Shown here one piece after another: positions 1-64,000 of a DNA stretch of 64,000 nt. Within the stretch, counting starts at the first letter, position 1; each line of letters begins with the position of its first letter. The notes beneath the pieces are model-generated. The model was not told the DNA's origin and did no database searches. It saw only the letters and a program-made list of their open reading frames with translations. Both the position numbers and the translations under genes were made by a program. The DNA comes from Geobacteraceae bacterium (GTDB lineage: Bacteria; Desulfobacterota; Desulfuromonadia; Geobacterales; Pseudopelobacteraceae), in contig JAAXTM010000001.1 of assembly GCA_013336525.1 (NCBI GenBank), positions 770,207 to 834,206 of the forward strand. The letters are read 5' to 3'.

Positions 1-321
1 CCATCTGCCCGCGTTTCCGAACTGGCGAGGAGCATGTATCTCAACCCGGCTACAATGGTGCGAATTCTCGACCATCTGGAGGAACAAGGGCTCATTACCA
101 GAACGCGTTCAAAAGAAGATCGTCGCGTTGTCGAAATTAAGCTCACGGAGAAGGCTGCAGGTGTCAAGATGGTCCTACATGACATCACACATGGCTGCAT
201 GAAGCATTGCCTGGGAATTACAGATAATCAAGAGTTGTTGGACATTCTCAAGGTACTTCGGAGGCTCTCATCACTGTTTGACATGACCTGTTTGCACCCT
301 TTAAATAAAACCATGGTATAG
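1..321 (+). CDS. MarR-family transcriptional regulator, 5'-truncated by window edge
   Basis: Reading frame open from base 1; winged-helix motif ATMVRILDHLEEQGLITRTRSKEDRRVVEIKLTEK. Confidence 0.8.
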   Translation, partial: PSARVSELARSMYLNPATMVRILDHLEEQGLITRTRSKEDRRVVEIKLTEKAAGVKMVLHDITHGCMKHCLGITDNQELLDILKVLRRLSSLFDMTCLHPLNKTMV

Positions 322-372
322 TTTATCTTTCTATAACCAATCCATTACTGACACAAAAAAGGAAAGCAACAA

Positions 373-1782
373 ATGATAAGTAAGCTATTGATTACCATCA
401 CTACTCTATTGTCACCGCAATTTGCCATGGCATCAGAAGGCGGTGGTGAGATACTAGATCTGACCCGCAGCGGGATGGGTATTTTTGCACTCGTGCTTTT
501 CGTCAGTGCATACGCTTTGGTAATATTTGAAGAGCAGCTACACCTGCGCAAAAGCAAACCGGTCATCGTTGCAGCCGGAATTATCTGGATTCTGGTGGCA
601 CTTTCCTATCAGGCACTCGGTAAGCCTAACCATGCTCACGCCGTAATCCTTGGCAATTTGACCGAATATGCCGAACTATTCCTGTTTTTGTTAGCCGCCA
701 TGACCTACATTAATGCCCTGGAAGAGCGCAATGCCTTTAAAGCGCTGCGTTCCTGGCTGGTCAATAAGGGCTTTACGCTACGCACGGTCTTCTGGATGAC
801 CGGTCTGCTGGCTTTCTTCATTTCGCCGGTAGCGGATAACCTAACCACAGCGCTGCTAATGGGAGCTGTCGCCATGGCGGTGGGTGGAAGCAACAAAAAA
901 TTCGTGACGGTTGCCTGCATCAATATTGTCGTGGCAGCCAATGCCGGCGGTGCCTTCTCTCCCTTTGGTGACATTACCACCCTGATGGTCTGGCAGAAGG
1001 GAAAAGTAAGTTTTTTTGAGTTTTTCGCCATCTTTATCCCGTCGGTCATCAACTGGCTCATCCCGGCGGTCTTTATGAGCCTGGCTGTGTCAAAAGAGAA
1101 ACCGGAAGTACATGATGAAACGGTACAGATGAAGCTGGGCGCCAAACGGATCATGGCACTGTTTCTGCTAACCATCGCCACCGCCGTTTCATTTCACAAT
1201 TTCCTGCATTTGCCACCGGCGGTTGGAATGATGCTCGGCCTCGGGTACCTTTCCTTCTTTTCCTACTACTTAAAAAAAGTGGAGGGACGGCTTTTAAGTG
1301 ATGAGTCACCTCTTGATGTCACGAGCCACAAGCACTCCACCGTCGACTTTTTTCATAAAGTGGCCAATGCCGAATGGGATACTCTGTTGTTCTTCTATGG
1401 GGTAATCCTCTGTGTGGGCGGTCTGGGCCAGTTTGGATATCTTGCCGGTATTTCCAGTTTTATGTACGACGGCCTGGGGCATACCACAGCCAATGTGCTG
1501 GTTGGAATCCTGTCAGCCATTATCGATAATATTCCGGTTATGTTCGCGGTACTAACCATGGATCCGCAGATGTCTCACGGCCAGTGGCTACTGGTGACCC
1601 TTACCGCAGGAGTCGGTGGCAGCCTGCTCTCTATCGGTTCCGCCGCCGGGGTGGCTTTGATGGGATCGGCCCGCGGTGTCTACACTTTCGGCGCACATCT
1701 CAAATGGAGCTGGGCTATCGCTCTGGGGTATGCCGCCAGTATCGCCGCCCATCTGTTTCTGAACGGAAAATATTTCCATTGA
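373..1782 (+). CDS. nhaD: NhaD-type sodium:proton antiporter
   Basis: 469 aa polytopic protein; SPVADNLTTALLMGAVAMAVGG and SAIIDNIPVMFAVLTMDP typical of NhaD. Confidence 0.85.
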   Translation: MISKLLITITTLLSPQFAMASEGGGEILDLTRSGMGIFALVLFVSAYALVIFEEQLHLRKSKPVIVAAGIIWILVALSYQALGKPNHAHAVILGNLTEYAELFLFLLAAMTYINALEERNAFKALRSWLVNKGFTLRTVFWMTGLLAFFISPVADNLTTALLMGAVAMAVGGSNKKFVTVACINIVVAANAGGAFSPFGDITTLMVWQKGKVSFFEFFAIFIPSVINWLIPAVFMSLAVSKEKPEVHDETVQMKLGAKRIMALFLLTIATAVSFHNFLHLPPAVGMMLGLGYLSFFSYYLKKVEGRLLSDESPLDVTSHKHSTVDFFHKVANAEWDTLLFFYGVILCVGGLGQFGYLAGISSFMYDGLGHTTANVLVGILSAIIDNIPVMFAVLTMDPQMSHGQWLLVTLTAGVGGSLLSIGSAAGVALMGSARGVYTFGAHLKWSWAIALGYAASIAAHLFLNGKYFH

Positions 1783-1828
1783 AGCAACGGAATAATACGA
1801 TTGCCATTTAAGCAGGCAAAGGATTTAT

Positions 1829-3463
1829 ATGCCTTCAACCACACCTGAACATACTCCCATGTGGAGAGCGCTTCAAAAGCTGCGCCTGACAATTGGACAG
1901 TACCTGGACTCGAAGTCATCTGATGTGCAGCATCATGATATTATAAAAGAACTCTATGGTCGCACAGAAATGACCGGCAGTTACGTAGCAGCGCTGATTT
2001 TCTCTAATCTGATCGCATTGTTGGGGTTACTATCAAACAGTGTAGCGGTCGTAATAGGTGCCATGCTCATCTCACCGCTTATGGGGCCAATCTTTTCGCT
2101 GGGGCTCTCATTTGCTATGGGGCATTTGATTCTTGCTCGTAAGGCCGCTAAAATTATTAGCATCAGTGTTCTGATAACTGTTGTGGTCGCCGCTTTTTTC
2201 ACCTTTTTATCTCCACTCAAGGAGGCAACGACCGAAATTCTAGCCCGTACTCATCCAAACATCTATGACCTGCTGGTTGCTATTTTTGCTGGTGCTATAG
2301 GCGCAATCGCCCTCTGCACCCGCAAAAACTATCTTTTTACCACCACCGGAATTGCAATCGCCACTGCGGTCATCCCCCCGCTTAGTGTTGTGGGATATGG
2401 TGTTGGCACCATGCAAATCAGTATGGCCATGGGCGGTTTCCTCCTTTTTTTCACCAACCTTGTTGCAATAGTCATTAGTTCAAATATTGTTTTCATGCTG
2501 TTGCGTTTTCGCTCATCCATGGTCGAAGAAAGCATTTACCCGCTCAAGCTCAGAGTGAGAATCCTTGCAGTTACCCTGTTTGTCATCTCCATACCCCTAA
2601 TTATCACCCTGGTGAGCGACATTCGCAAATTGAAGCTTACCAAACGGATAGAACAGACCCTCAACGGATATTTAAGCTTCGATGGGAACTCCCGACTCAC
2701 TGGATTCTCCGTCAGTCAGGAGGAAAAAGGGATAAAGGTTCTGGCATCCGTAAACACTGTCAACGAGATAGATGCAGCAACCGAAAGCAGGCTTAACAAA
2801 GCACTCTCTGATGTGACAGCACTTCACGTCAAACTTGACCTCGAACAGATCATAGTCAAAGTGGGAGCAATTAACACTCCTGAGGTTTCCCTTGCAAAAA
2901 ACATTCTCGCAGCAACTCCGCAAGCCAAAGAAACGCTTGCCACACTGCGCGGCAAGACCTTGGGTGCAATCAAAGAAGTCTGTACCGAAGCAGGAATCTT
3001 TCTCGCCCCCTGGCCGGTCAAAAGCTGCGGCGTAAGCTTCAGCAACGGAGTTGCCCAGACAACCCTGCTTCTTACTATTGGGCGAGATTTTGCGTTGAGC
3101 GACCAGGAACAGCGCTGGCTTGCCATTGCTGTTGAAAAGAAGCTTGATTCGTCTGTCATACTGAAAACAGAATTAGTCCCGTTATTTCCAGATCTATCCC
3201 TGAGTGACAAAGGTATTCCTGACGATACCGAGATAAAGAAACTGGCGATGCTCAAGGAATTTACGCTAAAAAATATTCCGGTACAGTTAACGATAAACTA
3301 CCCAAGAGGAAGCCGTGCCGAGACGGCCCTAAACCATAAAAAAGCTAAGCTGCTCAAACAGTATCTGGAAAAAGAATCGGGCATTACTGTTGGACATGTC
3401 ACTCCCAACGCTTCCGGAGAAGCATACCGGATTAAGGTGTTGGAGGAAAATGGGGAAAACTAA
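1829..3463 (+). CDS. DUF389 / TIGR00341-type membrane protein with long soluble C-terminal region
   Basis: NSVAVVIGAMLISPLMGPIFSLGLSFAMG and TAVIPPLSVVGYG motifs; TM segments then soluble tail. Confidence 0.8.
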   Translation: MPSTTPEHTPMWRALQKLRLTIGQYLDSKSSDVQHHDIIKELYGRTEMTGSYVAALIFSNLIALLGLLSNSVAVVIGAMLISPLMGPIFSLGLSFAMGHLILARKAAKIISISVLITVVVAAFFTFLSPLKEATTEILARTHPNIYDLLVAIFAGAIGAIALCTRKNYLFTTTGIAIATAVIPPLSVVGYGVGTMQISMAMGGFLLFFTNLVAIVISSNIVFMLLRFRSSMVEESIYPLKLRVRILAVTLFVISIPLIITLVSDIRKLKLTKRIEQTLNGYLSFDGNSRLTGFSVSQEEKGIKVLASVNTVNEIDAATESRLNKALSDVTALHVKLDLEQIIVKVGAINTPEVSLAKNILAATPQAKETLATLRGKTLGAIKEVCTEAGIFLAPWPVKSCGVSFSNGVAQTTLLLTIGRDFALSDQEQRWLAIAVEKKLDSSVILKTELVPLFPDLSLSDKGIPDDTEIKKLAMLKEFTLKNIPVQLTINYPRGSRAETALNHKKAKLLKQYLEKESGITVGHVTPNASGEAYRIKVLEENGEN

Positions 3464-3528
3464 ACAAACTCTAAGTAATACAGGATCATTTTGCTGCCTT
3501 AGAGGATGATGCTGTGCAGGAGGTAACA

Positions 3529-5364
3529 GTGGATATTTTTTCACTAAATATCGGGGCAACCCCTAAAGCGGGCTCTGTTCTCTTCAGAGTCTGGGCTCCG
3601 AAAGCTTCATCTATAGAAGTTGAACTTGTTGACAGCGATCATCCGAATACAATTCTCCAGAAAGATGGTGAATACTTTCAGGGCACTGTTCGGGCAAAAG
3701 CAGGAGACCTCTACTGGTACAAAATCGACAACACATTACGTCGTCCAGATCCCGCTTCCCGCTACCAACCGGAAGGCGTACACGGGCCTTCACAGATTAT
3801 TGACCCGACTTATTCTGCATGGAGTGACAACGAATGGAGAGGTCTACCACTGGATGAATACATCATGTATGAATTGCATGTCGGCACTTTCACTACGGAG
3901 GGTACTTTTGACGGAGCAATATCACACCTCGACTACCTGTGCGAACTCGGCATAACCGCCGTCGAATTGATGCCGGTTGCCCAGTTCCCTGGTGAACGCA
4001 ACTGGGGGTATGACGGCACCTTTATATTCGCTCCGCAAAACAGTTATGGCGGCCCGGATGGTCTGAAACGGCTGGTAGATGCCTGTCACTCTCGCGGGTT
4101 GGCCGTAATTCTCGATGTGGTTTACAACCATCTGGGACCGGAGGGGAACTATCTACACGCTTTTGGTCCATACTTTACTGATCGCTACCATAGCACCTGG
4201 GGAGACGCGGTCAATTTTGATGGTCCCGACAGTGACCAGGTCCGCCATTATTTCATCTCAAATGCTCTCTACTGGATAACTGAATTCCATATCGATGCGC
4301 TAAGACTGGACGCTGTCCAAGGCATATTTGATTTCAGCGCCAGGCATATCCTTCAGGAATTGACCGAGGCTGTTCACATGCAGTGTGCCGCGCTCGGTCG
4401 GAAGGTCCACGTTATTGCCGAAAGTGATCTGAACGATGTGAGGTTGATCAATACCCGGGAGTCCGGTGGTTACGCTCTAGATGCCCAGTGGAACGACGAC
4501 TTTCACCATTCACTGCGAGCCCTTATGACTGGGGACAATGACGGATACTATTCTGACTTCGGCGAGTTTTCAGACCTGGTTAAGAGCATTAAAGAGGGGT
4601 TTGTTCTCTCCGGTGGGTATTCGACATTCAGAAGAAGACGGCACGGCAGTTCCTCGGCAAAAATTCCTCCCATTAAATTGGTGGTATTTTCCCAGAATCA
4701 CGACCAGGTGGGCAACCGGATGCGCGGTGAGAGACTGAGCGAACATCTTACACTCCAACAGCTCAAGCTTGCCGCCGCAACTACGTTATTATCTCCCTAC
4801 CTGCCGCTGCTCTTCATGGGAGAAGAATATGCGGAATCGGCGCCGTTCCCTTATTTCGTCAGTCATGGCGATGCGGATCTGGTGGATGGTGTCAGGCGGG
4901 GACGCCTTGAGGAATTCGCCGCATTTGCTCTTGAAGGTTCCCCCCCGGATCCACAGTCCGAGGCAACGTTTCTTTCTGCAAAACTGGATCAGGAACTGCG
5001 CCGTCAAGGGGAGCACCACATCATCTTCGACTTCTACTGTGAACTGATAAAATTACGGAAGGAATGTACACCTCTTGCCGGACACCGCAGGGAGGATATG
5101 CAGATTATCTCCTGCGAAGAAGAAAAACTGTTGGCTGTGGTCCGGAGAGCCGACGGCGATCAGGTGCTCTGCCTGTTCAACTTCAGTGACCAGAATCGCG
5201 TGATCGGTCCGCCGCTGGCGAACGGCACAATGCATATTCTTCTCGATTCAACCGGCAAATACCCGCCGGACAGTTGCATAACCGTATATGCTACCAGACC
5301 CAAAACATTCCCAACTCTGGCCCCTTTTGGCGTCATTGTCTATCGGACCGAAAGGAGTAGTTAA
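3529..5364 (+). CDS. treZ: Malto-oligosyltrehalose trehalohydrolase
   Basis: CBM48-like N-terminus, GH13 motifs (DVVYNHLGPEGNY, ALRLDAVQGIFD, VFSQNHDQVGNR); GTG start after aGGAGGtaaca. Confidence 0.9.
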   Translation: MDIFSLNIGATPKAGSVLFRVWAPKASSIEVELVDSDHPNTILQKDGEYFQGTVRAKAGDLYWYKIDNTLRRPDPASRYQPEGVHGPSQIIDPTYSAWSDNEWRGLPLDEYIMYELHVGTFTTEGTFDGAISHLDYLCELGITAVELMPVAQFPGERNWGYDGTFIFAPQNSYGGPDGLKRLVDACHSRGLAVILDVVYNHLGPEGNYLHAFGPYFTDRYHSTWGDAVNFDGPDSDQVRHYFISNALYWITEFHIDALRLDAVQGIFDFSARHILQELTEAVHMQCAALGRKVHVIAESDLNDVRLINTRESGGYALDAQWNDDFHHSLRALMTGDNDGYYSDFGEFSDLVKSIKEGFVLSGGYSTFRRRRHGSSSAKIPPIKLVVFSQNHDQVGNRMRGERLSEHLTLQQLKLAAATTLLSPYLPLLFMGEEYAESAPFPYFVSHGDADLVDGVRRGRLEEFAAFALEGSPPDPQSEATFLSAKLDQELRRQGEHHIIFDFYCELIKLRKECTPLAGHRREDMQIISCEEEKLLAVVRRADGDQVLCLFNFSDQNRVIGPPLANGTMHILLDSTGKYPPDSCITVYATRPKTFPTLAPFGVIVYRTERSS

Positions 5365-7817
5365 TGCAGCGCTTCCTCTGCGTACATGGCCACTTTTATC
5401 AACCCCCCCGTGAAAATCCCTGGCTGGAGTCTGTTGAGATCCAGGATTCAGCCTACCCATATCATGACTGGAATGAACGGATTACGGCTGAATGTTATGC
5501 ACCGAATACCGCTTCGCGCTATCTGGACGGTGAAGGCCGCATCACCGGGATCATCAGCAACTATGCCCGGATCAGTTTTAATTTCGGACCGACCCTGCTC
5601 TCATGGATGGAAAAGTATTCGCATGATACCTACCAGGCGATACTGGCAGCCGACCGTCAGAGCATTGACTGGCGCTCCGGCCATGGAGCCGCCCTCGCTC
5701 AAGTGTACAACCATATCATCATGCCTCTGGCAACCAGGCGCGACAAACAAACTCAGGTGCGCTGGGGCATCAGTGATTTCGAACATCGTTTTCAGCGTTT
5801 TCCAGAGGGGATGTGGTTGGCGGAAACAGCCGTAGACACAGAAACTCTTGAGGTGCTTGCCGAAGAAGGGATCAGCTTCACCATACTTGCTTCTCACCAG
5901 GCGGGGCGGATGCGGAAAATCGATGGTGACAAGTGGGAGGATGTCAGCGGTTCTCATATCGACCCATCACGTGCTTACCTCTGCCGACTCCCTTCCGGAC
6001 GGAGTATCACCATTTTCTTTTACGACGGCCCCATTTCACAGGCAGTGGCGTTCGAAAAACTCCTGAACAGCGGAGAACAGTTTGCCACCCGTCTGATGTC
6101 CGGTTTTTCCCGTAACCGCAAACACCCCCAACTTGTACACATCGCCACCGATGGCGAAACCTATGGTCATCATCACCACTTCGGTGAAATGGCTCTGGGG
6201 CATGCTCTGAATCACATTGAAGGTCATGGCCTTGCCAGGCTGACCAACTATGGCGAATTTTTGGAGTTTCACCCACCAACCCATGAGGCGGAGATTGTAG
6301 AGAACAGTTCATGGAGCTGCATACATGGCATCGAGCGCTGGAGGAGTGACTGCGGCTGTAACTCAGGAGGGAATCACGGATGGGACCAGCAGTGGCGTAG
6401 GCCGCTACGGGACGCACTAGACTGGCTCAGCCAACATTTGGCAGTCTGCTATGAAGAGAGTTTGGCGCTTCACCTTAAAGACCCTTGGGAAGTACGGAAT
6501 GAATATATATCTGTCATGCTCGACCGTTCAGAGGGGAATGTTGCCGCATTTTTACTCAGACATTCCCTGCATCCGCTGGATGAAGATGCCACCTTAGCCG
6601 TACTCTGCCTGCTGGAAATGCAACGTCATGCCCTGCTGATGTACACCAGCTGCGGATGGTTTTTCGACGAATTATCAGGTTTGGAAACGGTTCAGATCAT
6701 CCAGTACGCAGCCCGGGCAATACAGTTGGCAGAGCGGTATTGCCTCCGGACTATAGAAACCGAATTTCTCGAACGGCTGACACTGGCCGGAAGTAATATC
6801 ACCGAACATGGGAACGGTGCTGAAATTTATGTAAAGTTTGTCAAGCCCGCCATGATTGACCTGATCAAGGTCGGCGCGCACTATGCCGTCAGTTCCGTGT
6901 TTGAAGAATACGGAGATGAAACTGATATTTTCAGCTATCGAGCATTCCGGGAAGATTTCATGATCCTCCGTACCGGACAGATGAGCCTGACCGTAGGGAG
7001 AATATTCATCCGTTCGTCCATTACCCACAAAGCAGACCGGATCAGTTTCTGTACCCTCTATTTCGGCGGTCATGCCTTGAACTGTGGAGTACGTTCCTTC
7101 CTTGGAGATGAAGCCTATCAATCAATGAAGGAAGAGGTTGTTACCGCCTTCAATGAAGCCGATTTTGCTACGATCATCCGCCTGATGGATACCCATTTCG
7201 GCATGCATAACTACTCACTCAAGGCTCTATTTCGGGATGAACAGCGTCATATTCTACAGCTTATCATCGCCGGTACTCTTCAGGAGTTTGAAGACAAATT
7301 TACCAGCCTCTACGAAAACAGCAGAAGTTTGATGGGGTTCCTGAGGGACACCGGCATGCCGGTGCCGCATCGTTTTATGACTACTGCCGAGACGGCACTC
7401 AATCTGCAGCTGAAAAAACTGTTCACCTCGGAAGAGGTCGATATTGACAGACTAAAGGAGGTTATTACAGAGATTACAGGCTGGGATGTCGCAGTGGATA
7501 AAGTTGCTCTGGAATTCATCATCCGCCGCAGATTGGAAGCGGCAATGGCCGAACTGCTTGAAAACCCGGAAAACGCTGAACAGCTTGGCGAACTTCTTCT
7601 GTTGACGGAAGCGATAGCGTCACTGCCGATTGATGTTAACCTCTGGCAGGCTCAGAATATTTACTGGGCCTTGCTGCATTCCCGCGACTCTGAGTTCTGG
7701 GTTAACAGAAAGGTTGCGGACAAAAACGGCACATTCTGGTTCGAATCTCTCAGAAGGCTTGGAGAGCTGCTATACTTCAATGTAAACACTCAATTAGAAG
7801 TAAAGGGGAACATATGA
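5364..7817 (+). CDS. DUF3536-containing glycoside hydrolase family 57-like protein
   Basis: 817 aa; N-terminus FLCVHGHFYQPPRENPWLE, HIATDGETYGHHHHFGEMAL; start overlaps treZ stop. Confidence 0.85.
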   Translation: MQRFLCVHGHFYQPPRENPWLESVEIQDSAYPYHDWNERITAECYAPNTASRYLDGEGRITGIISNYARISFNFGPTLLSWMEKYSHDTYQAILAADRQSIDWRSGHGAALAQVYNHIIMPLATRRDKQTQVRWGISDFEHRFQRFPEGMWLAETAVDTETLEVLAEEGISFTILASHQAGRMRKIDGDKWEDVSGSHIDPSRAYLCRLPSGRSITIFFYDGPISQAVAFEKLLNSGEQFATRLMSGFSRNRKHPQLVHIATDGETYGHHHHFGEMALGHALNHIEGHGLARLTNYGEFLEFHPPTHEAEIVENSSWSCIHGIERWRSDCGCNSGGNHGWDQQWRRPLRDALDWLSQHLAVCYEESLALHLKDPWEVRNEYISVMLDRSEGNVAAFLLRHSLHPLDEDATLAVLCLLEMQRHALLMYTSCGWFFDELSGLETVQIIQYAARAIQLAERYCLRTIETEFLERLTLAGSNITEHGNGAEIYVKFVKPAMIDLIKVGAHYAVSSVFEEYGDETDIFSYRAFREDFMILRTGQMSLTVGRIFIRSSITHKADRISFCTLYFGGHALNCGVRSFLGDEAYQSMKEEVVTAFNEADFATIIRLMDTHFGMHNYSLKALFRDEQRHILQLIIAGTLQEFEDKFTSLYENSRSLMGFLRDTGMPVPHRFMTTAETALNLQLKKLFTSEEVDIDRLKEVITEITGWDVAVDKVALEFIIRRRLEAAMAELLENPENAEQLGELLLLTEAIASLPIDVNLWQAQNIYWALLHSRDSEFWVNRKVADKNGTFWFESLRRLGELLYFNVNTQLEVKGNI

Positions 7818-10813
7818 TCGGCATTGGACTCAGAATTCCTGTATCAACCTACCGGCTTCAGTTCAACGGACAATTCGGCTTCAGCGACGCCAGAGAAATT
7901 GTCTCTTATCTACAGGACCTCGGCATCAGTGACATCTACGCGTCACCATATTTTAAAGCACGTGAGGGGAGTCTCCACGGCTACGACATCCTGGACCAGA
8001 ACAGCCTGAATCCGGAGGTCGGAACGGAGGAGGAATATGAGCAACTGATCGATGAGCTGAAGCGGTTCGATATGGGGCAGATACTCGATATAGTCCCTAA
8101 TCATATGTGCATAGAGGGGCCTGGAAATGCTTTTTGGATGGATGTGTTGGAAAACGGACCCAGTTCGACTTATGCTAGTTTTTTCGATATCGACTGGCAT
8201 CCGGTCAAACAAGAACTGGAGAATAAGATCCTGATTCCGATCCTGGGTGACCAGTACGGAACGGTACTCGAGAACGGGGAGTTACACCTATCCTTTGAAG
8301 AGGGGTCTTTTTTCGTCTGTTACTACGAACACAAACTGCCGATTATTCCCAAGACCTACAGTAATATCCTGACTCTCTATATCGAAAATCTTGAACAGGA
8401 GCTTACTAGCACTGCACCCCAATTTCAGGAATTTATGAGCGTTGTAACGGCGCTCAGACACCTCCCGCCTGCAACTGAAAAAAATTCCGAACGAATCGCT
8501 GAGCGTTACCGTGAAAAGGAGGTCGTCAAACGGCGCCTCTGGAGTCTCTATCAAAACAGCTGTGCGATAAGGGACTTCATTGATAGTAACGTTGCCACCT
8601 TCAACGGGATAAAAGGAGATCCGCGCAACTTTGATATGCTGGATGCGCTCCTTCGGGAACAGGTCTATCGAATTTCCCACTGGCGGGTTGCAACCGAAGA
8701 GATCAACTACCGGAGATTCTTCGACATTAACTCCCTCGGCGCCATCAGGGTAGAGGATCCTGACGTCTTTGAAGAAACGCACCGCCTTATCTTCAAACTT
8801 GTGGAGAGCGGAAAGATAACCGGCTTGCGTATCGACCATGCCGATGGCTTGCTGGACCCTGAAGACTACGTAAGACGACTCCAATCAGGCTGTTTCAACC
8901 GGATGTATAGTGCCACCCCGGATGCAGACAACAGTGAAGAGGAGATTGAAATAGCTGTTAGAGATAAATATGACAGGGTAGTGGCCGCAGACCCTTCATA
9001 CAAGCCGTTCTACATCGTTGGAGAAAAAATACTCCTCAAAGCAGAGAGACTGCCTGATTGTTGGAAAGTTTACGGCACCACCGGGTACGATTTTGCCAAT
9101 CAGGCCAACGGTGTGCTTGTAGAAACCTCAAATGCCAAATTATTTGATACTCTTTACACACGGTTTATGCAGCATCGCCTTGACTTTCAGGAGGCCGTCT
9201 ATGACAAGAAAAAACTTGTCATGCAGGTAGCCATGTCTAGTGAAATTAACACGCTGGGGCATTATCTAAACAGAATATCCGAACAGAACCGGCATACGCG
9301 GGATTTTACCCTTAACAGTCTGATTAAGTCGATTGTTGAGGTGATCGCCTGTTTCCCGGTATATCGGACATACACCAACAGCTTTGAAGTTATGGAGCGG
9401 GACCGGCAGTACATTGAATCTACTATTGGCTGGGCAAAACGTCAGAATCCAGCCATCAGCGCATCTATATTTGATTTCATACGCGATGTTCTCCTCCTTC
9501 ATTTTCCTTACGCCATGATCGACGAACACAAAATGGAGTGGCTTGATTTTGTGATGCGCTTTCAGCAGATAACCAGCCCGGTTATGGCCAAAGGGGTCGA
9601 AGACACGGCATTCTATCTGTACAATAGGCTGGTGTCCCTGAATGAAGTGGGTGGAAGTCCGGAGCGTTTCGGCATCACCATGGAGGCGTTCCACGGCCAG
9701 AATATCGAACGATGCAAGAGCCGACCGCTGGCAATGCTGGCCACATCAACCCATGATACCAAGAGAAGTGAGGATGTCCGGGCACGGATAACCGTACTCT
9801 CTGAAATTCCTGAACAATGGCGGGAAGGGCTTTCCCGCTGGAGTCGTCAGAACCGCAAACTCAAAATGGTTGTCGACGGCAAACCTGCTCCGAGCCGCAA
9901 TGAGGAGTACCTGCTTTATCAGACACTGGTTGGTACCTGGCCCTTCTGCAGCGTTGCGGATGAAGAGTTCGCGATATTTCGTACCCGGATGAAGGAATAC
10001 ATGTTAAAAGCCATGCGGGAAGCCAAGGTGCACACCAGCTGGATCAGCCCTAATACTCTGCGTGAGGATGCGGTGATGTATTTTGTCGACTCGATCCTGA
10101 AGGATTCTCCTCACAACAACTTTCTGCACGATTTTGCTGCGTTCCAAAAAATGACGGCAAGCTACGGAATATTTAATTCCCTGTCGCAGACCCTCCTGAA
10201 GATTGCTTCGCCCGGCATCCCAGATTTCTACCAGGGAAACGAACTGTGGGATTTCAGCCTGGTAGACCCTGACAACCGCAGGCAGGTAGATTACCGTTTA
10301 AGAAAAAAACTTTTGCAAGATCTGAAGCAAAAAGAAGAGACCTCAGGACTCCTTGAAACGGCACGAGATACTGTAGCAACACGTAACGACGGCCGTATAA
10401 AACTTCACCTCACCCACAAAGCACTCAACTATCGCCGGGAAAACCGTGCACTGTTCGAATCCGGCAGATATCTGCCGCTGACGGTAGAAGGTACATATCA
10501 GGATCATGTCTGCGCCTTTGAACGCTCGGTTAACGGCATTTCGATCATGGTGATTGTACCTCGTTTTTGTAGCCGCATTATTCAGAACTTCAGCGATCTG
10601 CCGCTGGGACCGGACGTATGGCAGGGCACTCGGATCATCCAAACATTCGATATTGCGACAAGCCGCTATCGCAATATATTCACTGGAGAAATACTGCAGC
10701 TCGATCAGCAGAATGGACAGTTAAGCCTTGCTCTTGAGAAAATACTCTCGGTATTTCCGGTCGCCCTGCTGGAAAGGATTGACCCGCTCCCTAATCTGGA
10801 AAAGGAGCTTTGA
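7814..10813 (+). CDS. treY: Malto-oligosyltrehalose synthase
   Basis: 999 aa; STYRLQFNGQFGFSDAREIVSYLQDLGISDIYASPYFKAREGSLHGYDI; ATGA overlap with upstream gene. Confidence 0.92.
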   Translation: MIGIGLRIPVSTYRLQFNGQFGFSDAREIVSYLQDLGISDIYASPYFKAREGSLHGYDILDQNSLNPEVGTEEEYEQLIDELKRFDMGQILDIVPNHMCIEGPGNAFWMDVLENGPSSTYASFFDIDWHPVKQELENKILIPILGDQYGTVLENGELHLSFEEGSFFVCYYEHKLPIIPKTYSNILTLYIENLEQELTSTAPQFQEFMSVVTALRHLPPATEKNSERIAERYREKEVVKRRLWSLYQNSCAIRDFIDSNVATFNGIKGDPRNFDMLDALLREQVYRISHWRVATEEINYRRFFDINSLGAIRVEDPDVFEETHRLIFKLVESGKITGLRIDHADGLLDPEDYVRRLQSGCFNRMYSATPDADNSEEEIEIAVRDKYDRVVAADPSYKPFYIVGEKILLKAERLPDCWKVYGTTGYDFANQANGVLVETSNAKLFDTLYTRFMQHRLDFQEAVYDKKKLVMQVAMSSEINTLGHYLNRISEQNRHTRDFTLNSLIKSIVEVIACFPVYRTYTNSFEVMERDRQYIESTIGWAKRQNPAISASIFDFIRDVLLLHFPYAMIDEHKMEWLDFVMRFQQITSPVMAKGVEDTAFYLYNRLVSLNEVGGSPERFGITMEAFHGQNIERCKSRPLAMLATSTHDTKRSEDVRARITVLSEIPEQWREGLSRWSRQNRKLKMVVDGKPAPSRNEEYLLYQTLVGTWPFCSVADEEFAIFRTRMKEYMLKAMREAKVHTSWISPNTLREDAVMYFVDSILKDSPHNNFLHDFAAFQKMTASYGIFNSLSQTLLKIASPGIPDFYQGNELWDFSLVDPDNRRQVDYRLRKKLLQDLKQKEETSGLLETARDTVATRNDGRIKLHLTHKALNYRRENRALFESGRYLPLTVEGTYQDHVCAFERSVNGISIMVIVPRFCSRIIQNFSDLPLGPDVWQGTRIIQTFDIATSRYRNIFTGEILQLDQQNGQLSLALEKILSVFPVALLERIDPLPNLEKEL

Positions 10814-12315
10814 TGTTAAATAAACGTGGCTGTGGAATACTGCTGCACCCGACATCGCTGCCGGGCGCAGGGGGTATTGGGACACTGGGGCCGGATGCCA
10901 GGCGCTTTATTGACCTGCTGCACGAAATGGGTATGTCGTACTGGCAACTGCTCCCGTTGTCGCCCCCCGCCTGCGGCAATTCCCCCTATTCCGCATTTAC
11001 CGCTTTTGGAGGTAACCCGCTCCTGATAGATCTGGAGTTGATAGTAAATGAGGGGGATCTTTCACCGGCCTGTTGCGACTGCAGCTATGCTGAAGAGAGG
11101 GTTGATTTCGGCGCCGTCATCGCATTCAAAATGGAACTGTTATATCAGGCCGCTTCAACCTTTCTGTCCAGGGACGATCCTTCCCGTACGCTTGAATTTA
11201 GCCTCTTCTGTAAAACTACACCATGGCTCCATGATTATGCGCTCTTTATGGCCCTCAAGCGGCGCTACAAAGGCATCTGCTGGAATTTGTGGCCAGAGGA
11301 TGCGGCACGACCAACAGTTGCAATGCATCAAAGATTATCGGTGGAACTTGAATCTGAAATTGCGATCCAGAAATATATGCAGTGGCAGTTTGCCCGACAA
11401 TGGCAGCAACTGCGCAGCTATGCCAACCAGAGGGATATCACCGTTATTGGGGACATTCCTATTTTTGTCGCGTATGACTCTGCCGATGTCTGGAGCCGGC
11501 GCGAGTTTTTTCTTCTGGACGAGAAAGGTGATTCCGCATTTGTGGCCGGAGTTCCACCCGACTATTTCAGCGCAACAGGCCAAATGTGGGGCAACCCACT
11601 CTATAATTGGAAAATAATGGAGCAGACCGGATATCAGTGGTGGATTGATCGTTTCAGGGCGACGTGTGAGCTCTTTGACCTTGTCCGCATCGACCATTTT
11701 CGCGGTTTTGAGGCGGCGTGGCACATTCCGGCACATGAGAAAACAGCTCAAAAAGGGGCATGGATTAAGGGTCCGGGAGAAAAACTTTTTAATGCCCTCC
11801 AGATAGCTCTCGGGTCTCTTCCTATTATTGCGGAAGATTTGGGGGTAATAACTCCTGAAGTGTTGGCACTTCGTGACCGGTACGATTTCCCCGGCATGAA
11901 GATTCTTCAGTTTGCATTTGAAAAAGAGCCGGTAAATCTTCCGCACAATCACGTCAAGCATGCGGTCGTCTATACTGGCACCCATGATAACGACACGACC
12001 AAAGGGTGGTATGATTCTCTATCTGACGTAAAGCGAACTGTGATGAACGAATATCTTGGCTGTTCCGGGGATGACAGTGCCGGTAATCTGATCCGTGCTG
12101 CACTGATGTCGGTCGCTAATACTGCAATTATACCGTTTCAGGACATTTTAAAACTGGGGAGCGAGGCACGTATGAATATCCCAGGTACCCCCTTCGGTAA
12201 CTGGGAATGGCGCTTCACTTGGGACATGCTTCCGCAAGATCTGGCGGCTTCAGTACGGAGCCAGGTGGAGCGCTACGACAGGGGACACAATGGAGGTAAA
12301 AACTATGCGTCATGA
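10810..12315 (+). CDS. malQ: 4-alpha-glucanotransferase (amylomaltase)
   Basis: KRGCGILLHPTSLPGAGGIGTLG, GNPLYNW, RIDHFRGFEAAWHIPA, AEDLGVITPEV. Confidence 0.92.
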   Translation: MMLNKRGCGILLHPTSLPGAGGIGTLGPDARRFIDLLHEMGMSYWQLLPLSPPACGNSPYSAFTAFGGNPLLIDLELIVNEGDLSPACCDCSYAEERVDFGAVIAFKMELLYQAASTFLSRDDPSRTLEFSLFCKTTPWLHDYALFMALKRRYKGICWNLWPEDAARPTVAMHQRLSVELESEIAIQKYMQWQFARQWQQLRSYANQRDITVIGDIPIFVAYDSADVWSRREFFLLDEKGDSAFVAGVPPDYFSATGQMWGNPLYNWKIMEQTGYQWWIDRFRATCELFDLVRIDHFRGFEAAWHIPAHEKTAQKGAWIKGPGEKLFNALQIALGSLPIIAEDLGVITPEVLALRDRYDFPGMKILQFAFEKEPVNLPHNHVKHAVVYTGTHDNDTTKGWYDSLSDVKRTVMNEYLGCSGDDSAGNLIRAALMSVANTAIIPFQDILKLGSEARMNIPGTPFGNWEWRFTWDMLPQDLAASVRSQVERYDRGHNGGKNYAS

Positions 12316-15300
12316 AGATTCAATTCTTGAAGACAATCCATTTTGGTACCGTGATGCGGTTGTATACCAGGTACACATAAAGGCCTTCGCAGATTCTGAC
12401 GCTGACGGCACCGGGGATTTTCTCGGTCTGATCAGCAAGATTGACTACCTGCAGCAGCTCGGGATTACCGCGATCTGGCTCCTCCCGTTCTATCCTTCGC
12501 CGCAGCGGGACGATGGCTACGACATCTCTGACTACTTTAGCGTCAATCCCAGCTATAACACCCTCCGTGAGTTCAAGCAACTGCTTGATAAAGCCCACGG
12601 TCGCGGTATCAGGGTGATCACCGAACTTGTTCTCAATCACACCTCGGATCAGCACCCCTGGTTCCAGCGTGCCCGCCGGGCCAAGTCCGGCTCGGTTCAC
12701 CGGGACTACTATGTCTGGAGCGATACGCCGGAAAAGTACCGCGATGCGCGGATTATCTTCAAGGACTTCGAAACCTCCAACTGGTGCTGGGATCCAGTGG
12801 CCAAGGCGTACTTCTGGCACCGTTTCTATTCACATCAGCCGGACCTCAACTTTGACAACCCGAAGGTTCAAACCGAAATGTTGAAAGTGATCGATTTCTG
12901 GATGAAGATGGGGGTTGACGGGGTTCGGCTCGATGCCGTTCCCTACCTGTTCGAGCGGGAGGGGACCAATTGCGAAAATCTTCCCGAAACCCACAATTTC
13001 CTTAAAAAGTTACGAGCCCATCTTGATACTAACTTCAAAAACCGTCTGCTACTCTCAGAAGCAAACCAGTGGCCGGAAGATGCCGCCGCCTATTTCGGCG
13101 AAGGTAACGAAAGCAATATGGCCTTTCATTTTCCGCTTATGCCGCGCATGTTCATGGCTATCGAGATGGAAGATCGCTTCCCGATCGTCGATATCCTTGA
13201 CCAGACACCGGCCATTCCCGAAGGGTGCCAGTGGGCTATCTTTCTGCGCAACCATGATGAATTGACCCTGGAGATGGTAACTGATGAAGAGCGGGACTAC
13301 ATGTACCGAGTGTACGCAACCGATCCCAAGGCCCGCATTAATCTCGGCATTCGACGCCGTCTGGCCCCTCTGATGGGCAATAATCGCCGTAAAATAGAAC
13401 TGATGAACATGCTCCTTTTCTCCCTGCCTGGCACTCCTATCATCTACTATGGCGATGAAATTGGCATGGGAGACAACTACTTCCTCGGAGACCGGAACGG
13501 CGTCCGCACCCCGATGCAGTGGAATCCGGACCGGAACGCCGGCTTCTCCACGGCCGGCCCCCAGAAACTGTTTCTGCCGGTCATAATAGAAGCAGAATAC
13601 CACTATGAATCGATCAACGTGGAGAATCAGGAGCGCAATTCCTCGTCGCTGCTCTGGTGGATGCGGCGCACGATCGCTATGCGCAAGCGCTTCAAGGCTT
13701 TCGGCTGCGGCACGCTGGAAATGCTGCCGTCGGACAATCCAAAGGTGCTGACTTTTATTCGCAGCTTTGAAGACGAAAAACTCCTGGTAGTCATCAATCT
13801 CTCCCGCTTTGCCCAGACGGTTACCGTAGATCTGTCACGCTACGCCGGCATGATCCCAGAAGAGGTTTTTAGCCGCAACCGCTTCCCGATAATCCAGGAA
13901 ACCAGATACCACTTCACCATGGGTTCATATGACTATTTCTGGTTCGTGTTACTCGGTACTGAAGCGCGTGCCGAGCCATGTGATGAAGAGTGCATGAAAC
14001 TGAAACTGCGGGAAGGGCATCCCTGGTGGGATGTACTGGAAGGCAAAGCAGGAGAGCGCTTGTGCAATGCCGTCATGCCGCACTATCTGCAGCGAGTCTT
14101 CTGGTTTTTCGGCAAAGGGCGCATCATCAGACAGATCAGTGTGCTCGACCGCTGTCATTTGAAACAGGATGACCAGCAGTTTATGTTGACCTTCATAAAG
14201 GTCACCTATACCGAGTCGAATCCTGAAACATATATGATCCCCTTAACTTGGTATTCCAGCGAGCAGGTACAGACCATGGCGGAGCGTCATCCGCTGGCAA
14301 CAATAACAACACTGGCGCTTGGAGATGTCGATGGCGTGCTGTGCGATGCCATCTACTTCGAGGAGTTCAGAACCCTGCTATTGGGGTTGATAAGTGGGCG
14401 GGGCAAAGTACATGGAACAAAGGGCTCACAACTGGCCGGTCTGCGTGGCAGCGGGATAACTAGAAGCTCTCCGCCCCGCGCAGAGCTTTTTCCCAGCAGG
14501 GTCGCCGCGGTCGAACAGAATAACAGCAGCATCATGTATGGCGATCGGTTGCTGTTTAAGATGTACCGAAAGCTGGAGGAGGGCGTCAATCCCGAACCAG
14601 AGATTCTCCGCATGCTGGCCGGAAAGAAACTGTTCCGGAATGCTCCTGCCTATGCCGGAAAAATTGAATATCGAACTGGCAGCGGCAGCACATATGATAT
14701 CGGCGTTCTGCAAACCTATGTATCCAGCCATGGTGATGCCTGGCGGAACACCCTGACGAGTCTTACACAATTCGTCGAGCACCTGCTGTCCCACAAACAC
14801 GACCTGCCAAAGCTCCCGTCACCCTTTCCGACACTCCTAGACGTCTGCGACAGCGGCATTCCGGATCAGTTCCGCGAACTGGTGCGCGGACTTCATCTGG
14901 AAATGGCCCTGCTGCTCGGTCGCCGCACTGCTGAGATGCACCGGGCACTTGCTGCCGATACTGCGGACAGCACATGGGATATGGAAGAATTTTCCACTCT
15001 CTACCAGCGCTCAATCTTCCAGTCAATGCGGGGGAATGTGCGGAGAACTTTCCAGATGCTGGCGGCAAATATCGGGCGTCTTCCTGAAAATGTCCAGCGG
15101 AGAGCCTTGAGTATACTGGATGCTGAAAAAGAGATCATTGCCTGCCTGCAGAAAATTACCGGACGGAAGCTTTCTGCCATGAAGTGCAGGATTCACGGCG
15201 ATCTGCACCTGGGACAGGCTCTTTTTACCGGCAAGGATTTTGTCTTTATCGATTTCGAAGGAGAACCGTACCATACACTGAGCGAGCGGCGGTTGAAACG

Positions 15301-15652
15301 CTCTCCGCTCCGTGATGTAGCCGGAATGATCCACTCGCTCCACTATGCCGCCATGACTACGCTGGTTCATCACGGCGCCAGCCACACTGACGACATCAAT
15401 CTGCTCGAACCCTGGCTTGAGGCGTGGTATGTCTATGTCAGCGGTTCTTATCTGAAAGCGTATCTGCACGCCATGAAGGGTTCGCCGCTGCTGCCAGCCA
15501 ACAGAGATGAGCTTGCCGTCATGCTGCGCTGTTTCCTTATTGAAAAAATGGTCCACGAGCTTGGTTGCGAGTTAAACAACCGTCCTGACGGGGTTGACCT
15601 CACTTTGCGTGGCATCGAAATGCTGGTGAAGGATTGTCGTTGTAAATTGTAA
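12305..15652 (+). CDS. treS: Trehalose synthase fused to maltokinase (TreS-Mak)
   Basis: N-terminal TreS (FWYRDAVVYQVHIKAFADSDADGTGDFLGL, GVRLDAVPYLFERE); C-terminal kinase motifs IHGDLHLGQALF and FIDFEGEP; RBS ggaggt before ATG 12305. Confidence 0.92.
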   Translation: MRHEDSILEDNPFWYRDAVVYQVHIKAFADSDADGTGDFLGLISKIDYLQQLGITAIWLLPFYPSPQRDDGYDISDYFSVNPSYNTLREFKQLLDKAHGRGIRVITELVLNHTSDQHPWFQRARRAKSGSVHRDYYVWSDTPEKYRDARIIFKDFETSNWCWDPVAKAYFWHRFYSHQPDLNFDNPKVQTEMLKVIDFWMKMGVDGVRLDAVPYLFEREGTNCENLPETHNFLKKLRAHLDTNFKNRLLLSEANQWPEDAAAYFGEGNESNMAFHFPLMPRMFMAIEMEDRFPIVDILDQTPAIPEGCQWAIFLRNHDELTLEMVTDEERDYMYRVYATDPKARINLGIRRRLAPLMGNNRRKIELMNMLLFSLPGTPIIYYGDEIGMGDNYFLGDRNGVRTPMQWNPDRNAGFSTAGPQKLFLPVIIEAEYHYESINVENQERNSSSLLWWMRRTIAMRKRFKAFGCGTLEMLPSDNPKVLTFIRSFEDEKLLVVINLSRFAQTVTVDLSRYAGMIPEEVFSRNRFPIIQETRYHFTMGSYDYFWFVLLGTEARAEPCDEECMKLKLREGHPWWDVLEGKAGERLCNAVMPHYLQRVFWFFGKGRIIRQISVLDRCHLKQDDQQFMLTFIKVTYTESNPETYMIPLTWYSSEQVQTMAERHPLATITTLALGDVDGVLCDAIYFEEFRTLLLGLISGRGKVHGTKGSQLAGLRGSGITRSSPPRAELFPSRVAAVEQNNSSIMYGDRLLFKMYRKLEEGVNPEPEILRMLAGKKLFRNAPAYAGKIEYRTGSGSTYDIGVLQTYVSSHGDAWRNTLTSLTQFVEHLLSHKHDLPKLPSPFPTLLDVCDSGIPDQFRELVRGLHLEMALLLGRRTAEMHRALAADTADSTWDMEEFSTLYQRSIFQSMRGNVRRTFQMLAANIGRLPENVQRRALSILDAEKEIIACLQKITGRKLSAMKCRIHGDLHLGQALFTGKDFVFIDFEGEPYHTLSERRLKRSPLRDVAGMIHSLHYAAMTTLVHHGASHTDDINLLEPWLEAWYVYVSGSYLKAYLHAMKGSPLLPANRDELAVMLRCFLIEKMVHELGCELNNRPDGVDLTLRGIEMLVKDCRCKL

Positions 15653-15728
15653 TGAGTAATGGCTTGTCTAGAAGTGCCATCCGTTGCTGATGTAAAATGT
15701 GGCGTACCGAGCGCCATGGGAGTTGATT

Positions 15729-16745
15729 ATGGTCTGTAAAGGCTGCTTGATATTCTGGTTCGGCTTATTTCTGTTTTTACTTGCACCTCTTTCCGCTTCA
15801 GCCGACGAAGTAAGAATGAAAAACGGCGATCGGCTTACAGGTGAAATTATCCGAATGGAAAAGGAACTTTTGATCTTCAGGGCGAACTATGCTGAGGAAA
15901 AGCTTAGCATCTCCTGGAAAGTGGTTGATTGTATCGTATCCGACCGTACACTTCCTGTTGAATTCAGTGACAACGAATTTCTCATCGGCACGATCAGTTG
16001 CCCGGAGAGTGGTAAAGTCCAGATTGAAAGTACGCTCCTTGGCAAATCATCCCCAACTGACCTGAGTACCTTAAGGGCAGTCAACCCGTCAACCTACTCC
16101 GGGCTTTTGTCCCTTGGAGGCACTTTAAATAGCGGCAATACAGATACAAAGGCTTTAAACACTGCAACCCGCTTACAGGTAAAGACTCATAAACATCGCT
16201 TCACCGTTGATGCAAAATACAATTACGGTGAGGCTAACGGCGAAGAGACTGCTCGCAATGCTTCCGGGAGCCTGAAGTATGATTTTTTCGCCAGTGGCAA
16301 GGTTTACTCCTATGCCCAGTCACTCAGCGAGCAGGATTCCTTCGCAAATCTCAATCTCCGCAACACCGAGGGTCTCGGTATGGGTTACCAGTTTTACGAT
16401 TCCAGGCAACTCAGCCTGTTCACCGAGGCTGGAATTTCTTATTTCAACGAAGATGTGAATGTCGGCGAGGATAAGCGAGATGCGGCAGCACGATGGTCGG
16501 TCGGGCTTGACTGGGAAGCCGTCCCAAAGCGGCTCAAGCTGTTCCATCGCCAGGAAGGATACTACAGTGTTGTCGCTAATTCGGTGGTACTGCGCATGGA
16601 CCAGGGATTTCGCGTCCCACTGGTTGATACAATTGCCGCCAATTTCGAGATTGACTACCGCTACAACGGTTCTCCCGAAGCGGGTAAAAAAAGCTCCGAC
16701 CTGGCTCTGATCCTTGGCCTTACATACGAGTATGCGTATTGGTGA
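15729..16745 (+). CDS. DUF481 family outer-membrane beta-barrel-like protein
   Basis: Signal peptide; DEVRMKNGDRLTGEIIRMEKELLIF; LSLGGTLNSGNTDTKALNTATRLQVK typical of DUF481. Confidence 0.8.
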   Translation: MVCKGCLIFWFGLFLFLLAPLSASADEVRMKNGDRLTGEIIRMEKELLIFRANYAEEKLSISWKVVDCIVSDRTLPVEFSDNEFLIGTISCPESGKVQIESTLLGKSSPTDLSTLRAVNPSTYSGLLSLGGTLNSGNTDTKALNTATRLQVKTHKHRFTVDAKYNYGEANGEETARNASGSLKYDFFASGKVYSYAQSLSEQDSFANLNLRNTEGLGMGYQFYDSRQLSLFTEAGISYFNEDVNVGEDKRDAAARWSVGLDWEAVPKRLKLFHRQEGYYSVVANSVVLRMDQGFRVPLVDTIAANFEIDYRYNGSPEAGKKSSDLALILGLTYEYAYW

Positions 16746-16853
16746 GGCGACTATTCAAAATAATGAAATGATGTACTTTTTTCTTGACATGAGTATATCT
16801 GTACAGACCGGGGTGCTTTGTTAGTGTGGGAGACTAAGTTTTTGGGCGTCTGT

Positions 16854-17903
16854 TTAACCCTCCTGCCTTTTGAGATGGAGCGTCCGGATCGGAAAGGGAA
16901 TTTCGATCCTCTCGTCACAATATCGACGGTGAAGCCGTTTCACAAACTCATGCTTTATCAGGTATTGGTCAACGTACTCCTGACAGCGCAGGATCACAGT
17001 AAAGTTGACACTGAAGTCAGCGAAGGTGTGATACCGGATAAACGGTTCAAAACTGCTGACGCCTCCCTGAACCTCCTTCAACAATTCCCGGGCCACATCA
17101 ATGGTCACCTGTTCAACCTTTTCCAGATCGCTATCGTAACTGACCCCGACCTGGACCAGTACCCCCATATCCGTATCGGGAAGCTGGCAGTTGGTGACAA
17201 TTGCTCCGGCAAGCTTGGAATTCGGAATCAGTATCAGGTTGTTGGCAAGAGCACGAACCAGGGTATTGCGCCAGGTAATATCGGTGACATATCCCTCCTC
17301 GCCGCCGCTCAAACGGATGTAGTCCCCCTGGCGGATCTGCCGGGTGGCTATTATCTGCAAGCCGGAGAAAATATTTGACAGTGTATCCTGCAGCGCCAGA
17401 GCCACCGCAAGGCCACCGACCCCAAGCGCGGTCAGCATCGGCGTAATTGAAATCCCCAACGACTGCAAAATTATCAGCATTCCGATGGAAAATGCGGTGA
17501 CTTTGGCCAGGTTGGTAAAGATCGACGGAGATGGCAGCACGGCTTTTTTTGCGTAGTGTAGAACGAAACCGACTGCCAGTCGCATCATGAGTACCGTAAC
17601 GAAGAGCAGAAGAATTACGAGAATCACCTTTCCGACAATATCTTGCGCCCGGTCAACAAGGGGAAGACGCAGCAGAGCCGCATAAATTCCCGCCAGGAGG
17701 AATGAATAAAAGGTGATCCCCTTGAGAGAGGTGACGATGATTTCGTCACCTTCCCAGGAAGTTTGCCGCGTCAGCAGTTCCAGACGGTGCAACACAATTT
17801 TTTCCATGATAAGGCCGATGACGACACTTCCAATGATAAACCCGCCTGTCGTAATCAGCATATTCAGCGTGAGTGCTGCAGTTTCGTTCGATATAATCCA
17901 CAT
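16854..17903 (-). CDS. MscS-family mechanosensitive ion channel
   Basis: LGVGGLAVALALQDTLSNIFSGLQIIATRQIRQGDYIRL MscS pore/beta-domain signature. Confidence 0.9.
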   Translation of the reverse strand: MWIISNETAALTLNMLITTGGFIIGSVVIGLIMEKIVLHRLELLTRQTSWEGDEIIVTSLKGITFYSFLLAGIYAALLRLPLVDRAQDIVGKVILVILLLFVTVLMMRLAVGFVLHYAKKAVLPSPSIFTNLAKVTAFSIGMLIILQSLGISITPMLTALGVGGLAVALALQDTLSNIFSGLQIIATRQIRQGDYIRLSGGEEGYVTDITWRNTLVRALANNLILIPNSKLAGAIVTNCQLPDTDMGVLVQVGVSYDSDLEKVEQVTIDVARELLKEVQGGVSSFEPFIRYHTFADFSVNFTVILRCQEYVDQYLIKHEFVKRLHRRYCDERIEIPFPIRTLHLKRQEG

Positions 17904-17958
17904 AACTTATGAACCTCTTTAATAAAATACTCTTTCACACGGCCCTGTTCAAAGCAAC

Positions 17959-18795
17959 TCATGTTAATATCTTGTGCCAGACATTCATACTTTCCAGGCT
18001 ACCGGAAAAATTGGTGTTATTGATGAGAGTGCCGCCAAACCTGTAGCCATCTCTGGCAAAGGTTATATTTATTCCAAACGAACAGGCACGGGCAATAGTG
18101 AAAAGTGACCGGATACCGAGGGAGTATACGGCTTCTTCCATCTGTTGTAGCAGGTTGAGGGCAAGGCCTTGGCCACGATATTCCGGCAGGGTTGCAAAAC
18201 TGGTCATCTCCACCGAGCGTGATGAAATATCAATTTCAGCGGAAGAGAGTGCAATTATTTTATTTTCCTTCCAAACACCAAAATAAATGGTACCGTTTCT
18301 CATAGCGCCCTGTAGAAAATCAGGGTCATGGGTCGGAAACGGATAGGTTGCAAACACTTCACGGTAAACCGCTGCCATTTCAGCGGCATCAACTTCTTGT
18401 GCCACTCGTGCGGTGCAGCCTGATGGGAGCGGAACCAACGGGCGGATTGTCCCTTGCACCTTGGAGACAGCCAGAACCTCCTGAACGATGTGTGGACTAA
18501 ACTCAGTCCTGCGAGCACTGGTTAAATACTTACCCATAAAACAGACGGCGGCACCATCAGGAAAAAATGCCGGTATTGAAGCCTCAGTTTCGTACCCAGC
18601 TGCAACAAAGCGGCCTATACTCCATCTCGAAACTTTTGCAAAAATCTTTGAGTAGCCACATGCATTGGCCAGCTGGTCAAGTTGGCCAATGATCTGCGAG
18701 GAATCATCCGGGTGGAGTTTCACCAAGTATAACCGGTCATTAGTGGGGCCATGCTGAATTATAGAACTGCCTATGGTTTCTATTATGTCACTCAT
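17959..18795 (-). CDS. ablB: Putative beta-lysine N-acetyltransferase (GNAT)
   Basis: YSKIFAKVSRWSIGRFVAAGYETEASIPAFFPDG N-terminus plus GNAT motif ATLPEYRGQGLALNLLQQMEE. Confidence 0.8.
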   Translation of the reverse strand: MSDIIETIGSSIIQHGPTNDRLYLVKLHPDDSSQIIGQLDQLANACGYSKIFAKVSRWSIGRFVAAGYETEASIPAFFPDGAAVCFMGKYLTSARRTEFSPHIVQEVLAVSKVQGTIRPLVPLPSGCTARVAQEVDAAEMAAVYREVFATYPFPTHDPDFLQGAMRNGTIYFGVWKENKIIALSSAEIDISSRSVEMTSFATLPEYRGQGLALNLLQQMEEAVYSLGIRSLFTIARACSFGINITFARDGYRFGGTLINNTNFSGSLESMNVWHKILT

Positions 18796-18836
18796 AGTTC
18801 CTCCCTTTTCCGTATGCTGTTAGTCCGGCTCTTCGT

Positions 18837-20297
18837 TTATTTTTTTGCGGTTCCTTTCTGTTTTTTGGTCGCACTCGTTCCCTTTGCACTCCTCTTCTTT
18901 GCCTGTGTGGATGTATGACTCGAACGTTTCTTTTTAGATTTCATACTTTTGCTGCTCTTGTTTTTTTTTGAAGTTTTTTTCTTCAGCATTTTTTTACTGA
19001 AGCGTTTAGCATTTTTTGAACTGATTTTTGCCTGTTTTTTCCGTTCCACTCTGAGAAGGTCATTCAACAACTCACTCGCACCAACCAGGTCAGGGTCGGC
19101 TATTTTAGCCGCTTCCAGATATTTTCTGGCTTCTGCGAGTCTGCCGGTTTTAATGTACACCTTCCCCATTCCCTTCAACGCTTTCGCATGGTCACTCTTC
19201 AGAGCAAGCGCCTTCTGGTATTCGGCAACGGCATCTTCGTACGCAAGCCGATATTCATACATCAGACCCAACCGGAAATGGCTGTTTGCGTCGTCGGGAA
19301 AATGTTCTGCTCCTTCCTTTACAAGTGTGAACAGTTCTTCATGCTTCCTGAGTTTCACGTAGAGAGTAATTAGCGCGTTCCGGGCAGTTGCGTCATCCTT
19401 GTTCAGTTCGAGAACTTTACGGTACTGATCGATTGATTCAGGTCCTCTGCCTCTTTTCATGTAAAGTGCAGCAAGCTCTTTGTGTGCTTCTACATTATTA
19501 GGGGCGAGCGTGATCGCCTCCAGATATTCGGTGATGGCATCATTGTATTTACCGTCTCTCTCATACGCTCTAGCAAGCTTGAAATGTAGCAGGGGATTTT
19601 CACCGTATTCGGTTAACAGCTCCCGGTATTCCTTGATGGCAAGCGGGAAATTACCGTGAAGAGTATAGATGTCCGCAAGATGCCTTCGTGCATCACCATT
19701 TTTCGGATCATGCTGCACAGCCAACCGGAATTGCTCTTCTGCTTCATCCAATTCCCCCTGGCGTTCATATAAAACACCGAGCATGTAACGACTGGCGCTG
19801 TTTGTTCCGTCAATACCGACTAACTGCCGATAAACCTCTATCGCCTGCTCATCGTGCCCGGCGGCCATGTGGACATCAGCCAGCTTTTGTAATGTTATAA
19901 CATTCCCGGGTCGTTCATTAAGGTTGCTTAAATAGGCTGCAATCGCCTTATTGTATTCCCGCGCCAGCAGATAGGCGTCTCCGAGTCGTAGAAGTTCACT
20001 TGTGCCGGCCATGCCGGTTGCCACGGCCAACGCCCGACTAAATTCTGCGATTGCCGGCTCAGGTTTGCCATTGCGCACATAGCGAGTGGCTTTAATAAAA
20101 TGTCCGGAAGACCCGTCCGGGCAAAGGCTCAGGACTTCTTCCTCCATATTTGATAATTCGTTTGGAGTAAGTCCACTGAGGGTAGACACGATAACATCTG
20201 CTTTTGTGCACATGTCCGTAGAAACCTCGCCTCGGCATGGACTACCAATTGAAACAATCAGCAGTAACTGGACCAGTATTCGATTAATTATCTGCAT
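18837..20297 (-). CDS. TPR-repeat protein with signal peptide and Lys/Ser-rich C-terminal tail
   Basis: Repeated TPR motifs (YMLGVLYERQGELDEAEEQFRLAVQHDP); C-terminus KKMLKKKTSKKNKSSKSMKSKKKRSS... Confidence 0.85.
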   Translation of the reverse strand: MQIINRILVQLLLIVSIGSPCRGEVSTDMCTKADVIVSTLSGLTPNELSNMEEEVLSLCPDGSSGHFIKATRYVRNGKPEPAIAEFSRALAVATGMAGTSELLRLGDAYLLAREYNKAIAAYLSNLNERPGNVITLQKLADVHMAAGHDEQAIEVYRQLVGIDGTNSASRYMLGVLYERQGELDEAEEQFRLAVQHDPKNGDARRHLADIYTLHGNFPLAIKEYRELLTEYGENPLLHFKLARAYERDGKYNDAITEYLEAITLAPNNVEAHKELAALYMKRGRGPESIDQYRKVLELNKDDATARNALITLYVKLRKHEELFTLVKEGAEHFPDDANSHFRLGLMYEYRLAYEDAVAEYQKALALKSDHAKALKGMGKVYIKTGRLAEARKYLEAAKIADPDLVGASELLNDLLRVERKKQAKISSKNAKRFSKKMLKKKTSKKNKSSKSMKSKKKRSSHTSTQAKKRSAKGTSATKKQKGTAKK

Positions 20298-20849
20298 CGG
20301 ATTCCTTAATCTATTGCCATCTTCACAACAACATTTTATTCGACATTAAAAACACACAGACTAATCTCAAATTCAAGGGGGTGGACATTACTGAGCGTAG
20401 ACTAGAGTTATCATACGTTTTTTTTATGGTAAGCTGTACTGTGGCGACAGCATTCCTAATTGTGATTTTGTGAAAAACAATTTGCCTGTATTTAAAATTT
20501 TCTTCGGCATAATTGCCTAAAGTTGCTTTGATGCGAGAGACGAAGTTGTTTCTTTACACCGGGTGGGGCTTGATACCGTTATTATTTGTGTTATAAACTA
20601 TTTGTAATACATATTGTTTGTGATAGCACTATATGTGCATAAACGTTAGATTGTCAAACTTTAGTTTCAATACCAAGCTGTAACATAATGTTTTAATGGA
20701 ATATTTAAGTCGGATAACGGGTCTTAAAATATTGTGTGCTTATTGGAGCCATGCAGCGACTAGTGATTACAGATGCCTTGCTTGGCCCGGTTCGGTTTTT
20801 TGTTATAAATAGCCAAATTAAATGCAATTACTATCGAGGTGAGCGAACA

Positions 20850-22067
20850 ATGACAGAAGTTTCGTACGCATTTATCCTAGCCGGGATCGTTATCCTGGCC
20901 GGATTTTTCGGCAATGTCTTCTTTGAAAAGACCAAGATCCCGGATGTCATTGCCCTGCTGGCAATCGGCATTGTTCTGGGACCGATCAGCGGATTTGTCA
21001 GCCCGGAACGGCTTCAACATCTTGCAGAATATGTCGGCTCTCTTGCACTGCTGGTCATCCTGTTTGAAGGGGGTATGGATCTGGATCTTGACAAGCTGCT
21101 AAGCGAGTTCGGTTCGGCAGCTCTTCTGGTTCTACTTACCTTCATTTTTACGGCAGGAAGCATAGGCACCTACCTGCATTACATTCTTGGCTGGGAGACC
21201 CAGCAAAGCCTGCTGCTTGGTACGATCCTCGGCTGTACAAGCGCAGCCATCGTCATTCCTATCATCAACCGGCTGAATATCTCGGAAGAGATAAAGGCCA
21301 CCCTTTCGGTAGAATCGGCGCTCAGCGATGTACTTGCCGTCGTAATTACCATCTCCCTGATCGATGCCATCCATATCGGGCAACAAGACCCAACAGCCCC
21401 TTTCAAGGCCGTAGTCGCTTCCTTTTCTACGGCCATCGTCATCGGATGCGCTGTCGGACTAATCTGGATGAAGGTGCTTGATCTGATGCGCGGGAAGAAA
21501 CTGGCATATATGCTTACCTTGGCCGCCATCCTGATAACCTTCGGCAGTGTCCGGATTCTGGGTGGGAGCGGTTCAATTGCGGTTCTGGTGATAGGGTTAG
21601 TGTTGGGTAATTCGGATGCGTTTACTAAATTTTTGAAAATAAAGAAACCGTTGCCGGTCGATCAGAGCATCCGCTTCCTGCATGAGGAGGTCAGCTTCTT
21701 CATCCGGACATTCTTTTTCGTCTATCTGGGGATGATGTTTACCTTTAGGGTTATCAATATAGAGTTCCTAACGATTTGCGGTGTCATGCTGCTGATCATA
21801 ATTCTGCTGCGGATGATCTGCACCGAGATAACAGTGCGTGTATATCCTGAAAAGAAGCCGGAGCGGTTTCTGATCATGTTGATGATGCCACGCGGGCTTG
21901 CCTCTGCAGTGTTGGCAACATTGCCTGCCGCCGCCGGTGTTACTGGAACGGATAATTTTGTCGGCATAACATTCGGTGTTATAATCATCTCAAACATTCT
22001 TCTGACAATCGGCATGTTCTTTATCGGTTCAGAAAGCAGCAAAGACGTCGAGGAGCACGCATCATGA
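20850..22067 (+). CDS. Cation:proton antiporter (CPA-type, Na+/H+ exchanger domain)
   Basis: IPDVIALLAIGIVLGPISGFVSPERL, MPRGLASAVLATLPAAAG; RBS gaggtgagcgaaca before ATG 20850. Confidence 0.85.
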   Translation: MTEVSYAFILAGIVILAGFFGNVFFEKTKIPDVIALLAIGIVLGPISGFVSPERLQHLAEYVGSLALLVILFEGGMDLDLDKLLSEFGSAALLVLLTFIFTAGSIGTYLHYILGWETQQSLLLGTILGCTSAAIVIPIINRLNISEEIKATLSVESALSDVLAVVITISLIDAIHIGQQDPTAPFKAVVASFSTAIVIGCAVGLIWMKVLDLMRGKKLAYMLTLAAILITFGSVRILGGSGSIAVLVIGLVLGNSDAFTKFLKIKKPLPVDQSIRFLHEEVSFFIRTFFFVYLGMMFTFRVINIEFLTICGVMLLIIILLRMICTEITVRVYPEKKPERFLIMLMMPRGLASAVLATLPAAAGVTGTDNFVGITFGVIIISNILLTIGMFFIGSESSKDVEEHAS

Positions 22068-22906
22068 GAGGATTACATTTCATATTCGCCATTGCATTGC
22101 TGGTTACAATTCTGGTCGGTTACATTGACCATCTTACCGGCGCCAATGTTTCAATGATGATTTTTTATGCCGTGCCGATTCTTATTGCCTCACGGTTCTG
22201 CGGCAGAATAGAAGGGATTGTTGTTGCCACCTGTGCTGCAATCGTCTGGTTAACAGTCAACATACTTCACACAATACCGGAAGAAATCGATGTCATTTTT
22301 TCATGGAACGCCATATCACGCCTCGGTATCTTTGTTTTGATCGCCTATTCCGTCTCACTCCAGACAAAGCTGAGAATAGCGCTTGAACGGGAGATTTTGA
22401 GGGCTGATACGGATCGTCTGACCGGCTTATTGAACAAAGGGGCTTTTCGTGAGCGGGTGGAAGATGAGATGAACCGGGCACTACGCTATAACCACCCTCT
22501 ATCACTGGCGTTTATCGATCTTGACAACTTCAAGCAGGTTAACGATTCAGAGGGACATGCCCGTGGCGACAAGCTTTTGCAGGCAGTCAGCGAAACCATT
22601 GTGCAGTCGATACGCAAAACCGATATCGCTGGTCGTATTGGCGGAGACGAGTTCACCATCTGTTTTCCGGAAGCTGACGAAGAAAGTGTGCGCACAGCGA
22701 TAAGCAAACTGGTGCAGGCTCTCGATATCATGACCAGTCAATCCGGGTGGCAGGTAACCGCCAGCATCGGTGTGGTGACCTGCCTGGAGATCTGTGATAC
22801 CTATGATTGCTTGCTGGGGAAGGCTGACAAGCTGATGTATGTTGCCAAGGAGAAGGGAAAGAATGCGGCAGAGTTTATGACGATAAATGGGATTCAAGAC
22901 AAATGA
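22064..22906 (+). CDS. Diguanylate cyclase (GGDEF) with N-terminal membrane segments
   Basis: ADTDRLTGLLNKGAFRERVEDEM and RIGGDEFTICFPEAD; overlaps antiporter stop (ATGA). Confidence 0.9.
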   Translation: MRGLHFIFAIALLVTILVGYIDHLTGANVSMMIFYAVPILIASRFCGRIEGIVVATCAAIVWLTVNILHTIPEEIDVIFSWNAISRLGIFVLIAYSVSLQTKLRIALEREILRADTDRLTGLLNKGAFRERVEDEMNRALRYNHPLSLAFIDLDNFKQVNDSEGHARGDKLLQAVSETIVQSIRKTDIAGRIGGDEFTICFPEADEESVRTAISKLVQALDIMTSQSGWQVTASIGVVTCLEICDTYDCLLGKADKLMYVAKEKGKNAAEFMTINGIQDK

Positions 22907-22932
22907 TGTCAAATCAAACAAGGAGTTGGACT

Positions 22933-23559
22933 ATGAAGTCAGCAAGCAAGAAATATAAACTGTTGCGACTCGTTATGTTTTTATCACTTGCCGTTATGAT
23001 ATTTGCTATGGGTGGATGCGCCCGTTACGCCCGTACGGTGGACATGCTCTACGAACCTTCTGCAACTGTTCTTGGCGGCAAGGGGGATGTCTATATTGTC
23101 ATCCAGGAGAGCCAGCAGACGCAATCACCTGATATCAAACGGATGCTTGGGACAGTTTTAGATAGTGACAACAGGAAAATTGACGAGGTTATCAGTTCCC
23201 GTTCACCGGCTGAAATCATCCAGGCAGCGTTTCGTCTTGAATTCAAAAAGGCCGGATATACTGTTATTCCTGTCACAAAACGTCCGGACGTCGTACAGCG
23301 CGTCATTGACCTTACCAAAAACGAAATCAGACTGGATCAAACCTCTGAGTTGACAAATATTAAGGTAACATGTCAGGTGTTGGCAGGTATGGATGTGTAC
23401 AAGAGCGGCCAGTTGATCAAGCGGCTCCAGTATGAAGCGTCGGCCTCAAAAGCTGATATCAGGGATCGAGACCTGCTCGCCGGAAATGTTCTGCTGGAGA
23501 CACTGCGATCACTCATGCAGCAGGCGGTCCCCGAGCTTCATACTCTTTTTGCCCAGTGA
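22933..23559 (+). CDS. Putative lipoprotein, YajG-like
   Basis: Lipobox-like AMGGC after hydrophobic leader; RBS aaggag before ATG. Confidence 0.6.
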   Translation: MKSASKKYKLLRLVMFLSLAVMIFAMGGCARYARTVDMLYEPSATVLGGKGDVYIVIQESQQTQSPDIKRMLGTVLDSDNRKIDEVISSRSPAEIIQAAFRLEFKKAGYTVIPVTKRPDVVQRVIDLTKNEIRLDQTSELTNIKVTCQVLAGMDVYKSGQLIKRLQYEASASKADIRDRDLLAGNVLLETLRSLMQQAVPELHTLFAQ

Positions 23560-23584
23560 GTTCCTGAAGAGTAGGAGAATGAAT

Positions 23585-25249
23585 ATGGCCAGGATTTTGG
23601 TCGCGTTTGCCATTTTTGCAGCAATGACAATAACAATGGCCTCTGCAGCGCCGCAAAAAAAAACAACAAACACTGCACCTGCAATGGTACCAGTCACACT
23701 CCCTCTCCTCCCTGAAGCGCAGGTGTTGCTTGCCGGCAAGCCTGTGCTTGCGATCAAAGCCAAAATCCTCTCTTTTTCACCGGAAGACCGTGCAAAAGCG
23801 ATATCCACGCGGCTGTCAAAACTTGTCAAAGACCCGTTGTTCCGTGTCGATTCCGTGAAGATATCGGATAGTGATAGTACCAGCGATATTGTTGCCGGCG
23901 AAATGATCCTCATGAGCGTAACCGAAAGTGATGCTCAGGCCGAAGGTAAATCACGCCTGGATCTGGCGGAGGAGTTTGCGGCCAAAATCCGAACCGCCGT
24001 GGAAGCGCGCACCAAAGAGTACAGCATGCATAGCGTAATCCTTGGTATGCTATATAGTGTGCTGGCTACGCTGGTCCTTATGGTCTCACTTTTTATCTCA
24101 AACCGATATTTCCCCAAAATCATTACAAAAATTGAAGCCTGGCGTGGCATCTACATCCGCTCCATCCGCTTCCAATCTATTGAAATACTGAATGAAGAGC
24201 GGATTACGTCGATAATAATAACGGTCGTTCGCAGCACAAAAACGATACTCCTGCTCGTCCTGTTATATTTCTATATTCCTCTGGTGCTGAGTTTTTTTCC
24301 ATGGACGCATGGTATGGCAACCAAGTTATTCGGCTACATAATGATGCCGATTGAAAAAGTCGGGTTGGCTATTGTTTCTTATCTGCCTAATATTTTCTTT
24401 TTGCTGGTCATAGCTGTCATCACCCACTATTTCATTAAACTCGCCAACTTTATTTCTAGCGAGATTGGTAAACAGACCATAACCATACCTGGTTTTTACC
24501 CTGAGTGGGCAGAGCCCAGTTTTAAAATTGCCCGTTTTATGATGATTGCCTTTGCGGCTGTAGTTGCCTTTCCGTACCTGCCAGGTTCGGATTCTCCGGC
24601 TTTCAAGGGGGTCTCGGTTTTTCTCGGCGTACTCTTTTCTCTCGGTTCATCATCTGCAGTAGCAAATATTGTGGCGGGAATAATTCTGACCTATATGCGG
24701 GCTTTTAAGCTGGGAGATAGGGTGAAAATAGCAGATACGGTAGGTGACGTTGTAGAGAAAACCCTGCTGATAACCCGAATCCGGACAATCAAAAATGTTG
24801 ATATCACGGTTCCGAATGCCATGGTTCTCGGCAGCCATATAATTAATTATAGTTCTTCGGCGTTTGAGTACGGGTTGATCCTTCACACAACCATCACCAT
24901 CGGCTATGACGTCCCCTGGCGCCAGGTTCATGAGTTGATGATATCAGCGGCAAAGGCCACAGAAAACATTCTTGAACTGCCGCCGCCCTTCGTTTTACAA
25001 ACAAGCCTTGATGATTTCTTCGTAAGTTATGAGCTCAATGCCTATACCGAGAAACCATCCGTCATGGCCCGTACCTATTCTGATCTCCACCAAAATATTC
25101 AGGAAAAGTTTAATGAAGCAGGAGTTGAGATCATGTCTCCGCATTATTCATCACTGCGTGACGGTAATTGTACAACGGTGCCGGAGTCGTTTCGATCTGA
25201 ATCGTATAAACAGCCATCTTTCACGGTTAGTAATGCTGATACGGATTAA
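23585..25249 (+). CDS. MscS-family mechanosensitive channel with periplasmic N-terminal domain
   Basis: FSLGSSSAVANIVAGIILTYMRAFKLGDRVKIADTVGDVVEKTLLITRIRTIKN. Confidence 0.85.
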   Translation: MARILVAFAIFAAMTITMASAAPQKKTTNTAPAMVPVTLPLLPEAQVLLAGKPVLAIKAKILSFSPEDRAKAISTRLSKLVKDPLFRVDSVKISDSDSTSDIVAGEMILMSVTESDAQAEGKSRLDLAEEFAAKIRTAVEARTKEYSMHSVILGMLYSVLATLVLMVSLFISNRYFPKIITKIEAWRGIYIRSIRFQSIEILNEERITSIIITVVRSTKTILLLVLLYFYIPLVLSFFPWTHGMATKLFGYIMMPIEKVGLAIVSYLPNIFFLLVIAVITHYFIKLANFISSEIGKQTITIPGFYPEWAEPSFKIARFMMIAFAAVVAFPYLPGSDSPAFKGVSVFLGVLFSLGSSSAVANIVAGIILTYMRAFKLGDRVKIADTVGDVVEKTLLITRIRTIKNVDITVPNAMVLGSHIINYSSSAFEYGLILHTTITIGYDVPWRQVHELMISAAKATENILELPPPFVLQTSLDDFFVSYELNAYTEKPSVMARTYSDLHQNIQEKFNEAGVEIMSPHYSSLRDGNCTTVPESFRSESYKQPSFTVSNADTD

Positions 25250-25447
25250 GCGGCGGGTATCCATTTCACTCTTATATACTCAGTTTATTCCTTCACATGC
25301 TCTCCTATAAGAAGAATAAATCATAATAGTTAGTTGTGGTTCTTCAATAAAATCAAACCTTGACTTCTATAACAAAAAACTTTTATTGTTTGCATTACAA
25401 AATATTTGTGTTTAAAAATAGCCTGCCAACTAATTATGAGAGATATT

Positions 25448-25912
25448 ATGAGAAAACAGAGAGATGCAGCCCCGGATATTATCGATAATTTACGTCGAAT
25501 ATTTCAGATCGTCTCTGAATATTCAAAAATGGCCGAGCGATCAACCGGCTTAACCGGACCACAACTCTGGGCGCTGAACATCCTATCAAATGCTGCCCCC
25601 TTGCATGTTTCTGACTTGGCTCACCTGATGCATTTAAGCCCTGCGACTGTTGTCGGAATACTTGACCGGCTTGAAGCAAAAGGGTTGGTTATACGTATTA
25701 GATCAAAGGAAGACCGCAGGGTCGTGGATCTGCATCTTACCGAAAAGGGCCTGGATGTTGCGGCAAAGTCCCCTGAAGTTGCTCAGGTTATGCTGATGAA
25801 AGGCCTCGAAGAACTCTCGGACGAACAGTTTTATCGGGTTGATGAAGGCATGCAGCAGATCGTACGGATACTCGGAGCAGAGCACCTCACCCCACAACCA
25901 TTACATGGTTAG
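25448..25912 (+). CDS. MarR-family transcriptional regulator
   Basis: LTGPQLWALNILSNAAPLHVSDLAHLMHLSPATVVGILDRLEAKGLVIRIRSKEDRRVVDLHLTEKG. Confidence 0.9.
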   Translation: MRKQRDAAPDIIDNLRRIFQIVSEYSKMAERSTGLTGPQLWALNILSNAAPLHVSDLAHLMHLSPATVVGILDRLEAKGLVIRIRSKEDRRVVDLHLTEKGLDVAAKSPEVAQVMLMKGLEELSDEQFYRVDEGMQQIVRILGAEHLTPQPLHG

Positions 25913-26010
25913 ACAAGATTTTGTTCACCGCGGAAATTCCTGAGATTTCACTGCAAGCGCATAACTTCGATTACAGTCAGCTCACACCGCTTTATTAAAA
26001 GGGACAACTA

Positions 26011-28248
26011 ATGAACGGATTTAGATCACTTAAGCTTTCGTTACGTTTTATTCTCCCTCTGGCAATAGCCATGGGATTGCTCGCGTATGCAGTCGTTCCA
26101 CTGGTAGACAATCTGACGCTACGTTGGTTTGTCAGGGACATGGATATTCGTTCCAGCCTGATAGCTAATACTCTTCATGAACCACTAGTGGAACTCCTCC
26201 AACAGGGCAACAAATCAAGAATAAACTCTCTACTGCTCCGTTCTATACAGGACGAGCGCCTGCTGGCGCTCGGTTTTTGCAGCGACAAAGGAGATCTATT
26301 ATACCGGACTCCGACCTTTCCCAAAAGCATAAGCTGTTCATCGGCCATTAATAATAAAGTTGGAAACCAGATCACCAGACTCCCCGAGGGGGCCGTGCAT
26401 GTTGCTAGTCATCAGATTGCTACGGATAGTGGTTTAAAAGGACAGCTAATCCTTGTCCATGACACAAGTTTTATCGAACTACGCAGCGCTGATACCCGTA
26501 AATATATCATTTTATTATTTATTGTGCTTGGGTTGGTAACCTCCCTGATAACGGTATTTGTGGCCCACCTGAGCTGGCGAGGATGGATGGACGGAGTCAG
26601 GGCAATGCTCAAGGGCGAAGGGTTTCTTAAGCCATTTTCTCATCAGGACGTCAATTCTGAGCTGCAACCGTTGGTGGGGGATTTGAAAACATTGTTGCGA
26701 TCCCTTGACGCTGAACGCCGTCTGGCCGATGACTCAACCATAACCTGGAGTCCCGAAACCCTTAAAATCCTGCTTCACAAGCAGTTGGTCGGAGAGCGGA
26801 TTATTGTTGTCTCCAATCGCGAACCGTACATTCACAGTAAAAAAGATGGCGGGATAGAAGTACACCGTCCAGCCAGCGGATTGGTAACTGCGGTTGAGCC
26901 GGTCATGCGTGCCTGCTCAGGTACTTGGATTGCCCATGGCAGCGGCACAGCAGACAGGGAAACCGTAGACGCCAACGACCGTGTCATGGTTCCACCGGAC
27001 AAACCAGAATATAATCTGCGGCGGATATGGATGAGCGAGGAAGAGGAAAAGGGCTATTATTATGGATTTGCCAATGAGGGCCTATGGCCGCTCTGCCATA
27101 TTGCCCATGTCCGACCGATTTTTCGTACCAGCGACTGGGAACAGTATGTGAAGATCAACCAGCGCTTTGCCGATGCGGTCGCCAAGGAAGCGGACAGCGA
27201 TAATCCTGTAGTATTGGTACAGGATTATCACTTTGCCCTGCTGCCGGGGATGATCCGCAAATTATTGCCAAAAGCTACTATCATCACTTTTTGGCATATT
27301 CCATGGCCAAACCCTGAGTCATTTGGCATCTGTCCCTGGCGCGAAGAACTGCTGAAGGGGATGTTGGGGAGTACCATTCTCGGTTTCCATACACCGTATC
27401 ATTGTAAAAACTTCCTTGAAACGGTGGATCGCTACCTTGAAACACGCATTGAACACGCGTCTTCAACAATTTCCCGGCGCGGTCAGTTCACATTGGTTGA
27501 GAGCTACCCTATTTCGATCCAATGGCCGCCCCCCTGGCAGGGAAAAGTCCCACCGGTCGAACAGACCCGGAAGGAGATTCTGGAAAAGTTGGGCCTCCCC
27601 TCCGATCAAATGCTGGCGGTTGGTGTTGACCGGATGGATTACACTAAGGGGATTCTTGAACGTTTCAGTGCCGTTGAACGGATGCTTGAGCTTCATCCTG
27701 AGCTAGTGGGACGTTTCACTTTTGTGCAGATCGCAGCCCCGAGTCGCTCGGCTCTTGAGGAATATCAGACTTTTGAGGCAAGAGTGCACGCCTTGGAGAA
27801 GCGTATTAATGCCAGGTTTGCACGTGACGGCCGGCCGGCAATCATCCTCAAAGCTGAGCACCACGAACCTGAAGAGGTTAACCGATACTACAGGTCAGCT
27901 CAGGTCTGCATGGTTACGAGCCTTCATGACGGTATGAACCTGGTCGCCAAAGAATACGTTGCATCCCGTGACGATGAACGCGGGGTGCTGGTACTGAGCC
28001 AGTTTACCGGCGCGGCCCACGAGCTGCACGAGGCGCTGATTGTCAATCCCTATCATGTAGAACAGACCGCCGAAGCACTCTACCAAGGGCTCACCATGCC
28101 GGAATATGAACAGCAGGAGAGGATGCGTAGCATGCGCGCTCTGGTTAGTGACTTCAATGTTTACCGCTGGGCTGGCAGAATGCTTCTTGACGCAGCACGT
28201 GTTCGCCAGCGGGAAAAACTGGCGACAAGAATCAGGAGGGACTCGTGA
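26011..28248 (+). CDS. otsA: Trehalose-6-phosphate synthase with N-terminal membrane sensor-like domain
   Basis: C-terminal GT20: [76 protein letters not shown]; about 250 aa N-terminus with two TM segments. Confidence 0.92.
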
Positions 28249-29048
28249 CAGCATCGTATTTATTTAATCCAGAGGAGCTTGCTGTATTTACTCGCTATGT
28301 AACACCTGATACGCTTTTTGCATTTGACCTTGATGGTACTCTGGCACCGATTGTGGATGATTACAATGCGGTAACGATAGCAGAGCCGGTCCGCGACACC
28401 TTGAAACGCCTTGCGCAACTCGCAAAAGTTGTTGTGATTACAGGAAGGTCAAGAAACGATGCGTTGAAGATTCTTGAGTTTGAACCAGATTTGATTATAG
28501 GCAATCATGGCTCCGAATGGCCTGCTCAGGATGGAAAACGGGACTGGCAACAGATAGCACTGTGTGTCAAGTGGCAGGAACAACTGAAAAATCGGCTCGG
28601 TGATACAGAAGGTGTAGAGATCGAGTTCAAAGGTGAATCGGTTTCAATTCATTACCGTAAATCAGATGACCGCGAGAGTGCCCTCTTACGTATTAACGAC
28701 GCAATTAAAATTATTGAACCCTCCCCAAGAAGGATTGGCGGCAAGTTTGTTGTCAATCTGCTTCCGAAAGATGCAACAACGAAAGGGGATGCACTTGTAG
28801 CGGCGATGGATAAGTTCGGGTTGGTGCGGTCAGTATTTTTGGGAGATGATGTAACAGATGAAGAGGTCTTTCGGCTGGTCGGTGTTGATGTGCTTGGCAT
28901 CCATATCGGCAAAGACTACTATACAGCCGCCAAATATTACCTGAACGACCAATCAGAGTTACTTGGACTTCTCAACACAATGGTAGGAACCATTGAATCG
29001 TTACGTGCCGTTGCCCCCCCCCATAACACCAATAAACATCAGTCATGA
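28245..29048 (+). CDS. otsB: Trehalose-6-phosphate phosphatase
   Basis: HAD motifs FAFDLDGTLAPIVDDYN and VFLGDDVTDEEVF; GTG start overlaps otsA stop. Confidence 0.92.
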   Translation: MTASYLFNPEELAVFTRYVTPDTLFAFDLDGTLAPIVDDYNAVTIAEPVRDTLKRLAQLAKVVVITGRSRNDALKILEFEPDLIIGNHGSEWPAQDGKRDWQQIALCVKWQEQLKNRLGDTEGVEIEFKGESVSIHYRKSDDRESALLRINDAIKIIEPSPRRIGGKFVVNLLPKDATTKGDALVAAMDKFGLVRSVFLGDDVTDEEVFRLVGVDVLGIHIGKDYYTAAKYYLNDQSELLGLLNTMVGTIESLRAVAPPHNTNKHQS

Positions 29049-29150
29049 CAGGGTCATTGATTCATTTTTTTAGATCACTAATCGAGTACTGTCTCGTTTG
29101 ATTTGCTGGATCTCTATTGCCGATTCTGAATTATCTCTACCAATAAAAAG

Positions 29151-29176
29151 TGGGGAAGGCATTTCTGCCTTCCCCA
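29151..29176. terminator. Bidirectional hairpin terminator between otsB and symporter gene
   Basis: tggggaaggc-atttct-gccttcccca, perfect 10-bp stem between convergent genes. Confidence 0.75.
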
Positions 29177-29214
29177 TATTTCATTTCATCTGCTCTCTGA
29201 CAAGCAACGTATGA

Positions 29215-31188
29215 TCAGTGGTCAACAGCCTTTGCCATACCGAGACCGGTATTCTGGCGGACATAAACTTCGTCAAACATCTCTTCAGCACGTTTATTTG
29301 GGAACAACAGGCATCCCAAAATAGCGGCGATGAAGCCAAGTGGAATCGAGATGATACCAGGGTTTTTTAGCGTGAAGAGTGGCTTCTCAAGACCCATCAT
29401 TGATGTTCCCGTCAGCTTTTCATCAACTTTAGCCTTGGCAAGCGCTTTGGCATCTTTTTCCGAAAGAATCTGGCCAGCAGGCAATTCTGCCTGTTTCTTC
29501 TCCATAGCGACAACAACATTCTTGGCGCCAGCAGCTACTTTCATGGGATAGGTCATGTTAGGGGAAACCATAACCAGACCGATCGAAGCAATCGTACCAA
29601 CAAGCAGACCGGAGATGACACCGGCGGTGTTAAACTTGCGCCAGAACAGTGACAACACAACAACCGGCAGGTTGCCGGAGGCAGCAACGGCGAATGCCAG
29701 AGCAACCAAGTGGGCAACGTTGGCTTTTTCGGCCATGAGGCCGATCAAAATACCGACAACACCAACGACCAGTGAAGTGATTCGGGCAGCCATAACCTGC
29801 TCATGCTGATCGGCATGACCATCCTTGATGACGTTAACCCAGATGTCGTGGGCAATAGCAGCGGATGCTGCCAGAACCAGACCGGAAACAACAGCCAGGA
29901 TGGTGGCAAAAGCAACAGAACAAAGGAAAGCCAGGAAGAGATCGCCCATGATCGGAGCTATATCGGCGCCCAACTGCTGTGCCAGCATCAGGGTAGCCAT
30001 ATTTCCGCCCGGGTCAACTGAGATGATTCCCTGTGGTGTCAGGTTAACGGCGGCGCCGAAACCGAGCAGGGTGGTCAGGACGTAGAAGGTGCCAATTATG
30101 AACATTGCGATGATAACGGACTTACGAGCAGCCTGTGCGGTAGGAACGGTGAAGAAGCGCATCAGGATGTGCGGCATACCGGCTGTACCCAGAACAAGAG
30201 CCATACCGAGGGAGATCTGGTCAAGCGGTGATTTCAAAAACAGACCCGGCTCAAGGAAACGCTGACCAGCGTCGATACCGTTGAGGGTTATTCCATCCTT
30301 CAGTACCAGCTTGGACACGTGGTCCTGAATGTCAGGGCTGTTGACGATAGTGTCAAAAAAGTAAATCGGGTTGAATCCTGCTTTGGCCAGAACCAACACA
30401 GACAGCAGTGCAGCACCGGACATAAGCAGACCGGCCTTGATGATCTGTACCCATGTAGTGGCTGTCATGCCGCCGAAGACAACGTAACCGACCATCAAGA
30501 TACCAACGCCAATGATGGCTGTTTTGTACGGTACTCCGACCAGCAGCGCCATCAGCTTGCCTGCACCGACCATCTGAGCGGTTAGGTAGAAGGTGGACAC
30601 AGCTACGGTGGAGACTGCTGCCAAAGCACGAACCGGCTTTGGATCGGTACGGAAGGAAAGGATATCCCCCAGAGTGTACTTACCGGCGTTACGGCACGGT
30701 TCGGCAACGATCAACAGAACCGTGATGTACGCAACCAGCCAGCCGACGGAGTACATGAAGCCATCATAACCGTACAGTGAGATAAGGCCGGAAATACCCA
30801 GAAACGATGCAGCCGACATGTAGTCACCGGCAATCGCCCAACCGTTCTGAGTTCCGGTGATACCACCACCGGCGGCATAGAAGTCGGCAGCGGTCTTGGT
30901 CTGACGGGCAGCCCAGATAACAACGCCGAGGGTGATGCCGATAATTACCGCAAACATGGAAAGCGTGACGACCTTATTGGCTTTCAACTCTCTTTTTTTA
31001 ACCGGAGCCGCGGCTACAGGGGCCTGAGCTGCCGGGCTAACAGCTGCGACTTCGGTTGAACTTGTTGGAGCTGCTGCAGTTATTGGCGCACCTGCCGCAG
31101 CAGATGTATTCTTCGGCTCTTCAGCAAAGGCGGCTGCGGCAACGGTTAAAACTAAGCTTGCTGCGATGATTATTTTCTTAAATGTCAT
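29215..31188 (-). CDS. Sodium:solute symporter, cation/acetate symporter (ActP-like)
   Basis: IRQTKTAADFYAAGGGITGTQNGWAIAGDYMSAASFLGISGLI-type SSS/ActP motif; GTAGMPHILMRFFTVPTAQAARKS. Confidence 0.9.
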   Translation of the reverse strand: MTFKKIIIAASLVLTVAAAAFAEEPKNTSAAAGAPITAAAPTSSTEVAAVSPAAQAPVAAAPVKKRELKANKVVTLSMFAVIIGITLGVVIWAARQTKTAADFYAAGGGITGTQNGWAIAGDYMSAASFLGISGLISLYGYDGFMYSVGWLVAYITVLLIVAEPCRNAGKYTLGDILSFRTDPKPVRALAAVSTVAVSTFYLTAQMVGAGKLMALLVGVPYKTAIIGVGILMVGYVVFGGMTATTWVQIIKAGLLMSGAALLSVLVLAKAGFNPIYFFDTIVNSPDIQDHVSKLVLKDGITLNGIDAGQRFLEPGLFLKSPLDQISLGMALVLGTAGMPHILMRFFTVPTAQAARKSVIIAMFIIGTFYVLTTLLGFGAAVNLTPQGIISVDPGGNMATLMLAQQLGADIAPIMGDLFLAFLCSVAFATILAVVSGLVLAASAAIAHDIWVNVIKDGHADQHEQVMAARITSLVVGVVGILIGLMAEKANVAHLVALAFAVAASGNLPVVVLSLFWRKFNTAGVISGLLVGTIASIGLVMVSPNMTYPMKVAAGAKNVVVAMEKKQAELPAGQILSEKDAKALAKAKVDEKLTGTSMMGLEKPLFTLKNPGIISIPLGFIAAILGCLLFPNKRAEEMFDEVYVRQNTGLGMAKAVDH

Positions 31189-31204
31189 GTCGTATCCTCC
31201 TTTT

Positions 31205-31516
31205 CTAAAGATGAAGTTCGTTTATCAGTTCTCTTGTCATACGGTCAAAGTCTTTATTAGCGATGTGTGCATAGTAAAGTGCCAAGCCCCATGAGACAAA
31301 AAATTGGGAAAGAGCGAATACATAGCCAAAGTTAATAACACCAATAATCTTGATCTTGAACAGACCGGGGGCATATGCTGCTCCAATGGGGAGCAGGAAG
31401 TAATACGCGGTTGAGAAGATCCACCAACCGAAAAGGAATGCTGTCTTTTTGTGATGCAACTCGATGAACTTCGGGTTTTTTGCTATTGTTGCCCAATCGT
31501 ACTGTCTTTCTGCCAT
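31205..31516 (-). CDS. DUF485 family membrane protein
   Basis: 103 aa, two TM, immediately upstream of ActP-like gene; FIELHHKKTAFLFGWWIFSTAYYFLLPIG. Confidence 0.85.
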   Translation of the reverse strand: MAERQYDWATIAKNPKFIELHHKKTAFLFGWWIFSTAYYFLLPIGAAYAPGLFKIKIIGVINFGYVFALSQFFVSWGLALYYAHIANKDFDRMTRELINELHL

Positions 31517-31589
31517 AAGTTACTCCTTTCGTTTTGTTTGATATTTGCCTTTGACCAACGCCTCCTTTCCAAAAGATTTGACGATTCTA

Positions 31590-32366
31590 TCAAGCCGGCA
31601 TATAGCCGAATCTCTGAGATGCTAATGCGGCTGCTTCCAAAAGCGATGGTATGATCTCCCTCTCTATCCGTTCCCGTACAAGCCTGAAAGATGGCCCATG
31701 CATTGTGATGGCTCCGATAACATGCCCAGCATAATCCTTGACGGCAACAGCCACACTTATAAGACCCTCTCCAAGCCCCCCGGAATCTATAGCAACGCCC
31801 CCGTTAGACCTGATTTCAAGAAGTTCTGACGCTAAAAAGTCAGAGTTGGGAATGTTGCGTGACTTGCCATATTTTTTGCTTTTCAACCATTCTATGACCT
31901 CCGCAGATTCCAGCGCTTTCATGACTTTCCCTGCGGCATTGGTAAAATAAGGAAATGATTTACCAACTAATGATTCGGCTTTTATCTGTTGGTGACAATC
32001 GGCCATATCCAAAAACAAAACATCATCTCCTTTAATGATTGTCATATAGACCGCTTCGTCATGTTTTTTTGCAAGTTGAACAATCACAGGATGAGCAATA
32101 CTGATAATATTTGAATTCCCAGCGAGCTTTTGGGCCAGAGAAAATGAATTTATTCCGAGCCTGAAGTTTCCGGTAGAAATATCCTGTTCTACCAAGCCAC
32201 TTTCGCAAAGAGTCGCAAGAAGTCTAAATGTTTTATTTGGCGACATTTCAAACTTTAAAGCGATCGACTTGTGAGTGGCGACTGCTCGATCTTCTGTTAA
32301 ATACTCCAAGATTTCGAAAGCTTTCTGCACGGTTTGAACTGTGTAAGCGCCTGTTTTTTGTGCCAT
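31590..32366 (-). CDS. IclR-family transcriptional regulator
   Basis: TVQTVQKAFEILEYLTEDRAVATHKSIALKFEMSPNKTFRLLATLCESGLVEQD winged helix plus IclR effector domain. Confidence 0.9.
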   Translation of the reverse strand: MAQKTGAYTVQTVQKAFEILEYLTEDRAVATHKSIALKFEMSPNKTFRLLATLCESGLVEQDISTGNFRLGINSFSLAQKLAGNSNIISIAHPVIVQLAKKHDEAVYMTIIKGDDVLFLDMADCHQQIKAESLVGKSFPYFTNAAGKVMKALESAEVIEWLKSKKYGKSRNIPNSDFLASELLEIRSNGGVAIDSGGLGEGLISVAVAVKDYAGHVIGAITMHGPSFRLVRERIEREIIPSLLEAAALASQRFGYMPA

Positions 32367-32427
32367 AAAAAACCTCTAACATTAAAATATTATTGTAAAT
32401 AACTAAAACAATATGTATTATATTATT

Positions 32428-32443
32428 GTTTGTGTACACAAAC
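32428..32443. promoter_or_regulatory. 16-bp perfect palindrome upstream of iclR-type gene (candidate operator)
   Basis: gtttgtgtacacaaac reads identically on both strands. Confidence 0.55.
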
Positions 32444-32522
32444 CTTTTGTGTATATAACTGTTTTTTATTATTACTACAAGATAAATTTATGGACGACAA
32501 ATGTTTTGTACCGTATTATTAT

Positions 32523-32542
32523 TTACGTAATATATTACGTAA
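32523..32542. promoter_or_regulatory. 20-bp perfect palindrome upstream of marR-type gene (candidate MarR operator)
   Basis: ttacgtaatatattacgtaa is self-complementary. Confidence 0.6.
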
Positions 32543-32613
32543 CTTGCCGCGTTTATATTTTGTATTAGCGAATTAAAATTTCATTTTGTAATAATTATTT
32601 TATGGGAGGAAGT

Positions 32614-33120
32614 ATGAAGTTGAAGCCGGTTATGGTAGCAGGCATTATAGATGATATAAGACGTGTCTTTCAGGTTCTTACTGAGCAATCCAGAAAGATA
32701 GAGCATGAAACCAGCCTTACCGGTCCACAGTTGTGGGTAGTCAAAATACTTAAAGAGACGTCACCAATGAAAGTTTCAGATTTGGCGCGACGCATGTATC
32801 TTCATCCGGCAACAATGGTTGGATTGTTGGATAGACTCGAAGCAAAGGGGTTGCTCAAGCGTACTCGGTCCGAAAAAGATCGACGAGTTGTTTTTATTGA
32901 TCTAACTGCACAGGGGAGTGAATTGGAGATTAACTCTCCGGAAGTGGTGCAAAATCTTTTAGTAAATGGACTTGAGAAACTTACCGTGCATGAGTTGAAA
33001 AATATATCAGGGGGGTTGGAACAAGTTGTTAATATTTTGGGCGCAAAAGACGTGCCTCCACAACTTATTATGTCTTCTGAAATTAATGCGCCAAAAAGAA
33101 GAAGAAAAATTCCAAATTAA
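32614..33120 (+). CDS. MarR-family transcriptional regulator
   Basis: LTGPQLWVVKILKETSPMKVSDLARRMYLHPATMVGLLDRLEAKGLLKRTRSEKDRRVVFIDLT; RBS gggagg before ATG 32614. Confidence 0.9.
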   Translation: MKLKPVMVAGIIDDIRRVFQVLTEQSRKIEHETSLTGPQLWVVKILKETSPMKVSDLARRMYLHPATMVGLLDRLEAKGLLKRTRSEKDRRVVFIDLTAQGSELEINSPEVVQNLLVNGLEKLTVHELKNISGGLEQVVNILGAKDVPPQLIMSSEINAPKRRRKIPN

Positions 33121-33273
33121 AATTATCATATCGTTCTGTCGTGACTCAAAAAATGGCGACAACAATAACTGATTTTTATCTTTCGTTAGAACTCTGATCG
33201 GATTGCGAAATATAGTAAAGGATGTAAATTTACCTTGAGTATTGCCGTTAATCTCAACGAAAGAGGTTTAAGC

Positions 33274-33737
33274 ATGAAAAAGTACATGACGTTAGTAGCA
33301 GCGATAGTAATGTTCAGTTTCACATTCGCCTCCGTTGCGTTGGCTCAAGGAGGAATGAGGTGGAAAGGTGGCGGTGGTTGGGGGGCAGGGGCATCTTATT
33401 CCAGGATGTACAATCCTCAGACGGTTCAAACTATCACTGGAGAAGTCGTTTCGGATAATAAGATACGCCTACCATTAGTATGTCTTACGGTGTCCATCTA
33501 CTGCTGAAGACTGATAAAGAAACCATTTCTGTACATCTTGGACCCGGATGGTATATCGAAAATCAAGATGTGAAAATTGCACCGAAAGATAACATAGAAA
33601 TATAAGGTTCACTTATAACATTTAATGGCAAACCTGCTCTAATTGCCGCAGAAGTAAAGAAAGGTGATGATGTGTTGACACTTCGTAACGCAGATGGTTT
33701 TCCGATTTGGAGTGGCTGGAAACAGAGATGGATATAG
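33274..33737 (+). pseudogene. Disrupted small exported protein gene (frameshift plus in-frame stop)
   Basis: Signal-peptide start MKKYMTLVAAIVMFSFTFASVALAQGG; coding continues in another frame from about 33471 (SMSYGVHLLLKTDKETISVHLGPGWYIENQDVKIAPKDNIEI*GSLITFNGKPALIAAEVKKGDDVLTLRNADG); TAA at 33603. Confidence 0.7.
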
Positions 33738-34022
33738 TGGAGATGCTGCATAGGATAGATTAATCCATACCTTGCAACTAGAATAAACCTGGTCGGATTA
33801 AAAATGGCGGCGAGCAAAGAGATTCATAATAATAACACTGTTATGTTTCTCATCCCTTGAAAATCGGAATTTTGATTGTTGGTCTCTTTGGCGCTCCACA
33901 CATCCTTCGCGCTACAAGCAGGGTTTATTTATTTGCTGAACTGGCAGACTCAACCTTTTTGATGTACTAAAGATGATTTCTTTGATCATCTTTGGACTAA
34001 GGATCGAAATCAATCCATATTT

Positions 34023-34155
34023 TCAGGGTCCAATATCTTTGTTAATCTGATCCTTCAAAACACCACTTGGTTTGAAACTCAATATCTGTCTGGCTTCAAT
34101 AGTTATTGCCTCGCCTGTCTGTGGGTTGCGTCCACTTCGGTTATTGGGGTAATGA
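34023..34155 (-). pseudogene. IHF/HU C-terminal fragment
   Basis: NRSGRNPQTGEAITIEARQILSFKPSGVLKDQIN matches IHF/HU C-terminal motif; N-terminal half not recognisable. Confidence 0.7.
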
Positions 34156-34608
34156 TGAGATGGCGTAAAAGCTAGTAGATCAACGAAGTCATTACAAAGA
34201 TTGTTATATTCCGTACAAGAAGACCGGGGGGCACGAACCTCCGGCCTTCTAATTGTGTGCGCTCCATACAAGCGGATTGAAAAATATCTGCGATAGTTTT
34301 GATGTTGAGTGTTGGCCCGGGTTTATGCAAACTCAATCAAATGTACCATGTACGCAGCGTAGTAGTTTATGCTTTTGGCTCGCCGATGGATTGTTGCGTT
34401 TACACACTCCAGGTTCAACAGATTCAGAAAACTATTGTTGAGATATGAAAAGCTCACCGCTACCTATGAGGAGCTCATTACACATGGCAGCAGCCATTAT
34501 TGCCCTTAGAAAAACTGACGTTATTTACGGATAAATCTAAGTCGTTTGTCGGCAATAGCACTGATATTCCGCCGACACTCTCCTCCTGACTTCAAATGAG
34601 TTGGTGGT

Positions 34609-35181
34609 TTACTTTATTGTAGATATGTTTGGGACGCTGGGCCATTTTTTAATTCCGCTAAAAGGTGGTGGCAGAAGTTTTCTATACTTCTTATCAGATT
34701 CGAAATCAACTTCCCCATATTTTTCGAGAAGTTTTGCAATTAGAATCATACGGTCCCAAAACAAATCAAGTGCCCGCATCGTTTCATTTTTGAGATTAGA
34801 TAATTCTCTCTCTCCACCTGGAAGTGAATCCATGACTATTTTAAAGGTTTCTGTATCTGATCCTGGATGAAAGACACCCATCTTACCCACGAGCATTGAC
34901 TCGGCAATATATCCTGCTAAAACACCACAGGCATAAGCTCTAGCTTGTGTAGTGCTTAAATCTTCCAGAAAGTATTCTTCAATAAAGCAGGATCCATATC
35001 CAACATAAGAATCACAATCCGCCTCGGCTCCGACGGCATGAACCATGATTTTTTTGACTAATGTACCACCTAAAGAGAATATGACAGCATGAGCAGCCTC
35101 ATGGCAGCATGCGGAATCCCTAATTTCCTTTGAAAAATAATCTGCGGGTTTGGCCATTGTTATATCCATTGTAATCTCCAT
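34609..35181 (-). CDS. Stand-alone HEAAH-motif protein, FtsH/M41 peptidase-like, no AAA domain
   Basis: CCHEAAHAVIFSLGG zinc-binding HExxH; ARAYACGVLAGYIAESM pattern as in M41 domains. Confidence 0.55.
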   Translation of the reverse strand: MEITMDITMAKPADYFSKEIRDSACCHEAAHAVIFSLGGTLVKKIMVHAVGAEADCDSYVGYGSCFIEEYFLEDLSTTQARAYACGVLAGYIAESMLVGKMGVFHPGSDTETFKIVMDSLPGGERELSNLKNETMRALDLFWDRMILIAKLLEKYGEVDFESDKKYRKLLPPPFSGIKKWPSVPNISTIK

Positions 35182-35438
35182 TTTTTAGTGTTTGAGAATT
35201 GCTTGTGAATTTCGCATATTTTATGCCCCAACTTTTCAACGGCATTTGTTGAATCATTAATTTTCACAATTATCAACAATAATCAGGTTAATGACATATT
35301 CCGTCATTAGTATGTTGTTGCATGCTCTCTATAGGAAATTCTATGTAAGTAGCCCCCCTGTCAAGTAGATGCTACATAGAGCGCGCAGCCAACGCGATGC
35401 ACAAACATCATACAAGATGGGCTTGGGCCAGGATTTAT

Positions 35439-35738
35439 ATCGGAATTGATGTCAGTAGCAAGGGTTTTGTTATTCACGCGATAGATGGTCAGAAACGTGT
35501 GGTTTTAAAGGGTGAGATATTTCCCTAGAAGCAATCATTGTTGAAGTTGTTGAAATATTTGGGTGACAAACCGAAGTACGTGGTCTTTGAAGCCGGCAAT
35601 CAGATGAAGTGGATATGCCATGAATATTCAAGCGTTCGCAAACCGTTTCCCAACAAAAAGACCTATCATCACTATCTGGAGCAGATGATTTGGCCGTCAG
35701 GTCGTATCCGTCCCCACTTTGGGAGCATGAAGTCCTAG
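35439..35738 (+). pseudogene. IS110/IS1111-family transposase N-terminal remnant
   Basis: IGIDVSSKGFVIHAIDGQKRVVLKGEIFP*KQSLLKLLKYLGDKPKYVVFEAGNQMKWICHE with in-frame TAG at 35526. Confidence 0.65.
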
Positions 35739-35891
35739 AGCATATTAGCGGAAAGCAGACGGTTCGAATTATATGAACATTCTGTCTGCGGCTCAGCAAT
35801 TTACCGTCACCACCAAAACTCCGCTGCATATTACCAAGTTGCTGCTGAGAACATGGTTCATGAAAGTGCAATTACTATCTATATAAACTAA

Positions 35892-35959
35892 AAAATGGCG
35901 CCGGATGATGAGTTTCATAACTATTCTACTGTTACTTATCATCTCCCCGACGCCATTTT
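35892..35959. repeat. Imperfect long palindrome (aaaatggcgccgg...ccgacgccatttt)
   Basis: Ends are inverted repeats with internal gatgatgag/cttatcatc pairing; related sequence near 33801. Confidence 0.45.
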
Positions 35960-36149
35960 GTGCCACGATTAAAACCGGCACCCGCTGATTGAATATCTTG
36001 TGCGCTCTCTCCAAGACATACCTTTCGCAGATACCTTCGTTAATCTTATGGATTGACACCTGCCCATTGCAAATTTACTACTCAATACAACATGGAACTG
36101 ACTGATTCAACCAAATATCCAAGCCATCCAGTGCAACGGTAGGTAGCCT

Positions 36150-36758
36150 CCTTCGCCCACATGCCTTTTCAGCACGTCATCTGTCCTTCGCTTACCCCTC
36201 TTGGCTGCCAAGCACGTCAGGTGCTCCGTGCTCTTAACACGGATTCGGACGCAGATGTTGCCCGCTTACGCGGGAGGTTACTACGAGACCTCCGAGCCCA
36301 AGGATTCCCACCAGGAAACCCCAGGTTACTTCCCCGATTCAGTTGTTGCCGCACTTTGTCTTTCGACCAGTACGCGACCGTGGGCTTTTACCCCACACAC
36401 GTTTTACATGAGTCTGATGAAGGTGGCTTCTGTGCTATGCGTAAAATGGTGGCCTATCGCCACTGAATCTGAATTTCCGGGTACGGAGTGTCATGGCTCC
36501 CTGTACTTTTCACCCGACGCATAACTTTAAAATGAAGCTTCGCTTTCGCTCACCATATCAGACCTGTCGGTTGCGCTTACGCGCTTCAAACGAACTGCTC
36601 TAATCCCAGGGGATTCATCGTTAGCCTTTTATGCAACTGTTGCCAAACAGTCGCCGACTTAGCCCCCTGAAACCGTTCGTTCCGACACCGGTATTTTGTC
36701 TCTCGACATAGCCCCGGTCCCGCTCTAGCGGGGTACGTGTACACCTATCCAGGCGCAC
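36150..36758 (-). ncRNA. Group II intron 5' end and domain I region, no reverse transcriptase
   Basis: Minus strand starts GTGCGCCTGGATAGGTG..., contains AAAGGCTAACGATGAATCCC and long GC-rich stem blocks typical of bacterial group II domain I; similarity appears to stop near 36150. Confidence 0.6.
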
Positions 36759-36867
36759 CACTCTCAAAACTTTTTTCTTCTACTGTGGACTCAATCAACA
36801 GTCACTCCGGATGCGAAAGGCTGGCAACCTTTCTTAATGCATCCATTGCTCCTGCTGACTGGTCCCA

Positions 36868-36902
36868 AAACCGTACGTGCGTCTTTCGATCGCATACGGC
36901 TT
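36868..36902 (-). ncRNA. Group II intron domain V-like hairpin
   Basis: Minus strand AAGCCGTATGCGATCGAAAGACGCACGTACGGTTT: AGC triad, two-nt CG bulge, GAAA tetraloop. Confidence 0.65.
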
Positions 36903-37288
36903 CCCTACCTGTCCTTATTCTCTGCTTGTAATGAAAAAGATTGGCGATCTTCTTCGACCGGAGGGCTAATCCGGTCATCACAGAGGCATCGGACATTGCT
37001 GGATTGTGCTGGATGGCATCACAATCAGCGGTTGATCTATATCATCGGCCTATGGCCGTTGGCTGGGGATCATCCGCCCTTATTCACCATGTTGCACCTG
37101 CTGCATCAGAGCAGCGGTACTTAAACGTGTGACACTAGGGTCAGAATCGAGAGTGCGGAATCCACAAGGAGACTCACTCATTGCGTGTGGCATCAGAGCC
37201 AAAATCGCTGCGTGTTATGAGATAAATTTACCTCAACTATGTGCGCAGCAACAGCTGCGAATTGTGTTTCATATCCACTCCAATCGTA

Positions 37289-37374
37289 CAGCCGCAAGCG
37301 GCTGAAATGCTTCGCATTTTGATAGGCTAACCGTGTCACCGATTCCGGTGACACGCTGCCGGCAGGTTGCCGGC
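37289..37374. repeat. Cluster of four consecutive small hairpins
   Basis: cagccgcaagcggctg; aaatgcttcgcattt; gtgtcaccgattccggtgacac; gccggcaggttgccggc. Confidence 0.7.
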
Positions 37375-37925
37375 GTAATGGCGTCAGTTTCTAAATTGTG
37401 TATACAAATTAGATAGTTATAAATATTTTTCTAAAGTTATTTTTAATACCGTCGATATAGCTAACTACATAGGAGAGACTCAGTCTCACCGACGGAATAT
37501 TGAGGCCCATTATTTACGGAAAGGCAGGTTGTCTCACTGCCGTAGTCAAACTCAGAATCCATGATACCATTCCTACTCCGCCCCGAATGGATTCGCAGAA
37601 ATGAAATCACGCTGGGCAAACGTGATTATTTTGCCGGTGCTCACGATGTTGCTGAGCGCCAGGATAACATCTTCCAGGCTGTACAAGATGATATCCCAGA
37701 GCCCCAGGAATTGTGTACGCTGCCACCTGGGCAGCGAAGATTCAAATGACGAGCGTTTCTTGCCACACACGAGACCGCCACCAAGCTTCCACCGATTAAC
37801 AGGGCCTCTGATTTGTAAGTTACAGCGATACGCGTTTGTACTGCTGAAGAAGGTTGTGTTGAATCTTCCATCTGCTTACAGGTAAGAGGTACTGTTCCCG
37901 GTTTATAACTCGCCAAGAGCGAATG

Positions 37926-37958
37926 CAAAGGGCCATCATCACCATTGATGGCCCTTTG
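37926..37958. repeat. Perfect 13-bp stem hairpin (possible terminator or element boundary)
   Basis: caaagggccatca-tcaccat-tgatggccctttg. Confidence 0.7.
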
Positions 37959-38054
37959 CCGTTTGCGCCAAAGAAAGCACTCCCCTTCTGGTTGTGCTCC
38001 AATCATGCAAGCCTTAGCAATACCCCCCTAAGAACCCACCGTCGGGTCGATCAA

Positions 38055-38085
38055 GGTGACAGCAACAGGCCGCGATGCTGTCACC
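38055..38085. promoter_or_regulatory. 10-bp stem hairpin in leader of the 38125-41582 gene group
   Basis: ggtgacagca-acaggccgcga-tgctgtcacc. Confidence 0.6.
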
Positions 38086-38124
38086 ATAGAGCCTCCTTCA
38101 ACTCAACACGAAGGAGAAAGTATT

Positions 38125-38385
38125 ATGGCTAAAGTCACAATGAAACAGAAGCGGCGCTATCGCGTGCAGATCAGCATTAGCAAAGGTTTGTGGGAGAAGT
38201 ACAACCATAACATGGAGCTGGCAAAGGAGCTTGAGGCCGAGATTGATTTCTCGAAGGACTTTGAACCCTGGTTTGCCAAACAGAACGAACAGGTCAACTT
38301 GGACTTGCAGCTGTTACTGCAGGGTCGGCAACTTGAAGCTACAGCTGCTGAGCAGAATGGAGGCAAACCCGATGCCACTCATTAA
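38125..38385 (+). CDS. Hypothetical protein of putative integrative element
   Basis: RBS aaggagaaag before ATG; 86 aa MAKVTMKQKRRYRVQISISKGLWEKYNHNME... Confidence 0.7.
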   Translation: MAKVTMKQKRRYRVQISISKGLWEKYNHNMELAKELEAEIDFSKDFEPWFAKQNEQVNLDLQLLLQGRQLEATAAEQNGGKPDATH

Positions 38386-39427
38386 ACTCCGCGCAGAGAC
38401 ATTGGCACACAGCACAGCCTTTCATCTTGTTGTCCGTGCCCAGTCATCAATTGCAAGTTACTTGCACTTTGGGAATGGCGACCTGTCAAAATTTCTGGAA
38501 CGCGATTCGTTCCTGGCTATTGCAACCCGACTCACCGATCACTTTTTCCATCGTTCTGCAGCACTGGCAATTCATGCTCAGGTTGTTGATCTCTATCTAG
38601 CACTGCTGATAATGGCGCCAATTCTCCAACGCCTACCGTTGTCAGCAAAGTTTGATTGGCACCGTGGTCACCTAACTGGCTTTTTTCGTTCCCACGTGAA
38701 TGGTCGGAAGAAGCGATATCACTTTGCATCGCGCACGGTAAATCGCACTTATAGTCCTGAAGACCTGGTTGCTAATCTTGACCGGCTCGGCGTCCATGAT
38801 GCCGGCATAGTGGCGCTGTTGCTTGACCTCTACCGCCGCCACGCCGGAGGTACGGCGCTGAAAGATTTACTGGCTCATCAGTTGTTTGACCCTATTCTGA
38901 TGTCTACGTTGAAGCAGGGGTACGAGTTACGCCATGGCAATAGGTTCTTTCGTCTTGAGAAGGCACCATTCCCCGGATCGATTGATCTGCGGCGCGAAGC
39001 AGTAACTCTGCTTGATTTCCAGATGTTCTCTGTCGAGCATACAGGCGGGCATCATTTAGAAATCTTTATCGCGGAAAACTCCTTGGCAGAATTTCGGGAG
39101 AACGTTACAAGCCTGCTCGGCTCAGCTACTGACCCGGAATACAAAGCCAAAAGAATTGAAACGTACATTCGTGATCTGGTTGAGAGAACCCGACCGGCAC
39201 GTTCTGCGTTGCCACAGCTTCTGGAATTGAAGCTATGGCTCATTACCAAGTTGCGTAAATTGGCCGGAAATTCGCCAGAAGTGATGATACTTCCGCACCT
39301 GCTTGTTAATCTCTGGCTGCAACGCTCTGATAGTCGGCTGTATCTCAAAGATCCCAACTTCTTTTTAAATTCCAGTCACAGCGAAAAAACATTTGTTACG
39401 TTTTTCTCGCCCTACCGGGAGGTGTAA
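38372..39427 (+). CDS. Hypothetical protein of putative integrative element
   Basis: 351 aa from ATG 38372, overlapping the upstream stop; no recognised family. Confidence 0.75.
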   Translation: MPLIKLRAETLAHSTAFHLVVRAQSSIASYLHFGNGDLSKFLERDSFLAIATRLTDHFFHRSAALAIHAQVVDLYLALLIMAPILQRLPLSAKFDWHRGHLTGFFRSHVNGRKKRYHFASRTVNRTYSPEDLVANLDRLGVHDAGIVALLLDLYRRHAGGTALKDLLAHQLFDPILMSTLKQGYELRHGNRFFRLEKAPFPGSIDLRREAVTLLDFQMFSVEHTGGHHLEIFIAENSLAEFRENVTSLLGSATDPEYKAKRIETYIRDLVERTRPARSALPQLLELKLWLITKLRKLAGNSPEVMILPHLLVNLWLQRSDSRLYLKDPNFFLNSSHSEKTFVTFFSPYREV

Positions 39428-39429
39428 CC

Positions 39430-39891
39430 ATGGGCTCAACTACGCATAGAAGAGATATTACCGGAGAAGATTTTACTCGCTTGGCTAAGCTCAGTAGTTC
39501 CCTTTCAACAATGGATAGCCTGTATCTGAGGCCTTGTTGGAATCTCTGGGATATTACCATGCTACTGCCGGTCTGGTTTCACTCATCTACCGGTTGGCGG
39601 CTGGATAGATACAAAGAATTCAAACGGGATGCATACGGTATTACAGTTCCCGATTTTCGCCGTATCTGCCGCTATATCAAAGTTACCGAACCGCAGATGA
39701 TTGATACTCTCTACCGAATGTCAATGATCAGTGTCGTCAAGGGCCAAAAGTCTTATGAACGCCCCAAGTTCAAGATGCTATTCCAGGCGGGGTTGATTAG
39801 TGCCGATGGCTGGGAGAAGGATATTGAAGCATTCGGATTTGTTATCGAACGGCGCAGGGCCGACGGTGCCTTCAGACAGGAGGGTTTATGA
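39430..39891 (+). CDS. Hypothetical protein of putative integrative element
   Basis: 153 aa, 2-nt gap after previous CDS, ATGA overlap with the next. Confidence 0.75.
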   Translation: MGSTTHRRDITGEDFTRLAKLSSSLSTMDSLYLRPCWNLWDITMLLPVWFHSSTGWRLDRYKEFKRDAYGITVPDFRRICRYIKVTEPQMIDTLYRMSMISVVKGQKSYERPKFKMLFQAGLISADGWEKDIEAFGFVIERRRADGAFRQEGL

Positions 39892-40151
39892 CACAGGAAA
39901 TCCTTACTGCTGAAGAGTTTGCCCAGCGGCTTAAAATTGGTAGATCGACGCTCTTTGACTGGCTAAGCAAGGACATACTCGTTTCAGGTAAACATTACCT
40001 TAAAGTGGGAAGAATTATGAGGTTTGTCTGGTGTGATGACGTTGTAATTACATTACTGGAACGGTCAACTGCCGCAACTGAATTGCGGCAGTCCGCCTCC
40101 AAAAAAACCAAACCGGTGGCAGCAATAAAGACAATCGACTGGAACTATTGA
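39888..40151 (+). CDS. Small helix-turn-helix / excisionase-like DNA-binding protein
   Basis: EILTAEEFAQRLKIGRSTLFDWLSKDILVSGKHYLKVGRIMRFVW. Confidence 0.7.
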   Translation: MTQEILTAEEFAQRLKIGRSTLFDWLSKDILVSGKHYLKVGRIMRFVWCDDVVITLLERSTAATELRQSASKKTKPVAAIKTIDWNY

Positions 40152-40238
40152 TCCAGTTGCTATTCATAACAAATGTGCTATCCTTCCACCGGACTTTGGA
40201 TTTTGTTCGGTGGGTAGGATGCGCAAAAGGAGAATAAC

Positions 40239-41582
40239 ATGCGCAGAAAACCCACAGCAGAAATGCTCTTTGACAATATGGACGACAAGCATGAAGGAAC
40301 TATTATTCGTAAGCCAGGCAGCAAGAAGTTGTATATGCTGTTCTACTACTACGGCCGCCGGGTAGAAAAAACCACCAGCCTGGACGACACACCGGTAAAC
40401 AGGAAAAAAGCCAAAACATGGCTCGATCGTCAGATGAAAAAAATTGAGACGAATCGGTTTGTTTTCGCCGATGCGTTTCCTGCAGCGCCAAGTGCTGAAA
40501 AGGCGTGGTTTGCCCGCCAGGAAGGCTGGGACTATCAACCGGAACCGAAAGACGTTCTGTTCGGTGATTACGTCGCACAATGGTACTTGAAAGTCTGGGA
40601 GCATATTCCAATCGGAACCAAAAAGGACGATTGGAAAAGTGCCATCAACTACTGGTTGCTACCGCACTTTAGAGAAATGACTTTTTACCAGATTTGCGGT
40701 ACTGAGCTGAAAAACTTTATCTCAACAATCAAGTGGAAATCAGGTGCCAAGAAGGGTCAACTGCTCAGCAAGAAGCGAGTCAAGAACATTCTGGTGCCAT
40801 TTCGCGCCATTTTTAACGATGCGGTTGAGGAATTTCGATGGAACCTGCCCGACCCGTTCCGGAATACCAGAAAGCATCTGCCAGACACCGAAGAGAAGGA
40901 GCGGGAGGTCTTTCGCTATGACGATTGGCAGCTTCTGCTGAAGCACATGGACCCATGGTATGTACCGATTGTCGAGTTCATGATTCTCACCGGTACCATA
41001 AGTTCAGAAATTGCGGGGCTCAGAAAATCGGATATCAAAGACAATCACATTCTGATTCAGAATACTATCGTCAGGAATAGGGAAAAGCAAAAAACCAAAA
41101 CGAAGTACCGCTCAAGGAAAGTTCCCATCACGAATGCCGTCAGGGAACGACTGGAAATGGCACTCAGCCGGTCACACGATGATTACGTTTTTACCAAACC
41201 GACCGGTGACAAATTCAACGCGGCAAACTTCAACAATAATATCTGGATAAAGGCACTCAAGAAGGCTGGCCTTTCCCACAAAGTGCCTTACTGCACAAGA
41301 CACTCTTTTGCTGCATGGTCGCTGACATTGAAAGTTGATATGCTCAGGCTAGTGAGCTTGATGGGACATAAAGACAAGAAAATGGTTTTTGAGGTTTACG
41401 GCAATTATGTGGAGGGGCTAGAACAGGATGCTTTAAAAATCCTCAACTACTTTGGCCAGGATTTTATCATGCCCGAGATCAGACAACATGCCATCGTGAC
41501 CATGCATGAGAGTCTGGCACCCCATCTTGCTTGGCAAATGAATCAAATGCAACAGGCTGCATATCCGGTCGTAACTGTCTAA
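40239..41582 (+). CDS. Tyrosine recombinase / phage-type integrase with DUF3596-like N-terminus
   Basis: YCTRHSFAAWSL and LMGHKDKKMVFEVYGNYV catalytic boxes; N-terminal Arm-binding-like region. Confidence 0.85.
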   Translation: MRRKPTAEMLFDNMDDKHEGTIIRKPGSKKLYMLFYYYGRRVEKTTSLDDTPVNRKKAKTWLDRQMKKIETNRFVFADAFPAAPSAEKAWFARQEGWDYQPEPKDVLFGDYVAQWYLKVWEHIPIGTKKDDWKSAINYWLLPHFREMTFYQICGTELKNFISTIKWKSGAKKGQLLSKKRVKNILVPFRAIFNDAVEEFRWNLPDPFRNTRKHLPDTEEKEREVFRYDDWQLLLKHMDPWYVPIVEFMILTGTISSEIAGLRKSDIKDNHILIQNTIVRNREKQKTKTKYRSRKVPITNAVRERLEMALSRSHDDYVFTKPTGDKFNAANFNNNIWIKALKKAGLSHKVPYCTRHSFAAWSLTLKVDMLRLVSLMGHKDKKMVFEVYGNYVEGLEQDALKILNYFGQDFIMPEIRQHAIVTMHESLAPHLAWQMNQMQQAAYPVVTV

Positions 41583-41590
41583 AAAACAAT

Positions 41591-41643
41591 GCCCCGACTA
41601 GCATTAGTACTTTCTTAGTGAAAGTTCTGGTGAAAGTCGGGGC
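41591..41643 (+). terminator. Inverted repeat downstream of integrase
   Basis: gccccgact ... agtcggggc followed by aaaaag. Confidence 0.5.
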
Positions 41644-41651
41644 AAAAAGAA

Positions 41652-41673
41652 AGGGAATCCGCAAGGATTCCCT
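41652..41673 (-). terminator. Rho-independent terminator of tRNA-Gly
   Basis: agggaatcc-gcaa-ggattccct, T-rich tract on minus strand (TTTCTTTTTG). Confidence 0.8.
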
Positions 41674-41683
41674 ATACTTATAA

Positions 41684-41758
41684 TGGAGCGGGAAACGGGA
41701 TTCGAACCCGCGACTTCGACCTTGGCAAGGTCGCACTCTACCACTGAGTTATTCCCGC
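41684..41758 (-). tRNA. tRNA-Gly (GCC)
   Basis: Minus strand GCGGGAATAACTCAGTGGTAGAGTGCGACCTTGCCAAGGTCGAAGTCGCGGGTTCGAATCCCGTTTCCCGCTCCA; cloverleaf folds by eye, encoded CCA. Confidence 0.97.
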
Positions 41759-41850
41759 TTGCGAGACCAGATGTATAGCAAATAGAGATATTGGTGTCAA
41801 CTTTTTTTAGCACCTAATGCATTTTTTTCAACAGGAGAAATATCCTGCTG

Positions 41851-43026
41851 CTATGCCAGCAGCGCCCGGTAAACTGAAACCAACTGCCTTGACCTGCTGT
41901 CCCAAGAGTGTATTTTGATCGATCTTTCTATAAGCCGCTCTGAAAGAGAACTCATCAGGTTGCTGTTCTGCAGCGTTGACACAATTGTGCTTGCCAGTAA
42001 AGCTGTATTTCCACGTTCAACATATATACCGTGATCACCGAGAATCTCCCGATTGATTTGGTTATCAAACGCCACCGTCGGCAGCCCACAAGCCATGTAA
42101 TTGAACAATTTGCCGTTAGCCTCGGTTTGTGACAATTTTGGCGAAACGGCAAGATCTCCTGCACTTAGTAAAAATGGAGCACGGTCATAACTCACACGGC
42201 CGGTGAACGTGATGAAATCATCAATACCCATATCCGAGGCTTTCCTCTGATATTCCTTCTCGGGAAAGCCCATCAGCAGAAACCGTATGTCCGGCGATTT
42301 TTTCCTGACAAGCGCAATGGCGTCCAGCAAAAGATCAACGCCTTGATATTGATTAAACAGGCCGAGATAGACCACCAGCTTCACATGGCCGGAAATACCG
42401 AGTTCCCTGCGAGCCTCGCTTTGTGGATATGGCCTGAAGACCTCCGTATCCACTCCATCAATCAGATTGGTTACCTTCTCTGGTCCAATCCCCCAATCAT
42501 TTACCAACTCCTGCCGTCCTTTATCAGAACTGGTTATTATATGATCAGCACGTCGGTCAATAAAGCGTTCAATCAATTTAAATATTTTCAGCAGCGGCGA
42601 TGTCGCGCGGAAAAATCCGTGATTGAGGGATTCACCACTCAAACTGCCCTGGTAATCGAAAAGGAGTGGGATACGAAATAATTTCTTGAGAACAGAACCG
42701 ATCAAAGTTCCTTCGTGCAGATGGGCATGAATAAGATGGGGACGAAATGAACGAACTTCAGTCAGTGCTTTCCACAGCAGCAGAAGATCAAGGTACGGTT
42801 TATGCCAGGAGGGACCGGCCTCCAGCTTGCTGTACCACGGAATCTGAATTGTTCGCACAACTCTGACCCCCGGCATATCCCGGCCAAGGTGGTACGTCAC
42901 AATACAGACTTCGTGACCAAGCTTCGTCAGCGCGCGTGCTTCTTCATATATCCTGACATGACACCCCCTGTCGGCAAAATAGGGTGTCGGTGCGATCATC
43001 AGCACGCGGAGTGCGTCTTCAGTCAA
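41851..43026 (-). CDS. Glycosyltransferase family 4 protein
   Basis: APTPYFADRGCHVRIYEEARALTKLGHEVCIVTYH; GT4 C-terminal pattern SPKLSQTEANGKLFNYMACGLPTVAFDN. Confidence 0.9.
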   Translation of the reverse strand: MTEDALRVLMIAPTPYFADRGCHVRIYEEARALTKLGHEVCIVTYHLGRDMPGVRVVRTIQIPWYSKLEAGPSWHKPYLDLLLLWKALTEVRSFRPHLIHAHLHEGTLIGSVLKKLFRIPLLFDYQGSLSGESLNHGFFRATSPLLKIFKLIERFIDRRADHIITSSDKGRQELVNDWGIGPEKVTNLIDGVDTEVFRPYPQSEARRELGISGHVKLVVYLGLFNQYQGVDLLLDAIALVRKKSPDIRFLLMGFPEKEYQRKASDMGIDDFITFTGRVSYDRAPFLLSAGDLAVSPKLSQTEANGKLFNYMACGLPTVAFDNQINREILGDHGIYVERGNTALLASTIVSTLQNSNLMSSLSERLIERSIKIHSWDSRSRQLVSVYRALLA

Positions 43027-43978
43027 GGTTTATCCTGTCTTTAACAACATAAATTGGCTTGCCTTGCGACTCAAAGTAGGTTCTCGCATTCAGTTCGCCT
43101 AATAGCCCCAGTACAATAAACTGAACACCCATGAACAGCAGAAATGCCGTCAGTATCAGTAGCGGATTTCTATTCATGCTGAAGTTTTCAAATATCTTCA
43201 TGTACAGGGTCATCGTTCCAGTGCCTGCAGCAGCAAACATGGTGTAAAAGCCCCATTTACCGAACAGCTGAATCGGCTTGGTGGAATAGGCCATCAAAAA
43301 CTTGACCGTCAGCAGATCCAGAACAACTCTCAGCGTGCGGGAAATGCCGTATTTACTGACCCCATGCAATCGGGGGAAGTGATTGACCGGAATCTCCGTC
43401 ACCTTGGCACCAAACTGGGAGGCCAGCGCCGGAACGAAGCGATGCATTTCGCCGTAAAGATTGATACCATCCAGCACTTCACGGCGATAGGCTTTGAGTG
43501 TACAGCCGTAATCATGCAGATGAACACCGGTCTGTCGGGAAATAAGGGAATTGGCAATCATTGAGGGAATCTTGCGGCTTATGAAAGTGTCTTTTCGATC
43601 ACGACGCCACCCGGAGACGACATCATATCCTTCATGAATTTTGGCAACAAGACGCGGAATATCAGCCGGATCATTCTGCAGATCACCATCCATCGGAATA
43701 ATGATGTCACCTTTTGCGTAATCAAAGCCCGCTGACATTGCAGCTGTCTGGCCGAAATTACGGCGAAAGCGGATGACTTTAAGGGCGGTATCACTGGAAG
43801 CAAGCCTGGTAAGTACGCTGTAGGACTTATCAGAAGAGCCGTCATCAACCATGACTATTTCATACGTGCATCCCATCATCTGCAATGCGGAACTGATCGC
43901 AGAATATACCGCTTCTACGTTATCCTGCTCGTTGAACACCGGTACAACAATACTTATATCCACGTTTTTCTCCATCAA
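43019..43978 (-). CDS. Glycosyltransferase family 2, polyprenyl-phosphate sugar transferase type (GtrB/DPM1-like)
   Basis: ISIVVPVFNEQDNVEAVYSAISSAL, IPMDGDLQNDPADIPRL, two C-terminal TM segments. Confidence 0.9.
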   Translation of the reverse strand: MMEKNVDISIVVPVFNEQDNVEAVYSAISSALQMMGCTYEIVMVDDGSSDKSYSVLTRLASSDTALKVIRFRRNFGQTAAMSAGFDYAKGDIIIPMDGDLQNDPADIPRLVAKIHEGYDVVSGWRRDRKDTFISRKIPSMIANSLISRQTGVHLHDYGCTLKAYRREVLDGINLYGEMHRFVPALASQFGAKVTEIPVNHFPRLHGVSKYGISRTLRVVLDLLTVKFLMAYSTKPIQLFGKWGFYTMFAAAGTGTMTLYMKIFENFSMNRNPLLILTAFLLFMGVQFIVLGLLGELNARTYFESQGKPIYVVKDRINLD

Positions 43979-44033
43979 TCAAGTACCAGCAACTACATAG
44001 CTAATTGTTTCCTGGTCAGCAAATATCAGCCGA

Positions 44034-44990
44034 CTATTCGGGGAAACTCTCACCTAACCTCTTAATTATTCTTATCCGTATTGAACTGTCTTGAACCTGA
44101 TCCGGCTTCCCGCTTAGTAAACCACACAGCAAACCGACGCCGTTCACAATATGCATAAGAGGATATATGCCGAGCAGAAGCAAAGAGTAGAGACGCCCAG
44201 TCCGCTGCAAAACACTGAGCGAAAAGACTGAAGCGGCACAAATATATATCACAAGAGGAGAAAGCAGTATTAAATTTTTGATATAAACAAGTGAGAGGAA
44301 CAGATATGCGACAAAAAAGAGCGGAATAAAGCTTGTTACCGAATATGATCGGGTAATGAGGGTTTGTTGCCCCCTGCCACGTCCATAGTTAAACATCTGA
44401 CGAATAAATGCCTTCAAAGTATTGCGTTGACTACGAAATACGAGCATCGACGGAACGTGTAGCAAGCTGTAGCCTGCTGATGTAACCCGTTCCATAAATT
44501 CGTTTTCCTCGTTTGGATACAAGCATTCGTTAAAACCTTTAAGATCGATGAAAACGGAGCGGCGAACTGCAAGGTTGCACAAAATCAGCTCCTTGTCAGT
44601 TGTCTTGCGGGTTTGACCAAATGATCGGTAGCGGTTGTTTACGGCACCGGAACCAAATTTAGACGCAAGTGCCTGGCCAAACAGCTGCTGAAGCCAGCTG
44701 TCTTCGTCAGGAGTAAGTGATGGGCCACCTACAACAGCTACCGCCGGATCACTCATTGCCTCGCAGCAACAATCCAGATTTTCAGGGACTATCAGTGAAT
44801 CGTCGTCCAGAAAATACAGAATATCGCCAACGGCCTCCCTTGCAGCACGGTTACGCTGCTGGCTGGGTGCACTCCCTTCGGCAAGAATGATTTCATACCT
44901 GGGATCATCAGACATGACCTTTTTGAGGTGCTGGCACGCAGCCACATAGCCACCCGGCTTTACAGGAATAATTATGGAAACAGTTGACAT
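44034..44990 (-). CDS. Glycosyltransferase family 2 protein
   Basis: VSIIIPVKPGGYVAACQHLKKV, LYFLDDDSLIVPENL; start at 44990 because a longer ORF would run into a terminator. Confidence 0.85.
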   Translation of the reverse strand: MSTVSIIIPVKPGGYVAACQHLKKVMSDDPRYEIILAEGSAPSQQRNRAAREAVGDILYFLDDDSLIVPENLDCCCEAMSDPAVAVVGGPSLTPDEDSWLQQLFGQALASKFGSGAVNNRYRSFGQTRKTTDKELILCNLAVRRSVFIDLKGFNECLYPNEENEFMERVTSAGYSLLHVPSMLVFRSQRNTLKAFIRQMFNYGRGRGQQTLITRSYSVTSFIPLFFVAYLFLSLVYIKNLILLSPLVIYICAASVFSLSVLQRTGRLYSLLLLGIYPLMHIVNGVGLLCGLLSGKPDQVQDSSIRIRIIKRLGESFPE

Positions 44991-45006
44991 ATGCCCGCCA
45001 CACAAA

Positions 45007-45028
45007 AACACCGGGCATGCCCGGTGTT
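45007..45028 (-). terminator. Rho-independent terminator downstream of resB-ccsB
   Basis: 22-bp perfect palindrome aacaccgggcatgcccggtgtt; T-tract on minus strand. Confidence 0.85.
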
Positions 45029-45075
45029 AGAGTTTTGTCTGGAACGTTTATTTGCTGAACAAATTAAACCTGTAT

Positions 45076-45930
45076 CTATTTACCGCCGCCATAGCTATGC
45101 AGTCCTGAGAGAAGAAGGTTGACACCCAGATAGCAGAAAAGAGTCGCGGCGAAACCGATGACCGAAAGCCAGGCAGCGCGTTTTCCAACCCACCCTTTGG
45201 TGATACGCGCGTGCAAAAAGGCTGCATAGATAAACCATACTATTAGTGACCACGTTTCCTTTGGGTCCCAGCTCCAGTAGGTGCCCCAGGCATAATTTGC
45301 CCAGGCGGCTCCGGTGATGATGCCCAGTGTCAGGAGCGGAAAGCCGATCATGATTGCGCGGTAATTGATATCATCGAGCACCTTCAGAGGTGGGAACATG
45401 GACATCAGTCCTCCAGCCGGTGCTGGTGAATCGGTAACTTCCACGGCAGTTTTGATCAGGTACATGATTGAAATTCCGCAGGCGACAGCAAATGCGGCAT
45501 AACCAAGGAAGCAGGTAATTACATGGTACAGCAGCCAGTTACTCTGCAGCGCCGGAACAAGTGGTTCGATACCGGTATTCATACCAAGCTGTGCCCATGC
45601 CATGCCCAATAGTGCAAACGGCATAACAAATGCCCCGATAACCCGATATTTATAGCGAATGTCGATGTAGGTAAATAGCAGAACTATCGTCCAGGAAAAG
45701 AATACTATTGATTCATAAAGGTTTGACATTGGAGCATGTCCAACACCCAAATCATAGGACTCCTTCCAGCGAAGCCCGATTGCAACCGATTGAATAATAA
45801 GACCGGCGTATGCAATGAAACTGCCTGCCATGCCGATGGATTTGCTTTTGCTGGCCAGAAACGCAAAGAAAGCAAGCATTGAGATCAGATATATAAAAGT
45901 TGTAACGTTAAAAAGCATTGAACTGGTCAT
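45076..45930 (-). CDS. ccsB: Cytochrome c biogenesis protein, CcsA/CcsB type
   Basis: WANYAWGTYWSWDPKETWSLIVWFIYAAFLHAR WWD-type motif, polytopic. Confidence 0.9.
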   Translation of the reverse strand: MTSSMLFNVTTFIYLISMLAFFAFLASKSKSIGMAGSFIAYAGLIIQSVAIGLRWKESYDLGVGHAPMSNLYESIVFFSWTIVLLFTYIDIRYKYRVIGAFVMPFALLGMAWAQLGMNTGIEPLVPALQSNWLLYHVITCFLGYAAFAVACGISIMYLIKTAVEVTDSPAPAGGLMSMFPPLKVLDDINYRAIMIGFPLLTLGIITGAAWANYAWGTYWSWDPKETWSLIVWFIYAAFLHARITKGWVGKRAAWLSVIGFAATLFCYLGVNLLLSGLHSYGGGK

Positions 45931-45946
45931 AAACTTTATACCCCCA

Positions 45947-47335
45947 TTAGATTTTTAGATGCTCAAATTTTTCCGAGATGTCCTCAAACTGCATTTGGAA
46001 TGCCGCCTGATTTTTATTTGTATTGCCATACATACGGGCATGCCCTTTTGACACTACCACCCAGACCCGCTTATGCGACATGAAAAAAGCTACACCGATA
46101 CCAATCACCATAAGAGTGCATCCAAGCCAGACAACCCAGACGCCTGGGTCTTTAGCCACCTGCAGTCCGGTAAACATCTTGGCATCCGTACCGTTAAAGA
46201 CAAAGATCAGCCTGTCCCCCCGCATCTCATCCAAAGTGGGGTTATTCTTAAAGACCTTAAAATATTTTGGCTCTCCATTTTTTTCTTTCACGCCGACAAC
46301 TGCGACCATCCCCTCCCCTGGATTATCGGTCAGATCCACAATGGTGGCAACGCGACCATCCGGCAGGTTGGTCAGGGTGTTGGGACGGAGTGAAATCTGC
46401 TCGGTTTTGCCATTATCACGCTGCTTGACCGAGAACAAATAATTACTGGCATTGTTGGCCGGGCCATAGTTGGATTGATAAAAAGTTATCCCTTTGTAGG
46501 TCAGCGGTTCATTAACAATAACCTTTACCTGTGAATAACCTGGGACCGGTTTACCATTTTCCAAAACCGTCAGTATACTCCTGAATTCCTTGGGCGCACC
46601 GTTCGCATAAAAGTCGACGCTAAACTTTTCGCACAGAAGCTCAAACCCGAGCGGCATCTGCTGACCGTTCTGTTTTTCAAATGAATTAACACTGGTTCCT
46701 TCAACAATGGAGACAAACCCTTTATACCCGAATAAAGAGCCGATAATTGCCCCTATAAAGATCACCAGAATGCTCAAGTGAACAACATAGACACCAAGGC
46801 GACACCAGACAGTTTTCTGCGCAAAAAGATGGTATTCGCCATTATGCTCGGTGACCACCGGCGTGGAAAACTCTTTACTCAAAAACTCAACAAGCCTGTC
46901 TTTCCCTTTATCAATGGATCCGGAAAATGAAAGCTCTTTTTTTAAAGGGAATGAGTTACGGAGCCCCTCCCCCAACACGAGAGTCGGTTCACTGATAAAT
47001 TTGAATACATGCGGCAGGCGTTTAATGGAGCAGGAAACAAGATTAATACTGAACACATAGAGCAGGGTAATGAACCACCATGAGTGGTACATGTCAAAGA
47101 AACCGAGCTTGGAGTAAATCTGCAGCTTGGTCTGACTGATCTGGGCGATATATTGTGGAGGCAGTGCCCCTTGTGGCAGAACTGTGCCGATTACAGAAGT
47201 CAAAGCCAGTGAAATCAGCAGAAAGAGTGTCAGTTTAAGAGAACAGAAAAAATCCCATACGCCGTTGATAAAATTTCGCTCAGTAGTTGCCAATGGAATC
47301 TCCAGAACATAGAAGTATTGTGCAAAATCAGGCAC
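45947..47335 (-). CDS. resB: ResB family cytochrome c biogenesis protein
   Basis: FFCSLKLTLFLLISLALTSVIGTVLPQ, FYQSNYGP; adjacent to ccsB. Confidence 0.9.
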   Translation of the reverse strand: MPDFAQYFYVLEIPLATTERNFINGVWDFFCSLKLTLFLLISLALTSVIGTVLPQGALPPQYIAQISQTKLQIYSKLGFFDMYHSWWFITLLYVFSINLVSCSIKRLPHVFKFISEPTLVLGEGLRNSFPLKKELSFSGSIDKGKDRLVEFLSKEFSTPVVTEHNGEYHLFAQKTVWCRLGVYVVHLSILVIFIGAIIGSLFGYKGFVSIVEGTSVNSFEKQNGQQMPLGFELLCEKFSVDFYANGAPKEFRSILTVLENGKPVPGYSQVKVIVNEPLTYKGITFYQSNYGPANNASNYLFSVKQRDNGKTEQISLRPNTLTNLPDGRVATIVDLTDNPGEGMVAVVGVKEKNGEPKYFKVFKNNPTLDEMRGDRLIFVFNGTDAKMFTGLQVAKDPGVWVVWLGCTLMVIGIGVAFFMSHKRVWVVVSKGHARMYGNTNKNQAAFQMQFEDISEKFEHLKI

Positions 47336-47516
47336 AAATCGTTAATACAATTGTGGACAATACCTCATATTTAAAAAAAAATGCACCACTTTTTTCTTTC
47401 CCTATAATTTTACTGTATTTTCACTCCATGCTTTCTTCTGGTAATGATCGCTTTCATTTTTAAAATCATCGTGTATACTTAAGGCGGTACAAACTTTTAT
47501 TTTTCTCGGAGTGGTT

Positions 47517-47723
47517 ATGCCAGTTATTCTGGAAGCAATTCTCATTTCTGCCGGCATGCTTTTCATGTTCGCCATGGCATTTTTGGCCTTGTTTCTGTTT
47601 GCGATCAGCATGATGCCGATCGAACGCAGCCTGTCCAAAATGATCTGGGATGCGACAACACCCAAAAGGCGTGTTCCAACCCCAGCCAAGGGCTCTTTCC
47701 GGGATTTCAGTGCCAAACACTGA
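47517..47723 (+). CDS. Small putative membrane protein
   Basis: 68 aa, one or two hydrophobic segments then basic tail; RBS cggag about 6 nt upstream of ATG. Confidence 0.5.
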   Translation: MPVILEAILISAGMLFMFAMAFLALFLFAISMMPIERSLSKMIWDATTPKRRVPTPAKGSFRDFSAKH

Positions 47724-47955
47724 TACTCTTTCTTCTGTTTTGTAACGACCAGATCAAATAGACAGGATGGGTGTGCTAACCAAATCATTTTCTGCTAAAA
47801 ATCCAGAAACTGATTTCTAATTTACTAAAGGCTTCTCGAATTCGGGCAGCCTTTTTCAATAATCAGATCTGGTAATCAGGATAAGTGCTTCAACAAAATT
47901 ATTCTTTGAAATATCAAAAAGATTATCTTTAACTTACCATGCGGAGGAATCAATC

Positions 47956-49410
47956 ATGCTGCCACTGAAAGACCCCACCCTGCTGAAAAGCCACTGTTAT
48001 CTGGCCGGCGACTGGATCGATGCGGACAATAGTGAAACTATAACGGTAACTAACCCGGCTACCGGTGAGATGCTCGGCACGGTCCCTAAAATGGGAACTT
48101 TCGAGACCCGCCGTGCAATTGACGCTGCTGCTGCAGCCCTTCCCGCATGGCGGGCCAGAACCGCCAAGGATCGCTCCAGCATCCTGAGACGCTGGTTCGA
48201 ACTAATCATGGCCAACCAAGACGATCTTGCTGTCATCATGACCGCAGAGCAAGGGAAACCGCTGGCCGAGTCAAAGGGTGAAATATCCTATGCTGCCTCA
48301 TTTATCGAATGGTTTGCCGAAGAGGGTAAACGGGTCTATGGTGACACTATCCCCGGCCACACAGCTGATAAGCGTATTGTTGTCATAAAAGAACCGATCG
48401 GGGTTTGCGCCGCTATTACCCCCTGGAATTTCCCCTCCGCAATGATCACCCGCAAAGCCGGACCAGCACTGGCTGCCGGTTGTACAATGGTCGTAAAACC
48501 CGCCAGCGCCACGCCTTTTTCTGCATTGGCACTGGCTGAACTCGGGGTGCGCGCCGGAATTCCGGCAGGTGTATTCAGTGTTGTCACCGGCTCAGCCTCT
48601 GCCATTGGTGACGAAATGGCTGCAAATCCTCTTGTTCGCAAGCTGACCTTTACCGGATCTACTGAAATCGGAAAACAGCTGATGGTTCAGTGCGCTGCCA
48701 CCGTCAAGAAAGTTTCACTGGAACTGGGTGGCAATGCTCCATTTATAGTCTTTGATGATGCCGATCTGGACGCTGCTGTAGATGGCGCAATAGCATCCAA
48801 GTACCGGAACACCGGCCAGACCTGCGTCTGTACCAACAGACTATTAGTACAGTCCGGTGTTTACGACCTGTTTATACAAAAACTATCCGCTGCTGTGGCC
48901 AGAATGCATATTGGTAACGGCCTGACCGGGGATGTCCAGCAGGGGCCGCTCATAAACATGGCAGCCGTTGAAAAAGTTGAGGAACATATAGCCGATGCTA
49001 CCGCTAAAGGTGCCAGAATAGTCTGTGGCGGCAAGCGCCACAGACTGGGCGGCACTTTTTTCGAGCCGACGATCGTGGCCGATGTCACCCCTGATATGTT
49101 GGTTGCCCGCGAAGAAACTTTCGGTCCACTGGCTCCGGTATTCAAATTCGACAGCGACGCAGAAGCCGTTCAAATGGCTAACGACACTGAATTCGGCCTG
49201 GCGTCATATTTCTACAGCCGTGACATAAGCCGGGTATGGCGTATTGCCGAGGCATTGGAATACGGCATGGTAGGCATCAACACCGGCTTAATATCAACTG
49301 AAGTCGCCCCTTTTGGCGGAGTAAAGGAGTCCGGGATAGGCCGCGAAGGTTCACGCTATGGAATTGAAGACTTCCTGGAGATTAAATACCTCTGTTTGGG
49401 GGGAATATAA
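47956..49410 (+). CDS. gabD: NAD(P)-dependent succinate-semialdehyde dehydrogenase
   Basis: PWNFPSAMITRKAGPALAAGC, LELGGNAPFIVFDDADLDAAV, GQTCVCTNRLLVQ. Confidence 0.9.
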   Translation: MLPLKDPTLLKSHCYLAGDWIDADNSETITVTNPATGEMLGTVPKMGTFETRRAIDAAAAALPAWRARTAKDRSSILRRWFELIMANQDDLAVIMTAEQGKPLAESKGEISYAASFIEWFAEEGKRVYGDTIPGHTADKRIVVIKEPIGVCAAITPWNFPSAMITRKAGPALAAGCTMVVKPASATPFSALALAELGVRAGIPAGVFSVVTGSASAIGDEMAANPLVRKLTFTGSTEIGKQLMVQCAATVKKVSLELGGNAPFIVFDDADLDAAVDGAIASKYRNTGQTCVCTNRLLVQSGVYDLFIQKLSAAVARMHIGNGLTGDVQQGPLINMAAVEKVEEHIADATAKGARIVCGGKRHRLGGTFFEPTIVADVTPDMLVAREETFGPLAPVFKFDSDAEAVQMANDTEFGLASYFYSRDISRVWRIAEALEYGMVGINTGLISTEVAPFGGVKESGIGREGSRYGIEDFLEIKYLCLGGI

Positions 49411-49499
49411 TCCTTGGTAGTGTTCTGTTACTGCTTGATTCATACTCAATGTAAAATTCATGTTGACAATTAACTTAATGTCCTATAGAAATAGTAGAC

Positions 49500-49961
49500 A
49501 TGTTGTCAAAGAAAACAAAATATGCGCTAAAGGCGTTGCTAAATCTGGCGGGACAACCTGCAGAAGAACCGGTTCTTATTTCTGAGCTCGCCAGACAGGA
49601 AAAAATCCCGCGTAAATTTTTGGAATCCATTCTGCTGTCACTTAAAAACGCCGGTCTGCTTCAGAGCAAAATCGGCAAGGGGGGTGGATATTTCCTCGCC
49701 AGAGAACCTCGCAATATCAGCATAGGCAGCATTATAAAGGTACTAGAGGGCGGTTACGCACCGGTGCAATGCCTGAACGACAACACCGCTACTGGATGCG
49801 ATGAATGCGAAGACTCTTCCAGTTGCGGAATACGACTGGTAATGACCGATGTGATGCTGGCAATCAGCGCTGTTCTTGAAACAACCACCCTGGCGGACAT
49901 GATCGAACGTTCCGACAATGCTAAACGTGCCAGCTTAAAAATAATGGATTTCAGCATTTAA
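49500..49961 (+). CDS. Rrf2-family transcriptional regulator
   Basis: [30 protein letters not shown]; Cys cluster [11 protein letters not shown]. Confidence 0.9.
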
Positions 49962-49972
49962 TTTTTTTGCCA

Positions 49973-50001
49973 CTAATATCTACTTGTTCTATAGATATTA
50001 G
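49973..50001. promoter_or_regulatory. 10-bp inverted repeat between rrf2-type gene and cysK
   Basis: ctaatatcta-cttgttcta-tagatattag. Confidence 0.6.
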
Positions 50002-50023
50002 CAAACTGAAAAGGAGATACATC

Positions 50024-50977
50024 ATGAGCAAGATTTATGCAGACAATTCGCAGTCAATCGGCAACACCCCCCTGGTGAAATTAAACAATATCACAGGAAA
50101 CTCAAAAGCGACTATTCTGGCAAAAGTAGAGGGGCGCAACCCGGCTTATTCGGTCAAGTGCCGCATCGGCGCCAATATGATCTGGGACGCCGAAAAGCGC
50201 GGCATACTGAAGTCTGGTGTCGAAATCATCGAGCCAACCTCCGGCAATACCGGCATCGCTCTCGCTTATGTGGCTGCAGCACGTGGCTATAAATTAACAC
50301 TGACCATGCCTGAAACAATGAGCATTGAGCGCCGCCGTGTTCTGGCTGCTCTTGGCGCCAACCTGATACTGACCCCAGGTGCCGAGGGTATGAAGGGAGC
50401 AATTAACCGTGCCGAAGAAATTGCTGCCGCCGAACCTGAAAAATATTTCCTGCCGCAACAATTCAAAAACCCGGCTAATCCGGAGATCCACGAGAAGACA
50501 ACCGGGCCTGAAATATGGAGTGATACCGATGGCGGAGTTGACGTGATCGTTGCAGGCGTCGGCACAGGTGGAACGATTACCGGAATTTCTCGCTACATCA
50601 AAAACACCATGGGCAAGAGCATCATCTCAGTAGCGGTCGAACCTAAAGAGAGCCCTGTCATCACACAGCATCTGGCCGGCCAGCCGCTTCATCCGGGCCC
50701 GCACAAGATACAGGGAATCGGCGCCGGATTTATCCCGGACACTCTCGACCTCTCTGTGGTTGACCGCGTTGAACTGGTTGACAGCTCCGAAGCTATTGAA
50801 TTCGCCAAACGTATGGCAAAAGAGGAAGGGATGCTGGTCGGCATTTCCTGCGGAGCAGCTGTGGCTGCGGCGGTACGGCTCGGCCAACTGGATGAATTTT
50901 CCGGCAAAACCATCGTAGTCATCCTTCCGGACGGAGCCGAACGCTATCTTTCAACCGCACTCTTCGAAGGGATCTGA
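50024..50977 (+). CDS. cysK: Cysteine synthase A
   Basis: [63 protein letters not shown] aaggag before ATG 50024. Confidence 0.92.
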
Positions 50978-51062
50978 TCAATTTGCAGCATGACCGTACC
51001 CGGTTTCGAGAGCCAATGGCGTAATACAACTTTTCCCTTTTGCGCCTGCTTGGGAGGGCATA

Positions 51063-52199
51063 ATGAAAATCGCAACTGAAGCCGTACAGATCGGGCTGGA
51101 GTGGGACACACGTACCGGAGCGGTCACCGTTCCTATCTACCAGACCGCAACCTTCAGGCATCCGGGTCTCGGTCAAAGCACCGGCTATGATTACAGCCGC
51201 TCCTGCAATCCGACCCGTCAGTCGCTGGAGGACGGCATCGCTCGGCTTGATGGAGCGGCCCGTGGTTTCGCCTATTCATCCGGCATGGCGGCCATTACCA
51301 ACCTGCTGCTGCTTTTCAAATCAGGTGACCACCTGATCGTCACGGAAGACCTTTACGGTGGGACATGCCGTCTGTTTGACAAGATTTTCATTCAATACGG
51401 GCTTTCATTCAGCTATGTCGATACGACTAATACAGAGGCGATACGTGCAGCAATTTGCCCTTCCACAAAAGCAGTATTCGTTGAAACGCTCACCAATCCG
51501 TTACTCAAATTTGCCGATCTGCCCGCCATTTCGGCCCTCTGTAAAGAAAACAATCTGCTGTTGATTGCCGACAACACCTTTCTGACCCCCTATCTGCTCC
51601 GTCCGCTTGACCTTGGCACTGATATCGCTGTCTACAGCGCAACCAAGTACCTGGCCGGGCACAACGACACGGTGGCCGGACTGGTGACCGTCAAGGACCC
51701 GGATCTGGCGGAACAGGTGTATTTTCACCAGAATTCCGTGGGTGCGGTTCTGGGGCCGCAGGATTCCTGGCTGACTATCCGTGGCATCAAGACTCTGGCA
51801 ATAAGGATGGATCGTCAGCAGCAGAATGCCGGACGGATTGCCGAATGGCTGTCAGCCCACCCGCGCATAACTAAAGTTTATTATCCCGGACTTGAAAATC
51901 ACCCAGATCATGCCCTCATGGCTCGTGATGCCCGCGGCTTTTGTGCGATGATCTCTTTTGAGGTTGACAAGCATGAGCTGGTCGAGCAAATTCTGCTGAA
52001 AACAAAACTGATCTCGTTCGCCGAAAGCCTCGGAGGCGTAGAAAGCCTGATTACCTTTCCCGAAGTTCAGACCCACGCCGACATCCCGCCTGAACTGCGG
52101 GCCAGACTGGGGATAAACAATTTGCTGCTGAGGCTCTCCGTTGGAATCGAAGATTGCGATGACCTGATTGAAGATCTGCGCCAGGCGCTTGAAGCATAA
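51063..52199 (+). CDS. Trans-sulfuration PLP-dependent enzyme (cystathionine gamma-synthase/beta-lyase family)
   Basis: VPIYQTATFRHPG, YSATKYLAGHNDTVAGLVTV, SLGGVESLITFP. Confidence 0.9.
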   Translation: MKIATEAVQIGLEWDTRTGAVTVPIYQTATFRHPGLGQSTGYDYSRSCNPTRQSLEDGIARLDGAARGFAYSSGMAAITNLLLLFKSGDHLIVTEDLYGGTCRLFDKIFIQYGLSFSYVDTTNTEAIRAAICPSTKAVFVETLTNPLLKFADLPAISALCKENNLLLIADNTFLTPYLLRPLDLGTDIAVYSATKYLAGHNDTVAGLVTVKDPDLAEQVYFHQNSVGAVLGPQDSWLTIRGIKTLAIRMDRQQQNAGRIAEWLSAHPRITKVYYPGLENHPDHALMARDARGFCAMISFEVDKHELVEQILLKTKLISFAESLGGVESLITFPEVQTHADIPPELRARLGINNLLLRLSVGIEDCDDLIEDLRQALEA

Positions 52200-52210
52200 G
52201 GAGTGATGCC

Positions 52211-53344
52211 ATGAAACTCGCTACCAAACTGATCCACGGCGGCCCGACTATTGACCAGCAGACCGGGGCAATGGGGGTGCCGATTTACCAGATATCGACC
52301 TATCGCCAGACCTCTGTCGATCATTTCAGCAAATATGACTACGCCCGGGGAGACAATCCGACCCGCGAAGCGCTTGAGGATACCATTGCCGTGCTGGAGA
52401 GTGGAACTCGCTGCCTCGCTTTTGCCTCAGGTATGGCTGCCATCTCGACCACGCTCATGATCTTCTCTCCGGGTGACCATCTGGTCGTCTGTGATGATGT
52501 CTACGGCGGGGCTTACCGGGTTATTTCAACCATTTTCAGCCGGATGGGAATCACCGCCACCTTTGTCGATGCCACAGATCTGGCGGCTATTGAGTCAGCC
52601 ATTCGTCCGGAGACCAAGGGTATCTATCTGGAGACGCCATCAAATCCGCTCCTGAAAGTCACCGACCTGCGCGGTGCTGCAGAAATAGCCCGCCGCCACG
52701 GCATCATCACTCTGGTTGACAATACATTTATGACCCCTTACCTGCAGCGACCGCTGGAGCTCGGCTGTGACATTGTCCTGCACAGCGGCACCAAGTTCAT
52801 CAACGGTCACAGCGATGTTCTCTGCGGCTTTGCTGTCGTTAAAGACAAAGAACTGGGACAGCGCATCCGCTACATCCAGAATGCTTTCGGAACCGGGCTC
52901 GGGCCGCAGGACTCTTTCTTGACGCTGAGAGGCGTCAAGACCCTGAAGGTCAGAATGGACCAGAGCCAGCAGAACACACTCAAGATTGTTAACTGGCTGA
53001 AGCAGCATCCACGTGTCACGGCACTCCATTATCCGGGACTTCCCGAACATCCCGGCCACAAAGTTCACAACGCCCAGGCGGATGGACCGGGCGCGGTATT
53101 CTCCTTTGAGCTTGACTCATACGAAACTACCAAGCGACTGCTGGAAAATTCACACCTGGCAGCATTTGCGGTCAGTCTGGGAGGGGTTGAAAGCATCATT
53201 TCCTACCCGGCAAAAATGTCGCATGCATCTGTGCCGAAAGAAGAGCGGGAACGCAAAGGGATTACCGATACGTTAGTGCGTCTCTCGGTCGGTCTGGAAG
53301 ACCCGGACGACCTGATCGCGGACCTTCAGCAGGCGATCGGGTAA
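52211..53344 (+). CDS. Trans-sulfuration PLP-dependent enzyme, paralog of preceding gene
   Basis: GVPIYQISTYRQTSVDH, HSGTKFINGHSDVLCGFAVV, SLGGVESIISYPAKMSHAS. Confidence 0.9.
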   Translation: MKLATKLIHGGPTIDQQTGAMGVPIYQISTYRQTSVDHFSKYDYARGDNPTREALEDTIAVLESGTRCLAFASGMAAISTTLMIFSPGDHLVVCDDVYGGAYRVISTIFSRMGITATFVDATDLAAIESAIRPETKGIYLETPSNPLLKVTDLRGAAEIARRHGIITLVDNTFMTPYLQRPLELGCDIVLHSGTKFINGHSDVLCGFAVVKDKELGQRIRYIQNAFGTGLGPQDSFLTLRGVKTLKVRMDQSQQNTLKIVNWLKQHPRVTALHYPGLPEHPGHKVHNAQADGPGAVFSFELDSYETTKRLLENSHLAAFAVSLGGVESIISYPAKMSHASVPKEERERKGITDTLVRLSVGLEDPDDLIADLQQAIG

Positions 53345-53347
53345 ACC

Positions 53348-54151
53348 ATGAAGATCCGTATCAACGAAGTATCAGCAAATATCGACGATGGCCTGACCCT
53401 TGGAGCCGTTGCGGCGTTCCACAGGACCGGCGCCGACGTACTGATTCTGAACGGATTCCCGGCCCCGGCAGACACTGTACTGAGTGACGGGGACGAGATT
53501 TTTTTGATCCGGCGCGGAGAAGTACCGACGAAAGAAGAACTTGAAGGGCTGATGGCATCACGACACACTCCCGGCGTTCATGCACGTCTGAAACAGGCAG
53601 TTGTGGGCATTGCAGGCGTTGGGGGTCTCGGTTCGGCAGTTGCTGTAGCACTGGCGCGGGTCGGCGTGGGACGACTGGTGATCGCAGACTTTGACGTCGT
53701 AGAGCCCTCCAACCTCAATCGGCAGCAGTATTTTATCGATCAGATCGGCCATTTTAAAGTTGAGGCACTGGCCAGCAACCTGAAACGGATTAATCCGTAT
53801 GTAACTGTCGAGGTTCATTGTGTGCTACTCACTTCGGAAAATATTCCGCCAATTTTTTCCAACTGTTCTGTGGTGATTGAAGCCTTCGACCGCGCTGAGA
53901 TGAAGGCCATGCTTGTAAACAGAGTGCTCGAATCGATGCCCCAATGCACTGTAGTTGCCGCTTCCGGGGTTGCCGGATACGGATCTAATAACAACATTAC
54001 AACACGTAAAGTTTCACGGCGCCTTTTCATGACAGGTGATGGCGTATCAGAAGCTGCTCCGGGCAACGGCCTGATGGCCCCGCGTGTCGGCATCGCAGCT
54101 CATCACCAGGCCAATCAGGCCATCAGAATTTTATTAGGGGAAGATGAATGA
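53348..54151 (+). CDS. thiF: ThiF-type E1-like adenylyltransferase with N-terminal ThiS-like domain
   Basis: VGIAGVGGLGSAVAVALARVGVGRLVIADFDVVEPSNLNRQQYF; N-terminal ubiquitin-like MKIRINEVSANIDDGLTLGAVAA...LSDGDEIFLI. Confidence 0.85.
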   Translation: MKIRINEVSANIDDGLTLGAVAAFHRTGADVLILNGFPAPADTVLSDGDEIFLIRRGEVPTKEELEGLMASRHTPGVHARLKQAVVGIAGVGGLGSAVAVALARVGVGRLVIADFDVVEPSNLNRQQYFIDQIGHFKVEALASNLKRINPYVTVEVHCVLLTSENIPPIFSNCSVVIEAFDRAEMKAMLVNRVLESMPQCTVVAASGVAGYGSNNNITTRKVSRRLFMTGDGVSEAAPGNGLMAPRVGIAAHHQANQAIRILLGEDE

Positions 54152-55206
54152 GCAGAATAGCCGTAGCCATGAGCGGGGGGGTAGACTCCTCCGTCACCGC
54201 CGCTTTACTAAAACAGCAGGGGCACGAGGTCATCGGCATCACAATGCACCTTTTTGAACCCCATTGCAGCGGGAGCGGTTCGGCTGTTCATGATGCGGCC
54301 GCTGTTGCACAGCATCTGGATATTCCACACCACGTTGCCGACTTTGCCCCGGATTTCAGCAGACAGATCATCGGCGACTTCATTGAAGAATACCGGGCCG
54401 GACATACGCCAAACCCTTGTGTTCGCTGCAATCGCTACATAAAATTCGGCATGCTTCTGGAGAAGGCCCGTGAACTGGGGGCCGATCTGCTCGCGACCGG
54501 ACACTACGTCAGAAAGACCGTCGATCCGGACGGCACCTGCCACCTGCGGGTTGCCGGCAATGCAGGCAAGGATCAATCCTATTTCCTTTACACGCTTACT
54601 CAGCATCAGCTGCGGCAGGTCATCTTCCCGCTCGGCGAGATCGAAAGTAAAGATGAGGTGCGAACTCTGGCGCGCGAATTTGCTCTTCCGGTGGCGGAAA
54701 AAAGTGACAGCCAGGAGGTCTGCTTTATCCCTAATGATGATTATGTGACCTTCCTGGAAGGGAGCGAAGCGTTTTGCGCCACTGATGGCGACATCGTCCA
54801 TCTGAGCGGCCAGACTGTCGGACGCCATCATGGCACCCACCGCTACACGATCGGCCAACGCAAGGGATTGGGGATCGCCTGGAGCGAACCGCTTTACGTG
54901 ACGGCGATTGATGCAGAACGAAATGTTGTGGTAGTGGGAGAGCAGCAGCATGTATATGCGGCCGGGTTGCGGGCGAAAGAGGTCAGTTGGGTCGTTGCAC
55001 CGGAAGCTGAAAATTTTGCAGCAACGTGCAAGATCCGCTACCGCCATCAGCCGGTGAGTTGCCAAGTGCTGTTACTGGCAGGTAACAGCTGCGAAGTGCG
55101 CTTCGACCAGAAGCAAAAAGCGATCACACCCGGACAGTCACTGGTTTTCTACCGGGGTGATGAAGTCCTTGGCGGCGGAATAATCACCGGTTCATCAGCA
55201 AGCTAA
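54148..55206 (+). CDS. mnmA: tRNA-specific 2-thiouridylase
   Basis: AMSGGVDSSVTAALL, TPNPCVRCNRYIKFG, SDSQEVCFIPNDDY; ATGA overlap with thiF. Confidence 0.95.
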   Translation: MSRIAVAMSGGVDSSVTAALLKQQGHEVIGITMHLFEPHCSGSGSAVHDAAAVAQHLDIPHHVADFAPDFSRQIIGDFIEEYRAGHTPNPCVRCNRYIKFGMLLEKARELGADLLATGHYVRKTVDPDGTCHLRVAGNAGKDQSYFLYTLTQHQLRQVIFPLGEIESKDEVRTLAREFALPVAEKSDSQEVCFIPNDDYVTFLEGSEAFCATDGDIVHLSGQTVGRHHGTHRYTIGQRKGLGIAWSEPLYVTAIDAERNVVVVGEQQHVYAAGLRAKEVSWVVAPEAENFAATCKIRYRHQPVSCQVLLLAGNSCEVRFDQKQKAITPGQSLVFYRGDEVLGGGIITGSSAS

Positions 55207-55209
55207 AAG

Positions 55210-56805
55210 TTATTTCCAGGTGGAGGCACTCTTTGGTGTTTTTATCTTGAACTCCAGGTACTGCGCCGCTTTTTTCAGTTTTTCGTTCGGTATTGCCATC
55301 TCTAAAAATATACCGAGAGCATCAAGCACCCGTTTTTCCGCATTCTTATTGGCAAAACCATCCCCTTCGGCAATGCCCCGCAGAAAGCTGAGTAACGATT
55401 TTTGTTCATCTTCACTCTTGATCCGTCTCGGATCAGCAATAAACAGCAGATAACGGGCTTTGTCCCGGGTAGGCCCACCCAGTTGTTTTTCTGCTAAAAA
55501 CGCCTCGATAACAGTCGCAATACTCCCCTGCTCGGCATAATTCAGAGTTTTGTTTTCAAGGTAGGAGGCCAGATAATCAAGGGCAGCCAGCCGACTGGCA
55601 GAATCTCCGACTTCAAACAGCAGCAGCTGTGCCGTCTGTAATTTAAGAACGTCAGGCTGTTCCGGATGAAGAAAACAGCGCAGCATCAAGGCCAGTTTTT
55701 CGCGGGCCGACGGAGTCAGCGAAGAATCAGTAACCTTTGAGCGGATCTGTTCCAGCAGTTCACGTTTGTTATCATATTCACCGAAGCGAATCTGGACTAT
55801 CAGGGCACGAACCTGCTGATCTTCCGTAGCATCCCATAATTCATCAACAGCCTTTAGAATCTTGCTGCAAATGGAGTGAATCTTTTCTTCCTTGGTCGGC
55901 TCTTCCTGATTCCAATAATCAGGGTAGGTATCAAGTACCGTATCGGCCTCTTCAGGATTCTTTATTTTTTCCAGTATGACCCTGAAATAATTCAGGATCT
56001 CGACCTGATAATGACTTCCGCCATCCTTCAAAGGCCGGAGGAGATCATCCAAAAAGGTGTTATTCAGCCCGGAAGCCCCGCTGCAAAGATATCGATATAC
56101 CCCTTCAGCCTTATCAACCTGCTTTTCGATATACTTACGACGGAGGGTTTCACCCAGATTGGTAGACTGCACTTTTTTGAAAAAGACGCTTAAAAGGTTG
56201 GATGCATGATGTTTGATATTATGGTCGATTTCGTCCGACACAACAATATCCAGGCAGGCATCAAAAATTTTCACCTGCTCGGCTTCATCGCGGGATGAAT
56301 CTATATAATCCTCTACGATCGCGAGAATTTCGGACATATGACTACGATTCCTGCTATTGAGCAGTGTGGTGAAGGTATCACGCAGACTGCTTGAATCAAC
56401 AATGCCAAACAGAAATTTGACGGCAGAATTCCTGCTTGAAGCGCCCTTGCCATCGGCAGATTTAAGCAGTTTCAGAATACTTTCCGCCGGATCAGTGACC
56501 CAGTCCGGCACAAGATCTTCCATAAAATGTTCTGCTTTTCTCCGGACAACAGCATCCAGGTCATAGATGAAATATCGTGCCACATCTATCCGGAAGTCAC
56601 GGGTGGCCGCGGATGAGGTAATGACATCGAAAGCCGCAGCCTTGTCTTTGGCCGAAAGCTTGGCAATATCTTTTTTTGCCTTGGATGAGTCATTGATTTT
56701 TACATAAAAATTGACTATGTCTTTGACCGATACTTCCGCATCAATATCTATATCGTTTTCCATGTCAGCTGCCTTTCTGAAAGTTTTGTGCGAGTATAGC
56801 CGCAA
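55210..56805 (-). CDS. Hypothetical alpha-helical (HEAT/ARM-like) protein
   Basis: 531 aa, helical repeat-like pattern; no catalytic motif recognised. Confidence 0.6.
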   Translation of the reverse strand: MRLYSHKTFRKAADMENDIDIDAEVSVKDIVNFYVKINDSSKAKKDIAKLSAKDKAAAFDVITSSAATRDFRIDVARYFIYDLDAVVRRKAEHFMEDLVPDWVTDPAESILKLLKSADGKGASSRNSAVKFLFGIVDSSSLRDTFTTLLNSRNRSHMSEILAIVEDYIDSSRDEAEQVKIFDACLDIVVSDEIDHNIKHHASNLLSVFFKKVQSTNLGETLRRKYIEKQVDKAEGVYRYLCSGASGLNNTFLDDLLRPLKDGGSHYQVEILNYFRVILEKIKNPEEADTVLDTYPDYWNQEEPTKEEKIHSICSKILKAVDELWDATEDQQVRALIVQIRFGEYDNKRELLEQIRSKVTDSSLTPSAREKLALMLRCFLHPEQPDVLKLQTAQLLLFEVGDSASRLAALDYLASYLENKTLNYAEQGSIATVIEAFLAEKQLGGPTRDKARYLLFIADPRRIKSEDEQKSLLSFLRGIAEGDGFANKNAEKRVLDALGIFLEMAIPNEKLKKAAQYLEFKIKTPKSASTWK

Positions 56806-56873
56806 GAGATGTTATGCGCAACACCATCTCAATATTGACACAAAAAAACAACCGCACGAGGGCCGAAGGGAAC

Positions 56874-57854
56874 TATATGCGCATCAAACTAATCTGTATA
56901 TGCCTCATTGCCTTTTCAACATCCTCTGCTTTTGCAGAGAACAGAACCACCTTCTACCGGGATGGGGCCCTGCATCAAATGGAAGTCGCCGCAGTTAAAG
57001 GGGCTACAGACCTGCCACTTGCAGACGGCTTGCTGGAGCAGTCCCTCAAAGTGTTTCCGGCACCAGGCACGACTATTCTGGGAGTTGACATACGCAGGAG
57101 TGAGGCTGGAAGGACACCTGACAAGGAGCTGGAAACATTGGCAGAGCAGAGGCGACGACTTGAGGACCGCCTGCAGGCATTAGAAACACGTGAGGCTATT
57201 TTCACCTCTGCTGCTAAAACGCAAAGCGGCAAGGCTCCCCGCAAAAGCAAGACAAATCCCGATCCGATGCAGGCCATTCGCCAGGGGACAGACTTTGCCA
57301 TTGCCCAACTGGAAGCGGTCTATACTGCGCGGCGCAGGACAAATCAGGAAATCCATAAAATTGATGCCCACATTGCCAAAACCAAAAAGGGGAGTCGCTC
57401 TTTGGCAAGTTCCGTGCGGATAGCGGTTACTCCACCCCGAGGCAAGGTTACAATCCACTATGCAACAGCAGAACATGGCTGGCAGCCGGAGTACAATCTC
57501 TACCTGAATGGTGATGGAACCGCGAGATTACAGCTTTCAGCGAAGATTTCAGGGAAAAGCGGAGAGCACCAGGTTCTGGTTTCATCCGGATCCATTTTCG
57601 ACAGCACGCCTGCAACCGCTATGACTCCCCATGCTGGAAGCTCAGCCATATTGGCCAGTTACAAGCTCCCGCTTACCGATGAGCGTTTTGGTGATGGGAT
57701 TTTTAATAAATTTTCCGGCACAATAACCAATCCAAGCATGGAGTATCTGCCACCCGGAGATTCGGGTTTTTACCGGAACGGGGTATATCTGGGGAAATTC
57801 AGATTTGAAGGGCTCTCAACGGGGCGAAGCAGAGTTATTTCGCTTGGAAAGTAA
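56874..57854 (+). CDS. DUF4139/MuiA-like exported protein
   Basis: Signal peptide; RNRTTFYRDGALHQMEV-like N-terminus, coiled-coil, GKVTIHYATAEHGWQPEYNLYL. Confidence 0.65.
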   Translation, partial: YMRIKLICICLIAFSTSSAFAENRTTFYRDGALHQMEVAAVKGATDLPLADGLLEQSLKVFPAPGTTILGVDIRRSEAGRTPDKELETLAEQRRRLEDRLQALETREAIFTSAAKTQSGKAPRKSKTNPDPMQAIRQGTDFAIAQLEAVYTARRRTNQEIHKIDAHIAKTKKGSRSLASSVRIAVTPPRGKVTIHYATAEHGWQPEYNLYLNGDGTARLQLSAKISGKSGEHQVLVSSGSIFDSTPATAMTPHAGSSAILASYKLPLTDERFGDGIFNKFSGTITNPSMEYLPPGDSGFYRNGVYLGKFRFEGLSTGRSRVISLGK

Positions 57855-57881
57855 TTATCAACTAGCACAATTACGACAGAT

Positions 57882-59999
57882 TCAGTGCTTACACCCCTTG
57901 TAAAACAGCGCGAAGTCATCTGCCGCTAACGGCCTGCTGAAATAAAAGCCCTGGATAACCGAACAGCCTCTTTCAGTCAGATACACGAGCTGTTCCTCGG
58001 TTTCAACACCCTCAGCCACCAGATCCATATCCAACCCCTGTGCCATGGCGATAATCGTATTAACCACAGCGGCATCATTTTTGGTCGCCAACATTCGCCG
58101 GACAAAAGATATGTCAATTTTAAGCTCATTAATCGGCAAACGTCCCAGGTATTCAAGCGATGAATAACCGGTACCAAAATCATCAAGCGACAGCAAGACG
58201 CCGATACTTGCAAGAGCGGCCATTTTTTCGACTGTGCGGACACTATCGACCATGATAATGCTTTCGGTCAGTTCCAAACAGAGGTAATGAGGGTCAAGAC
58301 CGGTAACTTCGAGTACCCGTTTGACGGTAACATCAAGGTCACTGCGCATGAACTGCAAGGCCGATATGTTAACCGACATACGCAACGCCGGAAGACCCAG
58401 TTTCTGCCATTCAACCGCTTGCGAACAGGCCTGCCACAGCACCCATTCACCAACAGCCACGATCATGCCGCTCTCTTCCAGAATCGGAATAAATATGCCG
58501 GGCGAAACGCGGGCTGAACCGGTCGGAGTCCAGCGCAGCAAAGCTTCCACACCAATGACTGTGCCTTGAGTATGATCGATCTGCGGCTGATAGTTCAGGC
58601 TGAACTCACCGAGGTCAAGCGCCTTATGAAGCTTTGCCTCCAAAGCAAAACGCTCCTCCAACTGGCTGTTCAATTCCCGGGTGTAAAAACTGATAGAATT
58701 TTTTCCATTTTTCTTGGCCTCGTACATGGCCGCTTCGCCGTTTTTAAGAAGGCTTTCCACACATTCGCCATCTTCCGGGTACAGCACAACGCCAATGCTG
58801 GCAGTTGCAATGATCTCCGTACCTTTGACGGTAAAGGCATCGTTCATGGCACCCAGAACCTTATCGGCACGTTGACGTGCATCATCAACATCCGCTGACA
58901 TCGGCGGAATTATCGTAAATTCATCCCCCACAAAGCGTGATACTACACAGCTGTGACCGCAGACCGCTTCCAGGCGACGGGCAATTTCCTTTATCAGACT
59001 GTCCCCGAATTCATGGCCGAAGGTATCATTGACAAACTTGAGATTATCGATATCCAGTACCATCAGTGACAAATACTGGCTTTCGCGATTGATCAACTCC
59101 ATCTGCATTTCAAGATACTTCTGAAAATAATATCGATTCGGCAAACCGGTCAGGGCATCGAAATTAGCCTGATAATAGAGCTGCTCTTCATTAATCTTTC
59201 GGCCGGTAATATCCTCTTTTATAGCGACATAATTGGTGATAACACCGCTCTCATCCTTGATCGGGGCAATATTACACAACTCCCAGTAACGCTTTCCGTC
59301 CTTTGTTTTGTTGCAAAACTCCCCCTGCCACTCCTGTCCGGCAGTAATCGTACTCCACATATCAGCGTAATATTCATCCGGCTGCTTGTCGGACTTAAGG
59401 ATACGGGGGTTCTGTCCGATCACCTCTTCGCGGCTATAACCGGACACCTCTGAAAATTTCGGATTGACGTATTCAATGATCCCGTTGACATCGGTAATAA
59501 CAACACTATTGGCACTCTGCTCGACGGCGGTGTTCAGCTTTCGCAATTCCGCAGTCCGCTGCTTGACCTGCAGCTCAAGATTTTCATGATAGTCACGGTT
59601 TTCCTTCACCAGCCTTGCTCTCTCGACACAGCGGGCGACCATCATTTCCAGCTCGACCATATCGACAACCGGCTTGCTCAGATAATCCCAGGCACCCCGC
59701 CGCAAGGCCTCTATCGCATCGGCCAATACACCGGTACCTGACAGAACAATAATCGGAAGGTTGTCATCCATCAGTTTGACAGCATCTACGACCTCAATAC
59801 CATCCACATTCGGCATGCGCAGGTCAGTGACAACGACATCAGGATGCAGTGTATTGATTATATTTATACCTTCGCGGCCATCACACGCCTGCAGCACGGT
59901 AAAGCCGCAGTCCTCAAAAAAGGCCGCAACACTGCTGCGGACGGACTCTTCGTCGTCAATGGTCAATAGCACCGGATTGTCCGCCTGCGTTTCCATCAC
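57882..59999 (-). CDS. Response regulator with PAS, GGDEF-like and EAL domains
   Basis: VVVTDLRMPNVDGIEV receiver; SRFVGDEFTIIPP; VIGVEALLRWTP; ELTESIIM, LDDFGTGYSSLEYL, AEGVETEEQ. Confidence 0.92.
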   Translation of the reverse strand: MMETQADNPVLLTIDDEESVRSSVAAFFEDCGFTVLQACDGREGINIINTLHPDVVVTDLRMPNVDGIEVVDAVKLMDDNLPIIVLSGTGVLADAIEALRRGAWDYLSKPVVDMVELEMMVARCVERARLVKENRDYHENLELQVKQRTAELRKLNTAVEQSANSVVITDVNGIIEYVNPKFSEVSGYSREEVIGQNPRILKSDKQPDEYYADMWSTITAGQEWQGEFCNKTKDGKRYWELCNIAPIKDESGVITNYVAIKEDITGRKINEEQLYYQANFDALTGLPNRYYFQKYLEMQMELINRESQYLSLMVLDIDNLKFVNDTFGHEFGDSLIKEIARRLEAVCGHSCVVSRFVGDEFTIIPPMSADVDDARQRADKVLGAMNDAFTVKGTEIIATASIGVVLYPEDGECVESLLKNGEAAMYEAKKNGKNSISFYTRELNSQLEERFALEAKLHKALDLGEFSLNYQPQIDHTQGTVIGVEALLRWTPTGSARVSPGIFIPILEESGMIVAVGEWVLWQACSQAVEWQKLGLPALRMSVNISALQFMRSDLDVTVKRVLEVTGLDPHYLCLELTESIIMVDSVRTVEKMAALASIGVLLSLDDFGTGYSSLEYLGRLPINELKIDISFVRRMLATKNDAAVVNTIIAMAQGLDMDLVAEGVETEEQLVYLTERGCSVIQGFYFSRPLAADDFALFYKGCKH

Positions 60000-60385
60000 A
60001 ACCGTCTCCCTGTTTCGGCAATATCCTTGATTTTTTCAACCAGTTTAGACAGGCTGTGGATCGGTTTCAACAGGACATAATCAGCCGTCATACCGATCGA
60101 ACGCAGTTCATCTGACAGGATATACAGCATGCCGGTATGAAGCATATAGCCTGTGGATGGGCTGATAGCATGGGCCCTGGCTATAAACTCCTCACCGTCC
60201 ATCCCCGGCAGACGCAGATCTGATATACAGACCACCGGGCTTATAGAAACTATTGATTCCAAAGCTTCCTCGGCGCTGGCAGTACAATGCACACTGAACC
60301 CCTCATCCTCAAGATAAGCAGAGACACAATCGCGAATCATTTCCTCATCATCAACAAGCAGAACACTGATATCGGCGTTGTTCAT
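59996..60385 (-). CDS. Single-domain response regulator
   Basis: VLLVDDEEMIRDCV, VCISDLRLPGMDGEEF, YVLLKPI. Confidence 0.9.
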   Translation of the reverse strand: MNNADISVLLVDDEEMIRDCVSAYLEDEGFSVHCTASAEEALESIVSISPVVCISDLRLPGMDGEEFIARAHAISPSTGYMLHTGMLYILSDELRSIGMTADYVLLKPIHSLSKLVEKIKDIAETGRRL

Positions 60386-61569
60386 TACCCCCTCCCCTGC
60401 AGAGGAAGCTTAAGGGTAAAACAGCTCCCCTCACCCGGCTGTGACCTAACTTCGATCGAACCATGGTGCCCCTTGGTGACTATCGCATAGGCAACCGACA
60501 GCCCCATACCTGTACCGATGCCGACCTCTTTGGTAGAAAAAAACGGTTCAAAAACACGCAAACGGGTGGCTTCGTCCATGCCTGGGCCGTTGTCCTCGAT
60601 CTCAATCACGGCCATCCCCCCGGACGTGCTGGTTCTCAAGATGATTTGCGGCTGCCTGCTCATAGCTGTAGCGGATATTGCCTGAGCAGCGTTTTTAAGG
60701 ATATTCAGCAGCACCTGCTCAATCTCCTGCAGTGCTATATCGGCGCATAGAGGTTCTACAGCATATTCCCGCACTATTTCAACACTGCGGAACGCATATT
60801 TTTTCTTCATGTCGTAATCAGTGGCAGCGAGTCCCACCGCCCTTTCCAACACTTTAGTCAAATCTTCGTTCACGACACCTGGCTCGTTGCGGCTGCTGAA
60901 ATAAAGCATCTGCGAGATGATTTCAGAGGCCCGAATCCCGGCGTTGCGAATATGACCGATAAAATCAAAGATGCCCCGTTTTTGGAGATAGGTTCTAACC
61001 AGATTCAGATCTACGCCGACCTCGGCAGCTGCCTTAAAATTTGCCGGAATTTCCGCCGACACCCGCCGCTCAATATTTTGGGCATGCTGCATGATGGCGC
61101 CTAGCGGATTATTGATCTCATGCGCCATCCCGGCTGCCAGGCCACTTACCATGATCATCTTTTCGGTCTGAGCCATAATCTCTTCGATGCGAACAAGTTC
61201 AGATATGTCGTCAATGCGAATTACCGCCATTCCGGACACATCGGAATTAAGCGGATATATCTGCAGTGAATAATAGCGCATATCTGCGCCGAGGCCTGAC
61301 TGAATCCTGGCATTGTCCAACGCAGACTGACGGTCAATAACCGCCGCCACCTGCTGCAGATCGCTGGCGAACTGGGGGATCAACGCTTCAAGCTGCAGCC
61401 CCTTTGCATCCGCCGCAGAAACGCCGCTGAACTGCTCAAAACGTTTATTGACAAGATCTACCCGACCGTTACGATCCACCAAGGCTATGATTGATGGAAG
61501 CGTATCCAGAATATCCAGCAGGGCTTTTTTGTGCTGATCTATCTGTTCGGCAGCGTAATTATGCGGCAT
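60385..61569 (-). CDS. PAS-domain sensor histidine kinase
   Basis: GMAHEINNPLGAIMQH H-box; EIEDNGPGMDEATRLRVFEPFFSTKEVGIGTGMGLSV. Confidence 0.92.
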   Translation of the reverse strand: MPHNYAAEQIDQHKKALLDILDTLPSIIALVDRNGRVDLVNKRFEQFSGVSAADAKGLQLEALIPQFASDLQQVAAVIDRQSALDNARIQSGLGADMRYYSLQIYPLNSDVSGMAVIRIDDISELVRIEEIMAQTEKMIMVSGLAAGMAHEINNPLGAIMQHAQNIERRVSAEIPANFKAAAEVGVDLNLVRTYLQKRGIFDFIGHIRNAGIRASEIISQMLYFSSRNEPGVVNEDLTKVLERAVGLAATDYDMKKKYAFRSVEIVREYAVEPLCADIALQEIEQVLLNILKNAAQAISATAMSRQPQIILRTSTSGGMAVIEIEDNGPGMDEATRLRVFEPFFSTKEVGIGTGMGLSVAYAIVTKGHHGSIEVRSQPGEGSCFTLKLPLQGRG

Positions 61570-63739
61570 TACATTTCTCCAGGTTACTATTATCGGGAGT
61601 CAGCGGGTGTTCATTGATGGTAAATTTGATGGCTGTTCCCTTGCCGGTTCCAGAGCTTTCGGCCCAGATCCTGCCGTGGTGGTTCCGGACAATCTGCTTG
61701 CAGATGGAGAGACCGAGACCGGAGGTATCCAGATCATGGCGCGATTCATCCACCTTGAAAAATTCATCAAAAATATGTTCCAGATGAGCCGGGTTAATAC
61801 CGATCCCATCGTCTCGAACGGAGATAACAACAGCTTCGTCATCACGTTCGGCAGAGACAACGATGGCACTTTTTTCACTTGAGAATTGGACTGCATTTGA
61901 AATCAGATTAACAAACAACACCCGGAGTTGGGTCGGCACCACAGGGGCAACTATAGAGGGGTCTATACTGTTCATACAATCAAGCTGCTTTTGGGAGATT
62001 AAGTCTGCACAGTCGGCAAGAGATTGATCGACAATGGATGCGATTGAAACAGTTTCCCGTTCATATTGTTTGGTCCTGGATGTGAGGGTGGCGAGTATAC
62101 TTGCTTTGTCAGCCAGATTTTTTATTGAGGTGGCGTTCTTGAGGCACATATCCACTTTTTTTATCATGTCTGGTTCGGTAAGCCGTTTTTTTAGAAGCGA
62201 CAACATGACAAACAGGGGGGTCAGCGGACTTTTCAGGTCATGCCCCAAACGAATCACGACATTCTCCATCATCTGTGCCTGATGAAGCTGTGACTCAAGG
62301 CGTATTTTTTCCTGCTCTGCCTTTTTGTATTCGGTAATATCACGGATGGATTCTATGCCGCCGACCTGATTCCCGTGGCTGTCAAACAATGGAGTCGCGG
62401 CACCCCACAGATGGCAGTCAGCACCACCACGGAAGTTCGGAATTACAGTTTCAGCAAACAGGTTCCTTCCTTCAACGGTAACATAATCATACTTTTGCAC
62501 GATCAGATCCGTGTCTTCATCAATCAGATCAATCAGAATCGGGCGGCGCACTCCGTAGAACGGAATGGAATACTCGTAATCCCCTTTACCGATGACACCC
62601 TCTTTATCCACACCCGTCATTTTTTCGATGGCCCGGTTCCAGGCAATTACCCTTTTGTCCTTGTCCACGACAAAGGTGGCATCCGGAAGGAACTCAACTA
62701 TATCCCACAGTTGCTGATATGCATTCTTCGTCGCCTCCTCGGCCGCCTTGCGTTCGGTAATGTCAAGGATAACACCGACCAGACCGGCCACTTCACCGTT
62801 ACCGTCCTCGAAAGTCGCCTTGTTAAAAATAACGTCGCGCAGAGTGCCATCTACGTACCTGACGGTCGCCTCAAATGTTTGTAACCCCGGATTTTCCAGC
62901 AGGGCCAGGTCTTGTTGCCGGTAGCTGACCGCCAACTCCTCGGGCCAGAGTTCGTGGGGCATTTTACCGCTCAGTTCATTCTGAGTGTATCCGACAAACG
63001 CTTCAAAAGCCTTGTTACAACCAAGATAACAGCCTGCTGCATCTTTGTAGAAAACAGGGTTGGGAATAGTGTCCATAAGTGTCCGCTGAAACCTGAGCTG
63101 ATTTTCATTCGCATCTTCAGCCCGCTTCATCGCCCGGCCCAGCAGCAGCATAAAAACTGAGAATACCGACACCATGCCGATCAGAGTCATAGCAAGATGG
63201 GTTTTCAGTGTATTTAAGCGAGCAAGAAAATCACTCTCCTTAACTCCGACAAAAACAACACCAATGACCTCACCTTTCCGGTCCCTGATGGGGTCGTAAG
63301 CGGTCAGATAGGGGATACCCAGGATAGATGCTGAACCACGATACGGCTTTCCCTGTTTGAAGATAGCATCATAGGCCGGCCCGACCAGTCTGGTGCCCAC
63401 TGCCCGCTCTCCTTCAGCATTCAGTACGTTGGTAGAGACCCGCTCGTTCCCCATGAAGACGGTGGCCACCCCGCCGAAAATTGACTGAACCTTGTCCGGC
63501 AGTTCAAAGTTATTGTTAAGCGTATACGCATCTACCAGCAGCTGTCCGTCGACGACTCTGAAATTTGTCCCCTTATGGGCCAGCAATTCCCAGAACGTAC
63601 GGATACACGTTTCAAGCTTTTCATGCTCCTCACTGACTTCATTCTCCTGATACTGGTTAAGAGAATAACTCCCAAAAAGTATTATGGTAAGAATGGCCAG
63701 AAGAGAACTTGCCAGAATATATTTGCGAATACTTTTCAT
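61559..63739 (-). CDS. Cache-PAS-PAS sensor histidine kinase
   Basis: Two TM flanking Cache-like YDPIRDRKGEVIGVVFVGV; HDLKSPLTPLFVML H-box; VRDDGIGINPAHLEHIFDEFFKVDESRHDLDTSGLGLSICKQIV. Confidence 0.9.
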   Translation of the reverse strand: MKSIRKYILASSLLAILTIILFGSYSLNQYQENEVSEEHEKLETCIRTFWELLAHKGTNFRVVDGQLLVDAYTLNNNFELPDKVQSIFGGVATVFMGNERVSTNVLNAEGERAVGTRLVGPAYDAIFKQGKPYRGSASILGIPYLTAYDPIRDRKGEVIGVVFVGVKESDFLARLNTLKTHLAMTLIGMVSVFSVFMLLLGRAMKRAEDANENQLRFQRTLMDTIPNPVFYKDAAGCYLGCNKAFEAFVGYTQNELSGKMPHELWPEELAVSYRQQDLALLENPGLQTFEATVRYVDGTLRDVIFNKATFEDGNGEVAGLVGVILDITERKAAEEATKNAYQQLWDIVEFLPDATFVVDKDKRVIAWNRAIEKMTGVDKEGVIGKGDYEYSIPFYGVRRPILIDLIDEDTDLIVQKYDYVTVEGRNLFAETVIPNFRGGADCHLWGAATPLFDSHGNQVGGIESIRDITEYKKAEQEKIRLESQLHQAQMMENVVIRLGHDLKSPLTPLFVMLSLLKKRLTEPDMIKKVDMCLKNATSIKNLADKASILATLTSRTKQYERETVSIASIVDQSLADCADLISQKQLDCMNSIDPSIVAPVVPTQLRVLFVNLISNAVQFSSEKSAIVVSAERDDEAVVISVRDDGIGINPAHLEHIFDEFFKVDESRHDLDTSGLGLSICKQIVRNHHGRIWAESSGTGKGTAIKFTINEHPLTPDNSNLEKCNAA

Positions 63740-64000
63740 AAGACATGCACTTCGCCGGACAAAGCCTGTACCGGCTGCAGCAATTCACGGACCTTAGCCA
63801 TCAAAGCATCCACAGTAAAAGGCTTCGGCAGAAAATGCATATCCCCTTCCAATGAAATGCCGGTAACTGTTATGTTGTTTGTGTAGCCGGAGATATAAAG
63901 AACCCTTTCAATGTCAGGTCGTTCGTCATTGATACGCTCAAAAAGCTGCTTACCGTTCATACCCGGCATGATCACATCTGTGATCAGCAGATCGATCTTC
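63736..64000 (-). CDS. Response-regulator receiver domain, C-terminal end of a protein continuing beyond window
   Basis: DLLITDVIMPGMNGKQLFERI...VLYISGYTNN...LPKPFTVDALMAKVRELL; ATGA overlap with next gene. Confidence 0.85.
   Translation of the reverse strand, partial: KIDLLITDVIMPGMNGKQLFERINDERPDIERVLYISGYTNNITVTGISLEGDMHFLPKPFTVDALMAKVRELLQPVQALSGEVHVL

Follow-up and report, generated by a model that had tools for sequence, protein, structure and literature searches.

Circularly permuted (CP) group II ribozymes belong to the very few large ribozyme classes. In vitro, these RNAs yield a branched product and a small released circle, and no biological role is known for them (Roth et al. 2021, PMC8637638). 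The published circles have a length of 15-86 nt and the splice consensus is GGGCG/NU; ORFs for intron-encoded proteins were never observed within or near the RNAs, and no maturase is known (PMC8637638). On Thermus plasmids, the CP RNA adjoins the gene of AcpG (260 aa), which is preceded by a ribbon-helix-helix (RHH) gene and followed by a gene for a protein of about 116 aa.

We analyzed a stretch of 64,000 nucleotides (hereafter, the window) from a Geobacteraceae bacterium (assembly GCA_013336525.1, contig JAAXTM010000001.1, positions 770,207 to 834,206). In our reading, to which we assign a probability of roughly 0.7 (0.72), the right-hand core of an element targeting tRNA-Gly consists of a CP group II ribozyme and a divergent operon for P0001, the RT-dead maturase P0002, P0003, an excisionase (xis) and an integrase (int). 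The features are as follows; loci and genomes of relatives are designated by L and G numbers.

35894-35960, minus strand: terminator-like long hairpin followed by a T-run, on the downstream side of the ribozyme, conserved (84-85% in L023 and L024)
36138-36913, minus strand: predicted CP group II ribozyme with the order D5-D6-linker-D1-D2-D3, a D4-like helix (GGTAGG/CCTACC) enclosing it (conservation, nhmmer, covariation)
36485-36490, minus strand: EBS1 (CACTCC), complementary to IBS1 (loop sequence against linker end)
36759-36784, minus strand: linker ('exons') of 26 nt, predicted small RNA circle, with IBS1 (GAGAGTG) at its 3' end
36785-36866, minus strand: domain 6, whose bulged adenosine at 36791 is the predicted branch point (an A in 11/11 sequences)
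36869-36901, minus strand: domain 5 hairpin with AGC triad and GAAA loop (Rfam RF00029, covariation)
38125-38385, plus strand: P0001, 86 aa, RHH-like, opening the operon divergent from the RNA; homologues are likewise placed in 8 elements
38372-39427, plus strand: P0002, 351 aa, resembling a derived group II RT/maturase without YADD (AlphaFold with Foldseek, profile comparison)
39430-39891, plus strand: P0003, 153 aa, conserved with P0002
39888-40151, plus strand: excisionase-like HTH protein, 87 aa, conserved, with weak HTH_17/excisionase matches
40239-41582, plus strand: tyrosine recombinase (integrase), 447 aa, with Pfam Phage_integrase and Arm-DNA-bind_2
41684-41758, minus strand: tRNA-Gly(gcc), the integration site
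41684-41706, minus strand: att site, 3' end of the tRNA-Gly; 23 bp identical to C11:763044-763066, 7.1 kb to the left of the window

A sequence-only reading of the window had proposed a compact integrative element at 38055-41760, with three proteins that could not be assigned, an excisionase-like HTH protein and a tyrosine recombinase whose end faces the 3' end of tRNA-Gly. The five ORFs were found at the positions it gave, all on the plus strand and thus co-directional, with overlaps of 14 bp between P0001 and P0002 and of 4 bp between P0003 and the excisionase-like ORF, and the tRNA-Gly(gcc) is oriented as described. The integrase assignment was borne out by strong Pfam matches (Phage_integrase, 3.5e-16; Arm-DNA-bind_2, 6e-14), the excisionase assignment by weak ones, and P0001, P0002 and P0003 had no match in Pfam, PHROGs or NCBIfam. 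The comparison of neighborhoods revealed the identical gene order beside tRNA-Gly in several other genomes, which is more than chance; the three proteins are conserved together with the integrase and match no known phage or ICE family. Among the five proteins, no PHROG match to phage-derived capsid-hijack or packaging genes (phage satellite, PICI-like) was found. The element with int and xis at tRNA-Gly and its three undescribed conserved proteins were therefore retained, but not their description as a cargo or satellite-like system, because P0001-P0003 form a conserved core accompanying a CP group II ribozyme. The proposed span was also too narrow, since an overlooked RNA gene extends the conserved unit to a start near 35.9 kb.

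DNA comparison revealed this gene within another conserved block, which covers about 1.2 kb ahead of P0001 (35890-37074), holds no plausible protein gene and is 77% identical to L023 and 71% to L024. The ribozyme gene itself is a conserved noncoding stretch of about 0.78 kb, upstream of the five-gene operon and divergent from it. Group II D5-D6 scored above the Rfam gathering score in the window (RF00029, 36785-36904), L023 and L027, and nhmmer with the ribozyme gave matches in another class, with E values as low as 7e-89. D5-D6 is followed by a linker of 14-33 nt, then by GUGCGCCUGGAUAG, which corresponds to a group II intron 5' end, and then by D1-D3. D5-D6 followed by GUGCG and D1 was found in 11/11 sequences, with GUACG in L024 and a variant 3' site in L060; likewise, the D5 AGC triad and tetraloop, the bulged adenosine of D6 and its position 7 nt ahead of the 3' splice site (AC) were found in 11/11 sequences. 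As judged from this domain order, with the splice sites inside and reversed, the noncoding block is the gene of a CP group II ribozyme. Canonical introns in tandem, with D5-D6 closing one and D1-D3 opening another, would also give each half its canonical boundary (GUGCG and AC) when the halves are considered alone. However, this arrangement is contradicted by the alignments, in which no locus has D1-D4 upstream of D5 or D5 downstream of D3, the linker is within the same short range everywhere and the 5' leader pairs with the 3' tail, so that we consider it hardly credible.

The permuted fold is also supported by strong covariation. In the D5-D6 structure, which was predicted without prior input, 94.9% of the cells were paired and 16 of the 27 pairs had double changes; the D5/D6 covariation score was 0.559 against 0.166 +/- 0.024 for the shuffles (0 of 500 shuffles). 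With RNAalifold at full length, double changes were found in 120 of 175 pairs. The EBS1-IBS1 pairing (CACTC/GAGTG) is replaced by a compensatory GCTCC/GGAGC in L027 and is weaker in L024, L026, L060 and L066. The 5' leader and the 3' tail can pair as GGTAGG/CCTACC, GGCATG/CATGCC, TGCAGG/CCTGCA and AGGTGC/GCACCT among the sequences, and it looks as if the break of the permutation fell within the D4 loop; the D4-like closing helix covaries with modest support (permutation P = 0.02) and is weak in some sequences. Group II fragments are common in the genus and its relatives (RT matches in 21/29 genomes), and the RNA might thus be a decayed group II intron, accidentally rearranged and without present function. 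We regard this as very improbable, because the permuted junction, the branch A, the splice motifs and the pairings are kept by compensatory change in two classes or more as well as in a genome of the Syntrophaceae, and 120 covarying pairs are not expected in a dead fragment.

The predicted RNA shares with the published CP group II ribozymes the order D5-D6-D1-D2-D3, the bulged branch A, the AGC triad, EBS1-IBS1, a short linker, the lack of an internal ORF and a mobile or plasmid context, and, as is often the case in the published RNAs, the associated protein gene is divergent. In contrast, the published consensus was not found; the motifs are GUGCG (GUACG in one locus, see above) and AC/AU, which are nearer to those of canonical introns, and no similarity at the sequence level was detected to the CP records of the Thermus and Polaromonas (pPNAP05) plasmids. 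These differences mark the RNA as a separate lineage of the CP class. The partners also differ, with AcpG in the published RNAs and, in the present locus, P0001-P0003 and the integrase, including a candidate maturase with an RT fold. The Thermus layout of RHH, AcpG and the ~116 aa protein corresponds to that of P0001, P0002 and P0003. Profile comparison detected no homology, either of AcpG to P0002 or of one third protein to the other, and the identity of P0002 with AcpG was ruled out (hhalign probability 0.2%). The shared layout may serve as a lead, not as a test.

The sequence of P0002 matched nothing in PDB, Pfam or NCBIfam. Its AlphaFold model, built on 6 sequences, had a pLDDT of 84 and a pTM of 0.74, and the predicted fold resembles that of a group II intron RT/maturase; in the Foldseek search against PDB, GsI-IIC RT (6ar1) was the best match (E 6e-5), followed by 8t2r, 8t2s, 7k9y and 7uim, so that all top matches were group II RT/maturases, and Prp8 was weakly among the matches. 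The structural TM-scores to the RTs were only about 0.5, with a large rmsd. In hhalign, the P0002 profile aligned with the relatives' group II RTs (E 9e-5, score 43.2, up to 318 columns) colinearly from the fingers through the thumb. Chance similarity was rejected, as 30 column-shuffled profiles reached at most 21.2 (mean 14.7) and reversed profiles about 18. Compared with the group II RT/maturases of the GsI-IIC RT, G2L4 and LtrA type, the predicted fold is alike over most of its length, including a predicted C-terminus like the thumb and domain X; P0002 is, however, shorter, unrecognized by sequence families, encoded outside the RNA and divergent from it, and lacks YADD. The catalytic YxDD/YADD was absent from the alignments of the P0002 family, most members having LRxGN at this position, and for this reason P0002 resembles a group II RT that is catalytically dead and has kept the form of a maturase. 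Since the RNA was identified earlier and no information on it entered the structure search, the evidence for the RNA is independent of the fold of P0002. Taking the model together with the RNA, we suggest that P0002 probably helps the permuted ribozyme to fold. The predicted fold of P0003 had no significant match in PDB.

We then consider how the RNA and P0002 are distributed. Homologues of P0002 occur in 10 other genomes of the searched order (one of them marginal), and the order P0001-P0002-P0003-xis-int recurs around them; it ends at tRNA-Gly in four loci (L023, L026, L028 and L029) and at an incomplete 3' part of tRNA-Gly in L027. The DNA pattern spanning the permuted junction was scanned against 84,980 species and matched at nine loci, each of them from Geobacterales or Syntrophaceae. 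L067, located by the RNA pattern alone, encodes a homologue of P0002 (E 1e-30) in divergent orientation to the RNA, and L060, located in the phylum search by the P0003 profile alone, has both P0002 (2e-94) and the full RNA (7e-89). The co-occurrence of RNA and P0002 thus extends over two classes of the phylum, and a genome of the Syntrophaceae has both as well. No match was found for P0002 in plasmids and viral contigs, for the CP-junction pattern in viral contigs or for the ribozyme DNA in plasmids, and the single-protein scan of genome contigs gave none. Geomonas oryzae S43 has two natural copies.

No integrase lies beside the module in L060 and L024, and a serine recombinase takes its place in L081, the wider region of L067. 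The loci that lack the RNA are exactly those with a truncated P0002 (L025, L030 and L031), a double loss that one deletion would explain. L025 and L031 retain P0003 and the integrase after losing the RNA together with the N-terminal part of P0002, suggesting that some of the operon functions independently of the RNA. By these distributions, the link between the RNA and P0002 is the tightest, followed by that with P0003, and the integrase is exchangeable; we rank the first link highest because the two partners were found independently of each other and the integrase is absent or replaced in L024, L060 and L081. P0001-P0003 could instead be accessory or regulatory proteins of the integrase, or cargo, with the RNA as a passenger and the RT-like fold of P0002 as a remote resemblance without an RNA partner. 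Such a role would fit their sharing of one overlapping operon with xis and int, and the retention of P0003, xis and int where the RNA is gone, but it is unlikely in view of the pairing of RNA and P0002 without this integrase, the truncation of P0002 in the RNA-less copies and the nearest fold of P0002, which is specifically that of a group II maturase.

The remaining claims of the sequence-only reading concern the ends of the element. It had found by eye no duplicated 3' segment of the tRNA; such a repeat exists, however, outside the window and 48.8 kb from the tRNA. The suggested comparison with empty tRNA-Gly loci yielded an empty site in G092, where a terminator directly follows the tRNA end, whereas in the genome of the window this terminator is displaced to C11:762994-763043, beside the 23-bp copy of the tRNA end. 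The glycosyltransferase gene flanking the tRNA-Gly has a close homologue in 36/39 genomes of the genus. A further copy of the tRNA end at 764540, together with an integrase remnant, shows repeated insertion. The whole 47-49 kb was considered as one mobile unit and not adopted; treS, now inside, lies elsewhere in relatives, including the empty G092. Att repeats and tRNA-Gly were also found in L025 and L027-L029, and the relatives' elements, bounded by repeats of the tRNA 3' end, are about 8-13 kb long. Their cargo sits between the left repeat and the RNA, i.e. on the far side of the RNA, and includes a metallophosphatase-STAND protein and a PtuB/HNH-like gene, with Vsr/methyltransferase in an RNA-less copy; a DruE-like helicase adjoins the module in L060. 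From the integrase at the tRNA, the att repeats and the empty site in relatives, the locus is recognizable as a tRNA-targeting integrative element. It shares with tyrosine-recombinase islands of this kind the integrase facing the tRNA 3' end, the xis-like HTH protein, the att repeats derived from the tRNA and, in the relatives, the defence cargo, and differs from them in the conserved ribozyme-maturase module of its core.

Under the favored reading of a CP ribozyme with a maturase-like partner, the ribozyme would be transcribed from the minus strand, and P0002 would bind it and stabilize the active fold, standing in for the missing intron-encoded protein. The branch A at 36791 would attack the 5' splice site at 36759/36758, the linker would then close as a circle of 26 nt (back-splicing) and D5-D6 would remain linked to D1-D3 through a 2'-5' bond. 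P0001 would regulate the divergent promoters, probably as a repressor of the divergent operon, and the integrase and the excisionase would carry the element into and out of tRNA-Gly. The ribozyme most likely serves the element, in maintenance or in copy or expression control, and not retrotransposition, which is disfavored because neither P0002 nor the rest of the genome, where no other group II RT of family TIGR04416 was found, supplies a recognizable active group II RT; retro-mobility driven by P0002 without YADD is unlikely. More speculatively, and in our view doubtful, circularization upon excision could put the domains back into the canonical succession, in which D1-D2-D3 and D5-D6 would be joined by the whole element serving as D4 and the only exon would be the 26-nt linker; the element would then be a giant group II intron which borrowed a tyrosine recombinase and whose own RT was reduced to a pure maturase. 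If true, it would account for the occurrence of CP group II RNAs on plasmids and circular elements, and splicing would be a sensor of the circular, excised state.

With the favored reading, a second lineage of CP RNAs gains a defined home, namely an integrative element that targets a tRNA and whose relatives carry defence cargo, and the CP class gains a candidate protein partner, predicted to fold like a group II maturase and to have a dead RT site. The change of an RT into a pure RNA-folding protein is a step inferred for the spliceosomal protein Prp8, and P0002 would be a bacterial case of it. The role of the CP RNA becomes directly testable in organisms with natural copies, such as Geomonas oryzae S43.

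To the left of the window, the contig JAAXTM010000001.1 (C11) carries the following feature between two copies of the tRNA-Gly 3' end:

L038:11045-12560 (C11:763044-764564), HepT-like/nucleotidyltransferase pair with an integrase remnant

This is an older, decayed element that occupies the same att site. In another genome (L025), a second integrase (L025:3378-4867; 38% identical) ends at another tRNA-Gly att copy, and one site there holds tandem elements. At a further locus (L022, G110:C805), an intact P0001-P0002 region is followed or preceded in tandem by a degenerate second copy.

Between the displaced tRNA terminator and tRNA-Gly lies a large trehalose/glycogen gene cluster (window 3514-15652), which represents an island or a rearrangement because its location is different in relatives. 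Nearer to the ribozyme, a stretch of 39-41% GC encodes a 190-aa protein with an HEAAH (HExxH-type) motif (34609-35181), which had no Pfam match and is possibly cargo of the element. Between this low-GC stretch and the ribozyme, a remnant reads like an IS110-type transposase (35420-35740).

The P0002-P0003-ribozyme module of L060 has no integrase, and immediately downstream of it is a DruE-like (Druantia) helicase of 1754 aa (L060:2173-7437).

On Thermus plasmids (L042, L076, L078 and L079), an RHH (CopG) gene precedes AcpG and a gene of ~116 aa follows it; pTT8 has no annotated RHH gene there, and these three are the only annotated genes of the 4.7-kb plasmid pTthSNM1-1f. This RHH - AcpG - ~116-aa layout mirrors P0001-P0002-P0003 of the window.
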